From the NCBI GenBank assembly GCA_027483535.1, contig JAIXUN010000002.1:1364001-1428000 (forward strand): 64,000 bases of DNA. The letters are read 5' to 3'. The translations under genes were made by a program, and so were the position numbers. The notes beneath the pieces were generated by a model, which saw only the letters and a list, made by a program, of their open reading frames with translations, was not told where the DNA came from and made no database searches. The stretch comes from a bacterium (GTDB taxonomy: Bacteria; Armatimonadota; Fimbriimonadia; Fimbriimonadales; Fimbriimonadaceae). Shown one piece after another: positions 1 through 64,000 of the stretch (the stretch's first letter is position 1; every line of letters begins with the position of its first letter).

Positions 1-1
1 T

Positions 2-580
2 CGTTACAATGCGGCGGTTCACGAATTCAACGCGGGTAATCGAGACGTTGCACTCAGACTCACCAACGACGCTCTGATCATCGAGCCCAACCATGCATCC
101 GCCAAGGACCTTCAGAGCCGAATCACGAAGGATGGTTCCTACCCAAAACTGGAAACTCCAGGTGTACAGGTCGTCGCGCCGAGGGGTCCGGGCTTCATCG
201 ACAAGCTTGGACAGGGATGGATCGCGATCGGATTTACGCTATCGTTTGTGAACGCGGCAGCCTCGTTGGGGCAAACCGCGATGATGTCCGGATCTAAGGC
301 CTACCAAGAACTTCAAGTAAGCCAGCCCAAGGAACTTTCGGAATTGATCGCGAAGGTTTCCGCCATCACGCAAGAAGTTCCGGCCCTCGTGCCGCTCGGC
401 ATGCTCGACTACTTCTTGCGGATCGTTCTTTTGGTGTTCCTGGTTTTGGATCTCAACCATCGCCGCGGGAACTACGTCTGGCTTGTTCCGCTCATCCTCG
501 CCGGCTGCTGCGGATTCAGCTGGGTGATTCTGCCGCTGTACCTTGTATTTGCGGTTTTGATGAAACGAAGCTCATCTTAA
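2..580 (+). CDS. TPR-like membrane protein, 5' truncated by window edge
   Basis: The reading frame is open from base 2 and has no start in the window before the sequence begins, so this is the C-terminal about 192 residues of a longer gene. The first 40 visible residues (YNAAVHEFNAGNRDVAL, then ALIIEPNHASAKDL) look like a tetratricopeptide repeat. A linker follows, then hydrophobic segments near visible residues 75-85 and two strong membrane helices in the last 50 residues, ending with a basic MKR tail. A TPR domain tethered to the inner membrane is inferred; no specific function can be assigned. An internal ATG at 248 would drop the TPR and is unlikely to be the true start. Confidence 0.7.
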   Translation, partial: RYNAAVHEFNAGNRDVALRLTNDALIIEPNHASAKDLQSRITKDGSYPKLETPGVQVVAPRGPGFIDKLGQGWIAIGFTLSFVNAAASLGQTAMMSGSKAYQELQVSQPKELSELIAKVSAITQEVPALVPLGMLDYFLRIVLLVFLVLDLNHRRGNYVWLVPLILAGCCGFSWVILPLYLVFAVLMKRSSS

Positions 581-632
581 GTACCGTTTTGAGAACGAAA
601 CGGCGGGCTTATCCGTTATAGTTGGCAAGTCC

Positions 633-1916
633 ATGCACGCTATCGCCTTTGTAATCGCCTGCGCGTCGGCAAGTATGCCCTCCACTTTGCCGCTTGTCCT
701 TGTTCAGCAGGCGAAGAAGCCCGCCACGAAGCCTGTCCAGAAGCCGGCTGCAAAGCCTACCGATGTGCCGACCAGCGCGCCGGAAAAGGCGATCGAAGTT
801 CCTTTTCGGCTGGGTGATGACGCAATCATCGTGGATGCAAAGGTCAACGGTCGAAAGGTCTCACTGATGTTCGACACCGGGTTTAGCGGGTGGGTAGTTT
901 GCGACGCAAACATCAATCTTGGAAAGACCACGGGCAAGATGACTCTTCGAGACTTTGTTGGAGAGTTTGAAGTCGACACGGTAAAGATCAACTCCCTCAC
1001 GCTCGGAGACGAAAAGATTCCGGTGAAGGACGCTGAAGCGGTCATGCAACCTGGTGCCGACTTCTCGTTTTCTTACAACACCCACTGCGACGGAATCATG
1101 GGCTTTTCCGTGATCAAAGACGTGATCACCGAGATCAACTTCGAGCGAAAAATGTTCATCTTTCACCCGAAGTCGAAGGACATCACGAAGGAGCCCGTCG
1201 ACAACAAAACCACTTTCCTTGCCTCGTTGCTCCCGATAGGCAATTCCTCGATGGAGATGCATGTCGATCTTGAGAACGGGAAGAGAATGGTTTTGGCTCT
1301 CGACACGGGTAACGCTTTCTTTGCGACAACGCACAAGGATGTTCTCGAGCGGGTGAATCTCTGGAAATCGGGCGACAAACCCGTTTTCATGAAGACCGCT
1401 TACGTCGCCTCTGGACCCGTCGATAGTTGGTACGCACAGGTTCCGAAGCTGAAAATTTACGGAGTCCCCGTCGAGTCCAGCATTTGGAGCATCATCGACC
1501 TTCCTTCAAGCTCGGCCGAACACGACGGCACGGTCGGGTACGGCTTCCTGAAGAACTTTAACATCGTCATCGACTACTCGCGGCGAAGAATCCAGCTCAA
1601 AAACTGGACGGGCAAAGTCGACGCGCCTCAGCCCGCCGACATCGGTCTTTCTGCGTACAACTCTCGCCGAGACAAAAAGATGATCGTCTACGCGCTCTCT
1701 CCTGAGGGGCCTGCGGAGAAGGCAGGTGTCAAGATTGGCGATGAAATCATCAGCGTCAACGATGTTTACGCTCTCAACCTTTCCAACCGGCGTCTGTTCG
1801 AAATGCTCCAGGGCGAAGTTGGAACAAAGGTCAACATCAGCTTGTCTCGCAAAGGCGTGGTGATGAACAAAGAGATCGAGCGAAAGCTCCTCGTCAACGC
1901 ACTCTCGTACAAGTAA
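633..1916 (+). CDS. Secreted retropepsin-like aspartyl protease with C-terminal PDZ domain
   Basis: A 427-residue protein with an N-terminal hydrophobic signal sequence and an Ala/Lys/Pro-rich linker (about residues 25-50). Two Asp-Thr-Gly motifs occur, D81-T82-G83 (MFDTGFSG) and D224-T225-G226 (ALDTGNAF), as expected for a two-lobed pepsin/retropepsin-like fold in one chain. Residues from about 345 to 418 form a PDZ domain (GPAEKAGVKIGDEIISVND). Proteins of this architecture are predicted to act outside the cytoplasm, with the PDZ domain binding substrate C-termini. No substrate can be inferred. A TATAGT hexamer at 617-622 lies 10 nt before the ATG and no clear Shine-Dalgarno is seen. The gene converges on the symporter gene downstream and is separated from it by a long hairpin. 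Confidence 0.85.
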   Translation: MHAIAFVIACASASMPSTLPLVLVQQAKKPATKPVQKPAAKPTDVPTSAPEKAIEVPFRLGDDAIIVDAKVNGRKVSLMFDTGFSGWVVCDANINLGKTTGKMTLRDFVGEFEVDTVKINSLTLGDEKIPVKDAEAVMQPGADFSFSYNTHCDGIMGFSVIKDVITEINFERKMFIFHPKSKDITKEPVDNKTTFLASLLPIGNSSMEMHVDLENGKRMVLALDTGNAFFATTHKDVLERVNLWKSGDKPVFMKTAYVASGPVDSWYAQVPKLKIYGVPVESSIWSIIDLPSSSAEHDGTVGYGFLKNFNIVIDYSRRRIQLKNWTGKVDAPQPADIGLSAYNSRRDKKMIVYALSPEGPAEKAGVKIGDEIISVNDVYALNLSNRRLFEMLQGEVGTKVNISLSRKGVVMNKEIERKLLVNALSYK

Positions 1917-1934
1917 GCCAGCCGTTCAAATGCA

Positions 1935-1975
1935 AACGACCTCCGGATTCCGCTAAGGGAACGCCGGAGGTCGTT
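1935..1975. terminator. Bidirectional terminator hairpin between convergent genes
   Basis: A perfect 12-bp inverted repeat (AACGACCTCCGG at 1935-1946 and its complement at 1964-1975) with a 17-nt loop lies between two convergent genes. There is no pronounced T tract. Confidence 0.65.
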
Positions 1976-1992
1976 CACTTTGTGCTTGACCG

Positions 1993-3300
1993 TTAATCAG
2001 ACTGAGCCAACGGCGCGGGGACGGTGTCGGGTTTGGTGCGACCGTCAACGATACAAGTGGAAGCAAGGTCGCCCATGACGTTGATGGTTGTTCGGCACCT
2101 GTCTAGGAACCAGTCGACGGGCAGGATGAGCAAGATGTATTCGGTTGGCAGCTTCACCGCTGTGAAAACGGCGAGCATCGTCACAAGGCCTGCTTCCGGA
2201 ATACCCGCCGCACCCACAGACGCAACCACGGACATGATGACGACCGTGATCTGCTCCTGCACGCCCAAGTTTTGACCTAGCGCCTGCGAGATAAAGAGGG
2301 CGGCCATTGCCTCGTACAGGGCGGTTCCATCGTGGTTGAAGGTGCCTCCCACCATGATGCCCAGGCTCGCCGAGCTGTCTTCGACGCCAATTTTCTCTTT
2401 CGCGGATCGGAATGTGACGGGCAGGGTCGCTGCAGAGCTTGCGGTGGAAAATGCCATGGCAAAGGCATCAAACCCACCTTTGAGGAAGTTGCCCGGTCGA
2501 ACCCAACTGCTCACTCGTAAGCGCGCCAGGTACCAGACAACCATCAAGCTGAGGGCAACCAAAACCGCCAGAATGAACCAGCCCATCTTGAGGAATTCGT
2601 CGAGACCCTTGGTGCCGACAATTCTCGCAACGACCGCAAACACCGCGAGAGGAACCAACTCGAACACCCATTTGAGAGCGGTCATGGAAAGCTGGAAGAT
2701 CGCCTGAAAAACGTTGCTAAGAGTCTCCAGTCCAGATTCGGCGGCAGGGTTGGTTTTGCCTCGCAGAGCACGCATGGCGAACCCGACCAACACCGCAACG
2801 AAGATCACGCCTAGAATCTCGTTCTCTTTGAACGGAGTTAGGAAATCGCCGGGAATGCGGTTAAAGAGGTCTTCGCCGAGGTTATAAGGCTTCTTGTCGG
2901 CAAGGTTTTCTTTGGGCGGGTCGAGGTTGATGTGTTTGCCGGGCTGAAGAATGTTGGCAACCGTGAGACCCACCAGAATGGCGACCAGGGTGTTAGTCAT
3001 CAACACCCACATCAGCTTCGCCGTCTTTTTGCCCGCCAACTGAGTTTCTGAAATGGCGTTGACCACCGCCATGAAGATGAGCGGGGTCGCGAGAAGCCGG
3101 AGGAATCGCAGCACCAGGTCGGCGATCGGCTTCAACGATTCCGCACCCGCGCCCATTGCTTTGCCAACACCGATACCGATGAGCAGGGCGATGAGGATCT
3201 TCGCGAAGAGAGGGAAGCGGATGTACTTCGCCCAAATCAATGCGGGCCCAGATAGGCCCGCAGAAATTGGTTCTTGGCTGTGCGCGTGGTGTCCCGACAT
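1993..3300 (-). CDS. Dicarboxylate/amino acid:cation symporter (DAACS family)
   Basis: The first of two DAACS (sodium:dicarboxylate symporter family, GltP/DctA-like) proteins in the window, about 435 residues. Hallmarks are the serine-rich hairpin SSAATLPVTF, the substrate/cation motif GGTFNHDGTALYEA in place of the usual NMDGT, and AAGIPEAGLVTM, spread across eight predicted membrane segments and two re-entrant loops. Members couple uptake of C4-dicarboxylates, glutamate or aspartate to Na+ or H+; the exact substrate cannot be told. The open frame runs back into lysS, but the ATG at 3300 (MSGHHAHSQEP) gives a normal N-terminus and avoids overlap. It lies 40 nt downstream of lysS on the same strand and may be co-transcribed with it. 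Confidence 0.92.
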   Translation of the reverse strand: MSGHHAHSQEPISAGLSGPALIWAKYIRFPLFAKILIALLIGIGVGKAMGAGAESLKPIADLVLRFLRLLATPLIFMAVVNAISETQLAGKKTAKLMWVLMTNTLVAILVGLTVANILQPGKHINLDPPKENLADKKPYNLGEDLFNRIPGDFLTPFKENEILGVIFVAVLVGFAMRALRGKTNPAAESGLETLSNVFQAIFQLSMTALKWVFELVPLAVFAVVARIVGTKGLDEFLKMGWFILAVLVALSLMVVWYLARLRVSSWVRPGNFLKGGFDAFAMAFSTASSAATLPVTFRSAKEKIGVEDSSASLGIMVGGTFNHDGTALYEAMAALFISQALGQNLGVQEQITVVIMSVVASVGAAGIPEAGLVTMLAVFTAVKLPTEYILLILPVDWFLDRCRTTINVMGDLASTCIVDGRTKPDTVPAPLAQSD

Positions 3301-3340
3301 AACAAACCGCCTGCGCGCACCAGAATTGGAGTTGAACGCC

Positions 3341-4882
3341 TTAGTCTTCGTCAGACTCGTGGCGCTGAACCCCGGCATCTGGGCGCATCATCGGAAACAT
3401 TAGCACTTCTCGAATGGTGTCTGCTCCCGTAAGAAGCATCGCCATGCGATCCATGCCGATTCCGCACCCTCCTGTCGGAGGCATTCCGCACTCCAGTGCA
3501 TACAGAAAGTCTTCATCCATCGGGTGAGCCTCATCGTCTCCCTTGGCCCGCTCGCCAAGTTGCTGCTCGAATCGCTCTCTCTGATCGATCGGGTCGTTGA
3601 TCTCAGAGAAGGCGTTACATACTTCACGCCCGAGCACGTACCCTTCGAACCGACGGGTGAAGCCGGGCTTGCTGGGATCTTTCTTCGCAAGCGGGGAAGT
3701 TTCAATCGGATAGCCGACAACAAAGCTCGGCTGCTGTAAAGTCGGCTCGACGAAGACTTCTAGGAGCTTCTCGATCAGTCCGCCGAGGTTGTTCTCTTTG
3801 GCGACATCGATCCAAGCGCCAAGTTCTTTCGCCTTTTGGGGGACATTCTTAGCCACCAAAGCCGCTTTAGCGGTCTCCAGATCCTTTAGCTCATCAGCGG
3901 TGACTCCGGAGAGAACCTCGATTTCGGAAAGGAGGTCGACCCGTCGCCACGGCTTGCCGAAGTCCACCGGGCCTTTGGGCGTTTCCACGACGGTGGTTCC
4001 GTAAACCTTTTGCGCGACGTACTTGAAGCACTCTTCTACGCGCACCATCATGTCTTCGAGGTTCGCGTAAGCCTCATAGAATTCGAGAAGGGTGAACTCC
4101 GGATTGTGCCGGTTGCTGAGACCCTCGTTCCTAAAGACCCGTCCGATTTCGTAAACCTTAGGCACGTCCCCGCAGATGATTCTCTTGAGATAAAGCTCGA
4201 GCGAGATGCGGAGCTTCACGTCCATGTCGTAAGCGTTGTAATGCGTGTGGAACGGGCGTGCCGCCGCTCCTCCTGCTTCTAACTGGAGTTGCGGAGTTTC
4301 GACCTCTAGATAGCCAACGCCGTTGAAGTAGTTCCGAACCTCGGCAATGATGCGCGACCGATCGAGCAACTTCTTCCGAGCCTCGGCGTTAGTGATGAGG
4401 TCGAGATGGCGGTGACGCAACCGCGTTTCAACATCGCTCAGTCCGTAAAAGACCTGTCCGTCCTTTTCTTTGCCCAAGGGGAGCGCCTGAAGAGACTTGC
4501 TGAGCGGAACCAGCTTTTGGACGTGGATGGATTTTTCGCCCGTCTTCGTGAGAAAAAGGAATCCGTGCGCGCCGACGTGGTCGCCGAGATCGAGCAGTTT
4601 GTAGGCTTCCCACTCAGCTTCCGAGACGTCGTCTTTGCGAACGTAAACTTGAATCTTCGAATCCCCGTCGCTAAGGTGGGCGAATCCGGCCTTACCCATC
4701 AGTCGATAGGAAACGAGACGACCTGCAAAGGTCACCTGTTTATTCTCTTCGAATCCATCCAACAGCTCTTGCGCAGAATGGCTGATTTCAAATCGCTCTT
4801 GGGCGAAAGGATCCATTCCGAGTTCGCGAAGAGCAGCAAGCTTTTCGATTCGGATGTCACGCAGAGACTTTTCTTCACTCAT
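3341..4882 (-). CDS. lysS: Lysyl-tRNA synthetase, class II
   Basis: A 513-residue class II lysyl-tRNA synthetase that charges tRNA-Lys with lysine in the cytoplasm. An N-terminal anticodon-binding OB fold spans about residues 45-150 (VTFAGRLVSYRLMGKAGFAHL). The class II catalytic core follows with motif 1 around VGYLEVETPQL, motif 2 as YEIGRVFRNEG near NRHNPEFTLLEFY, and motif 3 as GCGIGMDRMAMLLTG near the C-terminus. Length and motifs match the bacterial family. A cognate tRNA-Lys(CUU) gene lies at 12614-12689. The start ATG at 4882 is followed by MSEEKSLRD, a usual N-terminus. Confidence 0.97.
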   Translation of the reverse strand: MSEEKSLRDIRIEKLAALRELGMDPFAQERFEISHSAQELLDGFEENKQVTFAGRLVSYRLMGKAGFAHLSDGDSKIQVYVRKDDVSEAEWEAYKLLDLGDHVGAHGFLFLTKTGEKSIHVQKLVPLSKSLQALPLGKEKDGQVFYGLSDVETRLRHRHLDLITNAEARKKLLDRSRIIAEVRNYFNGVGYLEVETPQLQLEAGGAAARPFHTHYNAYDMDVKLRISLELYLKRIICGDVPKVYEIGRVFRNEGLSNRHNPEFTLLEFYEAYANLEDMMVRVEECFKYVAQKVYGTTVVETPKGPVDFGKPWRRVDLLSEIEVLSGVTADELKDLETAKAALVAKNVPQKAKELGAWIDVAKENNLGGLIEKLLEVFVEPTLQQPSFVVGYPIETSPLAKKDPSKPGFTRRFEGYVLGREVCNAFSEINDPIDQRERFEQQLGERAKGDDEAHPMDEDFLYALECGMPPTGGCGIGMDRMAMLLTGADTIREVLMFPMMRPDAGVQRHESDED

Positions 4883-4924
4883 GGCGATGTTCGTTAAGGT
4901 ACCCGTCGGGCTAAATTTCAGACA

Positions 4925-4963
4925 AAGAAAAACCCCTTCGCGGCAGTGCCGTCGAAGGGGTTT
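4925..4963 (-). terminator. Rho-independent terminator of the fasciclin gene
   Basis: Read on the minus strand, AAACCCCTTCG and its complement form a stem (arms about 4929-4940 and 4953-4963) followed by a T-rich run, just after the fasciclin stop codon and before lysS. Confidence 0.85.
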
Positions 4964-4979
4964 GAGGGAAAGTTTCCTC

Positions 4980-5462
4980 TTACTTGACGCTGGGAGGAAG
5001 GATGACCGCGTCGATGACGTGGATCACGCCGTTCGTGCAAACGATGTCTGCCTTGGCGACCTTCGCTTGGTTGAACTTGGCGCCGCCCTTGAGGGTGACC
5101 TTGACGTTCTCACCGGAGACCGTCTTGACCGATCCGGCCTTGAGGTCGGTGGACATGACCTTGCCTGCGATGACGTGGTATGTGAGCACCTTGGTCAGGA
5201 GCTTCTTGTCGGCGAGAAGCTTCTCGAGAAGAGGCTTAGGAACCTTTGCAAATGCTGCATCGGTCGGTGCGAGGACGGTGAAAGGTCCTTCGCCCTTGAG
5301 GGTCTCAACCAGACCAGCCTCGGTGACGAGCTTGGCAAGGGTCTTGAAGGAACCTGCCTTCACTGCGGTATCGATGATGTCCATCTCTCCGGCCTTGGCG
5401 GGAGAAATAACTGCCACAGATGCGGCAAGAACGGCTAGAATGGATTTTCGGAAGTTGATCAT
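4980..5462 (-). CDS. Secreted fasciclin (FAS1) domain protein
   Basis: A 160-residue protein made of a signal peptide (MINFRKSILAVLAASVAVISPAKA) and one FAS1 domain. Both conserved FAS1 blocks are present: GPFTVLAPTDAAFAKVP and, near the end, NGVIHVIDAVILPP, with LTYHVIAGKV between them. FAS1 domains mediate adhesion or matrix contacts at the cell surface. The ATG at 5462, preceded by a GGAG about 10 nt away, is chosen over a start 19 codons upstream because it places the signal peptide at the very N-terminus. The gene has its own terminator downstream and is divergent from the str operon. Confidence 0.9.
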   Translation of the reverse strand: MINFRKSILAVLAASVAVISPAKAGEMDIIDTAVKAGSFKTLAKLVTEAGLVETLKGEGPFTVLAPTDAAFAKVPKPLLEKLLADKKLLTKVLTYHVIAGKVMSTDLKAGSVKTVSGENVKVTLKGGAKFNQAKVAKADIVCTNGVIHVIDAVILPPSVK

Positions 5463-5625
5463 GTCTGGTTGACTCCATGTGAGCGGGTCGCAACGCAACT
5501 GCGATCCTGCTCCTTCCATGAACTACGAGGGTCGTTGCCAAAGATTTCACAGTTGATACAAAAAATATCAGCGGGCAATGATTTATCACTCTGGGTTCTG
5601 ATGACGTGAAGCGCTCACGAACCGC

Positions 5626-5655
5626 TTGACATTCCGTTTAGATTGCCGCCATACT
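5626..5655 (+). promoter_or_regulatory. Putative sigma70-type promoter of the str operon
   Basis: A consensus -35 TTGACA (5626-5631) is followed after 18 bp by a -10-like CATACT (5650-5655). Transcription would start near 5662 and include the structured leader ahead of rpsL. The -10 is imperfect and no other good promoter is obvious in the gap. Confidence 0.55.
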
Positions 5656-5704
5656 TTACGGTTGTCGTTAGACCACCTTGCGTGTGTTTGACGGCGGGCA
5701 CTTT

Positions 5705-5788
5705 TAGGAGGCTCGAACGGACAGGTTGGATCGAATCAACATATAACTCCGAACGAGACCCCTCCTAGTTGAAGACGAGGGGTTTTTT
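5705..5788 (+). promoter_or_regulatory. Structured rpsL leader with terminator/antiterminator arrangement
   Basis: Two mutually exclusive folds are visible. Fold 1 pairs TAGGAGG-CTCG (5705-5715) with CGAG (5754-5757) and CCTCCTA (5761-5767). It has a 3-nt bulge, and inside it an AA/AA internal loop and a CGG/CCG helix, with a small GTTG/CAAC hairpin within. Fold 2 is an intrinsic terminator with ACCCCTC (5758-5764) pairing with GAGGGGT (5777-5783) followed by six T. Both use bases 5761-5764, so forming fold 1 would disrupt the terminator. This is the layout of an attenuator; the ligand or protein is unknown. Confidence 0.6.
5758..5788 (+). terminator. Intrinsic terminator in the str operon leader (attenuator)
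   Basis: A 7-bp stem ACCCCTC/GAGGGGT with a 12-nt loop and a run of six T (5783-5788) lies 57 nt upstream of the rpsL start. It is correctly oriented to stop str operon transcription before the first gene. Confidence 0.7.
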
Positions 5789-5844
5789 ACTGCCAAGTTT
5801 TTGGGTGCCAAGCAGCGAAAGCACAGATATTCAAAGAGGATTGA

Positions 5845-6249
5845 ATGCCGACAGTCAATCAGTTAGTTAGAAAAGGGCGACAAGCTCCAAAGGTGAAATC
5901 GAAATCGCCTGCGCTGAAAGGAAATCCTTTCCGGCGCGGCGTGTGTACGGTCGTACGTACCATGACCCCCAAGAAGCCGAACTCCGCGCTTCGAAAGACG
6001 GCTCGTGTTCGATTGACGAACGGCATTGAAGTCACCGCTTACATCCCGGGAGAAGGTCACAACCTGCAAGAGCACTCTGTGGTCCTCGTCCGTGGTGGAC
6101 GTGTTAAGGACTTGCCTGGTGTGCGCTATCACATCGTTCGCGGTACCCAACAAACCTCCGGAACGAACAAGCGCATGCAAGGTCGATCCAAGTACGGCAC
6201 CAAGAAGCCTAAGGCTGGCGCAGCACCTGCAGCAGGGAAGAAGAAGTAA
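5845..6249 (+). CDS. rpsL: 30S ribosomal protein S12
   Basis: A 134-residue S12, a decoding-centre protein of the small subunit. Conserved blocks [33 protein letters not shown] and [13 protein letters not shown] are intact. The lysine in TPKKPNS and the K in GGRVKDLPG, whose changes give streptomycin resistance in other bacteria, are the wild-type residues. The C-terminus carries an extra Ala/Lys-rich tail ([12 protein letters not shown]). It is the first gene of the str operon, with AGAGG upstream as ribosome-binding site, and its stop is 2 nt before rpsG. Confidence 0.98.
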
Positions 6250-6251
6250 CC

Positions 6252-6722
6252 ATGTCTCGAAAAGGTCAAACCCCTAAGCGAATAGTCCTTCCGGATCCGA
6301 TCTATAACTCCGAAGACTGCTCTCGGTTCATCAACCGAATGATGCTCGACGGAAAGAAAGGCAAGGCGGAGCACATCTTCTACACGGCAATGAAAATTGC
6401 TGAAGAGAAGACTGGCACTCCCGCTCTGGAAGTTTTCCAAACCGCTCTTAAGAACGTGACGCCTGCAGTTGAAGTTCGACCCCGACGAGTTGGTGGTCAA
6501 ACCTACCAGGTGCCCATGGACGTCCGACCTGATCGACGCCGCACTCTTGCCATTCGATGGATGGTGACCTACTCGCGACGACGATCCGGAAAGACCATGA
6601 TCGATCGACTTTCGGCAGAGTTGATCGACGCGTTCAACGGAACCGGCCAAGCCATGAAGAAGCGCGAAGACACGCACCGAATGGCTGACTCCAACAAGGC
6701 TTTCGCCCACTACCGCTTCTAA
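6252..6722 (+). CDS. rpsG: 30S ribosomal protein S7
   Basis: A 156-residue S7, the primary 16S rRNA 3'-domain binder that nucleates assembly of the small-subunit head. It contains the expected [23 protein letters not shown]-terminal region, split here by eye into the family blocks, and [14 protein letters not shown] in the middle. Length equals the bacterial norm. It begins 2 nt after rpsL, so the two are probably translationally coupled. In E. coli S7 represses its own operon from the rpsL-rpsG gap, but here that gap is too short for such a site; the long hairpin lies after rpsG instead. Confidence 0.97.
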
Positions 6723-6735
6723 TAACTAAGTTATC

Positions 6736-6759
6736 TGGGCGGGTTCAAACCTGCCCAGG
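6736..6759 (+). promoter_or_regulatory. Strong intercistronic hairpin between rpsG and fusA
   Basis: CTGGGCGGGTT (6736-6746) and AACCTGCCCAG (6749-6759) are complementary over 11 bp with one G.U pair. The two inner pairs must open to form a loop. There is no T tract, so it is more likely a processing, stability or protein-binding element than a terminator. Confidence 0.55.
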
Positions 6760-6798
6760 TTCGTTCTCGCCCTGCGACCCCCATCAAAAGAGAATCTC

Positions 6799-8928
6799 AT
6801 GCCTCGAAGTCACAAACTCGAACACGTTCGAAACATCGGTATCGCCGCTCACATTGACGCGGGTAAGACCACCACGACCGAGCGCATCCTCTACTACACC
6901 GGCCGCAACCACAAGATTGGCGAAGTCCACGACGGCGCCGCTACGATGGACTGGATGGTGCAAGAGCAGGAGCGCGGAATCACCATTACGTCTGCTGCTA
7001 CCTCCTGTTTCTGGTCTGGTAGCAAGAAGGATCGACCAGAGCACAAGATCAACATCATCGACACCCCAGGTCACGTTGACTTTACGGTTGAAGTCGAGCG
7101 ATCTTTGCGTGTTCTGGACGGTTGTGTCGCGGTGTTCTGCGCGGTTGGCGGCGTTCAGCCCCAATCGGAAACCGTTTGGCGACAGGCGAACAAGTATAAG
7201 GTTCCGCGAATCATCTACGTCAACAAGATGGATCGACTTGGCGCGGACTTCTTCTCGGTTTATAACCGGGTGAAGGAGCGACTTGGCGCGAACGCGGCTC
7301 CGATTCAGATTCCGATCGGCGCAGAGTCTCAATACAAGGGTTATATCGACCTGGTCGAGATGACGGCAACGATTTACACGTCCGACGACGGTAAGCAGTA
7401 CGACGAGGGTCCCATCCCCGACGAACTGTCCGAGCTTGCGAAGGAGTGGCACGACAAGATGATCGAGTCCATTTCGGAATTCGATGATGAAATCGCCATG
7501 AAGTATTTGGAAGGCGAGGAAATCACGAAGGAAGAGGTGAAGGCGGCTCTGCGATTCGGCACCATCAACCTGAAGGTCGTTCCGATGATCTCTGGCTCTT
7601 CGTTCAAGAACAAGGGAGTCCAGGCGATGATCGACTCGGTCGTTGACTACCTGCCGTCGCCGGTAGACGTCGACGCGGTTGCGGGTGTTCACCCTAAGAC
7701 CGACGAGGAACTGGATCGAAAGCCTTCGGACACGGAACCGTTCAGCGCGCTTGCGTTCAAGATCATGTCGGACAAGTACGTTGGCCGATTGACCTACATG
7801 CGCGTTTACTCGGGCAGTCTCAAGAAGGGCTCGCCGGTATCTATCACTTACCGCGATCCTCTCACGAACGACTTCCGAGTGCGAAACGAGCGAGTTGGTC
7901 GAATTCTTGAAATGCACGCGAACGACCGAACGGACATCGATGAGGTGTTCGCCGGTGAAATCGTGGGCGTCATCGGTCTTGGCGACGTAAACACGGGTCA
8001 CACGATCTGCGATCCGGATCAACTGATCGCTCTGGAATCCATCAAGTTCCCAGAGCCGGTTATCCAAATTGCTATCGAGCCGAAGTCGAAGGCAGACCAA
8101 GAGAAGCTTGGACAGTCGCTACAACGACTTGCGCAAGAGGACCCAACGTTCCGCGTCTACACGGATGCTGAGTCGGGACAAACGATCATCTCCGGAATGG
8201 GTGAACTTCACCTTGAGATCATCGTCGACCGACTGAACCGAGAGTTCGGCGTGCAGGCCAACCAGGGCAAGCCTCAGGTTGCTTACCGTGAGACAGTTGC
8301 AGCCAAGTCTGTTGCAGAAGGACGATTCATCCGACAAACGGGTGGTTCGGGTCAGTACGGTGTCTGTAAGATCGAAATGGAGCCGCTTGAGATTGGTCAA
8401 GGATTCATCTTCGAGAACAAGACTGTCGGCGGTTCGATTCCTCGGGAGTACATCCCGGCGGTTGAGAAGGGTGTGCGCGAAGGACTGCTTTCGGGCGTTA
8501 TCGCGGGCTATCCGGTTGTGGACGTGAAAGTTACGCTCATCGATGGTAGCTACCACGATGTCGACTCGAACGAAAACGCGTTTAAGCAAGCTGGAATCTT
8601 GGCTTTCAAGGAAGCTATGAAGAAGGCGAATCCGATTCTCAAGGAGCCGATCATGCACGTTGAGGTAACGACGCCGGACGGAAACGTCGGTGACGTTGTC
8701 GGAGACTTGAACGGTCGACGGGGCCGCATTGAAGGAATGGAGCCTGCGCTCGGTGGAGTCACCGTGGTTAACGCACACGTTCCGCTCTCGGAAATGTTTG
8801 GTTACGTCACGACGCTTCGCTCGCTCACACAGGGCCGAGCTCAGCCGAACGTGACTCCGTCGCACTACGAAGCGGTGCCCATCAACATCGCGAACGAGAT
8901 CATTTCGAAAGCACAGGGCGGCCGATAA
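6799..8928 (+). CDS. fusA: Elongation factor G
   Basis: A 709-residue translational GTPase that drives ribosomal translocation and, with RRF, recycling. The P-loop AHIDAGKT lies at residues 17-24, followed by switch I with GITITSAAT, the G3 motif DTPGHVDF and the G4 motif NKMDR. The later EF-G domains are seen, including the domain IV loop region and [14 protein letters not shown] near the end. Length is typical for a single canonical EF-G. It is the third gene of the str operon. Long antisense open frames opposite it are codon-bias artefacts. Confidence 0.98.
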
Positions 8929-8983
8929 GGCATCCCTGGGCCCAGATAAGAGATAATTAAAGAGCTAAGGAAACAAAGAAAAA

Positions 8984-10207
8984 ATGGCAAGAGCTAAATT
9001 CGAGAGAACGAAGCCGCACGTCAACATCGGCACGATCGGTCACGTCGACCACGGCAAGACCACGTTGACGGCAGCGATCACTGGCGTCCTTCAACAGAAG
9101 GGCCTCGCACAAGCGAAGCGATACGACGAGATCGACTCCGCTCCCGAAGAAAAGGCCCGCGGTATCACGATCAACATCTCGCACCAAGAGTACGAGACGG
9201 AGACCCGACACTACGCGCACGTTGACTGTCCTGGACACGCCGACTTCATCAAGAACATGATCACCGGCGCCGCCCAAATGGACGGAGCAATCCTCGTTGT
9301 GGCAGGTACCGACGGTCCGATGCAGCAAACCCGAGAGCACATTCTGCTTGCTCGACAGGTGGGCGTGCCTCACATCGTTGTCTTCATCAACAAGGTTGAT
9401 GCGGTCGACGACGAAGAGCTGCTCGAGCTGGTCGAAATGGAGATCCGCGATCTTCTGAGCAAGTATGGCTTTGATGGCGACAATACGCCGATCATCAAGG
9501 GTTCCGCACGACGAGCTCTGGACGTGGTTGAGTCTGGCACCGTTAACTTTGAAGACAAGTACGTTGCCGGCATCCTCGAACTGATGGCCGCTGTTGACAG
9601 CTACATCCCGACCCCTGAGCGCGACAAGGACAAGCCGTTCCTGATGGCTGTCGAAGACGTGTTCACCATTACGGGCCGCGGTACGGTTGCAACCGGTCGT
9701 GTTGAGCGAGGTCAGCTCAAGTCCATGGAAGAAGTCGAGATCGTTGGTCTTGCTGAAAAGCGAAAGACGACCTGTACGGGTATCGAAATGTTCCGAAAGC
9801 TCCTCGACTACTGTGAGGCAGGCGACAACGTCGGTTTGCTTCTCCGTGGCGTGGACCGAAAGGACATCGAGCGCGGCATGGTTATCTGCAAGCCGGGTTC
9901 CATCACCCCGCACACCAAGTTCGACGCCGAGGTTTTCGTTCTCTCCAAGGAAGAGGGCGGTCGACACACCCCGTTCATCGCGGGCTACCGACCCCAGTTC
10001 TTCTTCCGAACGACGGACGTTACCGGTTCGATCATCGAGATCCGAGGTCAAGGCGGCGCAGTTGCTGAAATGTGCATGCCCGGAGACAACGTCTCCATGA
10101 CCATCGAGCTCATCTCGCCGATCGCTATCGAAATCGGTTCCAAGCTTTCTATCCGAGAAGGCGGCCGAACCGTTGGTGCTGGTTCCATCACCAAGATCCT
10201 CGAGTAA
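8984..10207 (+). CDS. tuf: Elongation factor Tu
   Basis: A 407-residue EF-Tu that delivers aminoacyl-tRNA to the ribosome as a GTP complex. Motifs are GHVDHGKT (residues 19-26), RGITINISH in switch [13 protein letters not shown] and GSARRALD. The C-terminal [17 protein letters not shown] is typical. It is about 10 residues longer than E. coli EF-Tu, mostly in the loop near residue 190. It starts 55 nt after fusA with AAGGAA as ribosome-binding site and is followed at once by a strong terminator, so it closes the str transcription unit. Confidence 0.98.
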
Positions 10208-10225
10208 TTTCGAGTGATCGCCAAG

Positions 10226-10258
10226 GCCCCTGGTCCAATCTGGATCAGGGGCTTTTTT
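10226..10258 (+). terminator. Rho-independent terminator after tuf
   Basis: GCCCCTG (10226-10232) pairs with CAGGGGC (10246-10252), the stem extends inward through GTCC/GGAT-type pairs, and six T follow directly. This ends the str operon before rpsJ. Confidence 0.93.
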
Positions 10259-10269
10259 GTTGCCTCAGG

Positions 10270-10275
10270 TATAAT
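10270..10275 (+). promoter_or_regulatory. Consensus -10 box of a separate rpsJ promoter
   Basis: A perfect TATAAT lies 12 nt past the T tract of the tuf terminator and 59 nt before the rpsJ ATG. The -35 region overlaps the terminator and is weak. It implies that rpsJ is transcribed independently of tuf. Confidence 0.55.
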
Positions 10276-10334
10276 TGAGCTCGGATCGAGAGGTTGGGGC
10301 GTTCATCGCTTGGAATTCACGATCGGAGAAACTT

Positions 10335-10643
10335 ATGGCAGGTATTCGAGTTCGAATCAGACTTCGTGCGTACGACCATCGCACTATTGACCAATCCGCA
10401 GAGAAGATTGTGGAAACCGCGAAGCGCACCGGCGCTCGCGTAAAGGGTCCAGTACCCCTTCCCACCCACATTCGACGCTGGTGCGTTATCCGAGGCCCGC
10501 ACATCGACAAGGAGTCGATGGAGCACTTCGAGCTTCGAACCCACAACCGCCTGATCGATATCCACGAGCCGAGCAACAAGACCATCGATGCGCTGATGCG
10601 ACTTGATCTCCCAAGCGGCGTAGATATCGAAATCAAGATGTAG
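10335..10643 (+). CDS. rpsJ: 30S ribosomal protein S10
   Basis: A 102-residue S10 (also NusE), part of the small subunit head and of transcription antitermination complexes. The sequence [31 protein letters not shown] and [12 protein letters not shown] match the family along its full length. The start is the ATG at 10335, 6 nt after a GGAG; a longer frame reaching back to 10275 has no ribosome-binding site. In most bacteria S10 is either the end of str or the head of the S10 operon with rplC following. Here it is flanked by terminators on both sides and no rplC follows, so it stands alone. Confidence 0.97.
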
Positions 10644-10663
10644 CCTTTCGCTTCGGCGAAAAC

Positions 10664-10699
10664 AAAGAGCCCCTCTGTATATCCGCAGAGGGGCTCTTT
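10664..10699. terminator. Bidirectional terminator after rpsJ
   Basis: A perfect 14-bp inverted repeat AAAGAGCCCCTCTG (10664-10677) and its complement (10686-10699), with TTT on both sides, serves rpsJ and the convergent thioredoxin-like gene. A smaller CGC-CTTCGG-GCG hairpin lies just before it at about 10645-10660. Confidence 0.93.
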
Positions 10700-10718
10700 C
10701 ATTTAAGGAGTTCTAGGC

Positions 10719-11276
10719 TTAAGCGCCTTTACGCTTGAGTAGTGATTCGATCACTTTTTCCGCTTCCGCTTCGCCCTTCCGCTCGCCAAAATTCAGTTCG
10801 CCTGCCGCATACCATCGCGCCTTGCCGTTCTGGTCGATGATGTACAGGGTCGGCCACCACTTCGTTCCAAAGGCGTTCCACATCTTGTATTCACCGTCTA
10901 CGAGCACCGGATAGGTGATTTTGTGCTTCTCGATGGCTTTCTGAACATTCTCAACCTTCTTTTCGCTCTCAATCTCTGGAGTGTGGATGCCAATGGTGAC
11001 TAGGCCCTGCTTGGCAAACTTTTCTGTGAGCCTTTGAATGGCGGGGAGATTGTTCTTGCAGTTGCCGCAGGCAAACGCCCAGAAGTGAACGAGGGTGACA
11101 CGTCCCTGATACTTCGCGGCGGTCTCGGCTTCCTTGGTGTTCAGCCATTCGGTGCCCGCAAGTGCCGGAGCGGTTGGAAACTTACTGCTTGCAGCAGGTG
11201 CGGCGGAACCGCCTTGAAGGACGAGAGCAATGAGGAGGGCGTTCATGTGTATGTGCGTAAGGCGCCCGGGCTTCAT
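10719..11276 (-). CDS. Exported TlpA/thioredoxin-like thiol oxidoreductase
   Basis: A 185-residue protein with a signal peptide (ALLIALVLQGGSAAPAA) and a thioredoxin fold. The redox motif is FWAFACGNCKNN, giving a CGNC active site near residue 70, and the cis-proline loop is WWPTLYIID. It resembles the periplasmic redoxin module found at the C-terminus of DipZ-type proteins. It likely reduces or exchanges disulfides outside the cytoplasm. The start at 11276 is preceded by AAGGAA; a downstream ATG at 11246 has no such site. The gene converges on rpsJ and shares its terminator. Confidence 0.87.
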   Translation of the reverse strand: MKPGRLTHIHMNALLIALVLQGGSAAPAASSKFPTAPALAGTEWLNTKEAETAAKYQGRVTLVHFWAFACGNCKNNLPAIQRLTEKFAKQGLVTIGIHTPEIESEKKVENVQKAIEKHKITYPVLVDGEYKMWNAFGTKWWPTLYIIDQNGKARWYAAGELNFGERKGEAEAEKVIESLLKRKGA

Positions 11277-11349
11277 TTTGTTCCTTAAATGAATGTTAAG
11301 ATATAGTCATGCTTTGATAAAATTGATATGATGTACATGAGTACAAATC

Positions 11350-11895
11350 GTGAGCCTTACGTCAGACTTCATTACGTGTCCTAATTGCAAAAATTCTGTT
11401 CCACCTTCGTTTCAGGTTTGTCAGTTTTGCGGCACTTCTCTCACTAACGTCGTTCGGCCCAAGCAAGGTGGCGCAGCGGGTGGAAAGAAAAAGCTCTTCG
11501 ACTACGACGAGCATAACGTCGACTACTTCGGCAAGCCGAAGTGGGTTTGGCCCGCGTACTACGGCATCGCCGGATACTTCATCCTATACGCTATTGTCAG
11601 TTCGCTACGAATGCTGGCCACCCGAAAGCCAGATGAGGACATCAACTACTTCCTCCTTATCATCAACGGACTCGGGTTGGTAAAGGGGCTGGGGTTGATT
11701 CTTCGGATCCAGTTCATCCGAAACGCGGTTGTGTTTCTGTGCAGCCTGTCGATAATTTTCGCCCTGATTGGCATTCCCGGAACGCTCGCAATAGCGGCTG
11801 CAATGGGAGCGGCAGGGTTGGTGTTCGTGATCCTTTCGGTGGTGGACTTCATGTTCAACTGCATGATGATCTACTTGATCGGTGAGACCGAGTAG
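11350..11895 (+). CDS. Zinc-ribbon membrane protein, paralogue 1
   Basis: A 181-residue protein of unknown function. The N-terminus is a zinc ribbon with two knuckles, C10-x2-C13 and C24-x2-C27 (CPNC, CQFC). A short linker leads to about four hydrophobic segments, beginning with WVWPAYYGIAGYFILYAIV. The start is a GTG at 11350, because the nearby ATGs at 11331 and 11337 are out of frame; the latter opens only a 15-codon frame. The next gene has the same layout, so the two form a tandem pair. A cytoplasmic zinc ribbon tethered to the membrane is what the sequence shows; no role is inferred. Confidence 0.8.
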   Translation: MSLTSDFITCPNCKNSVPPSFQVCQFCGTSLTNVVRPKQGGAAGGKKKLFDYDEHNVDYFGKPKWVWPAYYGIAGYFILYAIVSSLRMLATRKPDEDINYFLLIINGLGLVKGLGLILRIQFIRNAVVFLCSLSIIFALIGIPGTLAIAAAMGAAGLVFVILSVVDFMFNCMMIYLIGETE

Positions 11896-11929
11896 CGAGG
11901 CAGGATAGGGAAGGGACGGTTGAACTGAA

Positions 11930-12493
11930 ATGGCGGTAAAAGACCCTCGATCTATGGGTGACGGATTGTTGCCTGGCTATATGCGATGCCCGTCTTGCTC
12001 TCAGCAGATTGTGGCGGCGGCGGATTCGTGCCCGTTCTGCTCGGCATCGTTGGCGAACGCTGCTCGGCCAAAGGGAGTTGGAACGTACGTTCCCGGGGTG
12101 AACGCGTATCGAGAGGTGAAGACCCCGAGTTGGTACTGGCCGGGCTACTTCGCGGCGAGCATCGTCTACCTCATCAACGCGTGTTTCCGAATCATGATGG
12201 CCCTCGGATTCGGATCGGGGAAGGGAAGGCTTCAGCTAGATCCCGTTTCGCTTGGTACCGGGCTTCTAACGCTGGTCGTCGCGATTCTCTTTTTGATCAA
12301 GTTACCATTTATCCGCGAACACGCTCGATGGTTCGCATGGGGATGTGTCTGCTTCGACGCGATTTCGCTTCTGGTTGCGCCCGTCGCCATCGCGCTCTCC
12401 CCGGCGTTTGGGATCGGGCTGGTGATTTTGGCTCTCGCCGATCTGGGCGCTAGCTGGTTCATGATCGTGAACTCAGATATGTACGAATCGTGA
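11930..12493 (+). CDS. Zinc-ribbon membrane protein, paralogue 2
   Basis: A 187-residue protein with the same plan as its upstream neighbour: zinc knuckles C20-x2-C23 and C34-x2-C37 (CPSC, CPFC), then SWYWPGYFAASIVYLI and three more membrane helices. The shared motif order CP.C...CPFC...ANAARPK...W.WP.Y indicates gene duplication, although sequence identity is low. It lies 34 nt after the first gene and is probably co-transcribed. Function is unknown. Confidence 0.8.
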   Translation: MAVKDPRSMGDGLLPGYMRCPSCSQQIVAAADSCPFCSASLANAARPKGVGTYVPGVNAYREVKTPSWYWPGYFAASIVYLINACFRIMMALGFGSGKGRLQLDPVSLGTGLLTLVVAILFLIKLPFIREHARWFAWGCVCFDAISLLVAPVAIALSPAFGIGLVILALADLGASWFMIVNSDMYES

Positions 12494-12516
12494 CCCGGAG
12501 GTCGTTCGTCTCCGGG
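12494..12516 (+). terminator. Hairpin after the zinc-ribbon gene pair
   Basis: CCCGGAG (12494-12500) and CTCCGGG (12510-12516) form a 7-bp stem right at the stop codon of the second paralogue. There is no T run, so termination is likely but not certain. Confidence 0.5.
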
Positions 12517-12569
12517 AAGAGCCCTCGGGTTTTGGTCTGACGGTCTTCGGTCCTTCAGAGGCTGACCAG

Positions 12570-12599
12570 TTGCAAGCCTCGAAAACCTCTCGGTATAAT
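12570..12599 (+). promoter_or_regulatory. Promoter of tRNA-Lys
   Basis: TTGCAA (12570-12575) and a perfect TATAAT (12594-12599) are separated by 18 bp. Transcription would begin about 8 nt before the mature tRNA 5' end. Confidence 0.8.
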
Positions 12600-12613
12600 G
12601 TTGGTTCGCAAGT

Positions 12614-12689
<76 letters not shown>

Positions 12690-12703
12690 AAGTTTTAGGT
12701 TCA

Positions 12704-12731
12704 AAATCCCGCCAGTGAGTGGGATTTTTTG
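12704..12731 (+). terminator. Rho-independent terminator of tRNA-Lys
   Basis: AAATCCC (12704-12710) pairs with GGGATTT (12721-12727), followed by further T residues, 15 nt after the tRNA. Confidence 0.85.
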
Positions 12732-12807
12732 TTTCTGAGGGTGAGAAACTGATTCGGATTTTTCTTAATAAGTCCACCCTACCAATTGGGCCCGTTTGAG
12801 ATTCGCC

Positions 12808-13761
12808 TCATCGGCCCCCCATCTCCGCCCGCAAGACCTCCAGCCGACGAAAGGCCGCCTGGGCGACGCCTCTTCGGAATTCCGAAGCGATGTTGCCGTC
12901 ACACCACTTTTCTCCGCGAAGACCGACCGCCATGTACTGACGGACCTCCTCCAGCGGCCGATTCTTAAAGAACTCCTCCGGATTTGGCCGACCCGGCGCT
13001 CCGAGTTGAATGAATCGAGGTGGCGCGACCCCGCTCTCCTCACCCTCCACTTCTCGATAAGGATCGATGTAGAAAGGAGTGCAGAATACGGCCGTGTTCC
13101 ACTCCCAAATTGCTGGGTGATACGTTGGGTAGGGCACGTGCAGAGCTTCGCCACCCTCAGGCAGTCGGATGCGCTCCCAGTCATTCCAATAATAAAGCTG
13201 CTGGATGGTTAGCTCATCAAAGATCCGCTTGAATCGCAGGATTTCGTCCACGTGCTCGGGGGAACACGTGCAAAGGGTTTGGAGCCGATGCAGAGCACGC
13301 AGGACACCTCCGTGGCTGAATTCCTCCGCGAAGAATCCTTCTCCAAAACGTTCAAATCCGGTGACGCCACGAAGATAGAGAAGGACTTTACCGAGCGGCG
13401 CAGATTCCAAGACCCCAGGTTCCCGGCAGCGCATCACTAACTTGAACAGGTCGGGTTGCCGTTTTCCAAACAAGAGCGCACGGCGAGATCGAACTTCCTC
13501 GATTGGGTCGTCAATCTGTCTGATCAAAAACTGCACGTCTTGCCAGAACTCCTGAATCGCCTTGCTGTACTCCCCACTCTTTCTCCGCAACCGCAAGCCG
13601 GACGACTCAAGTTTGGGAAGGTGCTCAAGGACCCGGAGATACGAAGTGAAATCGACGGGCGCGATGAGAAAATCGTTCTGATATGATTTGGCTCTTTCCC
13701 GCATATTCAGTAAAAACCCAAGTACCGTACGCATCCTAGCAGAGGTGAGCAAACGAGCCAA
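12808..13761 (-). CDS. Uncharacterised cytoplasmic protein, 317 residues
   Basis: I do not recognise this protein. It has no signal peptide or membrane helix. It is rich in Arg, Glu and aromatic residues, with alpha-helical N-terminal two thirds (for example AIQEFWQDVQFLIRQIDDPIEEVRSRRALLFGKRQ, quoted only in part here as IDDPIEEVRSRRALL). The C-terminal half contains WNTAVFCTPFYIDPYREVEG and LGAPGRPNPEEFFKNRP. The ATG at 13761 has an AGGGGTGG about 9 nt upstream; internal ATGs at 13734 and 13704 are possible. It is convergent with the tRNA-Lys unit and divergent from the symporter gene. Confidence 0.75.
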   Translation of the reverse strand: MARLLTSARMRTVLGFLLNMRERAKSYQNDFLIAPVDFTSYLRVLEHLPKLESSGLRLRRKSGEYSKAIQEFWQDVQFLIRQIDDPIEEVRSRRALLFGKRQPDLFKLVMRCREPGVLESAPLGKVLLYLRGVTGFERFGEGFFAEEFSHGGVLRALHRLQTLCTCSPEHVDEILRFKRIFDELTIQQLYYWNDWERIRLPEGGEALHVPYPTYHPAIWEWNTAVFCTPFYIDPYREVEGEESGVAPPRFIQLGAPGRPNPEEFFKNRPLEEVRQYMAVGLRGEKWCDGNIASEFRRGVAQAAFRRLEVLRAEMGGR

Positions 13762-13896
13762 GATTGAACCACCCCTGTTGGCACAGATTGGCGTTAGAAG
13801 CCAAGTCTCTCAAGGCATCTAGGCGTCTAGTGGGTCGATGTTCGGGCGTAAACCTCTATACTTCACAGGGATACAAAAGCTACAGGGAAACAAACC

Positions 13897-15165
13897 ATGG
13901 ATAGGGAACGCGACAACGAAGTCACCGAAAATCCGGCCGACGGCAGAAAGTCGCTGCGTTCGACGCTCTGGATTCTCGTCGCCATCGCGATCGGAATCGT
14001 CGTCGGACTCTTGGTCGGACCCAGAGCCGCGCCGCTGGGCGAACTCGGAAAGCTTTTTGTCTCCCTCATCAAGGCGTTTGCGATTCCGCTGCTGTTCTTC
14101 GCGATCTTAGAAGCGGTGGCGACCACTCAAATCGCGCTCAAGTCGGCAGGGAAGTTACTCGTTGTTGTTGGCATCAACGCGGTGCTGGCGGCGGTTATTG
14201 GCCTCGGGCTCGCAAACCTCTTCCAGCCCGGAAAACACATCAACTTCAACATTTCAGAAGCTGCGCCCGGGTCGATCCTCAAGCAGGCTGAGGGGAAGAC
14301 CATCGACGCAATGGCGTTCGTCGATAACATCCTTCCCGATTCGCTCCTGGAGCCGTTCAACACCAACAACGTGCTCAGCTTGGTTTTCGTAGCGGTGCTT
14401 CTCGGAGCGGCGTGGCGATCTTTTCCAGACGAGGAGAACCCCTGGAAAGCCGCCCTTAATCCGTGGCTAACGGCCGGACTCCGAATCTCGGAGCGACTCA
14501 TGATCTGGCTGGTCAAGCTCACGCCTCTCGCCGTGTTCGGAGTCATTGCCAAAGTGGTTGGCGAGAACGGATTTCGAACGTTCCAAGGTCTGCTGGCCTA
14601 CCTTGGGGTCGGTGCACTTGGTCTCGCTCTCCAGGTTCTGGTGGTCTATCACTTTTGGATCGCGATTGTTTGCCGCAGGTCGATTGTGCAGTTCTGGAAA
14701 GAGTCGGGCAACGCCGTGCTGTTCAGCTTTGGAGTCAACAGCAGTCTGGCAACCCTGCCCCTCACCCTCAAAGCCCTAGATCGGTTGGGCGTAAGTAAAG
14801 AGAGCAGCCGACTCTCGGCTTGCATCGGTACCAACCTCAACAACGATGGAATCCTGCTTTACGAAGCCATGGCGGTTCTTTTTGTGGCGCAAACCATGGG
14901 GATGCAACTCAGTTTGGGTGCTCAGGTCACGGTGGCGGCGTTGTGCATGATCACGGCTGTGGGCATTGCGGGAGTCCCGGAAGCGGGAATCATCAGCCTT
15001 GCGATCATCCTCACCAACCTGGGAATTCCGGCTGAAATCTTGCCGATCCTCCTTACCGTCGATTGGATCTTGGCGCGGCTACGGTCGGTCACAAACGTCA
15101 GCGCGGATATCACCACGGCCATGATCCTAGATCGTTTCGCAGGCAAGAAAACCGTCGGAACTTGA
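13897..15165 (+). CDS. Dicarboxylate/amino acid:cation symporter (DAACS family), second paralogue
   Basis: A 422-residue DAACS symporter with the family hallmarks NSSLATLPLTL, GTNLNNDGILLYEAM (equivalent of NMDGT) and GIAGVPEAGIISL, plus the usual N-terminal helices. It differs clearly from the copy at 1993-3300, so the two are old paralogues and may have different substrates. AGGGAA precedes the ATG. It ends about 190 bp before the rhodopsin gene on the same strand. A light-driven proton pump could energise such ion-coupled uptake, but the hairpin between them suggests separate transcription. Confidence 0.92.
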   Translation: MDRERDNEVTENPADGRKSLRSTLWILVAIAIGIVVGLLVGPRAAPLGELGKLFVSLIKAFAIPLLFFAILEAVATTQIALKSAGKLLVVVGINAVLAAVIGLGLANLFQPGKHINFNISEAAPGSILKQAEGKTIDAMAFVDNILPDSLLEPFNTNNVLSLVFVAVLLGAAWRSFPDEENPWKAALNPWLTAGLRISERLMIWLVKLTPLAVFGVIAKVVGENGFRTFQGLLAYLGVGALGLALQVLVVYHFWIAIVCRRSIVQFWKESGNAVLFSFGVNSSLATLPLTLKALDRLGVSKESSRLSACIGTNLNNDGILLYEAMAVLFVAQTMGMQLSLGAQVTVAALCMITAVGIAGVPEAGIISLAIILTNLGIPAEILPILLTVDWILARLRSVTNVSADITTAMILDRFAGKKTVGT

Positions 15166-15191
15166 CCTTCAAGTCTCGTTCTACCGTTCGC

Positions 15192-15216
15192 CCCCACGTG
15201 GCCTGAACCCGTGGGG
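15192..15216 (+). terminator. Hairpin after the symporter gene
   Basis: CCCCACG (15192-15198) pairs with CGTGGGG (15210-15216), 26 nt after the stop codon. It lacks a T tract but is well placed to separate the symporter from the rhodopsin cassette. Confidence 0.5.
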
Positions 15217-15306
15217 AAGTCTCTGTCGTGAATGTTTATTTGCGACTATTCCCGAATAAAAAAATTCTGACCGACCGGTCCACGTAGAGTCCCTTGGGTT
15301 TGTAAT

Positions 15307-15337
15307 TTCAGAAATTTTTGAAAATTCTGAAATTTTT
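15307..15337 (+). promoter_or_regulatory. AT-rich repeat element upstream of the rhodopsin gene
   Basis: An inverted repeat TTCAGAA (15307-15313) / TTCTGAA (15325-15331) overlaps a direct repeat GAAATTTTT (15311-15319 and 15329-15337, spacing 18 bp). It ends about 20 nt before the rhodopsin ATG in an unusually A/T-rich stretch. It could be an operator or part of the core promoter; a palindromic GACCGGTC lies further upstream at about 15273-15280. Confidence 0.45.
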
Positions 15338-15358
15338 AAAAAATCCGCGAGTTCTCAA

Positions 15359-16159
15359 ATGCTGGATATCAACGCTGGTCAATATGAGTTGATTTACAAC
15401 TCCTTCTCCTTCGGCATTGCCGCCATGGGTGCGGCGACGCTGTTCCTCTTTCTCAACCGAACGACGGTTTCTGCGAACTATCGCGCAGCCGTCACCATCT
15501 CGGGCCTGGTAACGGCGATCGCGCTTTACCACTACGTTCGGATCATCGAGAGCTGGGCGGGTGCTTTCACCGTTCTCAACGGCACGATCACCGCGACGGG
15601 TGCGCGATTCAACGATGCGTATCGATACGTCGACTGGTTGCTGACGGTGCCGCTCCTCCTTATTGAGCTCATTTTGGTTATGCGCCTAAGCCGAGCCGAA
15701 ACGACGAGCAAAAGCTTCCGACTAGGCGGCCTTGCGATTCTCATGATCCTCTTGGGATATCCCGGAGAGGTGAGCACCGATCCGACGACTCGCTGGATCT
15801 GGTGGGCAAGCAGCATGGTGCCGTTCCTGTTCATTGTTGTTGAACTGTTTGTCGGACTTAAGAAGTCGATTGACTCGCAGCCTGCGGAAGCGCGGGGGCT
15901 CATCAATAATGCACGCTGGCTCACTATTGTGTCTTGGTGCTTCTACCCGGTGGTCTTCATCCTCCCGATGATTGGCGTCACGGGCGGTGCAGCCACTACG
16001 GCCGTGCAGATTGGCTACACCATCGCCGACGTCGTTGCGAAAGCCGTGTTCGGAGTGTTGATCTACCAAATCGCAGTTCGCAAGTCGGAAGTGGAAGTAG
16101 CGGCACACGCTGCAACTCTAGGTGAAGTAGGTGCGGTAGCTCGCCCTGCCAATGCCTAA
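15359..16159 (+). CDS. Light-driven proton-pumping rhodopsin (xanthorhodopsin/proteorhodopsin type)
   Basis: A 266-residue type 1 rhodopsin with seven membrane helices. The retinal-binding lysine is K228 in helix G (ADVVAKAVFG). Helix C reads RYVDWLLTVPLLLIE: D92, T96 and E103 correspond to D97, T101 and E108 of proteorhodopsin, the DTE signature of outward H+ pumps. L100 is at the spectral-tuning position 105 and predicts green absorption. H58 (ALYHYVRI) matches the His that pairs with the counterion. In helix E, RWIWWASS aligned to bacteriorhodopsin places W149 where antenna-binding xanthorhodopsins have Gly. No Shine-Dalgarno is seen. It heads a cassette with crtY and blh. Confidence 0.95.
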   Translation: MLDINAGQYELIYNSFSFGIAAMGAATLFLFLNRTTVSANYRAAVTISGLVTAIALYHYVRIIESWAGAFTVLNGTITATGARFNDAYRYVDWLLTVPLLLIELILVMRLSRAETTSKSFRLGGLAILMILLGYPGEVSTDPTTRWIWWASSMVPFLFIVVELFVGLKKSIDSQPAEARGLINNARWLTIVSWCFYPVVFILPMIGVTGGAATTAVQIGYTIADVVAKAVFGVLIYQIAVRKSEVEVAAHAATLGEVGAVARPANA

Positions 16160-16176
16160 CAGATAGGACGAACCTC

Positions 16177-17334
16177 ATGAATCGCCCGCACAAAACTGAC
16201 CTCGTTATACTAGGCGGCGGTTGTGCGGGCCTTAGTCTGGCCTCGAGGCTTGCCCAAGAGGGCACCCTCGAGGTTACAGTCGTCGAACCAAGGCCGACTT
16301 ACCTCGACGACCGCACCTGGTGCTTTTGGTCCGATGGTCGCCCGTCTCAAGACACAAATCTTGTCAGCCATCAGTGGTCTCAGGTGAGCGTGTCGGATGG
16401 TGACAAGAGCGTGCGCGTCGATTGCTCTGCAAGACCGTACAGCCTCATTCGCTCGATAGATTTTTACGCTCACCACGCCTCGATCATCGATGCGTCTGCG
16501 AACGTCACCCTCCTATCGGGCGCTCGTGCAGAGACACCAAAACAGGTCGGTTCCCATTGGGAGACGCAAATGGCAGGTGGGGTCATTGAGTCTAAGTTCG
16601 TGGTAGATACGCGTCCGTTCTTGGATAAGAAGGGAATTGAACCGATGCTCTGGCAAAGCTTTTTGGGCGTTGAGATTGAGACGGTTGACGACCTTTTCGA
16701 TGCCGACCGCGCGCAACTCATGAACTTCTTGCCTTCGGCAGGGAATGAGGTGAAGTTTCTTTACATCCTTCCGTTTTCGGCTCGAAGGGCGCTCGTCGAA
16801 ATCACGTACTTCTGCCCTCATCGACCAACTCAAGCCGAAATGTGGGCTGCGTTGAAGGCGGCGCTTCCCGAAAAGCACACGGTTTTGCGACAAGAACAAG
16901 GAGCGATTCCGATGGGGCTTCCTCATGCCGTCACACCCTCCCGGACGAACTATGTCTTTGCAGGCGCCCATGCGGGTTGCACTCGGGCAAGCACTGGTTA
17001 TGCATACAAGCGGATCCAGAAATGGGCCGAGACCTGCGCGGCTTCGATCCATGCCGGAAATCCGCCCCTTGCGGTATCGCAAGATCCCCTATGGATGCGT
17101 CACATGGATCGGATATTCCTGCAAGTGCTTCTGAACGAGCCTGCAAGAGCAGCCGACATTTTCGGTCGACTTTTTCGGGGCGTCTCGCCTCACGAACTCA
17201 CTCGGTTTTTGTCGGACGAAGCAAAGGCAATGGACCTCCTTGCCGTCGTTGCCGCCTTGCCCAAAATGCCTTTCTTGCGTGCTCTCCGGAGATCAACCGG
17301 TCGAGTTGAAGATAGGAGTGTGTGTCCAACATGA
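16177..17334 (+). CDS. crtY: Lycopene beta-cyclase, CrtY type
   Basis: A 385-residue FAD/NAD(P)-dependent cyclase that converts lycopene to beta-carotene. The N-terminal dinucleotide-binding motif is DLVILGGGCAGLSLASRLAQ. Family blocks follow: KFVVDTRP, WQSFLGVEIET with a downstream LMNF, and FLYILPFSARRALVEITYF. Product beta-carotene is the substrate of the next gene, so the cassette makes retinal for the rhodopsin. No crtE, crtB or crtI is in this window, so lycopene must be made from genes elsewhere. It starts 17 nt after the rhodopsin stop and its stop overlaps the blh start region. Confidence 0.92.
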   Translation: MNRPHKTDLVILGGGCAGLSLASRLAQEGTLEVTVVEPRPTYLDDRTWCFWSDGRPSQDTNLVSHQWSQVSVSDGDKSVRVDCSARPYSLIRSIDFYAHHASIIDASANVTLLSGARAETPKQVGSHWETQMAGGVIESKFVVDTRPFLDKKGIEPMLWQSFLGVEIETVDDLFDADRAQLMNFLPSAGNEVKFLYILPFSARRALVEITYFCPHRPTQAEMWAALKAALPEKHTVLRQEQGAIPMGLPHAVTPSRTNYVFAGAHAGCTRASTGYAYKRIQKWAETCAASIHAGNPPLAVSQDPLWMRHMDRIFLQVLLNEPARAADIFGRLFRGVSPHELTRFLSDEAKAMDLLAVVAALPKMPFLRALRRSTGRVEDRSVCPT

Positions 17335-18254
17335 CGATTGCAATACAAAGGATGGCCTTTGTCGCCGTAGCTGGCATCGCTATCTTGGCAGGCTCGTTCT
17401 GGACGCTCCCACCGGTCTCGACCCAAATTGCGCTGAGTGCGGCGCTGATCCTTCTTCTAGGCGTTCCGCATGGTGCGCTCGATATGCTCTATGCCCGCCC
17501 AAAGTTAAAGCTTGTTTCGCTCGGTCGGGTTGCTCTGTTTGGAATCGGCTATCTCGGAGCGGCGGCTTTGGTGGTTTCTCTGTGGATTGCAAGTCCCCTC
17601 GCTTTCTTGGTCCTCTTTCTGATCGGATCTGCCTTTCACTTCAGTGGAGATGCGGAAGAAGGTGCCCCCCTCTCCGCGCTTATCGTCCACGGCTTTGGGG
17701 TGATCGCACTCCCCCAGTTACTCCACCGTCCAGAACTTACAGAGCTCTTTGGAATGCTCACAACTCCAGAAGCCTCTGGATGGGTTGTGCTGGGGCTTGG
17801 GGTTATCGCTATTGTTGTGATTCTTTCAGCGGTCCATGCAGTCTTCTTCTTCCTTTCTAATAAGAGAAGCGGTGAAGCACTAGAAATCTTGACGATCGTT
17901 GCATTGGCGGTTGTGTGCCCTCCATTGATCGCGTTTACGGTCTATTTTTGCTTAGGACATAGCGCGCGGCACATCCTGCGTTCGGCAAAGATCCACAACC
18001 AAACTCTGGCTCGCACGCTCCAGGAAATGCTTCTGCCAATGGTTGGTGTTGCTGTTTTGGTCGGTGCGAGTTGGGCTTTGCGAAACTCTGTTTCCGTAGA
18101 TGCTCGAATCATTCAGATCATTTTTGTCGGGCTCGCTGCACTCACCGCGCCTCACATGCTGCTGGTCGAACCTGTTCGGCTCAGAGGTTGGGCAGTAGCG
18201 AAATCTGAAACCCCAAGAAGGGAGTCCAATGAGACGGAATCGAGGGCTGTTTAA
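17322..18254 (+). CDS. blh: Brp/Blh-family beta-carotene 15,15'-dioxygenase
   Basis: A 310-residue integral membrane enzyme that cleaves beta-carotene into two retinal molecules. Conserved histidines that bind the iron are visible: H50 (GVPHGALD), H106 (SAFHFSGD), H123 (VHGFG), H172 (AVHAV), H213 and H217 (GHSARH), and APHMLLVE late in the chain. The frame opens at GTG 17322, 3 nt after AGGAG, but an ATG at 17331 overlaps the crtY stop as ATGA and is about 12 nt from the same AGGAG; either start may be used. Coupling to crtY is evident. It ends the retinal cassette. Confidence 0.93.
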   Translation: MSNMTIAIQRMAFVAVAGIAILAGSFWTLPPVSTQIALSAALILLLGVPHGALDMLYARPKLKLVSLGRVALFGIGYLGAAALVVSLWIASPLAFLVLFLIGSAFHFSGDAEEGAPLSALIVHGFGVIALPQLLHRPELTELFGMLTTPEASGWVVLGLGVIAIVVILSAVHAVFFFLSNKRSGEALEILTIVALAVVCPPLIAFTVYFCLGHSARHILRSAKIHNQTLARTLQEMLLPMVGVAVLVGASWALRNSVSVDARIIQIIFVGLAALTAPHMLLVEPVRLRGWAVAKSETPRRESNETESRAV

Positions 18255-18388
18255 TCCCCGATGAATGTCTGAGAGTTTGCTGCAGTCGGATATAGAGACC
18301 CCTCTTGGCTCGAAGGGTTCGACTAAACCTTTAACTGTCCCTTACGTTGCGTGCTGGGCCAACTCCTGAAGGTTCCATTTTCAGAGTG

Positions 18389-19015
18389 TTAGTTCGCGTA
18401 CTTGACGCTACAGCCGTACGGTCTGGTTTTTGGCTCCGAAACTTCCTTGCCTGCAGACGCTTCTTCGTATGCTTTCACCACGTAGTTCACTACCTCTTTC
18501 GCCGGCAAGTTGCCACGCGAGTTGTTGTCGATCGCTCCGTTGTAAAGGGTGGTGCCGTCGGGTGAGATCAAGAAAATGTGCGGGGTCGTCTTCGCACCGT
18601 ACTTCTTGCCGACTTCGCCCGTGGGGTCCAACAAGACCGCGTGAGGAGATCCTTTCGATTCCTTCATCACTTTCGAACCCTCATCGCCCGTCACATGACC
18701 CTGGGCGCCAGGAGCAGAGGAACAGATGGAAAGCCATACAACGCCTTTCTCCTTCATTTGCTTCTGCAGCGTCTGAATGTTATTGGCTCGATAATGGCGC
18801 TGAACAACGGGGCAACCGTGATTCCACCACTCCAACACCACGTACTTGCCCTTGAAATCGGCAAGGTTGACCGTGCCGCCGCCAGAGGCCGGAAGGGAGA
18901 AACTCGGCGCAGGCTCAGGAGCAGACTTGGGCGAGGGTTTGGCTGCAACCAAAAATGCAGTAGCCGCTACAACGGCGAACGGAAGCAGAATCACTTTCTT
19001 CATGGGGTTCACCAC
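18389..19015 (-). CDS. Exported peroxiredoxin-like redoxin (AhpC/TSA family)
   Basis: A 208-residue protein with a signal peptide (MKKVILLPFAVVAATAFLVAA) and a redoxin domain. The reactive motif is EWWNHGCPVVQRHY, with one cysteine at the N-terminal active-site position. The C-terminal TRPYGCSVKY is typical of a redoxin subgroup. It probably acts as a thiol-dependent reductase or peroxidase in the periplasm. The frame starts with GTG at 19015 (GGAG 7 nt upstream) or ATG at 19003. It lies 21 nt after the DsbD-like gene on the same strand, so the two form an operon for envelope thiol chemistry. Confidence 0.85.
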   Translation of the reverse strand: MVNPMKKVILLPFAVVAATAFLVAAKPSPKSAPEPAPSFSLPASGGGTVNLADFKGKYVVLEWWNHGCPVVQRHYRANNIQTLQKQMKEKGVVWLSICSSAPGAQGHVTGDEGSKVMKESKGSPHAVLLDPTGEVGKKYGAKTTPHIFLISPDGTTLYNGAIDNNSRGNLPAKEVVNYVVKAYEEASAGKEVSEPKTRPYGCSVKYAN

Positions 19016-19036
19016 ATATCTCCGTGAGGGGTATGC

Positions 19037-19819
19037 CTACCCCGCTTTAACGCCTGCGGAAACAATGTAGTTCACCGATTTGTCTTTTGTCTTAACCTGA
19101 AGCAAGCCATCCAAGACTTTTAACGGCTTCGTGGCGAACTCAGATTTCGGCAAGAAGATGTACATCTTGCCTCCGCTCACCTCAACCTCTCTCTCGGGTT
19201 CGTTCTTGATCGCGGTTTCATTAAATGGGAAGAAGTAAGCCGATTGAACGCTTTCTGGAGCGTTACAGGTCAGGACGTAGGATTCGCCATCCATCTGAAA
19301 GTGGCCCGGAAGAGTCTCGAAGGCGGTTAGATTCTTGGCTTCGGCGGCGACCTTCGATCCCGCGCCCGCGATATTCGACTTTCCAACGGTGACCGGCAAG
19401 GTGAAGGCCACTTTGTCTACCCGACAAAGATCTCGACAAATCATCACGCTCAGGTTTCCGGCAATCTTCTGCGGACCCGGTTTTGCCGCTTTCGGGATTG
19501 AAACCGTGGTCCACAGCAGCGTCCGTTTATCGAAACCATAAGTGATGTCCTGCTTGTTTACGTTCACGTGCGGAGCGGGGAACTGAAGCTCCTTAGAACC
19601 GCTCCAGCCTGTCGGCAAAGACCAAGAGACAACCGGAGGCGTTCCGGAGTCACCAGGGTTTTTCCAATAGAAGTGCCAAGACTTTTCCGGAGTGATCGAA
19701 AAGACCACGGTAACGGTGGAGCCTGGCGCAACCGAACTCAGGTCGGAAAGAACGTTCAACTTGAAGGGTGGATTCGCAATGGCGGCTCCTCCAAGCAAGA
19801 TCATTGCAATGGCGGTCAT
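19037..19819 (-). CDS. Exported DsbD N-terminal-domain-like protein
   Basis: A 260-residue protein with a signal peptide (MTAIAMILLGGAAIANP). It resembles the periplasmic alpha domain of DsbD/ScsB: PEKSWHFYWKNPGDSGTPP near the start and MICRDLCRVDKVAFTLPV, where the C-x3-C matches the family's CKDxC block. The electron-transferring membrane domain and the C-terminal thioredoxin domain are absent. It may relay electrons to the redoxin that follows. The start at 19819 is preferred because an open frame reaching 20083 would overlap the divergent gene and hide the signal peptide. Confidence 0.8.
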   Translation of the reverse strand: MTAIAMILLGGAAIANPPFKLNVLSDLSSVAPGSTVTVVFSITPEKSWHFYWKNPGDSGTPPVVSWSLPTGWSGSKELQFPAPHVNVNKQDITYGFDKRTLLWTTVSIPKAAKPGPQKIAGNLSVMICRDLCRVDKVAFTLPVTVGKSNIAGAGSKVAAEAKNLTAFETLPGHFQMDGESYVLTCNAPESVQSAYFFPFNETAIKNEPEREVEVSGGKMYIFLPKSEFATKPLKVLDGLLQVKTKDKSVNYIVSAGVKAG

Positions 19820-19889
19820 ATCGGTTCTGACGTATCTATCGGGCTTTCGATAGTCCGAAATTAGCGGGAAGGGTCTAGAATCACGAACG

Positions 19890-20567
19890 ATGCACGCACT
19901 CGCGATGATGGTCCTTGCTTCCGCCCTTGGTGCTGACCAGATGCGCCCCGTTTCAAATGAGCGGTCGCTCTTTGATGGCAAATCTTTGGCGGGCTGGAGC
20001 ATGGATGTCCCAGCCTTTGACGGAAATCCAAACGGAACTAAGCCGTTCATCATCCGAAACGGTCTGCTGGTGAGCCTCGGCAATCCCGGAGGTCACTTGC
20101 TTACGGATCAGGAGTATTCGAACTATCGCGTCACCGTCGAATACCGATTCGTTCGGCCCGGCAACTGCGGCATTCTGGTTCACGCCTCCCGCCTTCGAAG
20201 GCTCTACGAGATGTTTCCCCAATCTATCGAGGTGCAGATGATGCACAAAAACGCGGGCGATTTTTGGCTCATTGGGGAAGACATCACCGTTTACGATATG
20301 GTCAAGCGACGAGGTCCTCGGGATCGATGGGGATACGACGGGGACAAACTACGCCGAATTCCAAACCTAACCGATAACTCCGAGAAGCCTCTTGGCGAAT
20401 GGAACACCCTCGTCGCCGAGTGCTACAAAAGCCAAGTGAAGGTTTGGGTGAATGGCGATCTAGTCAATTACGGCTTTGGAGCGTCCGCATCAAAGGGGAA
20501 GATCGCGCTGCAATCGGAAGGAGCAGAAGTGGAAGTTCGCCGATTTGTGATCGCCGACGTTCAGTAG
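19890..20567 (+). CDS. DUF1080 / 3-keto-disaccharide hydrolase domain protein
   Basis: A 225-residue exported protein with a short N-terminal signal segment and a concanavalin-like DUF1080 domain: SLFDGKSLAGWSM at the start, YRFVRPGNCGILVHAS and QSIEVQMMHKNAGDFW in the middle, EWNTLVAEC and KVWVNGDLVNYG near the end. Members are now named 3-keto-disaccharide hydrolases and act on oxidised sugars or bind carbohydrate. A TAGAAT box at 19876-19881 lies 8 nt before the ATG with no ribosome-binding site. The gene is divergent from the DsbD-like gene. Confidence 0.88.
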   Translation: MHALAMMVLASALGADQMRPVSNERSLFDGKSLAGWSMDVPAFDGNPNGTKPFIIRNGLLVSLGNPGGHLLTDQEYSNYRVTVEYRFVRPGNCGILVHASRLRRLYEMFPQSIEVQMMHKNAGDFWLIGEDITVYDMVKRRGPRDRWGYDGDKLRRIPNLTDNSEKPLGEWNTLVAECYKSQVKVWVNGDLVNYGFGASASKGKIALQSEGAEVEVRRFVIADVQ

Positions 20568-20684
20568 ATGGACCAGGATGCAGTAGGTCCTCGGCCCCAA
20601 TTCAGGGCGTCCACGATTAACCAATTGTTAAGAACTGTTTTCGAAGGGCGCCATGTCCGATACTTTAATTGAGGGCCAACAGCA

Positions 20685-22124
20685 TTGACCCCTGAACAAC
20701 AAGAAACCTGGAATCGGATAGAAGCCTTTGAGATCGATGAACCTGGCGTGCCTGCACCCTTCTCGGTCCGACTCGCGAAAGAGCAAGGCTGGTCGCAGGG
20801 TTTCACCCTTCGCGCGATTCAAGAGTACAAGCGCTTCGCTTTTCTCTCCGCGGTTTCTCCCACACCTGTCACCCCCTCAAAGGTGGTCGACGAAGTATGG
20901 CACTTGCATCTCATCTACACTCGCAACTACTGGGAAGATTTCTGCGGAAAGGCGTTAGGAAAGCGCCTTCATCATCAACCCGGTAATGGACTCGAGGAAG
21001 ACGAATCTCGGTTTCAGCGGCAGTACGCCGAAACCCTAGAACTGTACCGATCCTTCTTTGGAAAAGAACCCGAAGACTGCTGGGGCACCTCCGACGAAAG
21101 ATCCAAACCCGAAACGGTTCAAACAAACAAAACCACGAAGGCACAAGCTTTCACTCAATCGCTTTACAGCAAACTCATCAACGCAATCGGACCAAAAGTC
21201 GGAATCGGCCTACTGGCCGCCTTTCTTGCTACGACAGCCTCTGCTCAAGCGGGTGGTCAGGCATCAACAGCCAGCGCGTCGCTCGGGATTTTCGATCTCC
21301 CCGGACCGGACTTCCTCCGGTTCTTTACCGTTCTCAGCTTCATGTGCCTACTCGGTGCTTCGGCTGCTCGCTATCTTCTGAAGCGCACCACTCACCCAGC
21401 GGACGGAGGTGCAAGGCTAGGCTTGTACGAATCGGCATTCCTGTCAAAAGGAATTTACGGCGTAGCCACCGCTGCCTCCATCAAACTGGTCGAAGAAGGG
21501 AAGATCATTCTCTCTAAGGGCGGGAAGATCGAACAGGTGATGCCTGCGGGGCAGGAGCATCCCATCGAAGGCAGACTGCTTCGAAGTGCCCAGACTAGAA
21601 TCGGGAAAAAACTCTATGAGTGTTTCCAAGACCTAGACGGATTCAAAGAGACGCTCCTAGCGGCCCTTGAACCCCGCGGATTGGTGCTCACCGCTCAAGA
21701 GCGGTTGAAAGCCCGAGTGATCCCGGCGATCATGATGGCGATTCCGCTGATGGTTGGTATCGCAAAGATCGCAATAGGAATGCAGCGGGAGCGGCCGGTT
21801 GGGTTCCTTGTTTTCGGGTGCGTGATCGTTGGGATCATCGCCCTCGCGTTCTTCGCAAGCGCTCCCACGAACAGTCGACAGGGGGACGAATGGGTCGAAA
21901 AAGCTCGCTGGAAGCAGCGAGCTGCCTCCGAAGTGGGTGCCACGCCCGAACAGATGGCCCTCCTGGCAGGCGTTGTCGGAGTAGCCGCCCTTAGCTCGCC
22001 GAACTACGCGTACTACAGACAGAGCGTCGCCTCTCCCAGTTCCGCGGGCGGCGATGGCGGCTCTAGCTGCGGAGGGGGCGGAGGCGGCTGCGGTGGCGGC
22101 GGATGCGGAGGCTGTGGCTCCTAA
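20685..22124 (+). CDS. TIGR04222-type membrane protein with Gly/Cys-rich tail
   Basis: A 479-residue protein. The N-terminal 110 residues (WNRIEAFEIDEPG..., KVVDEVWHLHLIYTRNYWEDFC) match a glycine-rich-domain-protein-like module often fused to TIGR04222 membrane domains. The rest has four membrane helices with a LGLYESAFLSKGIYGVATAA region typical of TIGR04222. The last 25 residues are almost only Gly and Cys (CGGGGGGCGGGG), after two Ser/Gly turns. Function is unknown. The start is a TTG at 20685, about 10 nt after GAGGG. The Cys-rich tail could bind metal or be a site of modification; that is conjecture. Confidence 0.82.
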   Translation: MTPEQQETWNRIEAFEIDEPGVPAPFSVRLAKEQGWSQGFTLRAIQEYKRFAFLSAVSPTPVTPSKVVDEVWHLHLIYTRNYWEDFCGKALGKRLHHQPGNGLEEDESRFQRQYAETLELYRSFFGKEPEDCWGTSDERSKPETVQTNKTTKAQAFTQSLYSKLINAIGPKVGIGLLAAFLATTASAQAGGQASTASASLGIFDLPGPDFLRFFTVLSFMCLLGASAARYLLKRTTHPADGGARLGLYESAFLSKGIYGVATAASIKLVEEGKIILSKGGKIEQVMPAGQEHPIEGRLLRSAQTRIGKKLYECFQDLDGFKETLLAALEPRGLVLTAQERLKARVIPAIMMAIPLMVGIAKIAIGMQRERPVGFLVFGCVIVGIIALAFFASAPTNSRQGDEWVEKARWKQRAASEVGATPEQMALLAGVVGVAALSSPNYAYYRQSVASPSSAGGDGGSSCGGGGGGCGGGGCGGCGS

Positions 22125-22152
22125 AGAAGAGGAGCCACAACTGGAATCCACT

Positions 22153-23313
22153 TTAGACCAGGGCGGTCGTCTTCCTTGCGGAGGCGATCGCCTGAATCAG
22201 GTCTTCGACCAGATCTTCGGGGTCTTCAATGCCAACGCTCAGCCGCAGCATTGTCGGCGGGATTCCTCGCTCAACGCGTTGCTCCTCGGTCATCGTCGCG
22301 TGAGACATGAGCGGCGGGTAGGCAACTAGGCTCTCAACGCCGCCCAGCGATTCAGCGAGCAAGAACACCTTGGTGCTTTCCGCAACCGCACGAGCAAGCT
22401 CGACCGTCTCCAGTTCGAATGAGACCATGCCTCCGAATCCCCTCATCTGCGATTTTGCGATTTCGTGGTCGGGGTGATCGGGAAGACCTGGATAGTGAAC
22501 CTTGGTGACACCTTCGGCTTTCGTCAACGCCTCGGCAACAATCTGCGCGTTGGAGCAGTGCTTCTCCATGCGAAGGCCAAGGGTTCGAACTCCACGCAGG
22601 GAAAGCCAGTTGTCGAACGGTGAAGGTGCGCAGCCGTAAGCCTTGTTCCACTCGAACAGGTGATTCTGAATGTCCAAGTCGTTGGTAATTGTCGCGCCGC
22701 CGATCACGTCCGAGTGACCAGAGATGTACTTCGTGGTCGAATGAACGACGATGTCGCTTCCCAGATCGAGCGGATTCTGGAGCGCAGGCGATGCGAACGT
22801 GTTGTCGAACACCACGGTGAGGCCGTATTCGTGAGCAACTTCGGCGACCTTTCGAAGGTCCGGGCAGCGCAACGTCGGGTTGGTCGGACTTTCAAAAATG
22901 AGGAGCTTCGTTTGAGGCGTAACGACCTTTCGAATGGTCTCCGGGTTGTGAGCATCGAAGAAAGAGGTGGTGATGCCCTGCTTCGGCAGATACTTCTCGG
23001 CGAGTCGGAAAGTGCCGCCATAGATGTCTTCTGCCATCAGCATGTGGTCGCCGTTTTGGAGCAGTGAGAAAGTAGCGGCGATCGCGGCCATTCCGCTGGA
23101 ATACAGAACCCCGAACCGACCATTCTCAAGGGAGGCGACCACCTGCTCGAGCATGTCTCGGTTCGGGTTGGTACACCGGGTGTAGTCGATCTTGGGGATG
23201 TCGTCTAGAGACTCCCAGGCGAAGGTAGACGACTGGTAAAGCGGAGGAACAACCGCTCGGAATTTCGGATCCGGTTCCTGAGCTACTCGAAGGGCACGCG
23301 TCGCAAATCGCAT
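22153..23313 (-). CDS. Trans-sulfuration PLP enzyme (cystathionine gamma-synthase/lyase family)
   Basis: A fold-type I PLP enzyme of the Cys/Met metabolism family, about 386 residues. Seen are PPLYQSSTFAWES, YTRCTNPNRDMLE, SSGMAAIAATFSLLQNGDH, the PLP-aspartate region TVVFDNTFASP, and the Schiff-base lysine in HSTTKYISGHSDV. Whether it acts as gamma-synthase, gamma-lyase or beta-lyase cannot be decided from sequence alone. The ATG at 23313 is chosen because a TAGAAT hexamer lies 7 nt upstream (23321-23326 on the minus strand); ATG 23322 and a longer frame to 23358 are less likely. There is no met or cys gene next to it. Confidence 0.9.
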   Translation of the reverse strand: MRFATRALRVAQEPDPKFRAVVPPLYQSSTFAWESLDDIPKIDYTRCTNPNRDMLEQVVASLENGRFGVLYSSGMAAIAATFSLLQNGDHMLMAEDIYGGTFRLAEKYLPKQGITTSFFDAHNPETIRKVVTPQTKLLIFESPTNPTLRCPDLRKVAEVAHEYGLTVVFDNTFASPALQNPLDLGSDIVVHSTTKYISGHSDVIGGATITNDLDIQNHLFEWNKAYGCAPSPFDNWLSLRGVRTLGLRMEKHCSNAQIVAEALTKAEGVTKVHYPGLPDHPDHEIAKSQMRGFGGMVSFELETVELARAVAESTKVFLLAESLGGVESLVAYPPLMSHATMTEEQRVERGIPPTMLRLSVGIEDPEDLVEDLIQAIASARKTTALV

Positions 23314-23581
23314 GGGGATCATTCTAGCGGACCATTGGCAACTCGGGAATGGATTCAAACAATCATTTCTGGAAGGCGGGTCGATGCCTAATAATCGTCA
23401 GGGATTCGCGAGGTTTACTTGGTCTGCTGAATCAGGTTAAGAATGGCCTCATTCTTATCATTCTCCTAACAATGACTCAGGACCCTGCAGGCGTCATGAT
23501 TCGATCTCGGGCCAATCCGACGAGCCGCCCCGGTGGAGGCCAATCCGGACATTCCTGAGGGCCGGGAGCGTTAAGGAAAGA

Positions 23582-24337
23582 CTAAGAGCGGGTGTAGCGG
23601 GACCCGGAAGGATCTCGCGAGAGGGATCCCCGGTCCACGAGGTCGCGACGCAAAAGGGCCGGATCGTTGAACGTGTGACGCCTTCGCAAGACTTCGTTGA
23701 CCTCGCGTTCGGTGTAGTCGCATTGGAACTCAAATCCCTCTAACAGGTAATCGAGTGCCAATTGGTAGGTTTCGGCCGAGCCCTTGCCACTGGGCATCGC
23801 CGTCATCCGACCCTGCATATCGATAAAGGGCCATAGCGCCTCGGGTGCGTTGGGAACAATGCGCCTCGAGAAGTAGAGGACATCGGGTTCAGGATTTGGG
23901 TAGTAGGGATCGCACAACTTGAACCCGTTGCGCTCATAGAACTTTCGGGCAGGAACCAGTCTCTCAAGCGTGTCGAGCTTCGCCTCCTGATAGCCCGACT
24001 TTTTGGCCTGCAAGAGGATCTTTTCTAGAAGTTGGTCGGCGATGCCTTGTCCGCGATGCTCGGGGCGAATGAAGAACCTTTTAAGTTCACAAACTACTCC
24101 GTCGAGCGGCCGATATGCCGCACAAGCGACCGCTTCGCCGTTCGTCATTTTTGCCAGAAGGAGACCGCCCTTGGGCAACATGTACTTGCCGGGTAGAGAC
24201 GCGAGTTCTTCCTCAAAGCCCTGAAAGCACAGATCGACTCCCAGTTCGGTTTGATACTCAGTGAAAAGGGTGCGGATGGCTTCTAAGTCTTCGGGCTTCT
24301 TCGTAACCCAACTGAGTTCGATTTCGGGGGTGCTCAT
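23582..24337 (-). CDS. GNAT acetyltransferase fused to a DUF2087 domain
   Basis: A 251-residue fusion. Residues 1-155 are a GNAT N-acetyltransferase with the acetyl-CoA loop VRPEHRGQGIADQLLEK-like (here FIRPEHRGQGIADQLL) and ARKFYERNGFKLCDPYY near its end. Residues about 195-251 are a DUF2087 domain (EREVNEVLRRRHTFNDPALLRRDLVDRGSLSRD), a small winged-helix-like module usually found in regulators. The combination suggests a self-contained sensor or regulator, but the substrate is unknown. It starts 3 nt after the DUF21/CBS gene and is surely co-transcribed with it. Confidence 0.85.
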   Translation of the reverse strand: MSTPEIELSWVTKKPEDLEAIRTLFTEYQTELGVDLCFQGFEEELASLPGKYMLPKGGLLLAKMTNGEAVACAAYRPLDGVVCELKRFFIRPEHRGQGIADQLLEKILLQAKKSGYQEAKLDTLERLVPARKFYERNGFKLCDPYYPNPEPDVLYFSRRIVPNAPEALWPFIDMQGRMTAMPSGKGSAETYQLALDYLLEGFEFQCDYTEREVNEVLRRRHTFNDPALLRRDLVDRGSLSRDPSGSRYTRS

Positions 24338-24340
24338 GGT

Positions 24341-25333
24341 CTAGGTCACACAGATCGGCCCAACGAGGAATCGAAGAGCGTCGTTGAGAGTTAGGATACC
24401 GACGAACTCGTCGCTGGTTTTGATGAACAGAACCCGGGATTCAGCGGGGCGAAGGAGTTCTATGGCGCGCAGGAGGGAAGCGTCCGAATCAATCCAGTCT
24501 GGTTGACGCATGACCCCGGTCAAATCTCGGTGGATGTACCAATCTTGAACGCGGACCACTCCAATTGGTCGAAACTCTCCCGGAGTGCGAACCGGGTAGT
24601 TGGATCGAAGGTGAGCCCTGAAGAAGGCGTCCAGGCGTTCATCATCCCAATCCGACTCCACCCACAACAGGTCAGAAACGGGCACCATCACCTCGCTCAC
24701 CGGAACATCCGATAGTTGCAAAGCTCGGCTCATGACCGTGCGCTCCTCTTGGTCGATGCTCCCGGCCCGAACGCCTTCGGCGAGGAGCGAGTGGATGTCG
24801 CCCTCGGTGACGCGGTGCTTTTCATCCGGGGCGATACGCAAGATACGGCTAAACCACTTCGAGGACAATCGAACGATTGACGTGATCGGCCAAGTCAACT
24901 TCATCCAGAGTTTCATCGCCCTGGCGGTAGCTACGGCAACTTCATTGGCGCGAATGAAACCGATCTGTTTGGGCAATACGTTGGTGAAAATCAAGGCGAA
25001 CAGAGTGGAGCCACCAATGGCGAGGGTCCAACTGATCTTGGTTGGGTACGGGTAGTTCGGGGCCACCGATTTGAACCAGTCCAAGATGGGCTGTTCTATG
25101 TAGGCGCCGATCATCGCGCCGATGATGAAGTTTGCGGCGGTGACAATCAGTTGAATTGCTGCCAAGTAGTCGGCGGGGCTGCGCTGATACGCATTAACCA
25201 GCGTGCCGCGGCGATCACCTGCGTCCGCAAGCTGTGACATCCGCTCCTTTCGCGCCGAAAACGTCGCCATCTCCATTGCCGTCAATACGCCGGTGAGAAC
25301 GAAGAGGGCAAGCAGGAGGAGGATCGGGATCAA
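24341..25333 (-). CDS. CNNM/DUF21 membrane protein with CBS pair
   Basis: A 330-residue protein with three to four N-terminal membrane helices of the DUF21 (CNNM) transporter domain (TAMEMATFSARKERMSQL, LIVTAANFIIGAMIG, FALIFTNVLPKQIGF) and two CBS motifs after residue 190 (SEVMVPVSDLLWVES, VLFIKTSDEFVGILTLNDALRFL). Family members are linked to Mg2+/Co2+ transport. The C-terminal CorC/HlyC domain of longer relatives is missing. The start codon is TTG. It lies 30 nt after the gene at 25364-26656 and 3 nt before the GNAT gene, forming a three-gene run. Confidence 0.85.
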   Translation of the reverse strand: MIPILLLLALFVLTGVLTAMEMATFSARKERMSQLADAGDRRGTLVNAYQRSPADYLAAIQLIVTAANFIIGAMIGAYIEQPILDWFKSVAPNYPYPTKISWTLAIGGSTLFALIFTNVLPKQIGFIRANEVAVATARAMKLWMKLTWPITSIVRLSSKWFSRILRIAPDEKHRVTEGDIHSLLAEGVRAGSIDQEERTVMSRALQLSDVPVSEVMVPVSDLLWVESDWDDERLDAFFRAHLRSNYPVRTPGEFRPIGVVRVQDWYIHRDLTGVMRQPDWIDSDASLLRAIELLRPAESRVLFIKTSDEFVGILTLNDALRFLVGPICVT

Positions 25334-25363
25334 AGCAGATTCAATTCTGTCAGAAGCCGGACC

Positions 25364-26656
25364 CTATAGTTTGCTCCATTCGACGCCTTTGTTTGAGCCC
25401 GATTTAAAGAGCTTCATCACAAATGCGGTCCCTTGCTGCTCAAATCGGTAGGCGAACTGCTCGAACCCGCCATCTTCGAACGTGAGATAGAGGGCGTTTC
25501 CGTCTGCAGACCAAGATCCTTTATGGGTTCCTGATTGTCGATTGTAGGTGCCGCCCGTCCAGAGAACATCTCCGTACTGGTTTGTCCCCTGCATGTTTGA
25601 AGAGGACTCGGAATCGGAAGTCAGAACAAAGGTGCCGTCCCCTTTGAGGGTGGCAAACGTTTTGGTTTCTCGCCCGGTTGCCTGCACGTACGTGTACTGA
25701 AGCCACCTGCCGACCAACCGGCTGTCGAGCTTTCCTTGCCCCCAGCCAAGCGTGGTGAAGATTTCACGGAGGGTCTTTTCGTGGGCGCTCACTGAGTTGG
25801 TGGCGCCTGCGGCCAACAGGATTGTCGCTCGACCCTTGATGATGGTCAGATAAACCCGAATCACACCCGTGCCCGCCTTCCATGCGTATGCGGCTCCGCT
25901 ACCTGCCCCAGCCTGGATCTTCGTTGGTCCTTCAATTCGCTGGGCGTTCGGGTCGAGTTGGGCGATCTGCTGATCGAGAAGAGACTGGACTTCGGCGGAT
26001 GCAGGGTTGGTTTCACCCTGGGCTGAATCCGACATCATCAGAATCTTCAAAGAGTCCCGCTTACTGTCGGGGATCAACTCGAGACCACCCGTCTGTTCGT
26101 TGTTTACGACTTTCCACGACTTGGGCAATCGAAAGCGGCCGCCGCTCGGGTGCACGTGTTCTTTGCCATTTGCCAGCAGCGAAATCGGTTTGCTACCGCC
26201 CGTCGATCCGGTTTGCTTCTTTGGTGGCTTTGATGGTCCGGTCGGCTTGGACGCACTGGGTTTGGAAGCATTGGGCTTTGAGGGCGCGGCGCCTGAAGAG
26301 GCCGGAGCCTTTCCAACTCGTGACAGAGTAGCTTTGTCCGCGTCCGACCAACCGCTTGCAGAGTCCTCATCCGTGTACTCAAAGGTGAGTTGGTCCCCCT
26401 TCACAGAAGCACGAAACACCAGGTTCTCGTCGGCGCTGATCATGGACCCTTTTGCCGAGGTCCCGCTCTTTGTGCCGGAAAGTTTGTAGTTGAATCCGAA
26501 GAAGTTCGCCGTGCCGGTTACCTTTCCTTGAGCTTCTTGCAGAACCACCTTCGCGGGTTCGTTGATGTACCGCCCTTCGAATGTTCCTGTAACGCTTGTC
26601 TGAGCCGACAAGGCGACAAGAATGGCAATGGCAGAGGCGGATCCCAACGGGGGCAT
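25364..26656 (-). CDS. Secreted hypothetical protein with low-complexity linker
   Basis: A 430-residue exported protein with an N-terminal hydrophobic signal (ASAIAILVALSAQ). An N-terminal beta-rich domain (residues 24-115, GTFEGRYINEPAKVVLQE) is joined by a Pro/Ser/Lys/Gly linker (about 115-155) to a larger C-terminal part (HPSGGRFRLPKSWKVVNNE onward). The end resembles a stand-alone lipocalin-like beta module (GTFVLTSDSESSSN, GSWSADGNALYLTFEDGG). Function is unknown. On the minus strand a TATAGT (26663-26668) lies 6 nt before the ATG, with a TTGTAC 17 bp further up, which suggests a leaderless mRNA. Confidence 0.8.
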   Translation of the reverse strand: MPPLGSASAIAILVALSAQTSVTGTFEGRYINEPAKVVLQEAQGKVTGTANFFGFNYKLSGTKSGTSAKGSMISADENLVFRASVKGDQLTFEYTDEDSASGWSDADKATLSRVGKAPASSGAAPSKPNASKPSASKPTGPSKPPKKQTGSTGGSKPISLLANGKEHVHPSGGRFRLPKSWKVVNNEQTGGLELIPDSKRDSLKILMMSDSAQGETNPASAEVQSLLDQQIAQLDPNAQRIEGPTKIQAGAGSGAAYAWKAGTGVIRVYLTIIKGRATILLAAGATNSVSAHEKTLREIFTTLGWGQGKLDSRLVGRWLQYTYVQATGRETKTFATLKGDGTFVLTSDSESSSNMQGTNQYGDVLWTGGTYNRQSGTHKGSWSADGNALYLTFEDGGFEQFAYRFEQQGTAFVMKLFKSGSNKGVEWSKL

Positions 26657-26662
26657 CTGTAC

Positions 26663-26691
26663 ACTATATGCCTGCCACGGAGGCGGTACAA
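26663..26691 (-). promoter_or_regulatory. Putative leaderless promoter of the 26656 gene
   Basis: On the minus strand TTGTAC, a 17-bp spacer and TATAGT (26663-26668) end 6 nt before the ATG at 26656, so the start codon would coincide with the transcription start. No ribosome-binding site is possible in that layout. Confidence 0.5.
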
Positions 26692-26716
26692 CTTCCGACC
26701 CGGTGAGTTTTATTGT

Positions 26717-27658
26717 CTAAGGGTTATTCGACTCGTGCGCGCCTTTCCAGCCCTTGATGCGCTTTTCACCCGCTTCGACGGGGATTGGAAGCTTGTTTTC
26801 CGCGATTGGGAGTGGGCATGTGGCAAAGTCGGTGAACGCGCAGGGTGGGCTGTAAGCCTTGTTGAAGTCAAGGATCACCTTGTCCCCTTGAAGCGCTTCA
26901 CTGACCAGAAATCGCCCCGATCCGTACGTTGAAATTCGGTTCGAACGGTCACCAAAAAGCAGCGAGACGCGGTCCCCACCGTCTTGAACAGTGAGCGAGT
27001 AGCTCTTGCCACCGACTGAAAAGATCACTTTTCCGATGTGGGTTGTTGGCTCGGTTATGCCCAGAACGTTTGTGACCGGGATGTCCTTTGGCTTGGCAAA
27101 CCGAACCAACTTGCCTGTTACTCGCCAATTGGGTTGATAGGGAAATGTGGGGATGCCGGGGAACGTCTTTTTCCGCTCGTTACCAGGATCCCAAACTCGA
27201 ACATACCGGTCTTTCCCCCGTTTGATGACGGTGAGCGTGACCTCCCCAACTTGGAGGAGCCGAAAGATTGGCGAAGCGTCGTCGCTGAGCAGCACTTGGT
27301 CGACTGCCTCACCGTCGAGAATAGTGGTCGTAGATGGATGAGCTTGGAAAGTGAACTTGCCCCCACTCCGAATGATGGTCCCTGCCTTAGCTCCCACACT
27401 CTCCGGCCGGAGTTGGAGGTCGCTCTCTTTGGATGCCCCGAGGGTGGTGTAGCCCTTCGATATCTTATGCAATGCGCTCACCGACAGCCATCCAGTTGGC
27501 GCTTTTAGGGACTCGATTCGTTGACTCTTCCACCGCTGCCAGTCTGTCAACTGGGCTTTCGAAGGTGCCGCTTGCGTCAGTTCGGCAGTAAGGGGGGCCG
27601 CTGTACCCTGGAATCCTAAGACCAACGTGGAAAGGGCAAAAGCGATCATCTCATCCAT
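26717..27658 (-). CDS. Secreted DUF1684 family protein
   Basis: A 313-residue exported protein. The DUF1684 family core is plain: WQRWKSQRIESLKAPTGWLSV, PEFRLLQVG-like FRLLQVGEVTLTVI, and the diagnostic NKAYSPPCAFTDFATCPLP followed by ENKLPIPVEAGEK. The N-terminus (MIAFALSTLVLGFQGTAAP) is a signal peptide. The biochemical function of the family is not established. It is adjacent to but not clearly in an operon with the 25364-26656 gene; it is divergent from the phosphoesterase gene. Confidence 0.88.
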   Translation of the reverse strand: MDEMIAFALSTLVLGFQGTAAPLTAELTQAAPSKAQLTDWQRWKSQRIESLKAPTGWLSVSALHKISKGYTTLGASKESDLQLRPESVGAKAGTIIRSGGKFTFQAHPSTTTILDGEAVDQVLLSDDASPIFRLLQVGEVTLTVIKRGKDRYVRVWDPGNERKKTFPGIPTFPYQPNWRVTGKLVRFAKPKDIPVTNVLGITEPTTHIGKVIFSVGGKSYSLTVQDGGDRVSLLFGDRSNRISTYGSGRFLVSEALQGDKVILDFNKAYSPPCAFTDFATCPLPIAENKLPIPVEAGEKRIKGWKGAHESNNP

Positions 27659-27771
27659 TTTGTACGCCGTTTAGCAGGCCATCGCTCGTTTGTTGCATCC
27701 ACACCGAAAGCCATTTGCCTTAACCCGTTCTTATCAAAATGAGCGAACGCGTATAGGTAGGATTGCCTAAG

Positions 27772-29352
27772 ATGAACCGTCGCGGATTCCTTGCCAACGC
27801 CGCCGCTCTTGTCGGAGGGCTCACCTTCTCCTCTCCCAGGACTGTCCTTAGATCTTTTGGTGCGCAGGCTCAATATGTCGAAGGAGTCGTTTTCCACGAC
27901 CGTTCAGGATCGGGCAAACGACAACCGGGAGACCCGGGTGTCTCCGGCGTCTCCGTTTCTAACGGCAGGGAAGTAGTGAAGACCGACAAAAACGGTCGGT
28001 ACAAGTTGCCGATCGAAGATGGAATGGTCGTCTTCGTCGTGAAGCCGAGTGGCTGGTCGGTCCCGGTCAACTCGGAAGGGTTGCCGCAATTCCACTACGT
28101 TCACCGACCAAACGGTTCTCCGAAACTACGCTATGCGGGAATTGCTGCCACGGGGAATCTTCCGTCCTCGGTTGATTTTGCGATGACGCCTGCAAAGGAA
28201 TCTGACCGATTCAAGATGGTGCTCTTCGGAGACCCTCAGCCTCGAAACCAAACCGAGATCGACTACATCGCCCACGACGTTGTCGAGCAGGTCGCTCGTG
28301 AGGCGCGAGAGCAGGGATGCGTGTTCGGACTCAGCCTCGGCGATGAGATGTTCGACAACCTCTCGTTGTACGACAGCCTGAACCGCACCGTCGGAACCAT
28401 TGGACTGCCTTGGTACAACACCGTCGGCAACCACGACCTCAACTACGACAGCACCGACAACGAGGGCGCGACCGAAACGTTCAAGCGCGTTTTTGGGCCG
28501 ACTTATTACGCCTTCGACTACGGCAAGGTCCACTTTGTCGTCCTGAACGATGTGGTGTGGCACGGATCAGGGCAAGGTGGGTACCACGGCGAACTGACGA
28601 AGCGTCAACTGGAATGGCTCAAGAATGACCTCGTCCACGTTCCTAAAGATCGTCTCCTCTTTATCGCCATGCACATCCCGATTGGAGGCGTTCAGAACCG
28701 GGAGGAACTCTTCCGTTTGATCGAAGATCGTCCGCATACTTTCTCAGTCTCAGCGCACACGCACGTTCAAGCAAATATCTTTTACGGCAAAGAGGAAGGT
28801 TGGAACGGGAAAGCCGAGCACCATCACCTCAACCATGTGACCGTTTGCGGTTCTTGGTGGGAAGGCGCTCCGGATGAGCGAGGAATTCCTCACGCCACCA
28901 TGAGCGATGGCGGTCCCAACGGCTACTCGATCATCGAGTTCAAGGGCAACGAATACGTGGTGCATTATCGGCCTGCCAGCCGACCCGCGTGGGAGCAGAT
29001 GGGCATCTTCCTTCCGGAGGAAATCCTTGCCGGGGATGCTCGAAACACCGAAGTCATCGTTAACGTGTTTGCCGGCTCGGAGCGATCGACCGTGGAGATG
29101 AAGGTCGATACCGGGGAGTGGGTGAAAATGGAGAACTATCGGGGTCAGGACCCATTCTTCCTAAAGCTCAAAGAGCTGGAAGCGAGTCCCAAGCCGCCCC
29201 TCGGACTCAAGCTCCCGAACCCATCGGAGACCGCTCACCTTTGGAAGGCCAAACTGGGCGCGATGTCCAAGGGAACGCACGTGGTTGAGATTCGGACCCG
29301 AGACATGTACGGCCAGGTTTTCTATGATCGGCGAATCGTACGAATTGTGTAG
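27772..29352 (+). CDS. Tat-exported calcineurin-like phosphoesterase (MetallophosN-Metallophos-MetallophosC)
   Basis: A 526-residue protein with a twin-arginine signal (NRRGFLANAAALVGG). An N-terminal Ig-like domain (GVVFHDRSGSGKRQPGDPGV) precedes the metallophosphoesterase core with its metal-binding blocks GDPQPRN, GDEMFDN, GNHDLNY, HIP and HTHVQANIF. A C-terminal beta domain follows from about residue 410. This three-part layout is typical of secreted phosphodiesterases; the substrate is unknown. The ATG at 27772 is chosen over a TTG at 27763 because the TAGGTAGGA upstream is correctly spaced only for the ATG and the RR motif then lies at the extreme N-terminus. Confidence 0.9.
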   Translation: MNRRGFLANAAALVGGLTFSSPRTVLRSFGAQAQYVEGVVFHDRSGSGKRQPGDPGVSGVSVSNGREVVKTDKNGRYKLPIEDGMVVFVVKPSGWSVPVNSEGLPQFHYVHRPNGSPKLRYAGIAATGNLPSSVDFAMTPAKESDRFKMVLFGDPQPRNQTEIDYIAHDVVEQVAREAREQGCVFGLSLGDEMFDNLSLYDSLNRTVGTIGLPWYNTVGNHDLNYDSTDNEGATETFKRVFGPTYYAFDYGKVHFVVLNDVVWHGSGQGGYHGELTKRQLEWLKNDLVHVPKDRLLFIAMHIPIGGVQNREELFRLIEDRPHTFSVSAHTHVQANIFYGKEEGWNGKAEHHHLNHVTVCGSWWEGAPDERGIPHATMSDGGPNGYSIIEFKGNEYVVHYRPASRPAWEQMGIFLPEEILAGDARNTEVIVNVFAGSERSTVEMKVDTGEWVKMENYRGQDPFFLKLKELEASPKPPLGLKLPNPSETAHLWKAKLGAMSKGTHVVEIRTRDMYGQVFYDRRIVRIV

Positions 29353-29376
29353 AAGTTTCAATTGCGAAATATTCTG

Positions 29377-29403
29377 AGGCGGCCGGAAAAAAAACGGCCG
29401 CCT
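29377..29403 (+). terminator. Terminator-like hairpin after the phosphoesterase gene
   Basis: AGGCGGCCG (29377-29385) pairs with CGGCCGCCT (29395-29403) around an A-rich 9-nt loop, 25 nt after the stop codon. Confidence 0.6.
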
Positions 29404-29425
29404 GAAAGCCGACCACTTTGATAAG

Positions 29426-30241
29426 ATGAGCGGAGTGAATCGTGCGTTTACGTTGATTGAATTGCTCGTGGTGATTGCCATCATCGCCATCCTGGCGGCG
29501 ATTCTTTTCCCGGTTTTTGCCCAGGCCAAGCTTGCGGCCAAGCAAACCGCGGCGCTCTCGCAAATGCGGCAACTGAGCATGGGCGTGATGCTGTATGCGG
29601 GCGATCACGACGACTACTTTGTCCCGGCAAGCATGCGCTCTGAGGTGACTACCGACACGCCGATCATTTGGACCCAGGGAGTGCTTCCGTATCTCAAGAA
29701 CCGAGATCTCGTGATTCTCCCCGACTCCAATGGAGGGTTTGCCGAAGCGTGGGCTTCGCGGCACCACCAGTCGGTGGGATACAGTGACGCGACCGGCTAC
29801 GATCCGCTCACCACCGCACTTCCGGGTTCAGCGGGTCCCGGAACCGAAGGGTTCCGATCGGCTGCGTCCTTCTCTGGGGTCGAGGAAGCCGCGCGCACGG
29901 GTCTCTTCGCTTCAACGGCAAATGCTCCGCGAAACACCTTCACCACCAAGCACCGCGGCTACGTCTTCAACCCTTACAACGGCTTGAACAGCCCCGACGG
30001 TGACTACCTTAAGGGCCTACCACTGATCTCGGATCGTGATCTGGTTGCGGAAACGGGCGACCCCAACTACCCGTCGACCCCCTCGCTGGCTGCCGGAAGA
30101 TTGAAGCCGATCTTTGCCCGTTACGCGGCCGATAAGCAGAACAACGGTCGCACGCCCGTTATCTTTGCCGACGGTCACACGAAGGTTTACTCGGCGAAGG
30201 CGCTGAACACGTTTGGAACGATCATCTGGCGCTTCCGTTAA
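29426..30241 (+). CDS. Type II secretion/type IV pilin-like pseudopilin (DUF1559-like)
   Basis: A 271-residue protein with a class III prepilin signal: [16 protein letters not shown] and a single long hydrophobic helix ending [16 protein letters not shown]. The residue before the cleavage site is Ala rather than the usual Gly, and the same is true of the second pseudopilin at 47239. The remainder is a globular domain of the DUF1559-like kind, with VIFADGHTKVYSA near the end (the 'H-x-G'-like DGH block). Such proteins are expanded in Armatimonadota and Planctomycetota. The gene overlaps the 3' end of the convergent nadR by 20 bp. Confidence 0.88.
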   Translation: MSGVNRAFTLIELLVVIAIIAILAAILFPVFAQAKLAAKQTAALSQMRQLSMGVMLYAGDHDDYFVPASMRSEVTTDTPIIWTQGVLPYLKNRDLVILPDSNGGFAEAWASRHHQSVGYSDATGYDPLTTALPGSAGPGTEGFRSAASFSGVEEAARTGLFASTANAPRNTFTTKHRGYVFNPYNGLNSPDGDYLKGLPLISDRDLVAETGDPNYPSTPSLAAGRLKPIFARYAADKQNNGRTPVIFADGHTKVYSAKALNTFGTIIWRFR

Positions 30242-31199
30242 GGAACGGGTTCGTGTTCAACGTTTCCAGAATGGCCCGGCGAGCAACGTCTAATCGTTGT
30301 TCCACCGGGCCGCTCACTTTCACGTAAGGTTTGCCGCTCTGACCCAGGGCCGAAAGGAACCATTCGTGCATGGTCTTGCGAATGTGCTCGCCGTCGCGGG
30401 TGCCGTCCTGGACCCAAGGAATGTCGGGCAGTGTGAGTAGGTAAAGGTCGACCTTGTCCTGCGCGGCGATCACTTCCACCTTTGCGCTGTATCGCCCCAT
30501 GTACCGACGGTGCCAAACGGCGGTCGCAAGGGCGTTGGTGTCGCAGATGAGAATCCGGTTGGCATCTTTTGCCATCGAGTCTTCAAGAGCTTGCTGACCA
30601 TTCGCAATCACCTCGAACTCGCGGGACTTCCAGGGTCCAGACTTCGTTTCGCAGTATTCGCGACCAAACTCCGGGACCCAAACGGTGTTGAAATCTGCCG
30701 CTAACAGAGGTGCCATCGTGGTCTTTCCCGTCGACTCGGCTCCGACCAATACGATGCGCTTGGCCAGAACTGCTCGGATGGTTGGCGGGAGCTCGTCCCA
30801 GTGATCGTACGGCATCTCTCGGACAGCCGTCCCCGAAACAGGGAAGCGATTTCGGTCGAGATCAACCAAGCGATGGGCGCAGCCTAACGCCTTCGCGTAA
30901 CTATGACCGTACTCTTCCGAAGTGAAAACAGCGTCGGGTGCTTTGCCAAGAATTTCCCTAGTTCGCTCTGCCCAAGGCTCCGATTCGTTTGGGAGATCGT
31001 CGGGAGTGACGATCACTTCTAAATCGGGAAACCAATCTCGCAGAGCCTGCTTGCGTTGCTCTCCGGAAAGGATTTGAGAAGGATGATCGCAAACGATCAC
31101 GACGACTCGCTGCGACTCAGCGAGGGCGGTTTCGATAAGGAACCGGTGGCCCCGATGGGGCGGATAGAACTTGCCAATGACAACCGAGCAGCCAAACAT
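30222..31199 (-). CDS. nadR: Bifunctional NadR-like NMN adenylyltransferase/ribosylnicotinamide kinase
   Basis: A 325-residue protein with two catalytic domains. The N-terminal nucleotidyltransferase has GKFYPPHRGH (residues 9-18) and VSGTAVR (121-127), matching the ATP-binding HxGH and ISGT motifs of NMN adenylyltransferase. The C-terminal kinase has the P-loop GAESTGKT (153-160) for nicotinamide riboside phosphorylation. There is no N-terminal HTH, so it should not act as a transcriptional repressor as the enterobacterial NadR does. It begins 4 nt after pnuC, forming a nicotinamide riboside uptake and NAD salvage operon. Confidence 0.93.
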   Translation of the reverse strand: MFGCSVVIGKFYPPHRGHRFLIETALAESQRVVVIVCDHPSQILSGEQRKQALRDWFPDLEVIVTPDDLPNESEPWAERTREILGKAPDAVFTSEEYGHSYAKALGCAHRLVDLDRNRFPVSGTAVREMPYDHWDELPPTIRAVLAKRIVLVGAESTGKTTMAPLLAADFNTVWVPEFGREYCETKSGPWKSREFEVIANGQQALEDSMAKDANRILICDTNALATAVWHRRYMGRYSAKVEVIAAQDKVDLYLLTLPDIPWVQDGTRDGEHIRKTMHEWFLSALGQSGKPYVKVSGPVEQRLDVARRAILETLNTNPFLNGSAR

Positions 31200-31203
31200 A
31201 TCG

Positions 31204-31908
31204 CTAGGCCGGGTGTAGCGCTCGTTCCTCCCGTTCCGTCTTGAGCCACTGACTCAAGCCCGCGATAGCCAGACCGAGGAACAGAAGATAAAGGACCGCC
31301 GTTGATTGAAGACCCCGCTGAACGTAAACGGGAATGTAAACGATGTCGACTAGAATCCAAAGGATCCAGCTTTCGACCTTTTTCCGGTTCAGCAAGAACT
31401 GGGCGGTGACACTCGTGATGGCAAGGGCAGAATCGACATAGGCGAACTCGCCGCCACGGGCTTTTATAATGGGCGCAACGATGAGGGTGGCAACCAGGAT
31501 CACCACACCGAGGAGCCCATACTCCGTTTTCTTTAGCCGCGTGATGGAAAGCGCCGCACCGCTTTCTCCCCCTCGCACCCACTGGTACCAACCATGAAGG
31601 GAGAGCGCAAAGAAGACAAACTGCAGAACCATGTCTGCGTAAAGCTTTGCTCCCCAGAACACGTAGGCGTATAGTGAGACGTTCACAATGCCGATCGGCC
31701 AGTTGAGGATGTTCTCGACCGCCACCAAATACACGCCGAGCACCCCGGTCACAACCCCCGCAAACTCGAACCAGTCACTCCTGAAAAAGTGCTTCATCAG
31801 CCCGGCGGTGACGAGGGTGACGACCAAAACGGCGAGGAATCGAGGGATGTTGAGAGGCTTACCAGCCAGTGGTGCCACCGTCTCCCCAGCCCTTCGATAC
31901 TCGCTCAT
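31204..31908 (-). CDS. pnuC: Nicotinamide riboside transporter PnuC
   Basis: A 234-residue membrane protein with about seven helices. The PnuC signature is seen in GVLGVYLVAVENILNWPIGIVNVSLYAYVF and LSLHGWYQWVRGG, given here in pieces, plus NRKKVESWILWILVDIVYIPVYV in the C-terminal half. PnuC facilitates nicotinamide riboside entry, with metabolic trapping by the kinase encoded just downstream. The gene begins 20 nt after the lipoprotein gene. No NAD-type riboswitch is evident because the upstream gap is too short. Confidence 0.95.
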   Translation of the reverse strand: MSEYRRAGETVAPLAGKPLNIPRFLAVLVVTLVTAGLMKHFFRSDWFEFAGVVTGVLGVYLVAVENILNWPIGIVNVSLYAYVFWGAKLYADMVLQFVFFALSLHGWYQWVRGGESGAALSITRLKKTEYGLLGVVILVATLIVAPIIKARGGEFAYVDSALAITSVTAQFLLNRKKVESWILWILVDIVYIPVYVQRGLQSTAVLYLLFLGLAIAGLSQWLKTEREERALHPA

Positions 31909-31928
31909 CTCTGATTCCTCGTAAAGGT

Positions 31929-32456
31929 CTAGCCGCCCATCTTGAACGAAACGGAGATGGGTGATTTTGTCCTGGGCACGGTTCCTTCAAAGGTGAGTTC
32001 GTAAGGATTCTCGGCGTCCATGAACTTCAATTCGCCCTTGGCGTCCGTCCCGGCGTTACCCATGCCGCCCGTGATGGTGAGGGAAACGGTTTTGTCGTCT
32101 TTCTTCTCCCAAGTTCCAAGGAAGGTCGTTTCCGGGAGTTTGGATCCGGTCAGTTTGATCTCCGCCTTTCCCGCCTCAGAAAGTGTAATGGCGGCGATTT
32201 CTAACGATTCTTCAACCTCGCCCTCTTTGAGCGATCCAGACCCTTTTCGTGTGCCAGACCAAGTCTTGAAAGTGATCGGCGTGCCCTCGCCGGGAGTTGT
32301 CACCGACGACTCTCCGCCAGGAGGAGGGGCAACTTCTAACTGAGCCTGAGGGGTGCTTGCCACGGCAGACTTTGACTTATCGGCTTCGTCAACCGTTGGA
32401 GGGACGGCGCATCCGACCAAAAGGGTAAGCAACATAAAGGGCGCGAGCTTTCTCAT
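31929..32456 (-). CDS. Lipoprotein upstream of pnuC
   Basis: A 175-residue exported lipoprotein. MRKLAPFMLLTLLVGC contains a lipobox (LVGC) with lipidation at C16. A low-complexity Ser/Pro/Glu linker precedes a beta-rich domain (about residues 60-175: ITFKTWSGTRKGSGSL, FLGTWEKKDDKTVSLTIT). No family is recognised. It may be co-transcribed with pnuC and nadR, but its link to NAD metabolism is doubtful. A TAGAAT box (32464-32469 on the minus strand) lies 7 nt before the ATG. Confidence 0.8.
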   Translation of the reverse strand: MRKLAPFMLLTLLVGCAVPPTVDEADKSKSAVASTPQAQLEVAPPPGGESSVTTPGEGTPITFKTWSGTRKGSGSLKEGEVEESLEIAAITLSEAGKAEIKLTGSKLPETTFLGTWEKKDDKTVSLTITGGMGNAGTDAKGELKFMDAENPYELTFEGTVPRTKSPISVSFKMGG

Positions 32457-32519
32457 AAAAAGGATTCTACTGTGATGGAGAGCGGATGAATCGCCCTAGA
32501 AACGTCACTTCAGTACGAC

Positions 32520-32548
32520 TTGGCAACCGGGAAGGGCGGCGGTAAGAT
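32520..32548 (+). promoter_or_regulatory. Leaderless-type promoter of the 32555 gene
   Basis: TTGGCA (32520-32525), a 17-bp spacer and TAAGAT (32543-32548) end 6 nt before the ATG at 32555. The transcription start would fall at or beside the start codon, and no ribosome-binding site is present. Confidence 0.6.
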
Positions 32549-32554
32549 GCGCGC

Positions 32555-35074
32555 ATGTTGTTCAGCGCGTGGGTTCTAGTTGGATCAGGGCTATTGCCAA
32601 TGGCCAATCCGCCAGTTGCTAATCCAAAAGTTGCGTCGCTGAGACCTCCAAGCGTGCCGATCATCGTCCACGATCCCTACTTCAGCATTTGGCTGCCCAG
32701 CGAGAAACTTGCCGATGCGGATACTCAGCATTGGACCGGGGCGGCGCACACCATTCGAGTTCGGGCCGAGATCGACGGAAAAGTTTTCCGGATCATGGGG
32801 AAGGGAACTACGCCGGCGATGGGACAAGAATCGCTCCGAGTCACCCCCACCCGCACTATTTCGATGCACCAGGCGGAAGGTGTTGGGATCGAACTTCAGT
32901 GGATCACTCCGACTCTTCCGAATAACCTCACCAAGATGTCCGAGCCGGTGACGTATCTCGCCTGGAAAGCGAGCGCCATCGACGGCAAGAGTCACAAAGT
33001 GGCGTTGGAAGTCGAAAGCTCAGCTCAAATCTGCGCTGCCGACGGATCGGATCTTGTTCTCACCCAGTCGGCAAAGGTGGGGAATCACCACGTTTTGAGC
33101 GTTGGTACAAAAGCACAAAGGGTCCTTCAGCGAAAAGGCGACAGCACCACTATCGACTGGGGTCGTTTTTACGTTGCCATTCCCACCGACGCGATGGACC
33201 CTGTAAGGAGCGCTCCATCAGGGGAGTCGCGAGAATCTCAGGCCAAAGAATCCCAGCTCCTTTTGAAGTCGCGTGCGTTTACCTGTGACCAGAAGGGCGT
33301 CGAGAGCCACTTCGCGTTCCTGTACGACGACGAATATTCGATCCAATACTTTGGGCAAAACCTTCGGCCATACTGGCGCAAAGGGGGGCGAACCGCCGAG
33401 ACTCTGCTCAAGAATCTCACGAAGAGTCTCGCGGCAGACCACATTGCCTGTTCAACCTTTGATGACGAGTTCGAGAGCGATCTCTACGAGGCCGGCGGAG
33501 CCAAGTTTTCGGCGATCGGGGCACTCGCTTTTCGTCAAGGAATCGGGGGCAGCAAGTTAGCCGCCGATCCGAAAGGGCAGCCGCTCTTCTTCCCGAAAGA
33601 AAACACGTCGAACGGCTGCATCGCCACTTCAGACGTGATCTACCCGATGGCGCCTCAAGCGTTGTTGTTCGGGTCGGCTCTTACTCGCGCCTTGCTCACC
33701 CCGATCATGGCGTACGCGGCATCGGGTCGATGGCCATTTCCTTTCGCTCCCCACGACCTCGGCACTTACCCACAAGCGAACGGTCAGGTTTACGGTGGGG
33801 GCGAGAAGACGGAAGAGAACCAGATGCCCGTCGAAGAATCGGCAAACATGCTCATCCTTGTCGCCGCATTGGCGGAGATGGAAGGAAACGGGTCGTACGC
33901 GGAAACCTATTGGAAAGAGTTAAAGACCTGGGCCGAGTACCTGCGTTCGAAAGGTCTAGACCCAGAGAATCAACTTTGCACTGACGACTTCTTGGGGCAC
34001 CTCGCCCACAACGTGAATCTTTCCGCAAAGGCGATCTTAGGTTTGAAAAGCTTCGCAAAGCTGTGCCGATCCACCGGGCGAAAGAGCCTTGCCGACGAGT
34101 ACGACCAAGTCTCCCGCGAATTCGCCAAGGAATGGGTGACCCGATCGAACGATGGCGGATACTCGCGACTGACCTTTGATCGCGAGGGCACCTGGAGTCA
34201 GAAGTACAACTTGGTGTGGGACCGAATCCTGGGATTTGATCTTTTCCCGAACATTGTTCGAGAACGCGAGATGGCGCATTATCGCCGCAAACTCAATCCG
34301 TTCGGTCTGCCGCTTGATAGCCGGGGAACCGGGGCAAAGGTCGACTGGACACTTTGGACGGCCAGCCTTACCCAGAACCGCGAAGACTTCGATGCCCTTG
34401 TGGATGGGGTGTTTCGTTACGTCAACGAGTCACCTCAGAGGGTGGCGATCGGCGATTGGTACAACACGGCGACCGGTGCCTTCAACTTCATGCACTCGCG
34501 CCCGGTTTTGGGCGGAGCCTATCTTCAGTTGCTGTACAACAAGCAGACCTGGGGCAAGTGGAGTTCTCGCAGCAAAGACAAGGCGGGTACCTACGCGGAG
34601 ATTCCCGCTCGACCCGTGCTGAAGACGATTGTCCCTGCTGCCGACACAGCAGGTTCTGTTTGGCAGTATCGGTTCACCGCCCCGACCGAGAATTGGACGT
34701 CTGACGTTTCCACTCGAGACTGGCTGGTCGGGCAGGGCGGATTCGGAACGAGGGGCACGCCTGGCGCCAAGCTCGGTACCGTCTGGAACGGGTCCGACAT
34801 CTGGTTGAAGCGAGAATTTGAGCTCACGGAGACCTCCGAGAACCTAAAACTCTGGTTGCACCATGATGACGATGTCGAGGTTTACATCAACGGGGTTCTA
34901 GCGATCAAACGATCGGGCTGGACAACCGATTATGAGGCGATGGACATATCCACCGAGGCTCGAAAGGCGCTTCGAAAAGGCAAGAACGTGCTTGCAATCC
35001 ACTGTCACCAGAATGCGGGTGGACAGTACATCGACGCCGGACTTGTCCGGGAGGAGGGACCGAAAAGGAAATGA
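32555..35074 (+). CDS. Secreted glutaminase-A-like protein (DUF4964/5127/4965/1793 architecture)
   Basis: An 839-residue exported protein. VPIIVHDPYFSIWLPSEKLAD near residue 35 is the opening of DUF4964. DUF5127 and DUF4965 blocks follow, and the (alpha/alpha)6-like DUF1793/GtaA region spans about 360-680 (GRWPFPFAPHDLGTYPQANGQVYGG, MPVEESANMLIL, DDFLGHLAHNVNLSAKAI). The last 150 residues form a galactose-binding-like beta module (LKLWLHHDDDVEVYINGVL). Related bacterial proteins are called glutaminase-A or six-hairpin glycosidase-like; sugar or glycan hydrolysis is plausible from the neighbours. Its stop overlaps the next start as ATGA, so the two are coupled. Confidence 0.87.
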   Translation: MLFSAWVLVGSGLLPMANPPVANPKVASLRPPSVPIIVHDPYFSIWLPSEKLADADTQHWTGAAHTIRVRAEIDGKVFRIMGKGTTPAMGQESLRVTPTRTISMHQAEGVGIELQWITPTLPNNLTKMSEPVTYLAWKASAIDGKSHKVALEVESSAQICAADGSDLVLTQSAKVGNHHVLSVGTKAQRVLQRKGDSTTIDWGRFYVAIPTDAMDPVRSAPSGESRESQAKESQLLLKSRAFTCDQKGVESHFAFLYDDEYSIQYFGQNLRPYWRKGGRTAETLLKNLTKSLAADHIACSTFDDEFESDLYEAGGAKFSAIGALAFRQGIGGSKLAADPKGQPLFFPKENTSNGCIATSDVIYPMAPQALLFGSALTRALLTPIMAYAASGRWPFPFAPHDLGTYPQANGQVYGGGEKTEENQMPVEESANMLILVAALAEMEGNGSYAETYWKELKTWAEYLRSKGLDPENQLCTDDFLGHLAHNVNLSAKAILGLKSFAKLCRSTGRKSLADEYDQVSREFAKEWVTRSNDGGYSRLTFDREGTWSQKYNLVWDRILGFDLFPNIVREREMAHYRRKLNPFGLPLDSRGTGAKVDWTLWTASLTQNREDFDALVDGVFRYVNESPQRVAIGDWYNTATGAFNFMHSRPVLGGAYLQLLYNKQTWGKWSSRSKDKAGTYAEIPARPVLKTIVPAADTAGSVWQYRFTAPTENWTSDVSTRDWLVGQGGFGTRGTPGAKLGTVWNGSDIWLKREFELTETSENLKLWLHHDDDVEVYINGVLAIKRSGWTTDYEAMDISTEARKALRKGKNVLAIHCHQNAGGQYIDAGLVREEGPKRK

Positions 35075-37098
35075 GCCTGGGTTCGGCAATCCTGTTCTCC
35101 CTTCTCTCTAACGCCATGAGTCAACCCGCCGCACTTCCTAGCAAGATCATTTTGGGGAACGATCGCGTTCAGAGAACGATCTCTTTGACCCCTTTCGTTG
35201 GAACAACCTCGGCCGTGTCCGTGCAGTCGGGACAGGAGTTCATTCGAGCCGTCGAGCCAGAGGCGAAGATTGTCGTGGACGGCAAAGAGTGGTGGTTAGG
35301 GGGCACTGAAGAGAAGGTGAATCGAGCCTACATCGATGCGAACCGCCTTCCGAGCTACCGACCTTCGCCGAACTCGCTTCCGCTTGTCTCGTGCGAGAAG
35401 ACCGATTATTCAATCCCGATTCCGCACGATGGCAAGAGTGCATGGTCCCCTGCGTCTGAGGGCTACCGATTGCGCTTTGCAAATGAGACTATCGAGGCGG
35501 ATCTCATCATCGGGTGCCACCAAACCCTTCCCGTGATCACGAAAGAGGTGATCGTCTGGAACCGGTCCAACAAGTCGATCCGAGTGAATAGCATCTGCGT
35601 GGAGCGACTGGCGATGGTGGAAGGCGAGAGCCAGGTCGAACGTCAGGGTTCTTGGAAACTGCCGGACGTGACGGTTCTTTCTGATCTCTCCTTTGGCGGT
35701 CGGTGGGATTCGGCCGTTTCTTGGAAGAAGGATCCTGCCTACGAAACGCAGGTGAGCTACTTGCTGGAAACGCCCTGCTTGCTAGAAGTCGCTCCGCCCA
35801 CAGGTCCCGGCGCCGATCTTCGGCCAAACGAGACTCTCCGTTCCAACCGATCCTACTTGCTGGTCCATTCATCAAGCGACCCGAGCGAACAGCGCTCTGA
35901 GCGAAAAGCGATGTTTGCCGCCTATGCCCCTTGGGTTCTGGACAACCCCCTGATGCTCCACATCCGCAGCAACGATGATGCCGAAATCAAGCGGGCGATC
36001 GATCAAGCCGCTGAGTGTGGGTTTGAGATGGCGATCATGAGCTTCGGAAGCGGCCTGAATATGGAGGATGTCTCGGACAAGAACATCGCCCGATTCAAAG
36101 CGCTGCGGGAGTACGCCAACGCAAAGGGAGTTCGCTTTGGCGGTTACTCGTTGCTCGCCAGTCGTCGGATTGACGATGCGAACGATGTCATCAACCCTAA
36201 AACGGGGAAGACGGGTGGGGCGATTTTCGGGAATTCCCCCTGCCTTTGCTCTCAATGGGGGCAGCGATACTTTGCGAACGTCAAGAAGTTCATCGAAGAA
36301 ACGGGCTTCCAAGTTTTGGAACACGACGGCAACTATCCTGGAGACGTCTGTGCCTCGACCTCGCACCCCGGTCACCGCGATTTGGAAGATTCCCAGTGGC
36401 GACAGTTCGAGGTCATGCGCGACTTCTATGCGTGGTGTCGATCCAAGAAGGTGTTCTTGAACGTCCCCGACAACTACTTTCTCGCCGGATCAAACAAGTC
36501 GGCCATGGGCTATCGGGAAACGAACTGGTCTCTGCCAAGAGAGGAACAGCATCTCCATGCGCGCCAAAACCTGTTTGATGGCACGAAGGAAAAGCTCCCG
36601 TCGATGGGCTGGATGTTCGTTCCCCTGGTCGAGTATCACGGCGGAGGAGCGGCGGCGACGATCGAGCCTCTGAAAGACCACTTGCCCGACTACGAAATGC
36701 ACTTTGCGAACACTTTGGGCTGGGGGGCTCAGGCCTGCTGGCGAGGCACTCGGCTGTACGACGTACCCGAAACCAAGGCGATGGTGCTGAAAATGGTGGG
36801 GTGGTTCAAGGCCCACCGCGATCTCCTGGAGTCGGATATCGCTCATGCAAGAAGAGCCGATGGGCGACGCATCGACTTTGTCACGCATTCCAAAGGGAAC
36901 AAGCACATCACCGTTCTGTACAACCCCACCAGGTCTGCTTTGCGAGATACGATTCTTGTCTTGGATGGTTCTTTTGGGAGAGTCCGGAAAACCGAGGGCG
37001 AGGGAGGCCTACAAGTGACTGAAAAAGGGGTCCAACTCAGTTGCTCCGTTCCCGCAAACGGGTGGACTTATCTCGTTTTCGAAACCCGTAAGGACTAA
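35071..37098 (+). CDS. Putative clan GH-D-like (alpha-galactosidase-type) glycoside hydrolase
   Basis: A 675-residue exported protein with an N-terminal signal (AILFSLLSNAMSQPAALP). The N-terminal third is a beta-sandwich. A TIM-barrel follows at about 290-590, with FGSGLNMEDVSD, RFGGYSLLASRR and the possible catalytic Asp in LEHDGNYPGD. The C-terminal beta domain is short. The layout recalls GH36/GH27 (clan GH-D) enzymes, but I could not assign a family. The ATG overlaps the stop of the upstream gene, and the pair forms a coupled two-gene unit acting outside the cell. Confidence 0.75.
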   Translation: MSLGSAILFSLLSNAMSQPAALPSKIILGNDRVQRTISLTPFVGTTSAVSVQSGQEFIRAVEPEAKIVVDGKEWWLGGTEEKVNRAYIDANRLPSYRPSPNSLPLVSCEKTDYSIPIPHDGKSAWSPASEGYRLRFANETIEADLIIGCHQTLPVITKEVIVWNRSNKSIRVNSICVERLAMVEGESQVERQGSWKLPDVTVLSDLSFGGRWDSAVSWKKDPAYETQVSYLLETPCLLEVAPPTGPGADLRPNETLRSNRSYLLVHSSSDPSEQRSERKAMFAAYAPWVLDNPLMLHIRSNDDAEIKRAIDQAAECGFEMAIMSFGSGLNMEDVSDKNIARFKALREYANAKGVRFGGYSLLASRRIDDANDVINPKTGKTGGAIFGNSPCLCSQWGQRYFANVKKFIEETGFQVLEHDGNYPGDVCASTSHPGHRDLEDSQWRQFEVMRDFYAWCRSKKVFLNVPDNYFLAGSNKSAMGYRETNWSLPREEQHLHARQNLFDGTKEKLPSMGWMFVPLVEYHGGGAAATIEPLKDHLPDYEMHFANTLGWGAQACWRGTRLYDVPETKAMVLKMVGWFKAHRDLLESDIAHARRADGRRIDFVTHSKGNKHITVLYNPTRSALRDTILVLDGSFGRVRKTEGEGGLQVTEKGVQLSCSVPANGWTYLVFETRKD

Positions 37099-37115
37099 GG
37101 GCTAAGGACTAAGGG
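37089..37115. repeat. Short tandem repeat at the 3' ends of two convergent genes
   Basis: TAAGGACTAAGGG occurs twice (37089-37101 and 37103-37115), one base apart. It spans the stop codons of the GH-D-like gene and of the convergent CBM9-like gene. It looks like a small local duplication. Confidence 0.7.
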
Positions 37116-37861
37116 TGATGCTGGGCCGGTGGTAGAAACTCGACCAAGCCCCATCGGTCTGGCAGATGCATATCAACTTCGCCTTGCGGGGACCAAACCC
37201 AGTTGTCTTCTTTCTGCCCGGCCGGTTTGACGTACTTTCCATCTTCGACCGTCAGGTCCCACTGAACTCGGCTGAAATTGATCTTCCACTGATCCCCAGG
37301 ATTCGGAGGGACATCCCCCTTTGAGATCTCCCACAGGGCGTGCCAGGGCAAGTGAATCTCTACCGACCACCCGTCGTCGACATCGGTTGGGTCGTTCAGG
37401 GTGCCGCGCAACTCCACCGCCGTCCGAAGTCCTTGAATCTCCCAGCCGTCCACCCCTCGACCTTGCTGCCGATACGGACGAATCAGGAGGAGGTCCCAGG
37501 TGGTGTTGAGGGCATTGACTTCCAGTTCGGCATAGGCAAGACCATCGTTATCTGGGTCGAGAAAGACTTCGAAATCGTTGTCGCTAAAGATCACCGAATC
37601 GTGCTCGGTGAGGGTCGCCCACAAGTGCGGTTCTTCCATTTCTGCTCCTATATAGAGGCCGTCTTCTGCCCAGAACATCTTCATTCGGGTTTTGAATCTG
37701 GGGGTGGGTCTGATATCACCCTCAATGTCCACAAAATCTTCCGACCATTCGCACTCCGTCCACGGAAATTTGTTTAGATTCCCATCCAGGGTTTGGATTC
37801 CAGTCAGAAACTTAGCCTGATACAAGCGGGGTTCTGGTGCGAGGCTGGAAGGAAGAGACAT
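37109..37861 (-). CDS. CBM9-like carbohydrate-binding family protein
   Basis: A 250-residue protein made of one CBM9-like (carbohydrate-binding, family 9-like) beta-sandwich. Seen are DGNLNKFPWTECEWSEDFVD, MKMFWAEDGLYIGAEMEEPHLWATL, SDNDFEVFLDPDNDGLAYAE and the closing NFSRVQWDLT. No signal peptide is visible, which is odd for a carbohydrate binder; an unrecognised export route or a cytoplasmic role is possible. A TAGTTT box (37871-37876 on the minus strand) lies 9 nt upstream of the ATG. It is convergent with the GH-D-like gene. Confidence 0.85.
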   Translation of the reverse strand: MSLPSSLAPEPRLYQAKFLTGIQTLDGNLNKFPWTECEWSEDFVDIEGDIRPTPRFKTRMKMFWAEDGLYIGAEMEEPHLWATLTEHDSVIFSDNDFEVFLDPDNDGLAYAELEVNALNTTWDLLLIRPYRQQGRGVDGWEIQGLRTAVELRGTLNDPTDVDDGWSVEIHLPWHALWEISKGDVPPNPGDQWKINFSRVQWDLTVEDGKYVKPAGQKEDNWVWSPQGEVDMHLPDRWGLVEFLPPAQHHP

Positions 37862-37937
37862 ATTGGTTTGAAACTACCCCGGCGGAGCAGGAGACCCTTC
37901 TTTACGAACGCCTCTGAACGGTCTAATCTCATGAATC

Positions 37938-38396
37938 ATGAGCCAGAAAGAAGAACTCATTAAGGGCTTGCAATCCGCACTCGGAACGCTTCGAAAAGAT
38001 TTAGTTGCACTCCCAGAAGATGCCATCGCCAAAACCTTCGGCGGAGTGAGTCGCTCCGCTGCCGACATGGTTCACGAGATTAATTTGGTCAACGAGCACG
38101 TGGTGAAAACTCTCCTCGGTCAGCCGCTCTTCGATTGGCCAGAAGGGTGGATCAAAGCACCCGCAGAACTGCAAACCAAGCACGCGCTCCTTGCCGCTTT
38201 TGATAAGACAAACACGTTTGTGATCGAAGGCTTAGAGAGCCTTTCGGATGAGGATTGGACAAAAACTGTCACAACCGAGCGGGGCGATACCAATACGGCG
38301 GAACGGATCCGGTTCATCACCCTTCACGTTTGGTATCACTCGGGACAGGTGAACTACATCCAAACGTTGCTCGGCGATTCTGCCTGGCACTGGTAA
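37938..38396 (+). CDS. DinB-family four-helix protein
   Basis: A 152-residue DinB/YfiT-like four-helix-bundle protein. The metal-binding histidines would be H46 (DMVHEINLVNEHV) and the pair in LHVWYHSGQVNYI near residue 130. Members include thiol-dependent transferases and uncharacterised stress proteins; no specific role is inferred. A TAATCT box (37924-37929) with TTTACG 17 bp upstream ends 8 nt before the ATG, so it may be leaderless. It is tail-to-tail with the TPR gene, 4 nt apart. Confidence 0.87.
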   Translation: MSQKEELIKGLQSALGTLRKDLVALPEDAIAKTFGGVSRSAADMVHEINLVNEHVVKTLLGQPLFDWPEGWIKAPAELQTKHALLAAFDKTNTFVIEGLESLSDEDWTKTVTTERGDTNTAERIRFITLHVWYHSGQVNYIQTLLGDSAWHW

Positions 38397-38400
38397 ACGA

Positions 38401-39237
38401 CTAATCGGTTCCCTTAGCGCGAAGTCGCTCCATTCGAGCGGCTTCGTTCTTCATCAGCCAGTCATCCTTGCTCAGCAGGTCAAAAGCTGTCTTGAAGTGA
38501 ATCTTTGCTTGGGCATGTAGTCCAAGGGCTTCCAGATTTTCGGCCAGCTCTTCAAAGACATATCCGTCTTCCGGTCCGGACTTAAGGCGATTAATAATGT
38601 CGAGGGCCGAGTCGTACTTACCAAGCGATCTGAGCGCTCGCGCGATGCACCACTCGGCGATCCGAGTTGCTTCCTGGTCAGTGCGAGCCTTTCGGAACTC
38701 AAATGCCTGTTGGAAGGTCGAGAGTGCCGCTTCGTATTGACCTAGGTCGTGATAGGTCCATCCGAGGTTGTTGAGCAAGGAACCCTGCCACTCCCGCGCG
38801 CGCTCTTCGTTGGCAGATTTAGCCAATCGAAGCCCTTCCTCATGCCAAATAATCGACTCCTCGGGAGGAACCACCAGGGCGATCATGTGCGCCGCGTCTA
38901 CGGCATAAAAGTCTAGTCGTGACGCCTTCGCCTCTCGGAGAGCCACCTGAAAGTGCGGCTTCGCTTCCTTTGATTTTCCCGAAGAGCGATGGAGTCGACC
39001 CGTTTCCAGGGCCAACCTCACCCGCACAATCGGGGAGGCGCCTGATCGCACTTGGGCAAGCTCGGCAAAGGCATCCTCGAATTTGCGTTGCAACCCGAGT
39101 GCCCGAGCAATTTGCGTCCGAATCTCATCTTGCGAGTTTGGGTTCTCGGCGAATGCGGTCCGGAATCGACTTTCCGATTCTTTAGGGTCCGACCAGTTCC
39201 AGAGGTCGTCAAGAGTCTTGCCGGAAAGAGTGGACAT
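38401..39237 (-). CDS. Tetratricopeptide-repeat protein
   Basis: A soluble helical-repeat protein of about 278 residues. At least five TPR units are seen, for example RTQIARALGLQRKFEDAFAE, GRLHRSSGKSKEAKPHFQVAL and LLNNLGWTYHDLGQYEAALSTFQQAFEF (cut here to stay short). TPR proteins act as interaction scaffolds, and no partner can be named. The ATG at 39237 with AAAGGTG upstream is preferred to the open-frame start at 39309, because the extra 24 residues are atypical and would add a hydrophobic segment. Confidence 0.83.
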   Translation of the reverse strand: MSTLSGKTLDDLWNWSDPKESESRFRTAFAENPNSQDEIRTQIARALGLQRKFEDAFAELAQVRSGASPIVRVRLALETGRLHRSSGKSKEAKPHFQVALREAKASRLDFYAVDAAHMIALVVPPEESIIWHEEGLRLAKSANEERAREWQGSLLNNLGWTYHDLGQYEAALSTFQQAFEFRKARTDQEATRIAEWCIARALRSLGKYDSALDIINRLKSGPEDGYVFEELAENLEALGLHAQAKIHFKTAFDLLSKDDWLMKNEAARMERLRAKGTD

Positions 39238-39414
39238 CACGAGCAACACCTTTAGGACGACGATCGCCGACACATCAGTATCGTAAGACGAGCCTTGCGG
39301 TTCTGACAAGGACCAACAGGCAGGGAAGGCAAATTTGATTTGGCGGTGAGGGTTCGGTTTCTGTCGAACGGTGGCCCTTCGCTCGGGGGCTCCGTTCGGC
39401 GTAAACTACTGAAA

Positions 39415-41031
39415 ATGCCTCCAGCTCAGCCCACAGTTTCTCTTAGGCGAGTCGGTACAACGATTCATCTTTGCAAGAACGAACAGCCGATTCTTTTGCG
39501 CGGTGGGGAGGTTGGAAACTCGAGTGCTAGTTCGAATGCTGACATCGAACGCGTAATGGGCGCTGCCTCGGAACTTGGGTTGAACGTGGTTCTTGCGCCG
39601 ATCTGCTGGGATTTGCTCGAGCCAGAAGAAGGAACATTCGATTTCACTTTGTTGAAATCCCTTCTCGATTCAGCGCGAGACCGTGACCTTCATCTCATCC
39701 TCCTCTGGTTTGGGACCTGGAAAAACAGCATGTCGTGCTACGTTCCGGGATGGGTGAAGCGAGACAGCAAGCGCTTCAAACGAGTGGTGACCTCTGACGG
39801 GAAACCCCAGGAAATGCTCTCCCCGGCATGCCCGAACAGCTTACGGGCAGATGCAGAGGCCTATCGCAGGCTTCTGGAAGAAGTCGAACTTCTCGATCGG
39901 GAGTTTCGAACGATCCTGATGGTTCAAGTCGAGAACGAGGTTGGAATGATCCCAGAACCGATGGACCATTCGGAGACTTCGCGAAAAGCCTTCCAAGGCA
40001 ATGTTCCAACCGCAATGCTTGAACTGATCCAAGAAAATGCCCTTCCAGACGGTGTCCAAAGCTTTTGGCAACAGAGTGGAAGCCCACTGGTTGGCAGTTG
40101 GGAAAAGATTCTCGGACCTTCGGATTCGGCCAAAGAGTGCTTCACTGCGTGGCAACTCGCGAACTATTGCGAAGCTGTTACTGCTGCAGGAAGAGAAGTC
40201 TCTTCGTTGCCAACCTTTGCGAATGCAGCGCTCATCCGGCCCGGGTTTGCGCCGGGACGGTACCCGAGTGGCGGTCCGCTTCCTCATCTCCGAACGATCT
40301 GGGAGCGATTCGCCCCAAGTATCGACTTCATTGCTCCTGACATCTACTTCCCGAACTTCACCGAGTGGGCAAAGGCTTACGTGAAGGAAGGGAAGGCTCT
40401 TTTCATACCGGAAGCGGCTCCTTCTGCCCGAATCGCGGCGAACACCGTCTTTGCCATCGGCGAACTTGGTTGCTTCGGCGTGTGTCCGTTCGCCTTCGAG
40501 GATATGTCTCCGGAAAAACAGGAGGCCGTTCAGTCTCTTAATCGATGTCTCGCCTCGGCTGATAAGCAAATCCTCGCCGCCCAGTCTAAGGGGCGAATTG
40601 CCGGACTTGTACCGAGCGTAGATTTCGATTGGAAACTTGAAACCACCGAAGTTGAGAGATCGGTCGGGGATGTCGGTTTTCGATTGAAAGTCACTGTCGG
40701 CCCCGAGATTGCCGATGTTGACGTCAGTTCTCTCCCAACCCATGGAAACGGGCGATGGGAAGCTCCGAATGGGCTGCCGCTCGGCGGGTGTTTGGTTTTG
40801 GAGTTGGCTGAAGGCGACTGGTTGATGATCGGTAACGATTGTCAAGTTCAGGTTTTTGATCCTCAAGGAATCGACCTAGTTGGGTTGGAGTCTTGCGAAG
40901 AAGGCTTGTTCGAAGATGGGGCGTGGGTCCGCCATCGAAGTCTCAACGGGGATCAAACCCACCAGGGCCGCCAGGTCCAGTTTCACCGTCGGGGTTGGAC
41001 GATCCAGAGAGTGAAACTCTATCGGTACTAA
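39415..41031 (+). CDS. GH35/GH42-like beta-galactosidase family enzyme
   Basis: A 538-residue (from ATG 39415) TIM-barrel glycoside hydrolase. ILLRGGEVGNSSASS, GLNVVLAPICWDLLEPEEGTFDF (split in reading) and HLILLWFGTWKNS match GH35/42-like enzymes with a C-terminal DUF5597-type part. The acid/base glutamate is in QVENEVG (about E175) and the nucleophile in LFIPEAAPS (about residue 340). No signal peptide is apparent, so it may act on imported oligosaccharides. TAAACT (39402-39407) lies 7 nt before the ATG. The next gene, GH26, follows after 18 nt, so a small operon is likely. Confidence 0.85.
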   Translation: MPPAQPTVSLRRVGTTIHLCKNEQPILLRGGEVGNSSASSNADIERVMGAASELGLNVVLAPICWDLLEPEEGTFDFTLLKSLLDSARDRDLHLILLWFGTWKNSMSCYVPGWVKRDSKRFKRVVTSDGKPQEMLSPACPNSLRADAEAYRRLLEEVELLDREFRTILMVQVENEVGMIPEPMDHSETSRKAFQGNVPTAMLELIQENALPDGVQSFWQQSGSPLVGSWEKILGPSDSAKECFTAWQLANYCEAVTAAGREVSSLPTFANAALIRPGFAPGRYPSGGPLPHLRTIWERFAPSIDFIAPDIYFPNFTEWAKAYVKEGKALFIPEAAPSARIAANTVFAIGELGCFGVCPFAFEDMSPEKQEAVQSLNRCLASADKQILAAQSKGRIAGLVPSVDFDWKLETTEVERSVGDVGFRLKVTVGPEIADVDVSSLPTHGNGRWEAPNGLPLGGCLVLELAEGDWLMIGNDCQVQVFDPQGIDLVGLESCEEGLFEDGAWVRHRSLNGDQTHQGRQVQFHRRGWTIQRVKLYRY

Positions 41032-41049
41032 GAGTGTTAGGATGAGGAA

Positions 41050-42165
41050 ATGCACAGTTTTCTGGTGGGAGCGGCTCTTTTGAGCACACTAGCGGGTTCA
41101 GGGGCGAAGGCACCCGTACCGATTGACAATAAGGCGACTGCCGAGACAAAAGCTCTCTTCAGAAACCTAAAAGAACTTTCAAAGAAAGGAGTCTTGTTCG
41201 GACACCAGTCAGCAACTGAGTACGGACGGGGATGGTCGGGAGATGAGGATCGTTCCGATGTCAAGTCGGTTGTTGGCTCTCACCCGGCCGTCATCGGCCT
41301 CGACTTCATGGGACTGAGCAACCGGTCTGCGGAAGAGGTCGAAAAAGAGAAGGAGCGGCTCCGCAAACTGGTCGAGGCGACCTACAACCGCGGCGGGGTG
41401 GTCACCATCGCTTGGCACATGCCCAATCCGGTAACGGGTGGCGCCTTCTACGCCAGAAAAGACGGCCCTGAGACCACCGTCGAGCAACTCCTCCCGGGTG
41501 GAAGTCACCACGAAAAGTTCAAGGCGATCCTGAAGGACGTTGCCGATTTTGCAAAACGCTGCAAGGGCAAAGACGGCAAGACGGTGCCTATGATCTTCCG
41601 ACCTTGGCACGAGTTTGACGGGGACTGGTTCTGGTGGGGAGCCAAGCATTGCTCCGTGGAGCAGTTCAAGACCCTGTTCCGGTTTACGGTAACGGAACTC
41701 AAAGACACTCACGGGGTTGCGAACTTTCTGTATGCCTTCTCTCCTGATTGCCGATTCGACACCGAAGAGGAATTCTTAGAGCGATATCCAGGCGATGAGT
41801 TCGTGGATATGGTTGGCTTTGACGATTACGCCCACTTTGGTCGTGATGGCTACAAACTCGACGAAGGGATCAAGCGCTTGCAGGTGGTTTCCGACCTTGC
41901 GAAGAAGCGAGGGAAGCTGGCGGCGTTCACCGAGACCGGCTTAGAGAGCATTCCGAATCTGACCTGGTGGACGGACGTGCTACTCAAAACACTGAAGTCG
42001 CCCGGGCTTGAGATCTCGTACGTTTTGGTCTGGCGGAATGACCAGAACAGTGCAACGCACTACTATGCTCCGGTTCCCGGTCATCCATCAGTGCCGGACT
42101 TTAAAAAGTTCTTCGACGACCCGTTTACGTTCTTCGAGAAAGATCTGAAGTCCATTTATCGGTGA
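41050..42165 (+). CDS. GH26 endo-beta-mannanase family enzyme
   Basis: A 371-residue secreted enzyme with a signal peptide (MHSFLVGAALLSTLAGSGAKA). GH26 hallmarks are LFGHQSATEYGRGW, IAWHMPNP, FRPWHEFDGDWFWWG with the acid/base E188, and AAFTETGLES with the nucleophile E295. The family hydrolyses beta-1,4-mannans. It follows the GH35/42-like gene by 18 nt. Together with GH5 and the esterase nearby it supports degradation of hemicellulose. A TAGGAT box (41038-41043) lies 6 nt before the ATG, but a GAGGA is there too. Confidence 0.94.
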   Translation: MHSFLVGAALLSTLAGSGAKAPVPIDNKATAETKALFRNLKELSKKGVLFGHQSATEYGRGWSGDEDRSDVKSVVGSHPAVIGLDFMGLSNRSAEEVEKEKERLRKLVEATYNRGGVVTIAWHMPNPVTGGAFYARKDGPETTVEQLLPGGSHHEKFKAILKDVADFAKRCKGKDGKTVPMIFRPWHEFDGDWFWWGAKHCSVEQFKTLFRFTVTELKDTHGVANFLYAFSPDCRFDTEEEFLERYPGDEFVDMVGFDDYAHFGRDGYKLDEGIKRLQVVSDLAKKRGKLAAFTETGLESIPNLTWWTDVLLKTLKSPGLEISYVLVWRNDQNSATHYYAPVPGHPSVPDFKKFFDDPFTFFEKDLKSIYR

Positions 42166-42268
42166 AGCGTAACGGTGAAAAATCTGGACGGGAGGGATGT
42201 CAAAACATCTTTGGAGCCTGTGTCAGGATGCACGAAATTTAACAAAGTGTCATTAAGCTGACTCTGAA

Positions 42269-43645
42269 ATGTTGGATCGACGGACATTCCTCAAGTCCTC
42301 TGCTGTCTTTGGTCTCTTCGGTGTGGAAGGGTTTTTGGCCCGACCTAGCTTGGCTTCCAATGCGTTGAAGCGCGATGCCGGTAACTCCGTGCGAGGCTAC
42401 GGAGACCTTTCGGCAAAAGCCACCGAAAACACAGGTGAGAAGCTGTTGGCCCTTCCAGACGGATTCAAGTACACCGTGTTTGGCAAAGTGGGCGACAAGA
42501 TGAGCGATGGCTTTGCCACTCCCGGTGCTCACGATGGAATGGCCGCCTGGATGCACAAAGACACCATCCGAATCGTTCGAAACCACGAGCTTCGGAACCT
42601 TGCGAAGCCACAGTCTCAAATTGGCAAGGCGGAAGTGAGCTACGACCTCACCGGTGGGGCAGGCACGACCACGCTCGTCATCGACCCCAAAACGAGATTG
42701 CTGAAGGAATCGTTCGTTTCTCTAAGCGGAACCATGGTCAACTGCGCGGGTGGCAGAACCCCGTGGGGAACTTGGATTTCTTGCGAAGAGACGACCTGCG
42801 GATCGGGCAAGGGTCAGGTCTATCACAAGGACAAAGAGCAAGGCGGTGGCTACGACAAGGAGCACGGCTATAACTTTGAGGTCTCGTTCCTTGCCAATGG
42901 GGCGGTCAAGGCAGAGCCCTTGAAAGCGATGGGACGGTTTGTTCACGAAGCCGTCGCCGTCGATCCCTCGACGGGCATCGTCTACCAAACCGAGGATCAC
43001 GGAACGGCCGGGTTCTACCGCTACATTCCCGATGTTCCGACCCAACTCGCTGCGGGCGGTCGCCTTGAGATGGCAAAGATCGTGGGTAAGGATAAGTTCG
43101 ATACTCGCCGAGGCCAGAAAGCGCAGCAGACCTACGAGATCGAGTGGGTTCAGATCGAGAATCCAGACCCTGCGGACGCCTTTGCTGACGAACTCGCGGT
43201 CGCCAAGCAAGGCTGGGCGAAGGGCGCGGCGATCTTCGGTCGATTGGAGGGTGCGTGGTACGCCGATGGGTGCATCTACTTAAACAGCACCGACGGTGGT
43301 GACGCGAAGAAGGGCCAAATCTGGCGGTATCGACCGAAGGGTCTCGCGGTTGGTGAACTCACCCTGCTCTTCGAATCGCCGGGGGCGGAAATCCTAGACA
43401 TGCCCGACAACCTCTGCGTGTCGCCTCGCGGCGGACTGGTGGTCTGCGAAGACGGCGACGGTACGAACTACGTTCGGGGACTTGCTCCAGACGGACTACT
43501 CTTCGACTTTGCGCTCAACCTGCACAACAACAGCGAATTCACCGGAGCAACGTTCTCTCCTCAAGGAGACACGCTATTTGTGAACATTCAGAACCCCGGC
43601 ATGACTTTCGCCATCTGGGGTCCTTGGGATCGAGGAGCCCTGTAA
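42269..43645 (+). CDS. Tat-exported PhoX-like phosphatase (DUF839)
   Basis: A 458-residue protein with a twin-arginine signal (LDRRTFLKSSAVFGLFG). It belongs to the PhoX/DUF839 family: LALPDGFKYTVFGKVGDKMSDG, IVRNHELRN, GGRTPWGTWISCEET, VAVDPSTGIVYQTEDHG and DMPDNLCVSPRGGLVVCED are its conserved blocks. Some PhoX proteins are Ca2+-dependent alkaline phosphatases; activity of this one is unverified. It ends in a strong terminator shared with the convergent esterase gene. Confidence 0.9.
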   Translation: MLDRRTFLKSSAVFGLFGVEGFLARPSLASNALKRDAGNSVRGYGDLSAKATENTGEKLLALPDGFKYTVFGKVGDKMSDGFATPGAHDGMAAWMHKDTIRIVRNHELRNLAKPQSQIGKAEVSYDLTGGAGTTTLVIDPKTRLLKESFVSLSGTMVNCAGGRTPWGTWISCEETTCGSGKGQVYHKDKEQGGGYDKEHGYNFEVSFLANGAVKAEPLKAMGRFVHEAVAVDPSTGIVYQTEDHGTAGFYRYIPDVPTQLAAGGRLEMAKIVGKDKFDTRRGQKAQQTYEIEWVQIENPDPADAFADELAVAKQGWAKGAAIFGRLEGAWYADGCIYLNSTDGGDAKKGQIWRYRPKGLAVGELTLLFESPGAEILDMPDNLCVSPRGGLVVCEDGDGTNYVRGLAPDGLLFDFALNLHNNSEFTGATFSPQGDTLFVNIQNPGMTFAIWGPWDRGAL

Positions 43646-43653
43646 AAAACAAC

Positions 43654-43681
43654 GATGGGCAGGGAAGTATCCCTGCCCATC
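43654..43681. terminator. Bidirectional terminator between PhoX-like and esterase genes
   Basis: A perfect 12-bp inverted repeat GATGGGCAGGGA (43654-43665) and its complement (43670-43681) with a 4-nt loop separates two convergent genes. An A-rich run precedes it, giving a T tract on the minus strand. Confidence 0.9.
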
Positions 43682-43700
43682 CTTTAAGGCTCTGTCGGAT

Positions 43701-44660
43701 TTAGGCTTTGATGAAGCCGCGCATTTTGAGCCAAGAGGCGAATGCTTCGAACCAGCCCGTGCTGGTCGTTTCCTTTGGATACATTCCAAAGCCGTGCCCG
43801 CCCTGTTCATAGAGGTGGAACTCGACGGGGCGCTTAACCGACTTCCAACTGTCGATCAGCCCGAACCCAGCGTTCGCAAAGAAAGGATCGTCTGCGGCGA
43901 GGGCGATGAACAGCGGAGGTGCATCTGCGGGAGCTTTCACCGAAGCCAGAGGTCCGTAAATGTTGCCAATGAAGGCGGGCTTAGTCTCTGGTGCGTAGAG
44001 CGTGGTGGATAAAGTGAGCATTGCTCCAGCGGAGAAGCCGATCATTCCCACTTTCTCAGGGTTGACGTTCCACTCCTTGGCTCGCTCTCGGATCAGGGCA
44101 AAAGCGGCTTTTGCATCGGCGATCATCGGCGCAAGAGTGACCGAAGGGTCCTGCGTACCCGTGGATGCTCGGCGCCCCACTCCGGCAAACATTTGGTTCA
44201 TCGATTCCTCAAACTCGGGCATGGTCGCCGGGGTTTGGTTGAGTCGATACTTCAAAACGAATGCGGCAACACCTTTGTCGGCGAGTCCCTTGGCAACCTG
44301 CCAGCCCTCATTTTCCATAGAAAGAGTTCGGAAGCCACCGCCCGGCGCTATGATCACCGCCGCGCCCGTTGCCTTGCCTTTTGCCGGAAGAAACGGAGTG
44401 AGGGTGGCGATGGTGACGTTTCGGGCAAACATGCTGCCGTACTGAGAGTGCCAAGCCTCTTTGTTGTTGGCGTTGGGTAGCTCTCCCGTTCCGAGAACGA
44501 TTGCGTTTGGCTGGTTTGGAATGGGAATGGGAGTCATCTTGTCGTTTTGTCCAAACACCGTTGTCGCGGCCAAAAGGAGGCATCCAAGGATGCAACTGTG
44601 CATCCATCCACGGGGCGTGATTGCTCCAGTGGATGATTTTTTCGATAGCAAGATTTTCAT
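43701..44660 (-). CDS. Exported alpha/beta-hydrolase esterase
   Basis: A 319-residue exported serine hydrolase. The oxyanion-hole motif is APGGGF (about 105-110), the nucleophile is S210 in GFSAGAML, the acid is likely in ALAADDPFF and the histidine in EQGGHGFGMYP. An N-terminal hydrophobic segment (ILGCLLLAATTVFGQ) indicates secretion. Proteins of this type often deacetylate xylan or other sugars and occur in polysaccharide-degradation regions. It lies downstream of the region that encodes GH26. It shares a bidirectional terminator with the PhoX-like gene. Confidence 0.87.
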   Translation of the reverse strand: MKILLSKKSSTGAITPRGWMHSCILGCLLLAATTVFGQNDKMTPIPIPNQPNAIVLGTGELPNANNKEAWHSQYGSMFARNVTIATLTPFLPAKGKATGAAVIIAPGGGFRTLSMENEGWQVAKGLADKGVAAFVLKYRLNQTPATMPEFEESMNQMFAGVGRRASTGTQDPSVTLAPMIADAKAAFALIRERAKEWNVNPEKVGMIGFSAGAMLTLSTTLYAPETKPAFIGNIYGPLASVKAPADAPPLFIALAADDPFFANAGFGLIDSWKSVKRPVEFHLYEQGGHGFGMYPKETTSTGWFEAFASWLKMRGFIKA

Positions 44661-44832
44661 TGCAGTTCAAGGCGGTCAACCGCCCTGCACTTCTTTTGCA
44701 GGACCTTGAGCGATCGACCGATAAGCTGATGATACAACGTTAAAACTGGATCGAAACCTGCTTCTTTCAATTCAGAAGTGGTGCATTTGAACCGCTTTTG
44801 GCGATGTATCGAAAAATCGACCCGATTCGCCT

Positions 44833-45918
44833 TTACCCTTTCTTCTTGCCAGACAGCGCCGCTTGCAATAGGTCGTAAACGAGACCCTTGCCTTCCCATG
44901 AGCTACCAAGTTGTTGATCCGCTAAGTTTGAGAAGGCCGCTACGGCCACGTTTTGTTGAGGCAGGAAGGTGACTTGAAGCGTGTATCCGTTGATGGCACC
45001 CGGACGCTCGATAACTGGGTGAGTGACGGACGGGTTCGCCGCGTCTTTTAGGGACGAGGTATAGCAGCCAAAGCCCTGAAACCCGCCGAATTGGCTCCCA
45101 GATTCCAGCCAACGCCGCCCCGTGACCGAGTTCAAACTGAACTTCATCCACCTTGCAAGGTCTTGTTGGTTGCCGAGAAGCGCCCCGCCTGCACCGTAAA
45201 CGGCATGGTTGAACGGCTTGAGAACGTTGTCTTTGCCAGATTCAGACGAATAGCAGTCCACAAACTTGCCGGGCGCCTCGCTCCAAGAAGGGAAACGTGT
45301 GCTTTTCAAACCCGCCGGGGCGAAAACTCGAGATCTCAATTCGGTCTCGAGAGGTTTTCCGGTCACAGCTTCGACGATCGCTTCGAGCAGCAGAAAATCG
45401 GTGTTGCTGTAGTCGTAGGTCGCACCTGGATCGGCAACCGGCTTTTCGCCTAGGACTTTCAGGATTCGAGCCTTGAGAGGCTGGAGAGAATCTTCCGTAG
45501 CCCGGTAAATCTTGCTGATTCCATCTGGGTCGCTCTCGATCGCGTTGTTCATGTTCGCCAGGCCGGAAGTGTGCGTGAGCAGTTGTCGAATAGTCGGCTT
45601 TCCGGCGAACGTCGGTATCCACGTTAAGTGCTTTGAAACCGGATCGTCGAGCGAGAGCTTTCCGCCGGCAACAAGATCCAGCACCACCTGAGCAGTCATC
45701 GCCTTTGTGATGCTGCAGATCGGAAAGAGTGAATCGGGCTTGAGCTGGACGGACTTGAGTTTTGAGACGTTGTTCAAATCCATCAACAGGGTTTTGTCCC
45801 CGTCGATAACGATTACCCCTCCTGAGAACCCTCCTCTTTTCGCCTCGGTCCAAATTTCAACAAGGGTTGGAGTCGCGGGAACATGAATTGCGATGGCGGC
45901 TAGGAAGGGAAGGATCAT
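44833..45918 (-). CDS. Serine hydrolase of the class C beta-lactamase family
   Basis: A 361-residue exported serine hydrolase. The catalytic tetrad SxxK is S69-ITK72 (CSITKAMT), and Y170-S171-N172 (TYDYSNTDF) is the second motif. QLLTHTSGL is the family's helix signature. A signal peptide (MILPFLAAIAIHVPATP) leads. Most members in environmental bacteria are esterases or peptidases, not antibiotic-resistance enzymes, and I claim no resistance. It is divergent from the LacI-family gene, with AAGCGCTT and larger palindromes in the gap, so it may be controlled by that regulator. Confidence 0.88.
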   Translation of the reverse strand: MILPFLAAIAIHVPATPTLVEIWTEAKRGGFSGGVIVIDGDKTLLMDLNNVSKLKSVQLKPDSLFPICSITKAMTAQVVLDLVAGGKLSLDDPVSKHLTWIPTFAGKPTIRQLLTHTSGLANMNNAIESDPDGISKIYRATEDSLQPLKARILKVLGEKPVADPGATYDYSNTDFLLLEAIVEAVTGKPLETELRSRVFAPAGLKSTRFPSWSEAPGKFVDCYSSESGKDNVLKPFNHAVYGAGGALLGNQQDLARWMKFSLNSVTGRRWLESGSQFGGFQGFGCYTSSLKDAANPSVTHPVIERPGAINGYTLQVTFLPQQNVAVAAFSNLADQQLGSSWEGKGLVYDLLQAALSGKKKG

Positions 45919-46019
45919 GATGAATTCAATCCGCTCTACTCTGGTTAGCGGTTATCGGGTTGCTCTCGGAAGCGACATTCTTCAGGAAGAGCCGATGTTC
46001 GTCCTGGGGATTTGATAAT

Positions 46020-46027
46020 AAGCGCTT
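46020..46027. promoter_or_regulatory. Palindromic AAGCGCTT site in the divergent gap
   Basis: An 8-bp palindrome matching the core of the two LacI-type sites nearer the regulator. It lies 102 bp upstream of the serine hydrolase start. Similar octamers occur by chance in coding sequence elsewhere, so alone it is weak evidence. Confidence 0.35.
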
Positions 46028-46196
46028 GGATGGCCTTAATAAAGGCGCTCTTCGATTTCACTCACGCCCCGAAACCTCTTCCCACGAGCTGCTGCGACGG
46101 CCAGATGGGTTCGGCAGGCACTAGAACACAAACCGATTGAAAAGGTGTTCGCTATCTTTTTTTCACGAATTGGAGCAAGTGGTGTTACACTTTACA

Positions 46197-46223
46197 CAAG
46201 CGCTTGCGCACAAACGCTTGTGC
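46197..46223. promoter_or_regulatory. Tandem LacI-family operator palindromes
   Basis: CAAGCGCTTG (46197-46206) is a perfect 10-bp palindrome, and GCACAAACGCTTGTGC (46208-46223) is a 16-bp palindrome with a single mismatched position pair. Both centre on CG, as operators of the LacI family do. They lie 20-46 bp before the LacI-type start codon and downstream of a TACACT -10-like box, so the regulator probably represses itself. Confidence 0.65.
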
Positions 46224-46242
46224 AAGAAGTTTGGATTCCAGA

Positions 46243-47223
46243 ATGGAAACTGCAGAGACCTATTCGCCTTCAAAAAGAGTCCGCCTTTCTGACGTTGCTC
46301 GTCAGGCGGGTGTGCATCCGGCGACAGTGAGTCACGTTCTCGCTAATCGAGCCGAGGCTCGCATCTCGGCGGAGACGCGAAGCCGAATTCTAGCGGCGGT
46401 TCACTCGCTGGGTTACGTTCCAAACTTCGCCGCTCGAACGCTTGCCACCGGTCGGTCGAACGTGGTTGCAGTCCTTACTTTTGACTTTCAAAACTCGTTC
46501 TCGGTAGAGATTACGCGCCAATTGCATGAACTTGCTGGAAAAGCGGGAAGCACGGTTCTCTCCTGCATGGTCGATCGTGATCTGGGCGCTGTGGGAGCTC
46601 AAGTAGATGGCGTGATCGCCCTTGATTACAGTCCGGAGATGGCTCCTCCACCCAAACAGGGAGTGTATGTGTCTTTGGGGGTTTATGGTCCTGAAGACCA
46701 GGATTGCTGTCTCATCGACTTTAAGCCCGCCGCTGAAGAGGCGATGAAGTTGCTTATTCAGCAAGGTCGCCGCAAGATTTTGTACGTCACGGGCGTAGAC
46801 CCGATCCACCATACCGACCCTCGCGAATCGGCTTACCTTGAAGCCCTGGCTACAGCGGGCTTACCAACGCAGATTCTAGAGGTCCCGGTGGGGAATCGCA
46901 CCTGCGCTTACGAGGGGCTTTCTCACTTCCTTAGCCATCAATCTGTTGATGCGATCATCTGCCGCAACGACGCTCTGGCGCTTGGTTGTCTGCGTGCGCT
47001 TCTCGAGCGTGGCGTTGATGTGCCGGGAACTACTGCGATCGTCGGATCTGACGGTACTGAAGATTCGCAATTCACATTTCCTGCCCTTTCAACCCTTGTC
47101 GTTCCATTTAGTGCCGCCTGCGAAGGTGCTTGGAACCTGTTTCAGACCCGTCTCGAGGATCCGGCGCAACCTCCGAGACGACTCTCGTATCCAGCCACGT
47201 TTGCGCCACGTGGCACGACTTAG
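46243..47223 (+). CDS. LacI-family transcriptional regulator
   Basis: A 326-residue (from ATG 46243) repressor. The HTH is VRLSDVARQAGVHPATVSHVL with a hinge-helix region ending RSRILAAVHSLGYVPNFAARTLATGRS (quoted in part). The rest is a periplasmic-binding-protein-like sensor domain (VAVLTFDFQNSFSVEITRQL, GVIALDYSPE, DAIICRNDALALGCLRALL). Ligand is unknown, but a sugar is the usual inducer. An open frame reaching 46204 reads through the operator region and is rejected. It is divergent from the serine hydrolase and precedes the pseudopilin gene by 15 nt. Confidence 0.93.
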   Translation: METAETYSPSKRVRLSDVARQAGVHPATVSHVLANRAEARISAETRSRILAAVHSLGYVPNFAARTLATGRSNVVAVLTFDFQNSFSVEITRQLHELAGKAGSTVLSCMVDRDLGAVGAQVDGVIALDYSPEMAPPPKQGVYVSLGVYGPEDQDCCLIDFKPAAEEAMKLLIQQGRRKILYVTGVDPIHHTDPRESAYLEALATAGLPTQILEVPVGNRTCAYEGLSHFLSHQSVDAIICRNDALALGCLRALLERGVDVPGTTAIVGSDGTEDSQFTFPALSTLVVPFSAACEGAWNLFQTRLEDPAQPPRRLSYPATFAPRGTT

Positions 47224-47238
47224 ACCCAACGAAGAACT

Positions 47239-48027
47239 ATGATGCGCAAAGCCGCCTTCACTCTTATCGAACTTCTTGTCGTCATCGCAATCATTGCGAT
47301 ACTGGCTGCGATCCTTTTCCCAGTTTTCGCCCAGGCCAAGCTCGCCGCTAAGAAAACGGCCAGTCTAAGCAACGCAAAACAAATTGGAACCGCCCTGCAC
47401 CTTTACGCGGGGGACTCCGACGACATTTTTCCGTATGCCAACGCTCGTTTTGAAGAGGGGAACTGGTGGGGAGCAGGTTGGACCTTCAAAACCCAGCCGT
47501 ACATGAGAAACTTCAACATCTTTCGCTCCCCTGGAGAGTCGGAAACGACCGGAGGTGGGTGGAATCGACCAACCCTCTCCTATGCAATCAACGCTTACGT
47601 CGATGAGTTCTGGAATGGTCGCTTTGGAGCGGTTGCCACGGGCGGAGATTGGAACTTCACGAACCCAACCTTAAGCTCGATCGGTCTTCATGCCGACACG
47701 ATCTTGCTGGGACAACGCGAAAACACGGAATACGGACAGAAGCTTCGTGCATTCAATGGAAGCGATGCTGGTCACGGTATTCAGGGGAACTCACCATTTA
47801 CCGGAGTGGACTGGATGGACTCTTGGATTGGACCGGCAAACACTCCTGATGGCGCCTCGACCCGATCGTGGCCGAACGGGAGAACAGGCACAACATCGCC
47901 CGTGTATGCAAACAAGGCAATCTTCGTTTTCGTCGATTCCCACGCGCAGGTTCTCGACCCAATCGCAACCTGTCCCAACCGTTATGGCGATCCGGCACGC
48001 AACAAGTGGGACGGTTCTCGGCAATGA
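47239..48027 (+). CDS. Pseudopilin-like protein (DUF1559-like), second copy
   Basis: A 262-residue protein starting [15 protein letters not shown] with the same membrane helix and [15 protein letters not shown] stretch as the copy at 29426. The globular domains differ: here [30 protein letters not shown] and, near the end, [14 protein letters not shown], where the usual DGH block is DSH. Ala again replaces Gly at the predicted prepilin cleavage site. It is 15 nt after the LacI-family gene, and its stop overlaps the next small gene as ATGA. Confidence 0.88.
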
Positions 48028-48221
48028 AGATACGATCGGCATGGAGTGTGGGGTTGATCTTCTTCTCCTGTCTATGCGCGATCGGCTGCGGGGCAGATTC
48101 AGCCCCGCAGGCTAAAACCGATCCTTACCGGCCAACAGAGCCTCCGAAAGATTGGGTCGCCGAGCGAGAAGCGGCTCGTGCGAAGGCTCCCAAGCCCGGA
48201 CCTCCCGCTTCGAAGCCGTGA
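48024..48221 (+). CDS. Small lipoprotein coupled to the pseudopilin gene
   Basis: A 65-residue lipoprotein that begins at ATG 48024, overlapping the pseudopilin stop (ATGA). [16 protein letters not shown] leads into a lipobox around CAIGCG. The mature part is Pro/Lys/Glu-rich ([20 protein letters not shown]). No family is recognised. The overlap implies translational coupling and co-expression with the pseudopilin. Confidence 0.7.
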
Positions 48222-48320
48222 AGTCTCATCGGCAATATATCCCATTCTTGGGCCTCTGTAACCGGGCTGATTCCCGATCGCCGGTCTAGAGGCTCACCAA
48301 GCTCAACACTCAGAACAAAC

Positions 48321-50390
48321 ATGCTTAACATCTTGATAATTGCGGGTGTCCTATCCAAGTCATTTTCTGCCGAGGTGAAAGGATGGAGCCCCCTTCCCCT
48401 GATCACGTCTGAACAACGATCGAAGGGATACAAGGGAGGGGAGGGAGGACAATGGCCAAGATCTCTCGCCGTTGACTCCACCGGAGAGTTTCTGGTCATT
48501 GGAATTGATGTTGGGGGGATCTACAGGAGCCTTGATGGCGGGAACACTTGGGAGCCGGCGAACGTGGGCTACACACCAAGGGGAAGCGCGTGCGTAGCCA
48601 TCGATCCAAGGAACTCGAACAGAGTACTTTCTATCGCCGCAAATTCTGCCCCGCTCGATCGACACGGCATTTACCTGTCCGAGAATCGTGCGGCATCTTG
48701 GCGATCGGTTCTTCCGCTGGAAATGGGTGCGGATGAATTTCGAGATCAGATCGTTTACGACCCGAATTCTTACGATCCGGTTAGCAAAGAAACCAAACGG
48801 ATCTTCTGGTCGAGGATCAAGAAGGATCATGCGACCTGGGGCAGCCCAAAATCCGACCCAAATCTCTACGTCTCAAATGATGCGGGGAGAACGTGGGCGA
48901 TCGTCCCTGGTCAGCAAGAGTTGGCGGGACAGATTCTAAGATTCCATCCTCGCGGGGATTATTTGTACGCTGCGGGGGAAAACGGTCTTTGGAGGGTCCA
49001 TCCAAAGTCGTTTGCTAAGGAAAAAGTGGTCAGTTCTGCCGTCACCGGAGTCGATGTGTCTCCGGTGAATCCGGACTGGATATGGATTTCTCAGGCCGAG
49101 TCTGTTCGGGTTAGCCGGGATGCGGGGCAAAACTGGACCGCTCTAGACACCACGGGTTTGGTGAGACCCAAAGCCGCCCTTCGATGGGTCAAGGTGAGCC
49201 CGGCAGATCCTAGACATCTAAGCGTTTGGAGCGACGAGGCTCCGAATGGCTACTTTTGGCCACGATACGTGAGCCATGACGGCGGGCGAACGTGGTCCGA
49301 ATCGAAGAAGGACTCGACCGGAGCCTTCCTCCCCGACAATTCTCGGCAAGGCTTCACCGTCTGGCATCCCAAAAAGCCTTCCGTTGCGTGGTCTTTTGGC
49401 GGAGACTGGCCGACAAAATCCGTGGACGGCGGCAAGACGTTCCGCTATTCGGCCCAGGGGATCAATGCGGTTTTGGTCGGCGGTCACTTCAATTTTTCGC
49501 AAGCCGATCCCAACGTGATCTTTTTTGGATCGCAAGATTATAACGGGGCCGTTTCTACCGATGGCGGCGAGACCTGGCGGTATCTAGAAATCTCCGGGAA
49601 TGGGTGGGGTGGATTTTGCTATGGCGGATACGCGCTGAACAAGAACACCTTTTTTGTCGGAAACGCGGCGGGTTGGGGAGCGCCCCGAGTTCTTCGAGTG
49701 TCTAGAGACGGTGGAAGGACTTGGGAGGAAAAGCCCGTGACGAACAAGGGTCTTGACACCTCACGAGGATGGAATCGAGACCCGAACGTGGCCTTCTTTG
49801 GAAATTGGCGAACCAAGGACGGTGGGTCCGGTTGGAAAGAAATGTCGCTCTGTGACGGCGTTCTCGCAGAATCCCCTGAAGGAATTCTGTACGGGGTCAA
49901 GAAGGGAAGTCCTTGGCGACTTGTAACTTCAGAAGATGGCGGGCTGTCTTGGAAGGATCTTGGGGCTCTCCCAGGGGAAGTATTTGATCTCGCGTGGGAC
50001 TCTAAACAAAAAAGGCTCCTTGGCGCGATTGAACTTGGGTTGTGGAGCTTTAAAGACAGTAAGTGGACCCTGATGGATATTCCAAAGGATCAATACCAGT
50101 CCACGCGGGTCCGCTCTGTTGCACTGGATCCAAAAAATCCTGACGTGATCTATGTTGGCTCTGCGGCGAACATCTATACATCGAACACTTCCATGCTCCG
50201 GAGTTTGGATGGTGGAAAATCCTGGCAAAATCTCACCCAACAAACGCCGCTCGATGGAACGCAGTTGGATGGCGGAAGGGAAGCATACGTTGTGCGAGTC
50301 CACCCTCGAACGCGTAAAGTTTATGTTTCCACAAGCTGCTTCGGAATCTGGACTTATCCTCCTGCTCCGGATGTGACGAAGAACAAATAG
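48321..50390 (+). CDS. Secreted BNR/Asp-box beta-propeller protein (GH74/sialidase-like)
   Basis: A 689-residue exported protein with a short signal (MLNILIIAGVLSKSFSA). At least nine Asp-box (S-x-D-x-G-x-T-W) repeats are seen, including SLDGGNTW, SNDAGRTW, SRDAGQNW, SHDGGRTW, STDGGETW, SRDGGRTW, SEDGGLSW and SLDGGKSW. This fold is shared by sialidases, GH74 xyloglucanases and VPS10/sortilin proteins. The repeat spacing and context (GH26, GH5) favour a GH74-like xyloglucan enzyme, but catalytic residues cannot be assigned by eye. It stands alone with a hairpin behind it. Confidence 0.83.
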   Translation: MLNILIIAGVLSKSFSAEVKGWSPLPLITSEQRSKGYKGGEGGQWPRSLAVDSTGEFLVIGIDVGGIYRSLDGGNTWEPANVGYTPRGSACVAIDPRNSNRVLSIAANSAPLDRHGIYLSENRAASWRSVLPLEMGADEFRDQIVYDPNSYDPVSKETKRIFWSRIKKDHATWGSPKSDPNLYVSNDAGRTWAIVPGQQELAGQILRFHPRGDYLYAAGENGLWRVHPKSFAKEKVVSSAVTGVDVSPVNPDWIWISQAESVRVSRDAGQNWTALDTTGLVRPKAALRWVKVSPADPRHLSVWSDEAPNGYFWPRYVSHDGGRTWSESKKDSTGAFLPDNSRQGFTVWHPKKPSVAWSFGGDWPTKSVDGGKTFRYSAQGINAVLVGGHFNFSQADPNVIFFGSQDYNGAVSTDGGETWRYLEISGNGWGGFCYGGYALNKNTFFVGNAAGWGAPRVLRVSRDGGRTWEEKPVTNKGLDTSRGWNRDPNVAFFGNWRTKDGGSGWKEMSLCDGVLAESPEGILYGVKKGSPWRLVTSEDGGLSWKDLGALPGEVFDLAWDSKQKRLLGAIELGLWSFKDSKWTLMDIPKDQYQSTRVRSVALDPKNPDVIYVGSAANIYTSNTSMLRSLDGGKSWQNLTQQTPLDGTQLDGGREAYVVRVHPRTRKVYVSTSCFGIWTYPPAPDVTKNK

Positions 50391-50437
50391 GTGTAGCTTC
50401 GGATCCTAATCGCGAACGAGAGGTCTAACATGAAACA

Positions 50438-50472
50438 AGGATTGAGTTCGAACACAGATCGAGCTCAATCCT
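50438..50472. terminator. Hairpin between the propeller gene and the BON lipoprotein gene
   Basis: AGGATTGAG (50438-50446) pairs with CTCAATCCT (50464-50472); a second small stem lies inside. It sits between two convergent genes and may terminate both. Confidence 0.55.
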
Positions 50473-50489
50473 ATGGTTATAGACGTGGT

Positions 50490-50879
50490 CTACTTTTGAT
50501 CAACAACAAGCTTGTTTTCAACCTTTTGGTTGGCTTTTGCGTCAGTGATCGCCTTTGCGGCTACTTCGGTTGCTCGCTCTTTGAGCTCTGACGTCGTGAT
50601 GTGGCCCGTAAGGGTGACTACGTCGTCCGTCGAGTCAATATCGATGAGATTCTCCGGCTTATTCAGCAACTCATCAGACTCCATTGCGAGTTTGATTTTC
50701 GGTGTAAGCGTGGTTGCCGCCCCGAATGCCTTTCCGGCTTCCTTCGCGCCTGCTACCGCGTTTTTCGTGGAGTCGGCCGCCTTTTGGGCGTTGTCTGAAG
50801 AGTCCTCCTTCATGCCGGCGGCGGTGTTGCCACAGCCGAAGAGTGAGAGAGCCAAGAGAGAAGCTAAAGCAATTTTCAT
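50490..50879 (-). CDS. BON-domain lipoprotein (OsmY-like)
   Basis: A 129-residue lipoprotein: [16 protein letters not shown] contains a lipobox (LFGC). A helical Ala/Lys-rich linker precedes one BON domain ([47 protein letters not shown]). BON domains bind membranes or other proteins and are common in osmotic-stress proteins such as OsmY. The ATG at 50879 overlaps the stop of DUF1328 as ATGA. It is the last gene of the CsbD-DUF1328-BON run. Confidence 0.88.
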
Positions 50880-51037
50880 TGGGTTTTTGGTTTCCTTAGG
50901 TAAGAGAGAACGGCTAGAACTAGGAAGACGACAAGTAAAACTTGCGCGATCCAACTGGCGGTGCCTGCCATTCCGCCAAAGCCAAGTGCACCTGCAATAA
51001 TGGCTAAGACGAAAAACACCACCGCGTAGTAAAGCAC
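50876..51037 (-). CDS. DUF1328 small membrane protein
   Basis: A 53-residue DUF1328 protein with two membrane helices: [20 protein letters not shown] and [20 protein letters not shown]. The start is a GTG at 51037 that shares a base with the TAG stop of csbD. A longer frame (to 51067) would overlap csbD by 10 codons and give an atypical N-terminus. Family members accompany stress genes in many bacteria. It overlaps its neighbours at both ends, so all three are translated from one mRNA. Confidence 0.87.
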
Positions 51038-51246
51038 TAGATGCTGTCCTTCAGCTTTCCGGCCCATTCGTCGATCTGTTCACCGGCGGCTTGCTGGGTG
51101 ATGCCGTACTTCAGCTGAAGTAGGCCCTCAAGTTTGTCACGCTTGCCACCAAGCTCCATCAGCTCGTCGTTGGTTAGGTCGCCCCATCGCTCCTTTGCAG
51201 ATCCCGTAACTTCCTTCCATTTGCCTTCAATAATGTTCCAATTCAT
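51037..51246 (-). CDS. CsbD-family stress protein
   Basis: A 69-residue CsbD-like protein: [41 protein letters not shown] and QKYGITQQ-type [15 protein letters not shown] match the family in full. CsbD is a general-stress protein in Bacillus, with a similar small protein (YjbJ) in E. coli. It heads the CsbD-DUF1328-BON operon. GGAAG lies 6 nt before the ATG, in the arm of an upstream inverted repeat. Confidence 0.92.
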
Positions 51247-51251
51247 ATTCG

Positions 51252-51289
51252 CTTCCAGTGTTTCGGACTTTGACGCCCGATACTGGAAG
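51252..51289. promoter_or_regulatory. Inverted repeat upstream of the CsbD operon
   Basis: CTTCCAGT (51252-51259) and ACTGGAAG (51282-51289) form an 8-bp inverted repeat with a 22-nt spacer just before csbD. It could be an operator for stress regulation or a leader hairpin. Confidence 0.35.
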
Positions 51290-51330
51290 GAACCTGAATG
51301 ATCAAGGCTTAGTTCCTGAGGAAATTACTT

Positions 51331-51369
51331 AAAAAAAGGGTAGCTAGGCCTAGATGCGCCTAGCTACCC
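51331..51369 (-). terminator. Rho-independent terminator of the GH5 gene
   Basis: On the minus strand GGGTAGCTAGGC pairs with GCCTAGCTACCC (arms 51338-51349 and 51358-51369) and is followed by seven T. It lies about 65 nt after the GH5 stop codon. Confidence 0.92.
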
Positions 51370-51434
51370 CTACCGACCATATACGACCAAAAGATAAATA
51401 GAAATTCTGGAGTAGGGGTCGATGATGGAACGAA

Positions 51435-52715
51435 TTATTTGATCATGTAAGGCACGATATCGAAGACGAATCGGTACGATCCATCCTCCGACCGAGCCAC
51501 TAAGCCGAACCATCCTGCATCGTCCCAAGGCGTGTTTGACATTTTGTTGGCAAGGGTTGCCTGCCGAACGGTGCGGTAGTAATCCCGAACGGCCTGGGTG
51601 TTCCGCTCTTCAACTCGTTCTCGTCTGCCCACGCCGTACTCTCCGTAATTCACCGCAACGCCTAGTTTCGCGGCATGGGTTGCCGTGTTGTTGATGGTCT
51701 GAGTCACCGATTCCATGGTCGGTTTAGCCTCCATCTTCCCGTCCTGACCGCAGAAGTTCCAGGGATCGTAGGTGTGTACGGTCGCGATAAGATGCTTGTC
51801 TTTCCCACCGCCGGGGAGAGTGTCTGGGGTCGGATACACCTCATCTAACATGGAGTGGTTCCCCTGTCCGTTAGGGCTCACCATGATGACACGAGTCGCA
51901 TTTGCTCCACCCGTGGATCGAATGGCTTTGTAACCGACCTCGTTGATTTGCCGCGTGAATTGAATCGCCTTCGGATCGAACGGCTTCACCGATCCAGACC
52001 AGTCTCCCATCGCCCCTTCCGGCTCGTTGAGGACTTCAAAGATCAGATTCGGAGATTTCGAGGCGTATCGACCTGCGATCTGCTTCCACAGTGTCTCGAA
52101 CGGCTTGTTGAACTTTGCAGACCCGTCGTAGGTCGCCTTTAGCCAGTGTTCGTGGTGAGTATTGATCACAACGATGTAACCCATGCCGAGCGCCGTGTCG
52201 ATGACGACATCGAGCTGCTTCAGCCTGGGGTGGCTCGACTTGATATTGCCTCCATTGTCCGCAAGGTGATCGCCGTCAAACCCATCCATCCAGGTGATCG
52301 GGATGCGAACATGCTTCATTCCGGCCTCTTTGTAGAGACGCAAGACCTTTTCTATCTCCTTGGGATCGGTCGAACGGATTTTGAGATCGAACGTGTTTCC
52401 AAGATTGAAACCAGTTCCCATGTCACGCGTGATCTGCTCACCGGTAACGGCTTTTGGGGGAACTCCTTGAGCAGTTGCGGGCTCGCCCGGAAGACGCGTA
52501 AACCCGATGGCAAGGCTGGCGACGATGCCAACGCCTAAGAGCACTCTTAGGACCGAAGAAGCGATACTCACTTCTAGAAAATACACCCCTCCGTGGATGA
52601 TCGACAGCATTTCGGATATTTCGTGACTGCTTCTTTTGTCGAATCGAGAAAGCTGGAACCGGGGGTGTTGGACTCGCTCCCCAGGGGTTGTATTCAGTTG
52701 GTCAAGGTGGGACAT
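51435..52715 (-). CDS. GH5 family glycoside hydrolase (cellulase type)
   Basis: A secreted TIM-barrel hydrolase, 426 residues in the longest frame. GH5 signatures are GTGFNLGNTFDL, KHVRIPITWMDG, INTHHEHW, FEVLNEPEG with acid/base E231 and VNYGEYGVG with nucleophile E359. GH5 includes cellulases and mannanases; the subfamily is not decided. In the longest frame a hydrophobic segment starts near residue 49, so ATG 52610 or GTG 52571 would give a normal signal peptide, and the first 22 nt overlap the upstream gene. A strong terminator follows. Confidence 0.9.
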   Translation of the reverse strand: MSHLDQLNTTPGERVQHPRFQLSRFDKRSSHEISEMLSIIHGGVYFLEVSIASSVLRVLLGVGIVASLAIGFTRLPGEPATAQGVPPKAVTGEQITRDMGTGFNLGNTFDLKIRSTDPKEIEKVLRLYKEAGMKHVRIPITWMDGFDGDHLADNGGNIKSSHPRLKQLDVVIDTALGMGYIVVINTHHEHWLKATYDGSAKFNKPFETLWKQIAGRYASKSPNLIFEVLNEPEGAMGDWSGSVKPFDPKAIQFTRQINEVGYKAIRSTGGANATRVIMVSPNGQGNHSMLDEVYPTPDTLPGGGKDKHLIATVHTYDPWNFCGQDGKMEAKPTMESVTQTINNTATHAAKLGVAVNYGEYGVGRRERVEERNTQAVRDYYRTVRQATLANKMSNTPWDDAGWFGLVARSEDGSYRFVFDIVPYMIK

Positions 52716-53308
52716 ACAAGAACTGCCGTCCCTTCGACGAATACATCGTCTTTGTAAATTCGGATCGTCTGCCGGGGTTTGCCGGAAAGTTGGCGAGTAA
52801 AAGTTGGTTCGCCATCGTCGATGGTCTCAACCCACTCTGGGCCTAGTTTTGATCGGTACCAAGCGGTCACCGTTGCGACGGAGTCCTTGCACTCAAGGGG
52901 GGTGTGAACATTTGCTCGGAGAGTTCCTTCAACTACGCACCCCGGAGGTAACGATCCCCCCGCATACTCCTTGGCTACCCGTTCGGTGTCGACCTTCCAG
53001 ATCCATGCCTGAACAGGATCGAGCGCGAAAAACACAACGAGAGTCCCCGGACACCAAATGGCAACTGCTAGTGCCGTAATAGCCGTTGTCCGCCAAAACT
53101 TCTTTGTTGGGAGTTTCCAAAGAATAAGCCCCACAAGAATCGTAAAGAGCATCGTTCCCGCGAAAGCTATGGGACCGCCGATCACGCTCACCATGTTTAG
53201 GAACGCGTACATGAAAAAATTGGCCACGAGACCGCAGACCATCATGGCTGCCACTATCTTGCGGTATCCCTTCTGGTCTAGCTCGTCCTGAGGCTGTGGC
53301 TCGTCCAC
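52694..53308 (-). CDS. Hypothetical membrane protein, GTG start
   Basis: A 204-residue protein with three membrane helices in the first 105 residues (IVAAMMVCGLVANFFMYAFL, GGPIAFAGTMLFTILVGLIL, TTAITALAVAIWCPGTLVVF) and a soluble C-terminal domain (VVEGTLRANVHTPLECKDSV, VTAWYRSKLGPEWVE). No family is recognised. The start is a GTG at 53308; a perfect TATAAT on the minus strand (53314-53319) ends 5 nt upstream, leaving no room for a ribosome-binding site. The 3' end overlaps the longest GH5 frame by 22 bp. Confidence 0.78.
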   Translation of the reverse strand: MDEPQPQDELDQKGYRKIVAAMMVCGLVANFFMYAFLNMVSVIGGPIAFAGTMLFTILVGLILWKLPTKKFWRTTAITALAVAIWCPGTLVVFFALDPVQAWIWKVDTERVAKEYAGGSLPPGCVVEGTLRANVHTPLECKDSVATVTAWYRSKLGPEWVETIDDGEPTFTRQLSGKPRQTIRIYKDDVFVEGTAVLVCPTLTN

Positions 53309-53313
53309 AGTTC

Positions 53314-53319
53314 ATTATA
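53314..53319 (-). promoter_or_regulatory. Consensus -10 box 5 nt before a GTG start
   Basis: TATAAT on the minus strand, 5 nt before the GTG at 53308. No convincing -35 is seen at the normal spacing. It supports leaderless initiation for this gene. Confidence 0.5.
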
Positions 53320-53524
53320 GGGATCAGACGTCAAATAGGCCGTCGAGTGGATGGATACCATGGGCTTCCGAGGATCCAAACGCCCGCCCCTTTGCGCGTG
53401 TGCACTCATAGATGCGAGTAAGAGAATGAGCAATGTCGCGTACCGTGTTCATCAGCTCGACGGACGCAGGATCGCCGTTTGCTAGATTAGTCGCTTGGAA
53501 AAAGCCCAAACGTGTCTTTAGAGC

Positions 53525-55261
53525 TCAGTAATCCTGCGTCCAAGTTCTTGTGACAGTGTCAAATAAGAACCCAGTCTGATTGGCTCGATGGATGCCATCG
53601 TTAGGAGGGCTTTTCAATTGAATACTGATTTGGCTCCCGTTCACAAGAGTCGCCCGATGACTATAGAATCGGGAGGGAACCTCGCCAATCGTTTCTACTT
53701 TTTGGATCGAGTAGTCGCGTGTGTCTAGGCGATAAACCGGAACCTGACCTTCTCTTTGATGAACGTAGCCAAGGCCACCAATGATCCAGATGAAATCGCC
53801 AACCAGCGTTGCGGTGTGAAAGTCTGTTGGTTCAAAAACCGAATAGGGATAACCAAATACCTTTATCTGACCATCTGGGAAAAAGACGGTCACATCGTTG
53901 TAGATGCAGAAATCGGGGTCGTACCAGTCTTCGTGCTCTCCCGCGATCAGAATCGTTCGACCGTCTGGCAGTTGTGTGAAAGTTTGACCAAAGCGGTCGA
54001 AGCACCAAACCTGCGGAGGGCGATCTGTCCAAGACAAGCTGCAAGAAGAGGTGCTGTCGTCATTAAATCTGCTTCGAGCTACATAAGCGTTTACCCCAGC
54101 TTGGATCATCGCCAATCGAAATGGATCGGTCATGTCCTCGGGATTGGCACGACCTTCTCGCTCGTATCTTGCTCTCAGATACTGTTCTTTGGTTATGGAA
54201 ACGAGCGGTACCTCTCTTGCTTCTGGGAGACCTAAAAGGACTCTGCGCCCTTCTGCCGACAGCTCCGCAGGGTCTGCTCCGGCGTCTAGGAGAAGTAGTA
54301 TCGTCTCTTGATCGAGCGCATCACGAAGCGCAGAATCTAACCCTCCGCTGGCGTGCGGGTGTGCGCCGTTTTCAAGCAAGATTCGAACGATTTTTGGGTT
54401 ACGCATTTCCGCAGCGTGAACCAACGCGGAGTCATCGAAGACAGCCTCGGGATCGACGATTGCCAGTTCTTCAAGATACCATCGGACGAGCTCAGGGTCG
54501 CCTGATTGAATGGCACTGTAGAGTGCAGAGTCGTAGTACTCGCTTCCACTATTCATGCTTGCTCCGGCAGCCAAAAGGGCTTTGGCGATCTCCCGATCTC
54601 CTCGCCTTAACGCAATCTGCAGAGCTGTTAGGCCCGTCGCAGATCGTTCTTCTAAGTTAGCACCATTAGAGAGTGCTCGTTCGACGTCGGACAAGGTACC
54701 AACCGCACAAGCCTTAATCAGCGGATTCCAAAAGCCTACCGGTTCCTCTGCACCTGAGGCTAAGAGAAGTTTGACGAGGCCGAATCTGCGAGAACCTAAT
54801 GCAACGGTAAGGGGAGTTTCATTGTAGCTAGATTTCGCGTTAGGTGAATGACCCTGCTCGAGAAGGTGCTCTACAACTGCTGTCGGGTCTTTGTCTGTAT
54901 AAAGTGCATCTAGAATTGCTGTGTAGCCTTCATGCAAATTTCCTTCCAGACGGGCACCATGCTTTTCAAATAGTTTAAGTAGTTCAATATCGCCGTGCCT
55001 GAGCATATGGACTACTGCCAATTCTCTGTCTGTCCAGCCAGACCTTTCAATAATTCTCACGCCGTTCGGATCAGCGCCCGCTTCAAGAAGCAAGCCAACG
55101 ATATCTAGATTGACGGGTGAGGGTCTTAACGCCGTGAAGAGAGGTGTTTCTTTCCACCAAGCGTCATTGAGTTTCAACAAAGTCGAAGGATTCGGATGCG
55201 CGCGAAGCAGCTCCGCTAATCCCTCGGCATCACCAACCAAAATCAGATCGTGAATATTCAC
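53525..55261 (-). CDS. Ankyrin-repeat protein with C-terminal kelch-like region
   Basis: A 578-residue protein. The first about 350 residues are roughly ten ankyrin repeats (for example ETPLFTALRPSP, NLDIVGLLLEAGADPNG, GLTALQIALRRGDREIAKALLAAGASMN, shortened here). The last 200 residues are different: QVWCFDRFGQTFTQLPDGR, VFGYPYSVFEPTDFHTATLVGD, IWIIGGLGYVHQREG and SHRATLVNGSQI, which are kelch-like propeller repeats. No signal peptide is seen. Such proteins act through protein contacts; no partner is known. The closest relatives I recall are similarly built proteins in large-genome environmental bacteria. Confidence 0.85.
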   Translation of the reverse strand: MNIHDLILVGDAEGLAELLRAHPNPSTLLKLNDAWWKETPLFTALRPSPVNLDIVGLLLEAGADPNGVRIIERSGWTDRELAVVHMLRHGDIELLKLFEKHGARLEGNLHEGYTAILDALYTDKDPTAVVEHLLEQGHSPNAKSSYNETPLTVALGSRRFGLVKLLLASGAEEPVGFWNPLIKACAVGTLSDVERALSNGANLEERSATGLTALQIALRRGDREIAKALLAAGASMNSGSEYYDSALYSAIQSGDPELVRWYLEELAIVDPEAVFDDSALVHAAEMRNPKIVRILLENGAHPHASGGLDSALRDALDQETILLLLDAGADPAELSAEGRRVLLGLPEAREVPLVSITKEQYLRARYEREGRANPEDMTDPFRLAMIQAGVNAYVARSRFNDDSTSSCSLSWTDRPPQVWCFDRFGQTFTQLPDGRTILIAGEHEDWYDPDFCIYNDVTVFFPDGQIKVFGYPYSVFEPTDFHTATLVGDFIWIIGGLGYVHQREGQVPVYRLDTRDYSIQKVETIGEVPSRFYSHRATLVNGSQISIQLKSPPNDGIHRANQTGFLFDTVTRTWTQDY

Positions 55262-55314
55262 TTTCAGCAGTAGAATGGCATATTCCCTAACGAGGGAGGA
55301 ATCTGGAGCTTCGG

Positions 55315-55782
55315 ATGGCTAGAGCTCAAACGCGTTGGATAGTGGCTTGCGTGACTGCCTTGGCCTGCACCGTCACTTTTAAGTGGCTTAGTGACAGCCT
55401 TAGGGAAGTTAACGAACCAGGTCCGACCTCGGTAAGCAAGGCGGATTTAGAGTCTGAGCTTTCAAACGGGCGCGTGCAAGTGCGTATCGATGAGCTTTTC
55501 TACATCAATCGAGATTTCAATGCCTTTATCTTTACCGGGCGAGTCGAGCCTGCGGTCCCGTCCCAAGTCAATCTGAGTCTCCAAGAGATCCTACCGAGCG
55601 AGCAATATCGATCCATCTTTCCTTCGTCCTTTGGAGAGGTGCGGCGCTTCAAGCAAGGTCACAAGTCTCTGTGGGGAATCGTTGTCAGCACCACCGCAGG
55701 GGAGTGGGAGCAGGGCCGCGAGCGCTTCATGAACCAGTGGGCGTTGGCAAAGCAAAAGATGGAGAAAAGAGAGCCAGGTTAG
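55315..55782 (+). CDS. Hypothetical membrane-anchored protein
   Basis: A 155-residue protein with one N-terminal membrane segment (WIVACVTALACTVTFKWL) and a soluble part (VQVRIDELFYINRDFNAFIF, EQYRSIFPSSFGEVRRFKQG). No family is recognised. GGAGG lies about 12 nt before the ATG. It is divergent from the ankyrin-kelch gene, 53 nt apart, which suggests a shared regulatory region. Confidence 0.72.
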   Translation: MARAQTRWIVACVTALACTVTFKWLSDSLREVNEPGPTSVSKADLESELSNGRVQVRIDELFYINRDFNAFIFTGRVEPAVPSQVNLSLQEILPSEQYRSIFPSSFGEVRRFKQGHKSLWGIVVSTTAGEWEQGRERFMNQWALAKQKMEKREPG

Positions 55783-55930
55783 AGGCAGTCGTGCAGTGTT
55801 TGGATTGGCTTGACGCCCAACGAGGCGGACCCTTCACAGCAACTCAAGCCAGGCGAGATGACCACGTAAATTTACGGTAGTTAATGCAATCTTGGTTCTC
55901 GTTCGGCAACCTTAACGGAGTCGTCGTACA

Positions 55931-56557
55931 ATGCTTGATGGTACTTGGGAGAGAGTTGTGAACATTAACAAGAATCTATTCCTTTTGATTTCCGCTTTGG
56001 GGGCGACCTCCGTGGCGCAGGCGAACGTTGTCAACGGAGGCTTCGAGTCCTTCGGTGGCTCGGGCAATAGCAACATCGGACAGGGTCTTACAGGCTGGAC
56101 CATTTCGGGTGGTGGAATCGATATCGTCAACACGTCTTATTGGCAATCCGGCGAGGGTGTGACGTCGATCTCACTTGGCTGGACGGCCCCGGCGACGATT
56201 TCGCAAACCGTTGCGACCACCGCCGGGCAGGCATACGACCTCAGCTTCTTAATGGCGGCGGAGATCTTCGGCGGCTCGGCGCTTCGAACCATGGACGTTC
56301 TTTGGAACGGCAACGTCGTCTCGACGCCTTCCTTCGCTTACACCGGTCAAGGTCCTACTAACATGGGCTGGACGTTAAAGAGCGTCGGCGTGGTCGGAAC
56401 AGGGTCCGACCTGCTCGAATTCCGCAGCACCACCACAACTCAGTCCAACTATGGTCCGGCACTTGACGGCGTTCGGTTGACGGCCGTGCCGGAACCCGCT
56501 TCGCTCACTGCTCTCGCCCTCGGAGCAATCGCATTTCTGCGGAAGCGCCGCAAGTAA
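55931..56557 (+). CDS. PEP-CTERM surface protein, choice-of-anchor C type
   Basis: A 208-residue exported protein. The N-terminus has a signal peptide (NLFLLISALGATSVAQA). The central beta domain (VVNGGFESFGG, GLTGWTISGGGIDIVN, SYWQSGEGVTSISL, GPALDGVRLT) is of the choice-of-anchor C kind. The C-terminus is a PEP-CTERM sorting signal: VPEPASLTALALGAIAFLRKRRK, given here as VPEP, a short helix and RKRRK. An exosortase must exist elsewhere. The ATG at 55931 has GGAG 10 nt upstream; a GTG at 55958 after GGGAGA is an alternative. Confidence 0.92.
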   Translation: MLDGTWERVVNINKNLFLLISALGATSVAQANVVNGGFESFGGSGNSNIGQGLTGWTISGGGIDIVNTSYWQSGEGVTSISLGWTAPATISQTVATTAGQAYDLSFLMAAEIFGGSALRTMDVLWNGNVVSTPSFAYTGQGPTNMGWTLKSVGVVGTGSDLLEFRSTTTTQSNYGPALDGVRLTAVPEPASLTALALGAIAFLRKRRK

Positions 56558-56637
56558 GTCGGTTCGGTACGCATTTTTGCCCTCGCTAGGTTTTGCGGGG
56601 GCAAGTGCGCCGATCTTTGGGCCGTTAATCATTGGTT

Positions 56638-56772
56638 CTCCGGACAGCTTTCACTCGCTCCTCGAAGGTCGCGAGCTTCGCTACGAACCCGAGCGAGTTC
56701 TCACCCAATCGCTATGCCAAAAACAAAAAAGCCCATGCCGAATAGCATGAGCTTCTTTGTTTGGTGCTCCGG
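56638..56772 (+). repeat. Copy 1 of a 134-bp tandem repeat covering a tRNA-Glu 3' end and its terminator
   Basis: It matches 56894-57027 at about 255-bp offset with few mismatches and one A deleted. It includes the sequence that ends in GGTGCTCCGG, equivalent to the last bases of tRNA-Glu including the CCA, and the AT-rich terminator that follows the tRNA on the minus strand. Confidence 0.85.
56725..56752 (-). terminator. Duplicated terminator in repeat copy 1
   Basis: Same stem GCTCATGC/GCATGGGC with a T tract as the terminator of the intact tRNA-Glu. It lies downstream of the decayed tRNA remnant. Confidence 0.75.
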
Positions 56773-56800
56773 AAGGTCCCGATTCGTCCCGATCACTCGG
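56762..56800 (-). pseudogene. Degenerate tRNA-Glu 3' fragment
   Basis: On the minus strand the sequence ends TCCGGAGCACCA, like the acceptor 3' strand and CCA of tRNA-Glu. The preceding CGGGACGAATCGGGAC resembles a T arm with a damaged loop (normal TTCGAAT). Further upstream similarity fades (GGCGGGATGTCG near 56816-56830), so this is a decayed tRNA copy rather than a working gene. Confidence 0.5.
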
Positions 56801-56893
56801 GACTCATTTCCCTTGGGCGGGATGTCGTTACGCTCCAAATTCTGAACCCGCGAGCGCAAGAGTTCTCAGCCTGCCCCGCGGACGGGATGGGCC

Positions 56894-57027
56894 CTCCGGG
56901 CAGCTTGCGCTCGCTCTTCGAAGGTCGCGAGCTTCGCTACGAACCCGAGCGAGTTCTCACCCAATCGCTATGCCAAAACAAAAAAGCCCATGCCGAATAG
57001 CATGAGCTTCTTTGTTTGGTACTCCGG
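56894..57027 (+). repeat. Copy 2 of the 134-bp repeat, joined to the intact tRNA-Glu
   Basis: Matches copy 1 (56638-56772). It ends inside the acceptor stem of the intact tRNA-Glu. Copies diverge mainly in the first 25 bp. Confidence 0.85.
56980..57007 (-). terminator. Rho-independent terminator of tRNA-Glu
   Basis: On the minus strand GCTCATGC (57000-57007) pairs with GCATGGGC (56986-56993) through a 6-nt loop, followed by six T, about 10 nt after the tRNA CCA. Confidence 0.9.
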
Positions 57028-57093
57028 ACGGGATTCGAACCCGCGATCTTCGCCGTGAGAGGGCGATGTCCTGAACCGCTAGACGACCGGAGC
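57017..57093 (-). tRNA. tRNA-Glu(CUC)
   Basis: A complete 77-nt cloverleaf on the minus strand. The acceptor stem GCTCCGG pairs with CCGGAGT (G1.U72 wobble), the anticodon stem TCGCC/GGCGA encloses CTCTCAC, giving anticodon CUC, and the T arm is CGGG-TTCGAAT-CCCG. CCA is encoded. Confidence 0.95.
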
Positions 57094-57201
57094 GTTCTGA
57101 CCCAAAGAGAATACCCGACCGGATTTCAGGTTTCAACGGGTCGAGTGGGGAAGTCGTAAATCGGAATCGGCATCAAGTTCGCCAGACAAGGAAGACGAAT
57201 G

Positions 57202-57231
57202 AAAAAGCCCGTCCCAAACAAGGAGACGGGC
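57202..57231 (-). terminator. Rho-independent terminator of amt
   Basis: On the minus strand GCCCGTC pairs with GACGGGC (arms 57225-57231 and 57207-57213) and is followed by five T. It lies about 115 nt after the amt stop codon. Confidence 0.88.
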
Positions 57232-57345
57232 GATATCTCGGCCTCCATTGGACGAGAGGGCAATCAAGTGCAATCGAGTCTTTAGGAAAAACCGTCCGAC
57301 CCGGAAGGAACCCCTTCCTCCCGGGCAGACGCAGCGGAGATCAAA

Positions 57346-58701
57346 TTAATGAAGGGCGACTTCAGGCTCGCCGACCTTAGCGGTCGGAGCCGGATCGGCC
57401 ATGAACTCTTCGTCGATGATGCCGTAGCCTTCTTCGCCGTGGTAGTGAGTGTCAAGACCAAGGGACTCGACATTCTCGTGAGCTCGCAGACCCATCACCT
57501 TGTTCACGCCAAGAGCAAGCACGTAGGTGACAAGGTAGCCGAAGACGAGCACCACCGCAACCGCTACCAACTGCATGAGAACCAGGTGGCCTTGGCCCTT
57601 CTCCAGGTTGCCTGCAATGGCCGGGTTGATCTTAGCGCTAGCAAAGACGCCCGTGAGGATCGCACCCGTCAGACCGCCCACACCGTGAACGGCAACCACG
57701 TCGAGAGCATCGTCAAAGCCGAGCTTGTGCTTCAGGTCGATCGCGTACTGGCAGATGACGCCTGCGATGAGACCCATGATGAGAGAAGCGCCCGTTCCGA
57801 CAAATCCTGCAGCGGGAGTGATGACGACCAGACCGGCGACCAATCCGCTCGCCGCACCGATTGCGGTCATGCGCTTGTGTCGAAGGTATTCGGCACCGAG
57901 CCAGGAGAGCATTGCGGCCGCAGCGGCAAGATGAGTGGTGAGAAAGGAGTTAACGGCGATATCGTTCATGGCAAGCGCAGAGCCTGCGTTGAATCCGAAC
58001 CAACCGAACCAGAGAAGTCCTGCGCCAAGAAGCGTCAGAGTGATGTTGTTCGGCATCGGCTTGCTGTCCTTTCGAGGTCCAAGAACCTTAACTAGCGCAA
58101 GCGCGGAGATGCCAGAGGCAAGGTGAACAACGGTGCCACCTGCAAAGTCGAGAGCGCCCAGCTTCAGAAGCCAGCCGTCTGGGTTCCAGACCCAGCAAGC
58201 AACCGGAATGTAGACCAGGAACGACCAAAGGGTCATGAAGACTACGTAAGCGTTGAACCGGACCCGCTCGGCGATCGCACCCGAGATCAGCGCCGGGGTG
58301 ATGATCGCAAACTTCATCTGGAACAGCATGAAGAGCATTGCGGGAATGGTTTGGGTTCCGAATGGTTCCGTTGCGGAAATGTTGTTTCCAAAGGCGTACT
58401 CAAGCGAACCAATGAATCCGTTAGTGGACTTACCAAACGTGAGCGAGTAGCCGATGAGCACCCAAATAACGCTCACCAGACCCATCATCACAAAGCTAAG
58501 CATCATGGTGTTCAGAACGTTCTTCTTCCGAACCATGCCGCCGTAAAACAGGGCAAGAGCAGGGGTCATCAACAAGACCAACGCGGTGGACACAATCATC
58601 CAAACGGAATCCGGTGCGCTGATAGCGGGCTTATCTTGCGCAAAAGCAAGGGTTCCCAAGCCGGCGAGCAATAACGATGCAACTGTACGTGGCAGACTCA
58701 T
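57346..58701 (-). CDS. amt: Ammonium transporter, Amt family
   Basis: A 451-residue Amt/Mep/Rh channel for ammonium uptake with about eleven membrane helices after an N-terminal signal-like helix. Signatures are MTPALALFYGGMVRKKNVLN, ALISGAIAERVRF, the pore motif FNAGSAL, and the twin-His region DVVAVHGVGGLTGAI with LTTHLAAAAAML earlier. The ATG at 58701 has GGAG 7 nt upstream; an open frame to 58791 is rejected. No glnK lies beside it, unlike in many bacteria. It is followed by its own terminator. Confidence 0.96.
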   Translation of the reverse strand: MSLPRTVASLLLAGLGTLAFAQDKPAISAPDSVWMIVSTALVLLMTPALALFYGGMVRKKNVLNTMMLSFVMMGLVSVIWVLIGYSLTFGKSTNGFIGSLEYAFGNNISATEPFGTQTIPAMLFMLFQMKFAIITPALISGAIAERVRFNAYVVFMTLWSFLVYIPVACWVWNPDGWLLKLGALDFAGGTVVHLASGISALALVKVLGPRKDSKPMPNNITLTLLGAGLLWFGWFGFNAGSALAMNDIAVNSFLTTHLAAAAAMLSWLGAEYLRHKRMTAIGAASGLVAGLVVITPAAGFVGTGASLIMGLIAGVICQYAIDLKHKLGFDDALDVVAVHGVGGLTGAILTGVFASAKINPAIAGNLEKGQGHLVLMQLVAVAVVLVFGYLVTYVLALGVNKVMGLRAHENVESLGLDTHYHGEEGYGIIDEEFMADPAPTAKVGEPEVALH

Positions 58702-58822
58702 CAAGATTTCTCCAAACAGAAACCCTTCACCGTGTCTCGCCACTATGCGCGGTTGGGGCAGCATTAACGCAACGCTGCGTGATGACCGCATATTAACAAC
58801 TTTTAATCATTCAAGCAAACAT

Positions 58823-61018
58823 TTATTTCAAAATCATTGCCTTGTAGGTCCAATCCCGGCTCAATTGCGACTGCGAGACCGCATGTGGACCTCTTTCGGC
58901 CACTCCGGGGGGGAGCACATTTCTGCCCCGAATAACGTCCCCAAGCTCGATCACTTGAATGTAAGTCCCTCGATCTCGATAGGGAATTCCTGGCTGACCG
59001 GGAACCGGAATCGTTCCTGAGGCGAACTTTCTTTCTTTCAATTCTGCCCGTCCCTGGCCCATCGCATTCTTGATCACGTCGGCACTCGACCGACCATCCA
59101 AGTAGTTGATCTTCGTCTTTCCGGCCAGCGCTTTGTAGAGCACCGAGTTTCCGGCGACGAGGCGGAAGTTGGACGGCGAAGCGAATCCACCCGTTGTGGG
59201 AGTGAACACCAGCGATCGAAGTTTTTCTTCGAAGAGGGCGTACAGCAAAGACCGCGAAGACCCGTCAAGAAGCGAGCCATCGTAACCCGCTAGCTCGGGG
59301 ACATCTTTCAAAAACGCGGAGAAGTATGGATAGGTCTCCGCTTTGCGAGCGATCGCAAAAATGGCTCGCTCGGCGTCTTCGGCGCCAAGTTTCTCGGCGG
59401 TTAGCTCATCGAGCAATATTCGATTGCGGAAAATGCTCCCCCAAACCGGAGTGTCCAAATTGGGCCACCAAGAAACGGGTTTGTTGTTCCAATTGGCAAT
59501 CAGTCCGCCCTTTGGGTTCCAAACATGGGGCATCTGCTCAAAAGCAATCATCCCCCTCCAGTCGTTTTCAACCGTGGCAGGAACAGGAAGTCGAGGGTCG
59601 ACATTTTTTGAGCGGACGGGCACCGATCCCGTGTATCGCCAGCCGATCTCGCCCGACTTGAGCGCCACGAAGAAGTTGAAGTTCATCGTGACTCGCCGAA
59701 GACCGGTTTCGATCTGGCCCTTCGATTTCGCGTCGTAGAGCGCAAATAGCCCTTCCAAGCTTTGAACTTCCTTCCGTTCGTATGCCCGCCGCTTGACGAA
59801 CAGCACCGATTTCCCGTCGCCTCTCGTCGGCTGAAAAGCGACCGTTCCGAGTGCAGTGGAAAGCCGAGTGGTTTCCGTCTCGGACCCATCCTTTACAAGA
59901 ATTGGGATCGTGGAGCGTTCGGGTTTGAGCGCTTTGCCATTCCATTCGTAAGAACCGGAGTTGTCCAGTTTCACAGCGTAGACATCCTCCACGTCGGCGA
60001 CCCCCGTGGTGACGCCCCATGCGAGATCAGGGGTTGCCCCAACAAGAATTCCAGGCACCCCAGGAACATCCATCCCGGCAACATCACCACCGGGCCAGTG
60101 GAGAGATGTTTCGTGGACGATGCTCGGGTTCGTGAATCCCATTTGCGGTCCGGATAGCAGAATGGGCTTGCCGGATTTGGATCGTTTCGGATGAACAACG
60201 ATGCAATAACTGCCGCTTTGGAACGGCGCGGCTACGCTGGCAGCAATCGCCTTCTGAGCCGGACGTTCGTAGGCGGTGGCGGCAGGAAGCAGATCTAGAA
60301 GACTAAGTTTTGGAAGTTTGTCGTACTGATTCGAAAACGATTTTGCCGTCGCTTCGGGAAATTGGGGTTTCACCTTCACCGGGTCGTCCGAATCGGCGAT
60401 GGTGCAAAGCGCGTCTTTCTCGTTCTGCCATAAGAAGTCTTCAAGCGCTTCGTAAGCTTTGTCCTTCAGCTTTGGCTGGGTCTTCATGTATTCATAAAGC
60501 GTCCAGTTTCGAAGTTCTCCGGCACCACCCCTTCCGAACTGCTGCATCAGTCGCACCGTTATCGCGAGGCTATCGGCAATCGTCCAGCGCTCCGGTTTTA
60601 GGCCGTTCTCGGCATAATCTGGGGGCAGGGTCCCGTCTACGGTCGCCCGATCAAGGTAGAGATTCACGCCCTCGGCGTAGGCCTCAAAGGCGAGTTTCAG
60701 CCGGTTTGAGAGTCCTTGAAACTGCTCGTTGAGCTCTTGATCCGTGTAGGCCTGTGAAAGGGTCGCCTTGTCAGAAGCAACGAACTTCGACCCAAACGCG
60801 GCCGCCATCTTTCCGCGAGCCATTCGCCGGCTGTTCTCGAGTTGCCACATTCGATCCTGGGCAACGGCGAACCCCATGGCGGACATTGCCTCGCGGAAGG
60901 TTTTTGCGCGAATGACCGGGACCCCGTACTCGGTACGAGAGATCACCTGAGACGCATCCCACTGCTCGCCGCTAGGGGAAAAACTGAGGGAAGCTAGCAG
61001 CCAGAGAGGGTGCGGCAT
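58823..61018 (-). CDS. Penicillin acylase (S45) family N-terminal-nucleophile hydrolase
   Basis: A 731-residue exported precursor. Residues 1-260 are the alpha chain and spacer, and S270 in QSGSYCIVV is the likely nucleophile that becomes the N-terminus of the beta chain. Family blocks follow: GKPILLSGPQMGFTNPSIVHE, GMDVPGVPGILVGATPDLAWGVTTG and NFNFFVALKSGEIGWRYTG. Members hydrolyse amides such as N-acyl homoserine lactones or acylated beta-lactams; the substrate here is unknown. Two Gly/Ser residues around S270 fit autocleavage. A TAGAAT (61025-61030, minus strand) lies 6 nt before the ATG. Confidence 0.9.
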   Translation of the reverse strand: MPHPLWLLASLSFSPSGEQWDASQVISRTEYGVPVIRAKTFREAMSAMGFAVAQDRMWQLENSRRMARGKMAAAFGSKFVASDKATLSQAYTDQELNEQFQGLSNRLKLAFEAYAEGVNLYLDRATVDGTLPPDYAENGLKPERWTIADSLAITVRLMQQFGRGGAGELRNWTLYEYMKTQPKLKDKAYEALEDFLWQNEKDALCTIADSDDPVKVKPQFPEATAKSFSNQYDKLPKLSLLDLLPAATAYERPAQKAIAASVAAPFQSGSYCIVVHPKRSKSGKPILLSGPQMGFTNPSIVHETSLHWPGGDVAGMDVPGVPGILVGATPDLAWGVTTGVADVEDVYAVKLDNSGSYEWNGKALKPERSTIPILVKDGSETETTRLSTALGTVAFQPTRGDGKSVLFVKRRAYERKEVQSLEGLFALYDAKSKGQIETGLRRVTMNFNFFVALKSGEIGWRYTGSVPVRSKNVDPRLPVPATVENDWRGMIAFEQMPHVWNPKGGLIANWNNKPVSWWPNLDTPVWGSIFRNRILLDELTAEKLGAEDAERAIFAIARKAETYPYFSAFLKDVPELAGYDGSLLDGSSRSLLYALFEEKLRSLVFTPTTGGFASPSNFRLVAGNSVLYKALAGKTKINYLDGRSSADVIKNAMGQGRAELKERKFASGTIPVPGQPGIPYRDRGTYIQVIELGDVIRGRNVLPPGVAERGPHAVSQSQLSRDWTYKAMILK

Positions 61019-61078
61019 AGTGCCATTCTATCGCCGCACCCTTCGGCAGGCTCAAAGTTTTTCGACAAAGTTCCGGGG

Positions 61079-61291
61079 TTAGGGAAGCGGGCGCCGATTA
61101 GACCCGCCGAGCGCTTTTCCCTTGCTGATTCTCATCACGCCGTAAATGATCGCACCAATCACAAGGGCAGGGATCACGACTTTGAAGAGAAGGGCAAAAG
61201 TGGCGGCAAGAACCATTTTGATGATCCACCAGCCCACCAATATTCCGATGCCCGTCCAGAGAATCTTTGAGAGAGTCCAGTTGTTGTTCAT
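61079..61291 (-). CDS. Small hypothetical membrane protein
   Basis: A 70-residue protein with two membrane helices (ILWTGIGILVGWWIIKMVLA and FALLFKVVIPALVIGAIIYG) and a basic Arg-rich end (RISKGKALGGSNRRP). No family is recognised. The ATG at 61291 is used; a TTG at 61297 would add two residues. It is separated by 60 nt from the acylase gene, on the same strand. Confidence 0.7.
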   Translation of the reverse strand: MNNNWTLSKILWTGIGILVGWWIIKMVLAATFALLFKVVIPALVIGAIIYGVMRISKGKALGGSNRRPLP

Positions 61292-61409
61292 TGGCAATGC
61301 TCTGTGATAGATTCTTACGTTTTGCGTGCCGATAGGATGCGACTCGTTTGCGAATAGGTCGTAATCCCCGCCCGATCAGGTGTCAATGGGTGCCAAACTT
61401 ACCTGTCTC

Positions 61410-62300
61410 ATGACGGTAGGAATCGTAGGAACGGGCTTGATCGGAACCTCCATCGGCATGGGGCTGGTGGCGGAAGGCGTCACCGTTCTCGGCGTCGATC
61501 CAAACAAAGACGCATTGCAGGTTGCCCAGAGAAGATTCGGCATCTCTGTTCCAGCCGAAATCGGAGATCTTCGGCAGTGCGAGGTGGTGTTCGTCACCGC
61601 ACCGCCTCGATATTGCGCCCAGGCGGTGATCGACGTTCTCAACGTCGTTTCGGGTGAGACGGTGGTTACCGATGCGACTTCCGTGAAGTCAGAGATCGTT
61701 GAAGCGGTCAAGCAAAAAATAGGGCTGATGCCGAACTTTGTCCCGGGGCATCCGATGGCCGGGCATGAGAAATCGGGTCCGGAATACGCCTCCCAGTGGA
61801 TGTTTCGAGGTGCAAAGTGGCTCGTGACGCCCCACGAGGGCTGCTCGGGGAGTGCGATCAAAAAGCTAGAGAAAGTGATTGCGTTGCTCGGAGCGAATCC
61901 GGTTCGGTGCGGGTTAGAGGAGCACGATCGCGCGGTAGCCGTCGTGAGCCACCTTCCCCATGTTTTTGCGGCGCTTCTGGTGAAATACGGCGCGCAACTG
62001 GATTCAAAAGACATTGGCGGCGGAAGCTGGCGCGATCTCACCAGAGTTGCAGGGGTAGACCCCGACCTCTGGACGCAAATTCTAACCGGAAACAAAAAGC
62101 CCGTTGCCGACCTCCTGCGACTCGCCGCGGCCGACCTCGAGTCCTTGGCTCAATCCTTAGACGAGGCTTCGCTTTCCGAACCAGAGAAGAATCGTGGAGT
62201 TGAATCTTTCTTCCGAGACGCTCAAACCGCAAAGCAAGCGTTTGCAGAGACGCCGACATTCGAAAGCAAGCCTAATCGCCGAGCCAAGAAGTCAAACTAG
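61410..62300 (+). CDS. tyrA: Prephenate dehydrogenase
   Basis: A 296-residue NAD(P)-dependent prephenate dehydrogenase of the tyrosine branch. The Rossmann motif is GIVGTGLIGTSIGMGL at the start. PGHPMAGHEKSGPEYAS and FRGAKWLVTP are family blocks for substrate binding. There is no chorismate mutase or ACT domain. The ATG at 61410 is preferred over an in-frame ATG at 61380 because the Rossmann strand then starts at residue 2. It precedes aroA by 6 nt, and the two with cmk form a likely operon. Confidence 0.92.
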   Translation: MTVGIVGTGLIGTSIGMGLVAEGVTVLGVDPNKDALQVAQRRFGISVPAEIGDLRQCEVVFVTAPPRYCAQAVIDVLNVVSGETVVTDATSVKSEIVEAVKQKIGLMPNFVPGHPMAGHEKSGPEYASQWMFRGAKWLVTPHEGCSGSAIKKLEKVIALLGANPVRCGLEEHDRAVAVVSHLPHVFAALLVKYGAQLDSKDIGGGSWRDLTRVAGVDPDLWTQILTGNKKPVADLLRLAAADLESLAQSLDEASLSEPEKNRGVESFFRDAQTAKQAFAETPTFESKPNRRAKKSN

Positions 62301-62306
62301 ATTCTA

Positions 62307-63593
62307 ATGAGCCTCCGAATATCCCGTGCAAAGTCGGTGACAGGGCAGTTTCGTCCGCCGAGTGACAAGTCTCTCACGCATCGGGCATACATGTTCGCGG
62401 CGATTGCGAACGGAGTCAGCCGGGTGTACAGCCCACTTCGCGGGGAAGATTGTGAATCCACGCGCCGTTGCCTAGAAGCAATGGGTCTGCAGTCGAACGA
62501 ATTGCCGACCGGTTTCGAACTGACCCCGGTAGGCGAATGGAAGGAACCGACGGGTGAATTGGACTGCGGGAACTCCGGGACCACCATGCGATTACTCTCG
62601 GGTCTCATCGCATCCAGACCCCTTTCGGCGACCCTAGTCGGCGATGAAAGTCTCAGCCGGCGACCCATGAAGCGCATTGCCACCCCTCTCAAGCTCATGG
62701 GCGCAAAAATCGAGGGTGATCAAGCCCCGCTAACGATTCATGGCGGAACGCTGAAGGCGATCGATTACATGAGCCCCGTGGCAAGCGCACAGGTGAAGAG
62801 CGCCATCCTGCTCGCCGGATTGCGTGCGGAAGGTGTGACCGTTGTTCGCGAGCCAAGCCTTAGTCGAGACCATACCGAGCGGATGCTCACTTTCCTCGGA
62901 GTCGATCTTCAAACCACCACGCTTTGCGAGGGAACCGTTCAGCACGTTCTGGAAGGTGGTCAAACGGTGAAGCCGTTTGAGTTCACGGTTCCGGGGGATA
63001 TTTCATCGGCCGCCTTTTTCTTGGTGGCGGGTGCTCTATTCGGTGAGGAGGTTGTTGCGACCGAGCTCTCGCTGAATCCTTCTCGGACGGGCATCTTAGA
63101 CGTCTTCGAGCAATGTGGCCTTTCTTACACGGTGGAATCGCCCAAGTCGGAGATGAATGAACCGTCCGGAAACTTGGTTCTCCATGCCCGCCCCGAGCCC
63201 TTGAAACCGTTCCAAATCAGTGGCGATCTCGTCCCTCGATTGGTTGATGAGATTCCCGTGCTTGCGGTCTTGGCGACCCAGGCAGAAGGCACGTCGGTGA
63301 TCAAGGATGCCGCCGAGCTCCGGGTGAAGGAAACCGACCGAATCGAAACCGTCGCAAAGCACTTGAAGATGATGGGAGCGAACGTCGAGACGTTCGAGGA
63401 CGGGATGGCGATCACCGGTCCAACTCCTCTGGTCGGGGCCAAGATTCAAGCCAAAGGCGACCACCGAATTGCGATGGCGTTTGCAATCGCCGGGCTCATT
63501 GCCGAGGGTGAAACCGTGATCCAAGGCGAAGAATCTATCGCGACGAGCTACCCGGACTTTCTCGAAGACCTAGCCAGACTCGCCACCTACTGA
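62307..63593 (+). CDS. aroA: 3-phosphoshikimate 1-carboxyvinyltransferase (EPSP synthase)
   Basis: A 428-residue EPSP synthase that joins shikimate-3-phosphate and phosphoenolpyruvate in the aromatic amino acid pathway. PPSDKSLTHRAYMFAAIA, LDCGNSGTTMRLLSGLIA, DESLSRRPMKRI and RVKETDRIETVAKHLKMMG match the family closely. The active-site Gly in the LDCGNSGTT loop is present as in glyphosate-sensitive class I enzymes, though class assignment needs alignment. It lies between tyrA and cmk. Confidence 0.96.
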   Translation: MSLRISRAKSVTGQFRPPSDKSLTHRAYMFAAIANGVSRVYSPLRGEDCESTRRCLEAMGLQSNELPTGFELTPVGEWKEPTGELDCGNSGTTMRLLSGLIASRPLSATLVGDESLSRRPMKRIATPLKLMGAKIEGDQAPLTIHGGTLKAIDYMSPVASAQVKSAILLAGLRAEGVTVVREPSLSRDHTERMLTFLGVDLQTTTLCEGTVQHVLEGGQTVKPFEFTVPGDISSAAFFLVAGALFGEEVVATELSLNPSRTGILDVFEQCGLSYTVESPKSEMNEPSGNLVLHARPEPLKPFQISGDLVPRLVDEIPVLAVLATQAEGTSVIKDAAELRVKETDRIETVAKHLKMMGANVETFEDGMAITGPTPLVGAKIQAKGDHRIAMAFAIAGLIAEGETVIQGEESIATSYPDFLEDLARLATY

Positions 63594-63633
63594 GGTCGCG
63601 AGTCTCCGCCGCAAGCGACTACACTCTTCAACT

Positions 63634-64000
63634 GTGGACAGCACTCACCTAGTGATCGCCATCGATGGACCTGCGGGAGCAGGGAAGAGCACGGTCAGCA
63701 AGATTCTTAGCCAAAAGCTCGGCATTCGATACCTCGACACGGGCGCGATGTATCGCGCGATTGGGCTAAGAGCGCTGCGTGAGGGCGTTTCCACATCAGA
63801 CGAATCTGGCCTGGTTGCACTGGTCGAATCTTCTGATATTTCCTTCGGCGAAGGTGACCCGCAGCCGGTTTTCATCAATGGGGAAGACGTGACCAACCTC
63901 ATTCGCACCCCGGAAGTGGCTCAGGCGGCCAGTGAACTCAGTACTCACGGTCAGGTGCGGGTGGCGATGGTGAAGCGTCAGCAGGCTATGGTCGCCAAGG
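63634..64000 (+). CDS. cmk: Cytidylate kinase, 3' truncated by window edge
   Basis: The first about 122 codons of a cytidylate kinase, which phosphorylates CMP and dCMP. The P-loop is AIDGPAGAGKSTVSK at residues 9-23, followed by LGIRYLDTGAMYRAIGLRAL, the NMP-binding region. The start is a GTG at 63634; TACACT (63620-63625) lies 8 nt before it and no ribosome-binding site is seen. The frame stays open to the window edge. aroA-cmk order is common in bacteria, often followed by rpsA or a 1-acylglycerol-phosphate transferase. Confidence 0.92.
   Translation, partial: MDSTHLVIAIDGPAGAGKSTVSKILSQKLGIRYLDTGAMYRAIGLRALREGVSTSDESGLVALVESSDISFGEGDPQPVFINGEDVTNLIRTPEVAQAASELSTHGQVRVAMVKRQQAMVAK

Follow-up and report, generated by a model that had tools for sequence, protein, structure and literature searches.

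A rhodopsin gene followed closely by two genes of carotenoid metabolism in an Armatimonadota genome raises three questions: what kind of rhodopsin this is, where its retinal comes from, and how the genes reached this host. For the 64,000-nucleotide stretch of DNA that holds them (the window), we describe the genes, the residues of their products, the predicted fold, the genomic context, and the phyletic pattern. We consider it very probable that the locus is a horizontally mobile xanthorhodopsin cassette in which CrtY and Blh make retinal from host lycopene for an antenna-less outward proton pump. In the mechanism that we propose, the host's resident CrtE/CrtB/CrtI-type enzymes would make lycopene, which CrtY would cyclise to beta-carotene and Blh would cleave to retinal; the retinal would bind Lys228 of the rhodopsin, and in light the protein would move protons outwards, with Asp92, paired with His58, as acceptor and Glu103 as donor. 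Trp149 is proposed to close the carotenoid-antenna pocket, and therefore retinal alone would absorb, most likely green light.

Layout and products of the cassette

The three genes are intact and lie on the + strand in the order rhodopsin-crtY-blh. The rhodopsin gene (15359..16159) is separated by 17 nt from crtY (16177..17334), whose TGA stop (17332-17334) overlaps the ATG of blh (17331..18254) as ATGA. An AGGAG about 10 nt 5' of this ATG makes it a likelier start than the GTG at 17322, which is too close to the AGGAG and implies a 13-nt overlap. Open reading frames and family matches, the latter far stronger than chance would give, thus bear out the first-pass annotation on the three genes, their strand, and their coordinates; of the tight spacing that it described, the 17 nt and the existence of an overlap stand, with the ATGA form preferred over the 13-nt one. 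Going by characterised relatives, the genes are probably co-transcribed. The A+T-rich leader 5' of the rhodopsin gene (15220..15358, + strand) is a probable regulatory region, in which promoter and RNA-element scans found no sigma-70-like promoter or Rfam element; their sole yield was a nearby tRNA-Lys (window positions 12614-12689), which lies 2.7 kb before the rhodopsin gene, with two genes between.

The first gene encodes a 7-TM retinal protein of 266 aa (PF01036, 7e-43), which we file as a subgroup II xanthorhodopsin on grounds given below. Its nearest solved structures in a PDB sequence search were psXR (9wfa), GR (6nwd), and XR (3ddl), well above the proteorhodopsins (1e-64 to 3e-74 for XR/GR, against 6e-27 at best), and a proteorhodopsin identity was dropped on these values. 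An AlphaFold2 model (mean pLDDT of 91.8) matched the same structures by fold, with TM scores of 0.89 for psXR, 0.87 for GR, and 0.88 for XR. D92, T96, E103, K228, and H58 align with D96, T100, E107, K240, and H62 of XR; the Schiff-base lysine and the DTE residues recognised in the first pass are accordingly K228 and D92, T96, and E103.

CrtY (385 aa) matches PF05834 (1e-50; 173 bits against a cut-off of 23.4) and carries the motif DDRTWCFW, a Glu208 that is invariant in 20 homologues, and, from residue 13, the FAD motif GGGCAGL, which had been correctly picked out earlier. It falls below the NCBIfam equivalog cut-offs (TIGR01789, 54 against 215 bits; TIGR01790, 114 against 209.5 bits), so that "lycopene cyclase" is a family-level (Pfam) call backed by context; the earlier naming of this protein as the enzyme making beta-carotene holds at the level of the CrtY family and not beyond it. 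Blh, a member of the Brp/Blh dioxygenases, scores 161 bits with TIGR03753, whose cut-off is 95.25, and matches PF15461 (7e-44), and the histidines noted in the first pass, His47, His103, His210, His214, and His275, are conserved in 93-100% of 43 homologues. A sequence search of the PDB returned no relatives of CrtY or Blh, and their presumed activities follow those of characterised relatives. In one genus-mate, crtY (L016 4287-5275, G008) is split over two frames near 4925-4950 on a contig that ends inside the gene, through either a sequencing error or a frameshift.

The resident pathway and the distribution of the cassette

The host assembly, 3.77 Mb and 99% complete, belongs to Armatimonadota as first supposed, and its genus-mates are members of Fimbriimonas/Fimbriimonadales. 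The absence of lycopene genes from the locus, and the resulting reliance on genes elsewhere, were also confirmed: a genome search found one phytoene/squalene-synthase-family gene, two crtI-family desaturase genes, and two prenyl synthase genes, none of them near the cassette. A CruF-like carotenoid hydratase gene lies directly before one of the crtI-family genes (L139 7508-9792), which suggests that, as well as supplying the retinal branch, the host produces hydroxylated carotenoids of the acyclic kind, and that lycopene is also drained in this direction. No RPE65-type dioxygenase was found in 113 genomes of the order.

The cassette-type rhodopsin is carried by 3 of 20 genomes of the genus and is therefore not a lineage trait; crtY and blh occur in the genus solely beside it (3/20 genomes), and phytoene synthase is present in 17 of the 20. 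Across the phylum, 22 of 291 genomes pass the rhodopsin cut-off. Blh was found in eight of the 291, all eight rhodopsin carriers, and full-length CrtY matches likewise in eight, seven of them with a rhodopsin (the exception is G080). Since crtY and blh track the rhodopsin and phytoene synthase is resident, the cassette acts as a mobile branch for retinal on an existing pathway, and the same pattern offers a simple genomic predictor of the carotenoid makers able to become retinal phototrophs. We lean towards the view that Armatimonadota gained the antenna-less cassette by adding this branch (crtY plus blh) to a resident, otherwise acyclic-pigment pathway, in which case the cassette would be a minimal and readily transferable unit of retinal phototrophy, whose one requirement is a lycopene-making host.

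Rhodopsins of Armatimonadota have already been published from hot-spring mats, and some have been expressed (PMC11788075, PMC5459899). These xanthorhodopsins share phylum and broad family with ours and have no assigned beta-carotene dioxygenase; rhodopsins without a recognised retinal source are likewise reported for hot-spring Armatimonadota (PMC5459899, PMC11788075). Many other rhodopsins of the phylum lack a recognisable retinal-making enzyme, and the cassette stands apart from them; with it, the Fimbriimonas lineage joins the hosts of xanthorhodopsin cassettes that bring their own.

Several other loci of the phylum show further combinations. In genera g23 and g28 of the same order (L018-L024), Phe-type xanthorhodopsins are present and neither Blh nor an RPE65-type dioxygenase was detected in the genomes. 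A genome of another family has a same-clade rhodopsin at 74% identity (L143 7986-8723, G107:C206), with no crtY or blh near it and no Blh found in that 87% complete genome. In a further family, the rhodopsin that precedes crtY and blh (L152 1672-4641, G084:C150) is unrelated: its identity is about 25%, it has D-T-K in place of D-T-E, and it contains one in-frame TAG. A relative of that genome (L153, G085:C58) keeps crtY-blh with no rhodopsin found before them; G084 and G085 each also have a Gly-type xanthorhodopsin elsewhere.

Gene order and the history of the cassette

The first-pass annotation had taken rhodopsin cassettes to be known in other phyla, rightly, and had called for a census of this gene order in the lineage; the order is not special to it. 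Among the loci examined, the short order rhodopsin-crtY(-blh) occurs in eight Acidobacteriota, three Gemmatimonadota, two Proteobacteria, and two genus-mates; a longer arrangement, with a spacer of about 3 kb separating crtY from the rhodopsin gene, and one with blh adjoining the rhodopsin are found more often in Proteobacteria. By analogy with the Tardiphaga operon XR-crtEIBY-brp (PMC7701988), this spacer may contain crtE, crtI, and crtB. Because the short form, set against the others, requires about eight changes on the rhodopsin tree, it is no marker of one lineage, and we dropped it as such. An XR-crtY-brp/blh operon is reported in Rhodospirillales MAGs (PMC13043013), with the identical three genes in identical order; the differences are the host phylum and the photosynthesis gene cluster that those MAGs also carry. 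With the cassette, one more lineage joins a gene set that is shared widely and moves horizontally; no new kind of system is involved.

A tree of the rhodopsin with reference clades, as proposed in the first pass, was built by a quick method from 101 rows that include no published subgroup II reference. In it, the window protein, its homologues in two genus-mates, and that of a further Armatimonadota genome form one clade (support of 96). This Armatimonadota clade nests in a Trp-type group of Acidobacteriota, Gemmatimonadota, Verrucomicrobiota, and Proteobacteria, phyla that also supply the nearest non-Armatimonadota rhodopsins among the matches listed (65-71% identity; 80 named relatives, whose phylum counts are no census). 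Proteins with Trp and those with Gly cluster strongly on the tree, with a count of three W/G changes. Other Armatimonadota rhodopsins lie elsewhere, in a Phe-type clade mainly from another family of the order and, for other families, among the Gly-type proteins. The tree therefore points to a probable gain of rhodopsins by the phylum more than once, its deepest branches being weakly supported. The Blh tree, also built by the quick method, pairs the window protein with a genus-mate (94) and joins the pair to Acidobacteriota, Gemmatimonadota, and Massilia (95); resolution in the CrtY tree, of the same method, is too poor to speak to co-transfer. A plasmid search returned only relatives below 60% identity.

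From the trees and the patchy presence we infer that the cassette was probably transferred. An alternative concerns history and not function: the rhodopsin could have descended vertically within Armatimonadota, with loss from most relatives, in keeping with the clade in which a genome of another Armatimonadota family joins three Fimbriimonas-type genomes and with the lack of mobile elements nearby (none among ten neighbouring genes). We regard this as unlikely, since the rhodopsin is absent from 17 of the 20 genus members, and the remaining rhodopsins of Fimbriimonadales share only 42-46% identity with the window protein and fall in other parts of the tree, against 65-71% for other phyla among the matches listed. 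No clean empty site around the cassette was found in genus-mates, because their homologues of the flanking transporter and redoxin genes sit in different neighbourhoods. The overall G+C of the cassette is not deviant; at third positions it is somewhat under that of the neighbours in crtY (0.59) and blh (0.54). Transfer of such a unit has a precedent in Tardiphaga, whose xanthorhodopsin operon was horizontally transferred (PMC7701988). Both cassettes end in crtY and brp/blh, but the Tardiphaga operon also carries crtE, crtI, and crtB and sits among insertion elements near a tRNA-Lys, whereas here the tRNA-Lys is 2.7 kb off and no mobile element was found; as two genes intervene, its proximity in both cases is perhaps a coincidence.

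Pump function and the antenna pocket

Our best reading of the rhodopsin, from its residues and family, is a retinal-only outward proton pump with no carotenoid antenna; the direction of pumping and the absorption range are those expected from characterised relatives. The proton pump of the first pass therefore stands as a proton-pump-type protein and becomes, more precisely, a subgroup II xanthorhodopsin without the antenna glycine. The host may be a photoheterotroph that ties the making of the pump to its supply of retinal, as the first pass proposed. It is very unlikely that the protein is a light sensor or a slow pump instead of an energy-yielding one: activity is unreadable from sequence, and Octadecabacter showed no growth benefit in light (PMC3646047), but the D-T-E set typical of pumps is complete, no transducer gene occurs among the neighbour genes scanned, and the rhodopsin is linked to its own retinal enzymes as in pump clusters.

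The filing under subgroup II follows from the pocket residues and a precedent in GR. Trp149 stands where XR (Gly156) and GR (Gly178) have the antenna-pocket glycine, and in GR the change G178W abolished carotenoid binding and kept pumping (PMC9151804). Six further slot positions are listed as changed in every subgroup II member (PMC3646047), and all six differ here: Thr160, Leu194, Leu197, Ala198, Gly201, and Ile205 of XR correspond to M153, W187, I190, V191, C194, and V198. Linked retinal-synthesis genes, another trait of the subgroup, are present as crtY and blh directly downstream. On the tree, an 81-row group (support of 99) and within it a 55-row part (97) unite the window protein with Roseobacteraceae/Paracoccaceae and leave GR, psXR, and SrXR outside, in a sampling without the published subgroup II reference (Octadecabacter). 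The Octadecabacter proteins pump protons in E. coli, acidifying the cell suspensions under illumination, and their absorption lies at 533-535 nm (PMC3646047).

That the protein might instead bear an antenna, as the xanthorhodopsins of Salinibacter and Kin4B8 do, with carotenoid supplied by the resident pathway, is scarcely credible, and this reading was rejected on the pocket residues, for although its closest solved structures are antenna-binding xanthorhodopsins and carotenoid genes are present in the genome, Trp149 replaces the pocket glycine, six more slot positions differ, G178W in GR abolishes binding (PMC9151804), and the Octadecabacter proteins failed to bind salinixanthin despite the glycine (PMC3646047). 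The retinal-only pump, whose lack of an antenna is thus probable from characterised relatives, resembles the subgroup II xanthorhodopsins of Vollmers et al. 2013 (PMC3646047) in its pump residues, its absent keto-carotenoid slot, and its linked retinal genes. It differs in host phylum and in having only crtY and blh linked, with crtE, crtB, and crtI elsewhere, and it shares Trp at XR position 156 with most members of the subgroup, although not with Octadecabacter itself. Gloeobacter rhodopsin and Salinibacter xanthorhodopsin (6nwd, 3ddl) share with it the fold (TM 0.87-0.88), about 48% identity, the D-T-E set, and the His pair; their antenna pocket has the Gly that Trp149 replaces in the cassette protein, and both bind keto-carotenoids.
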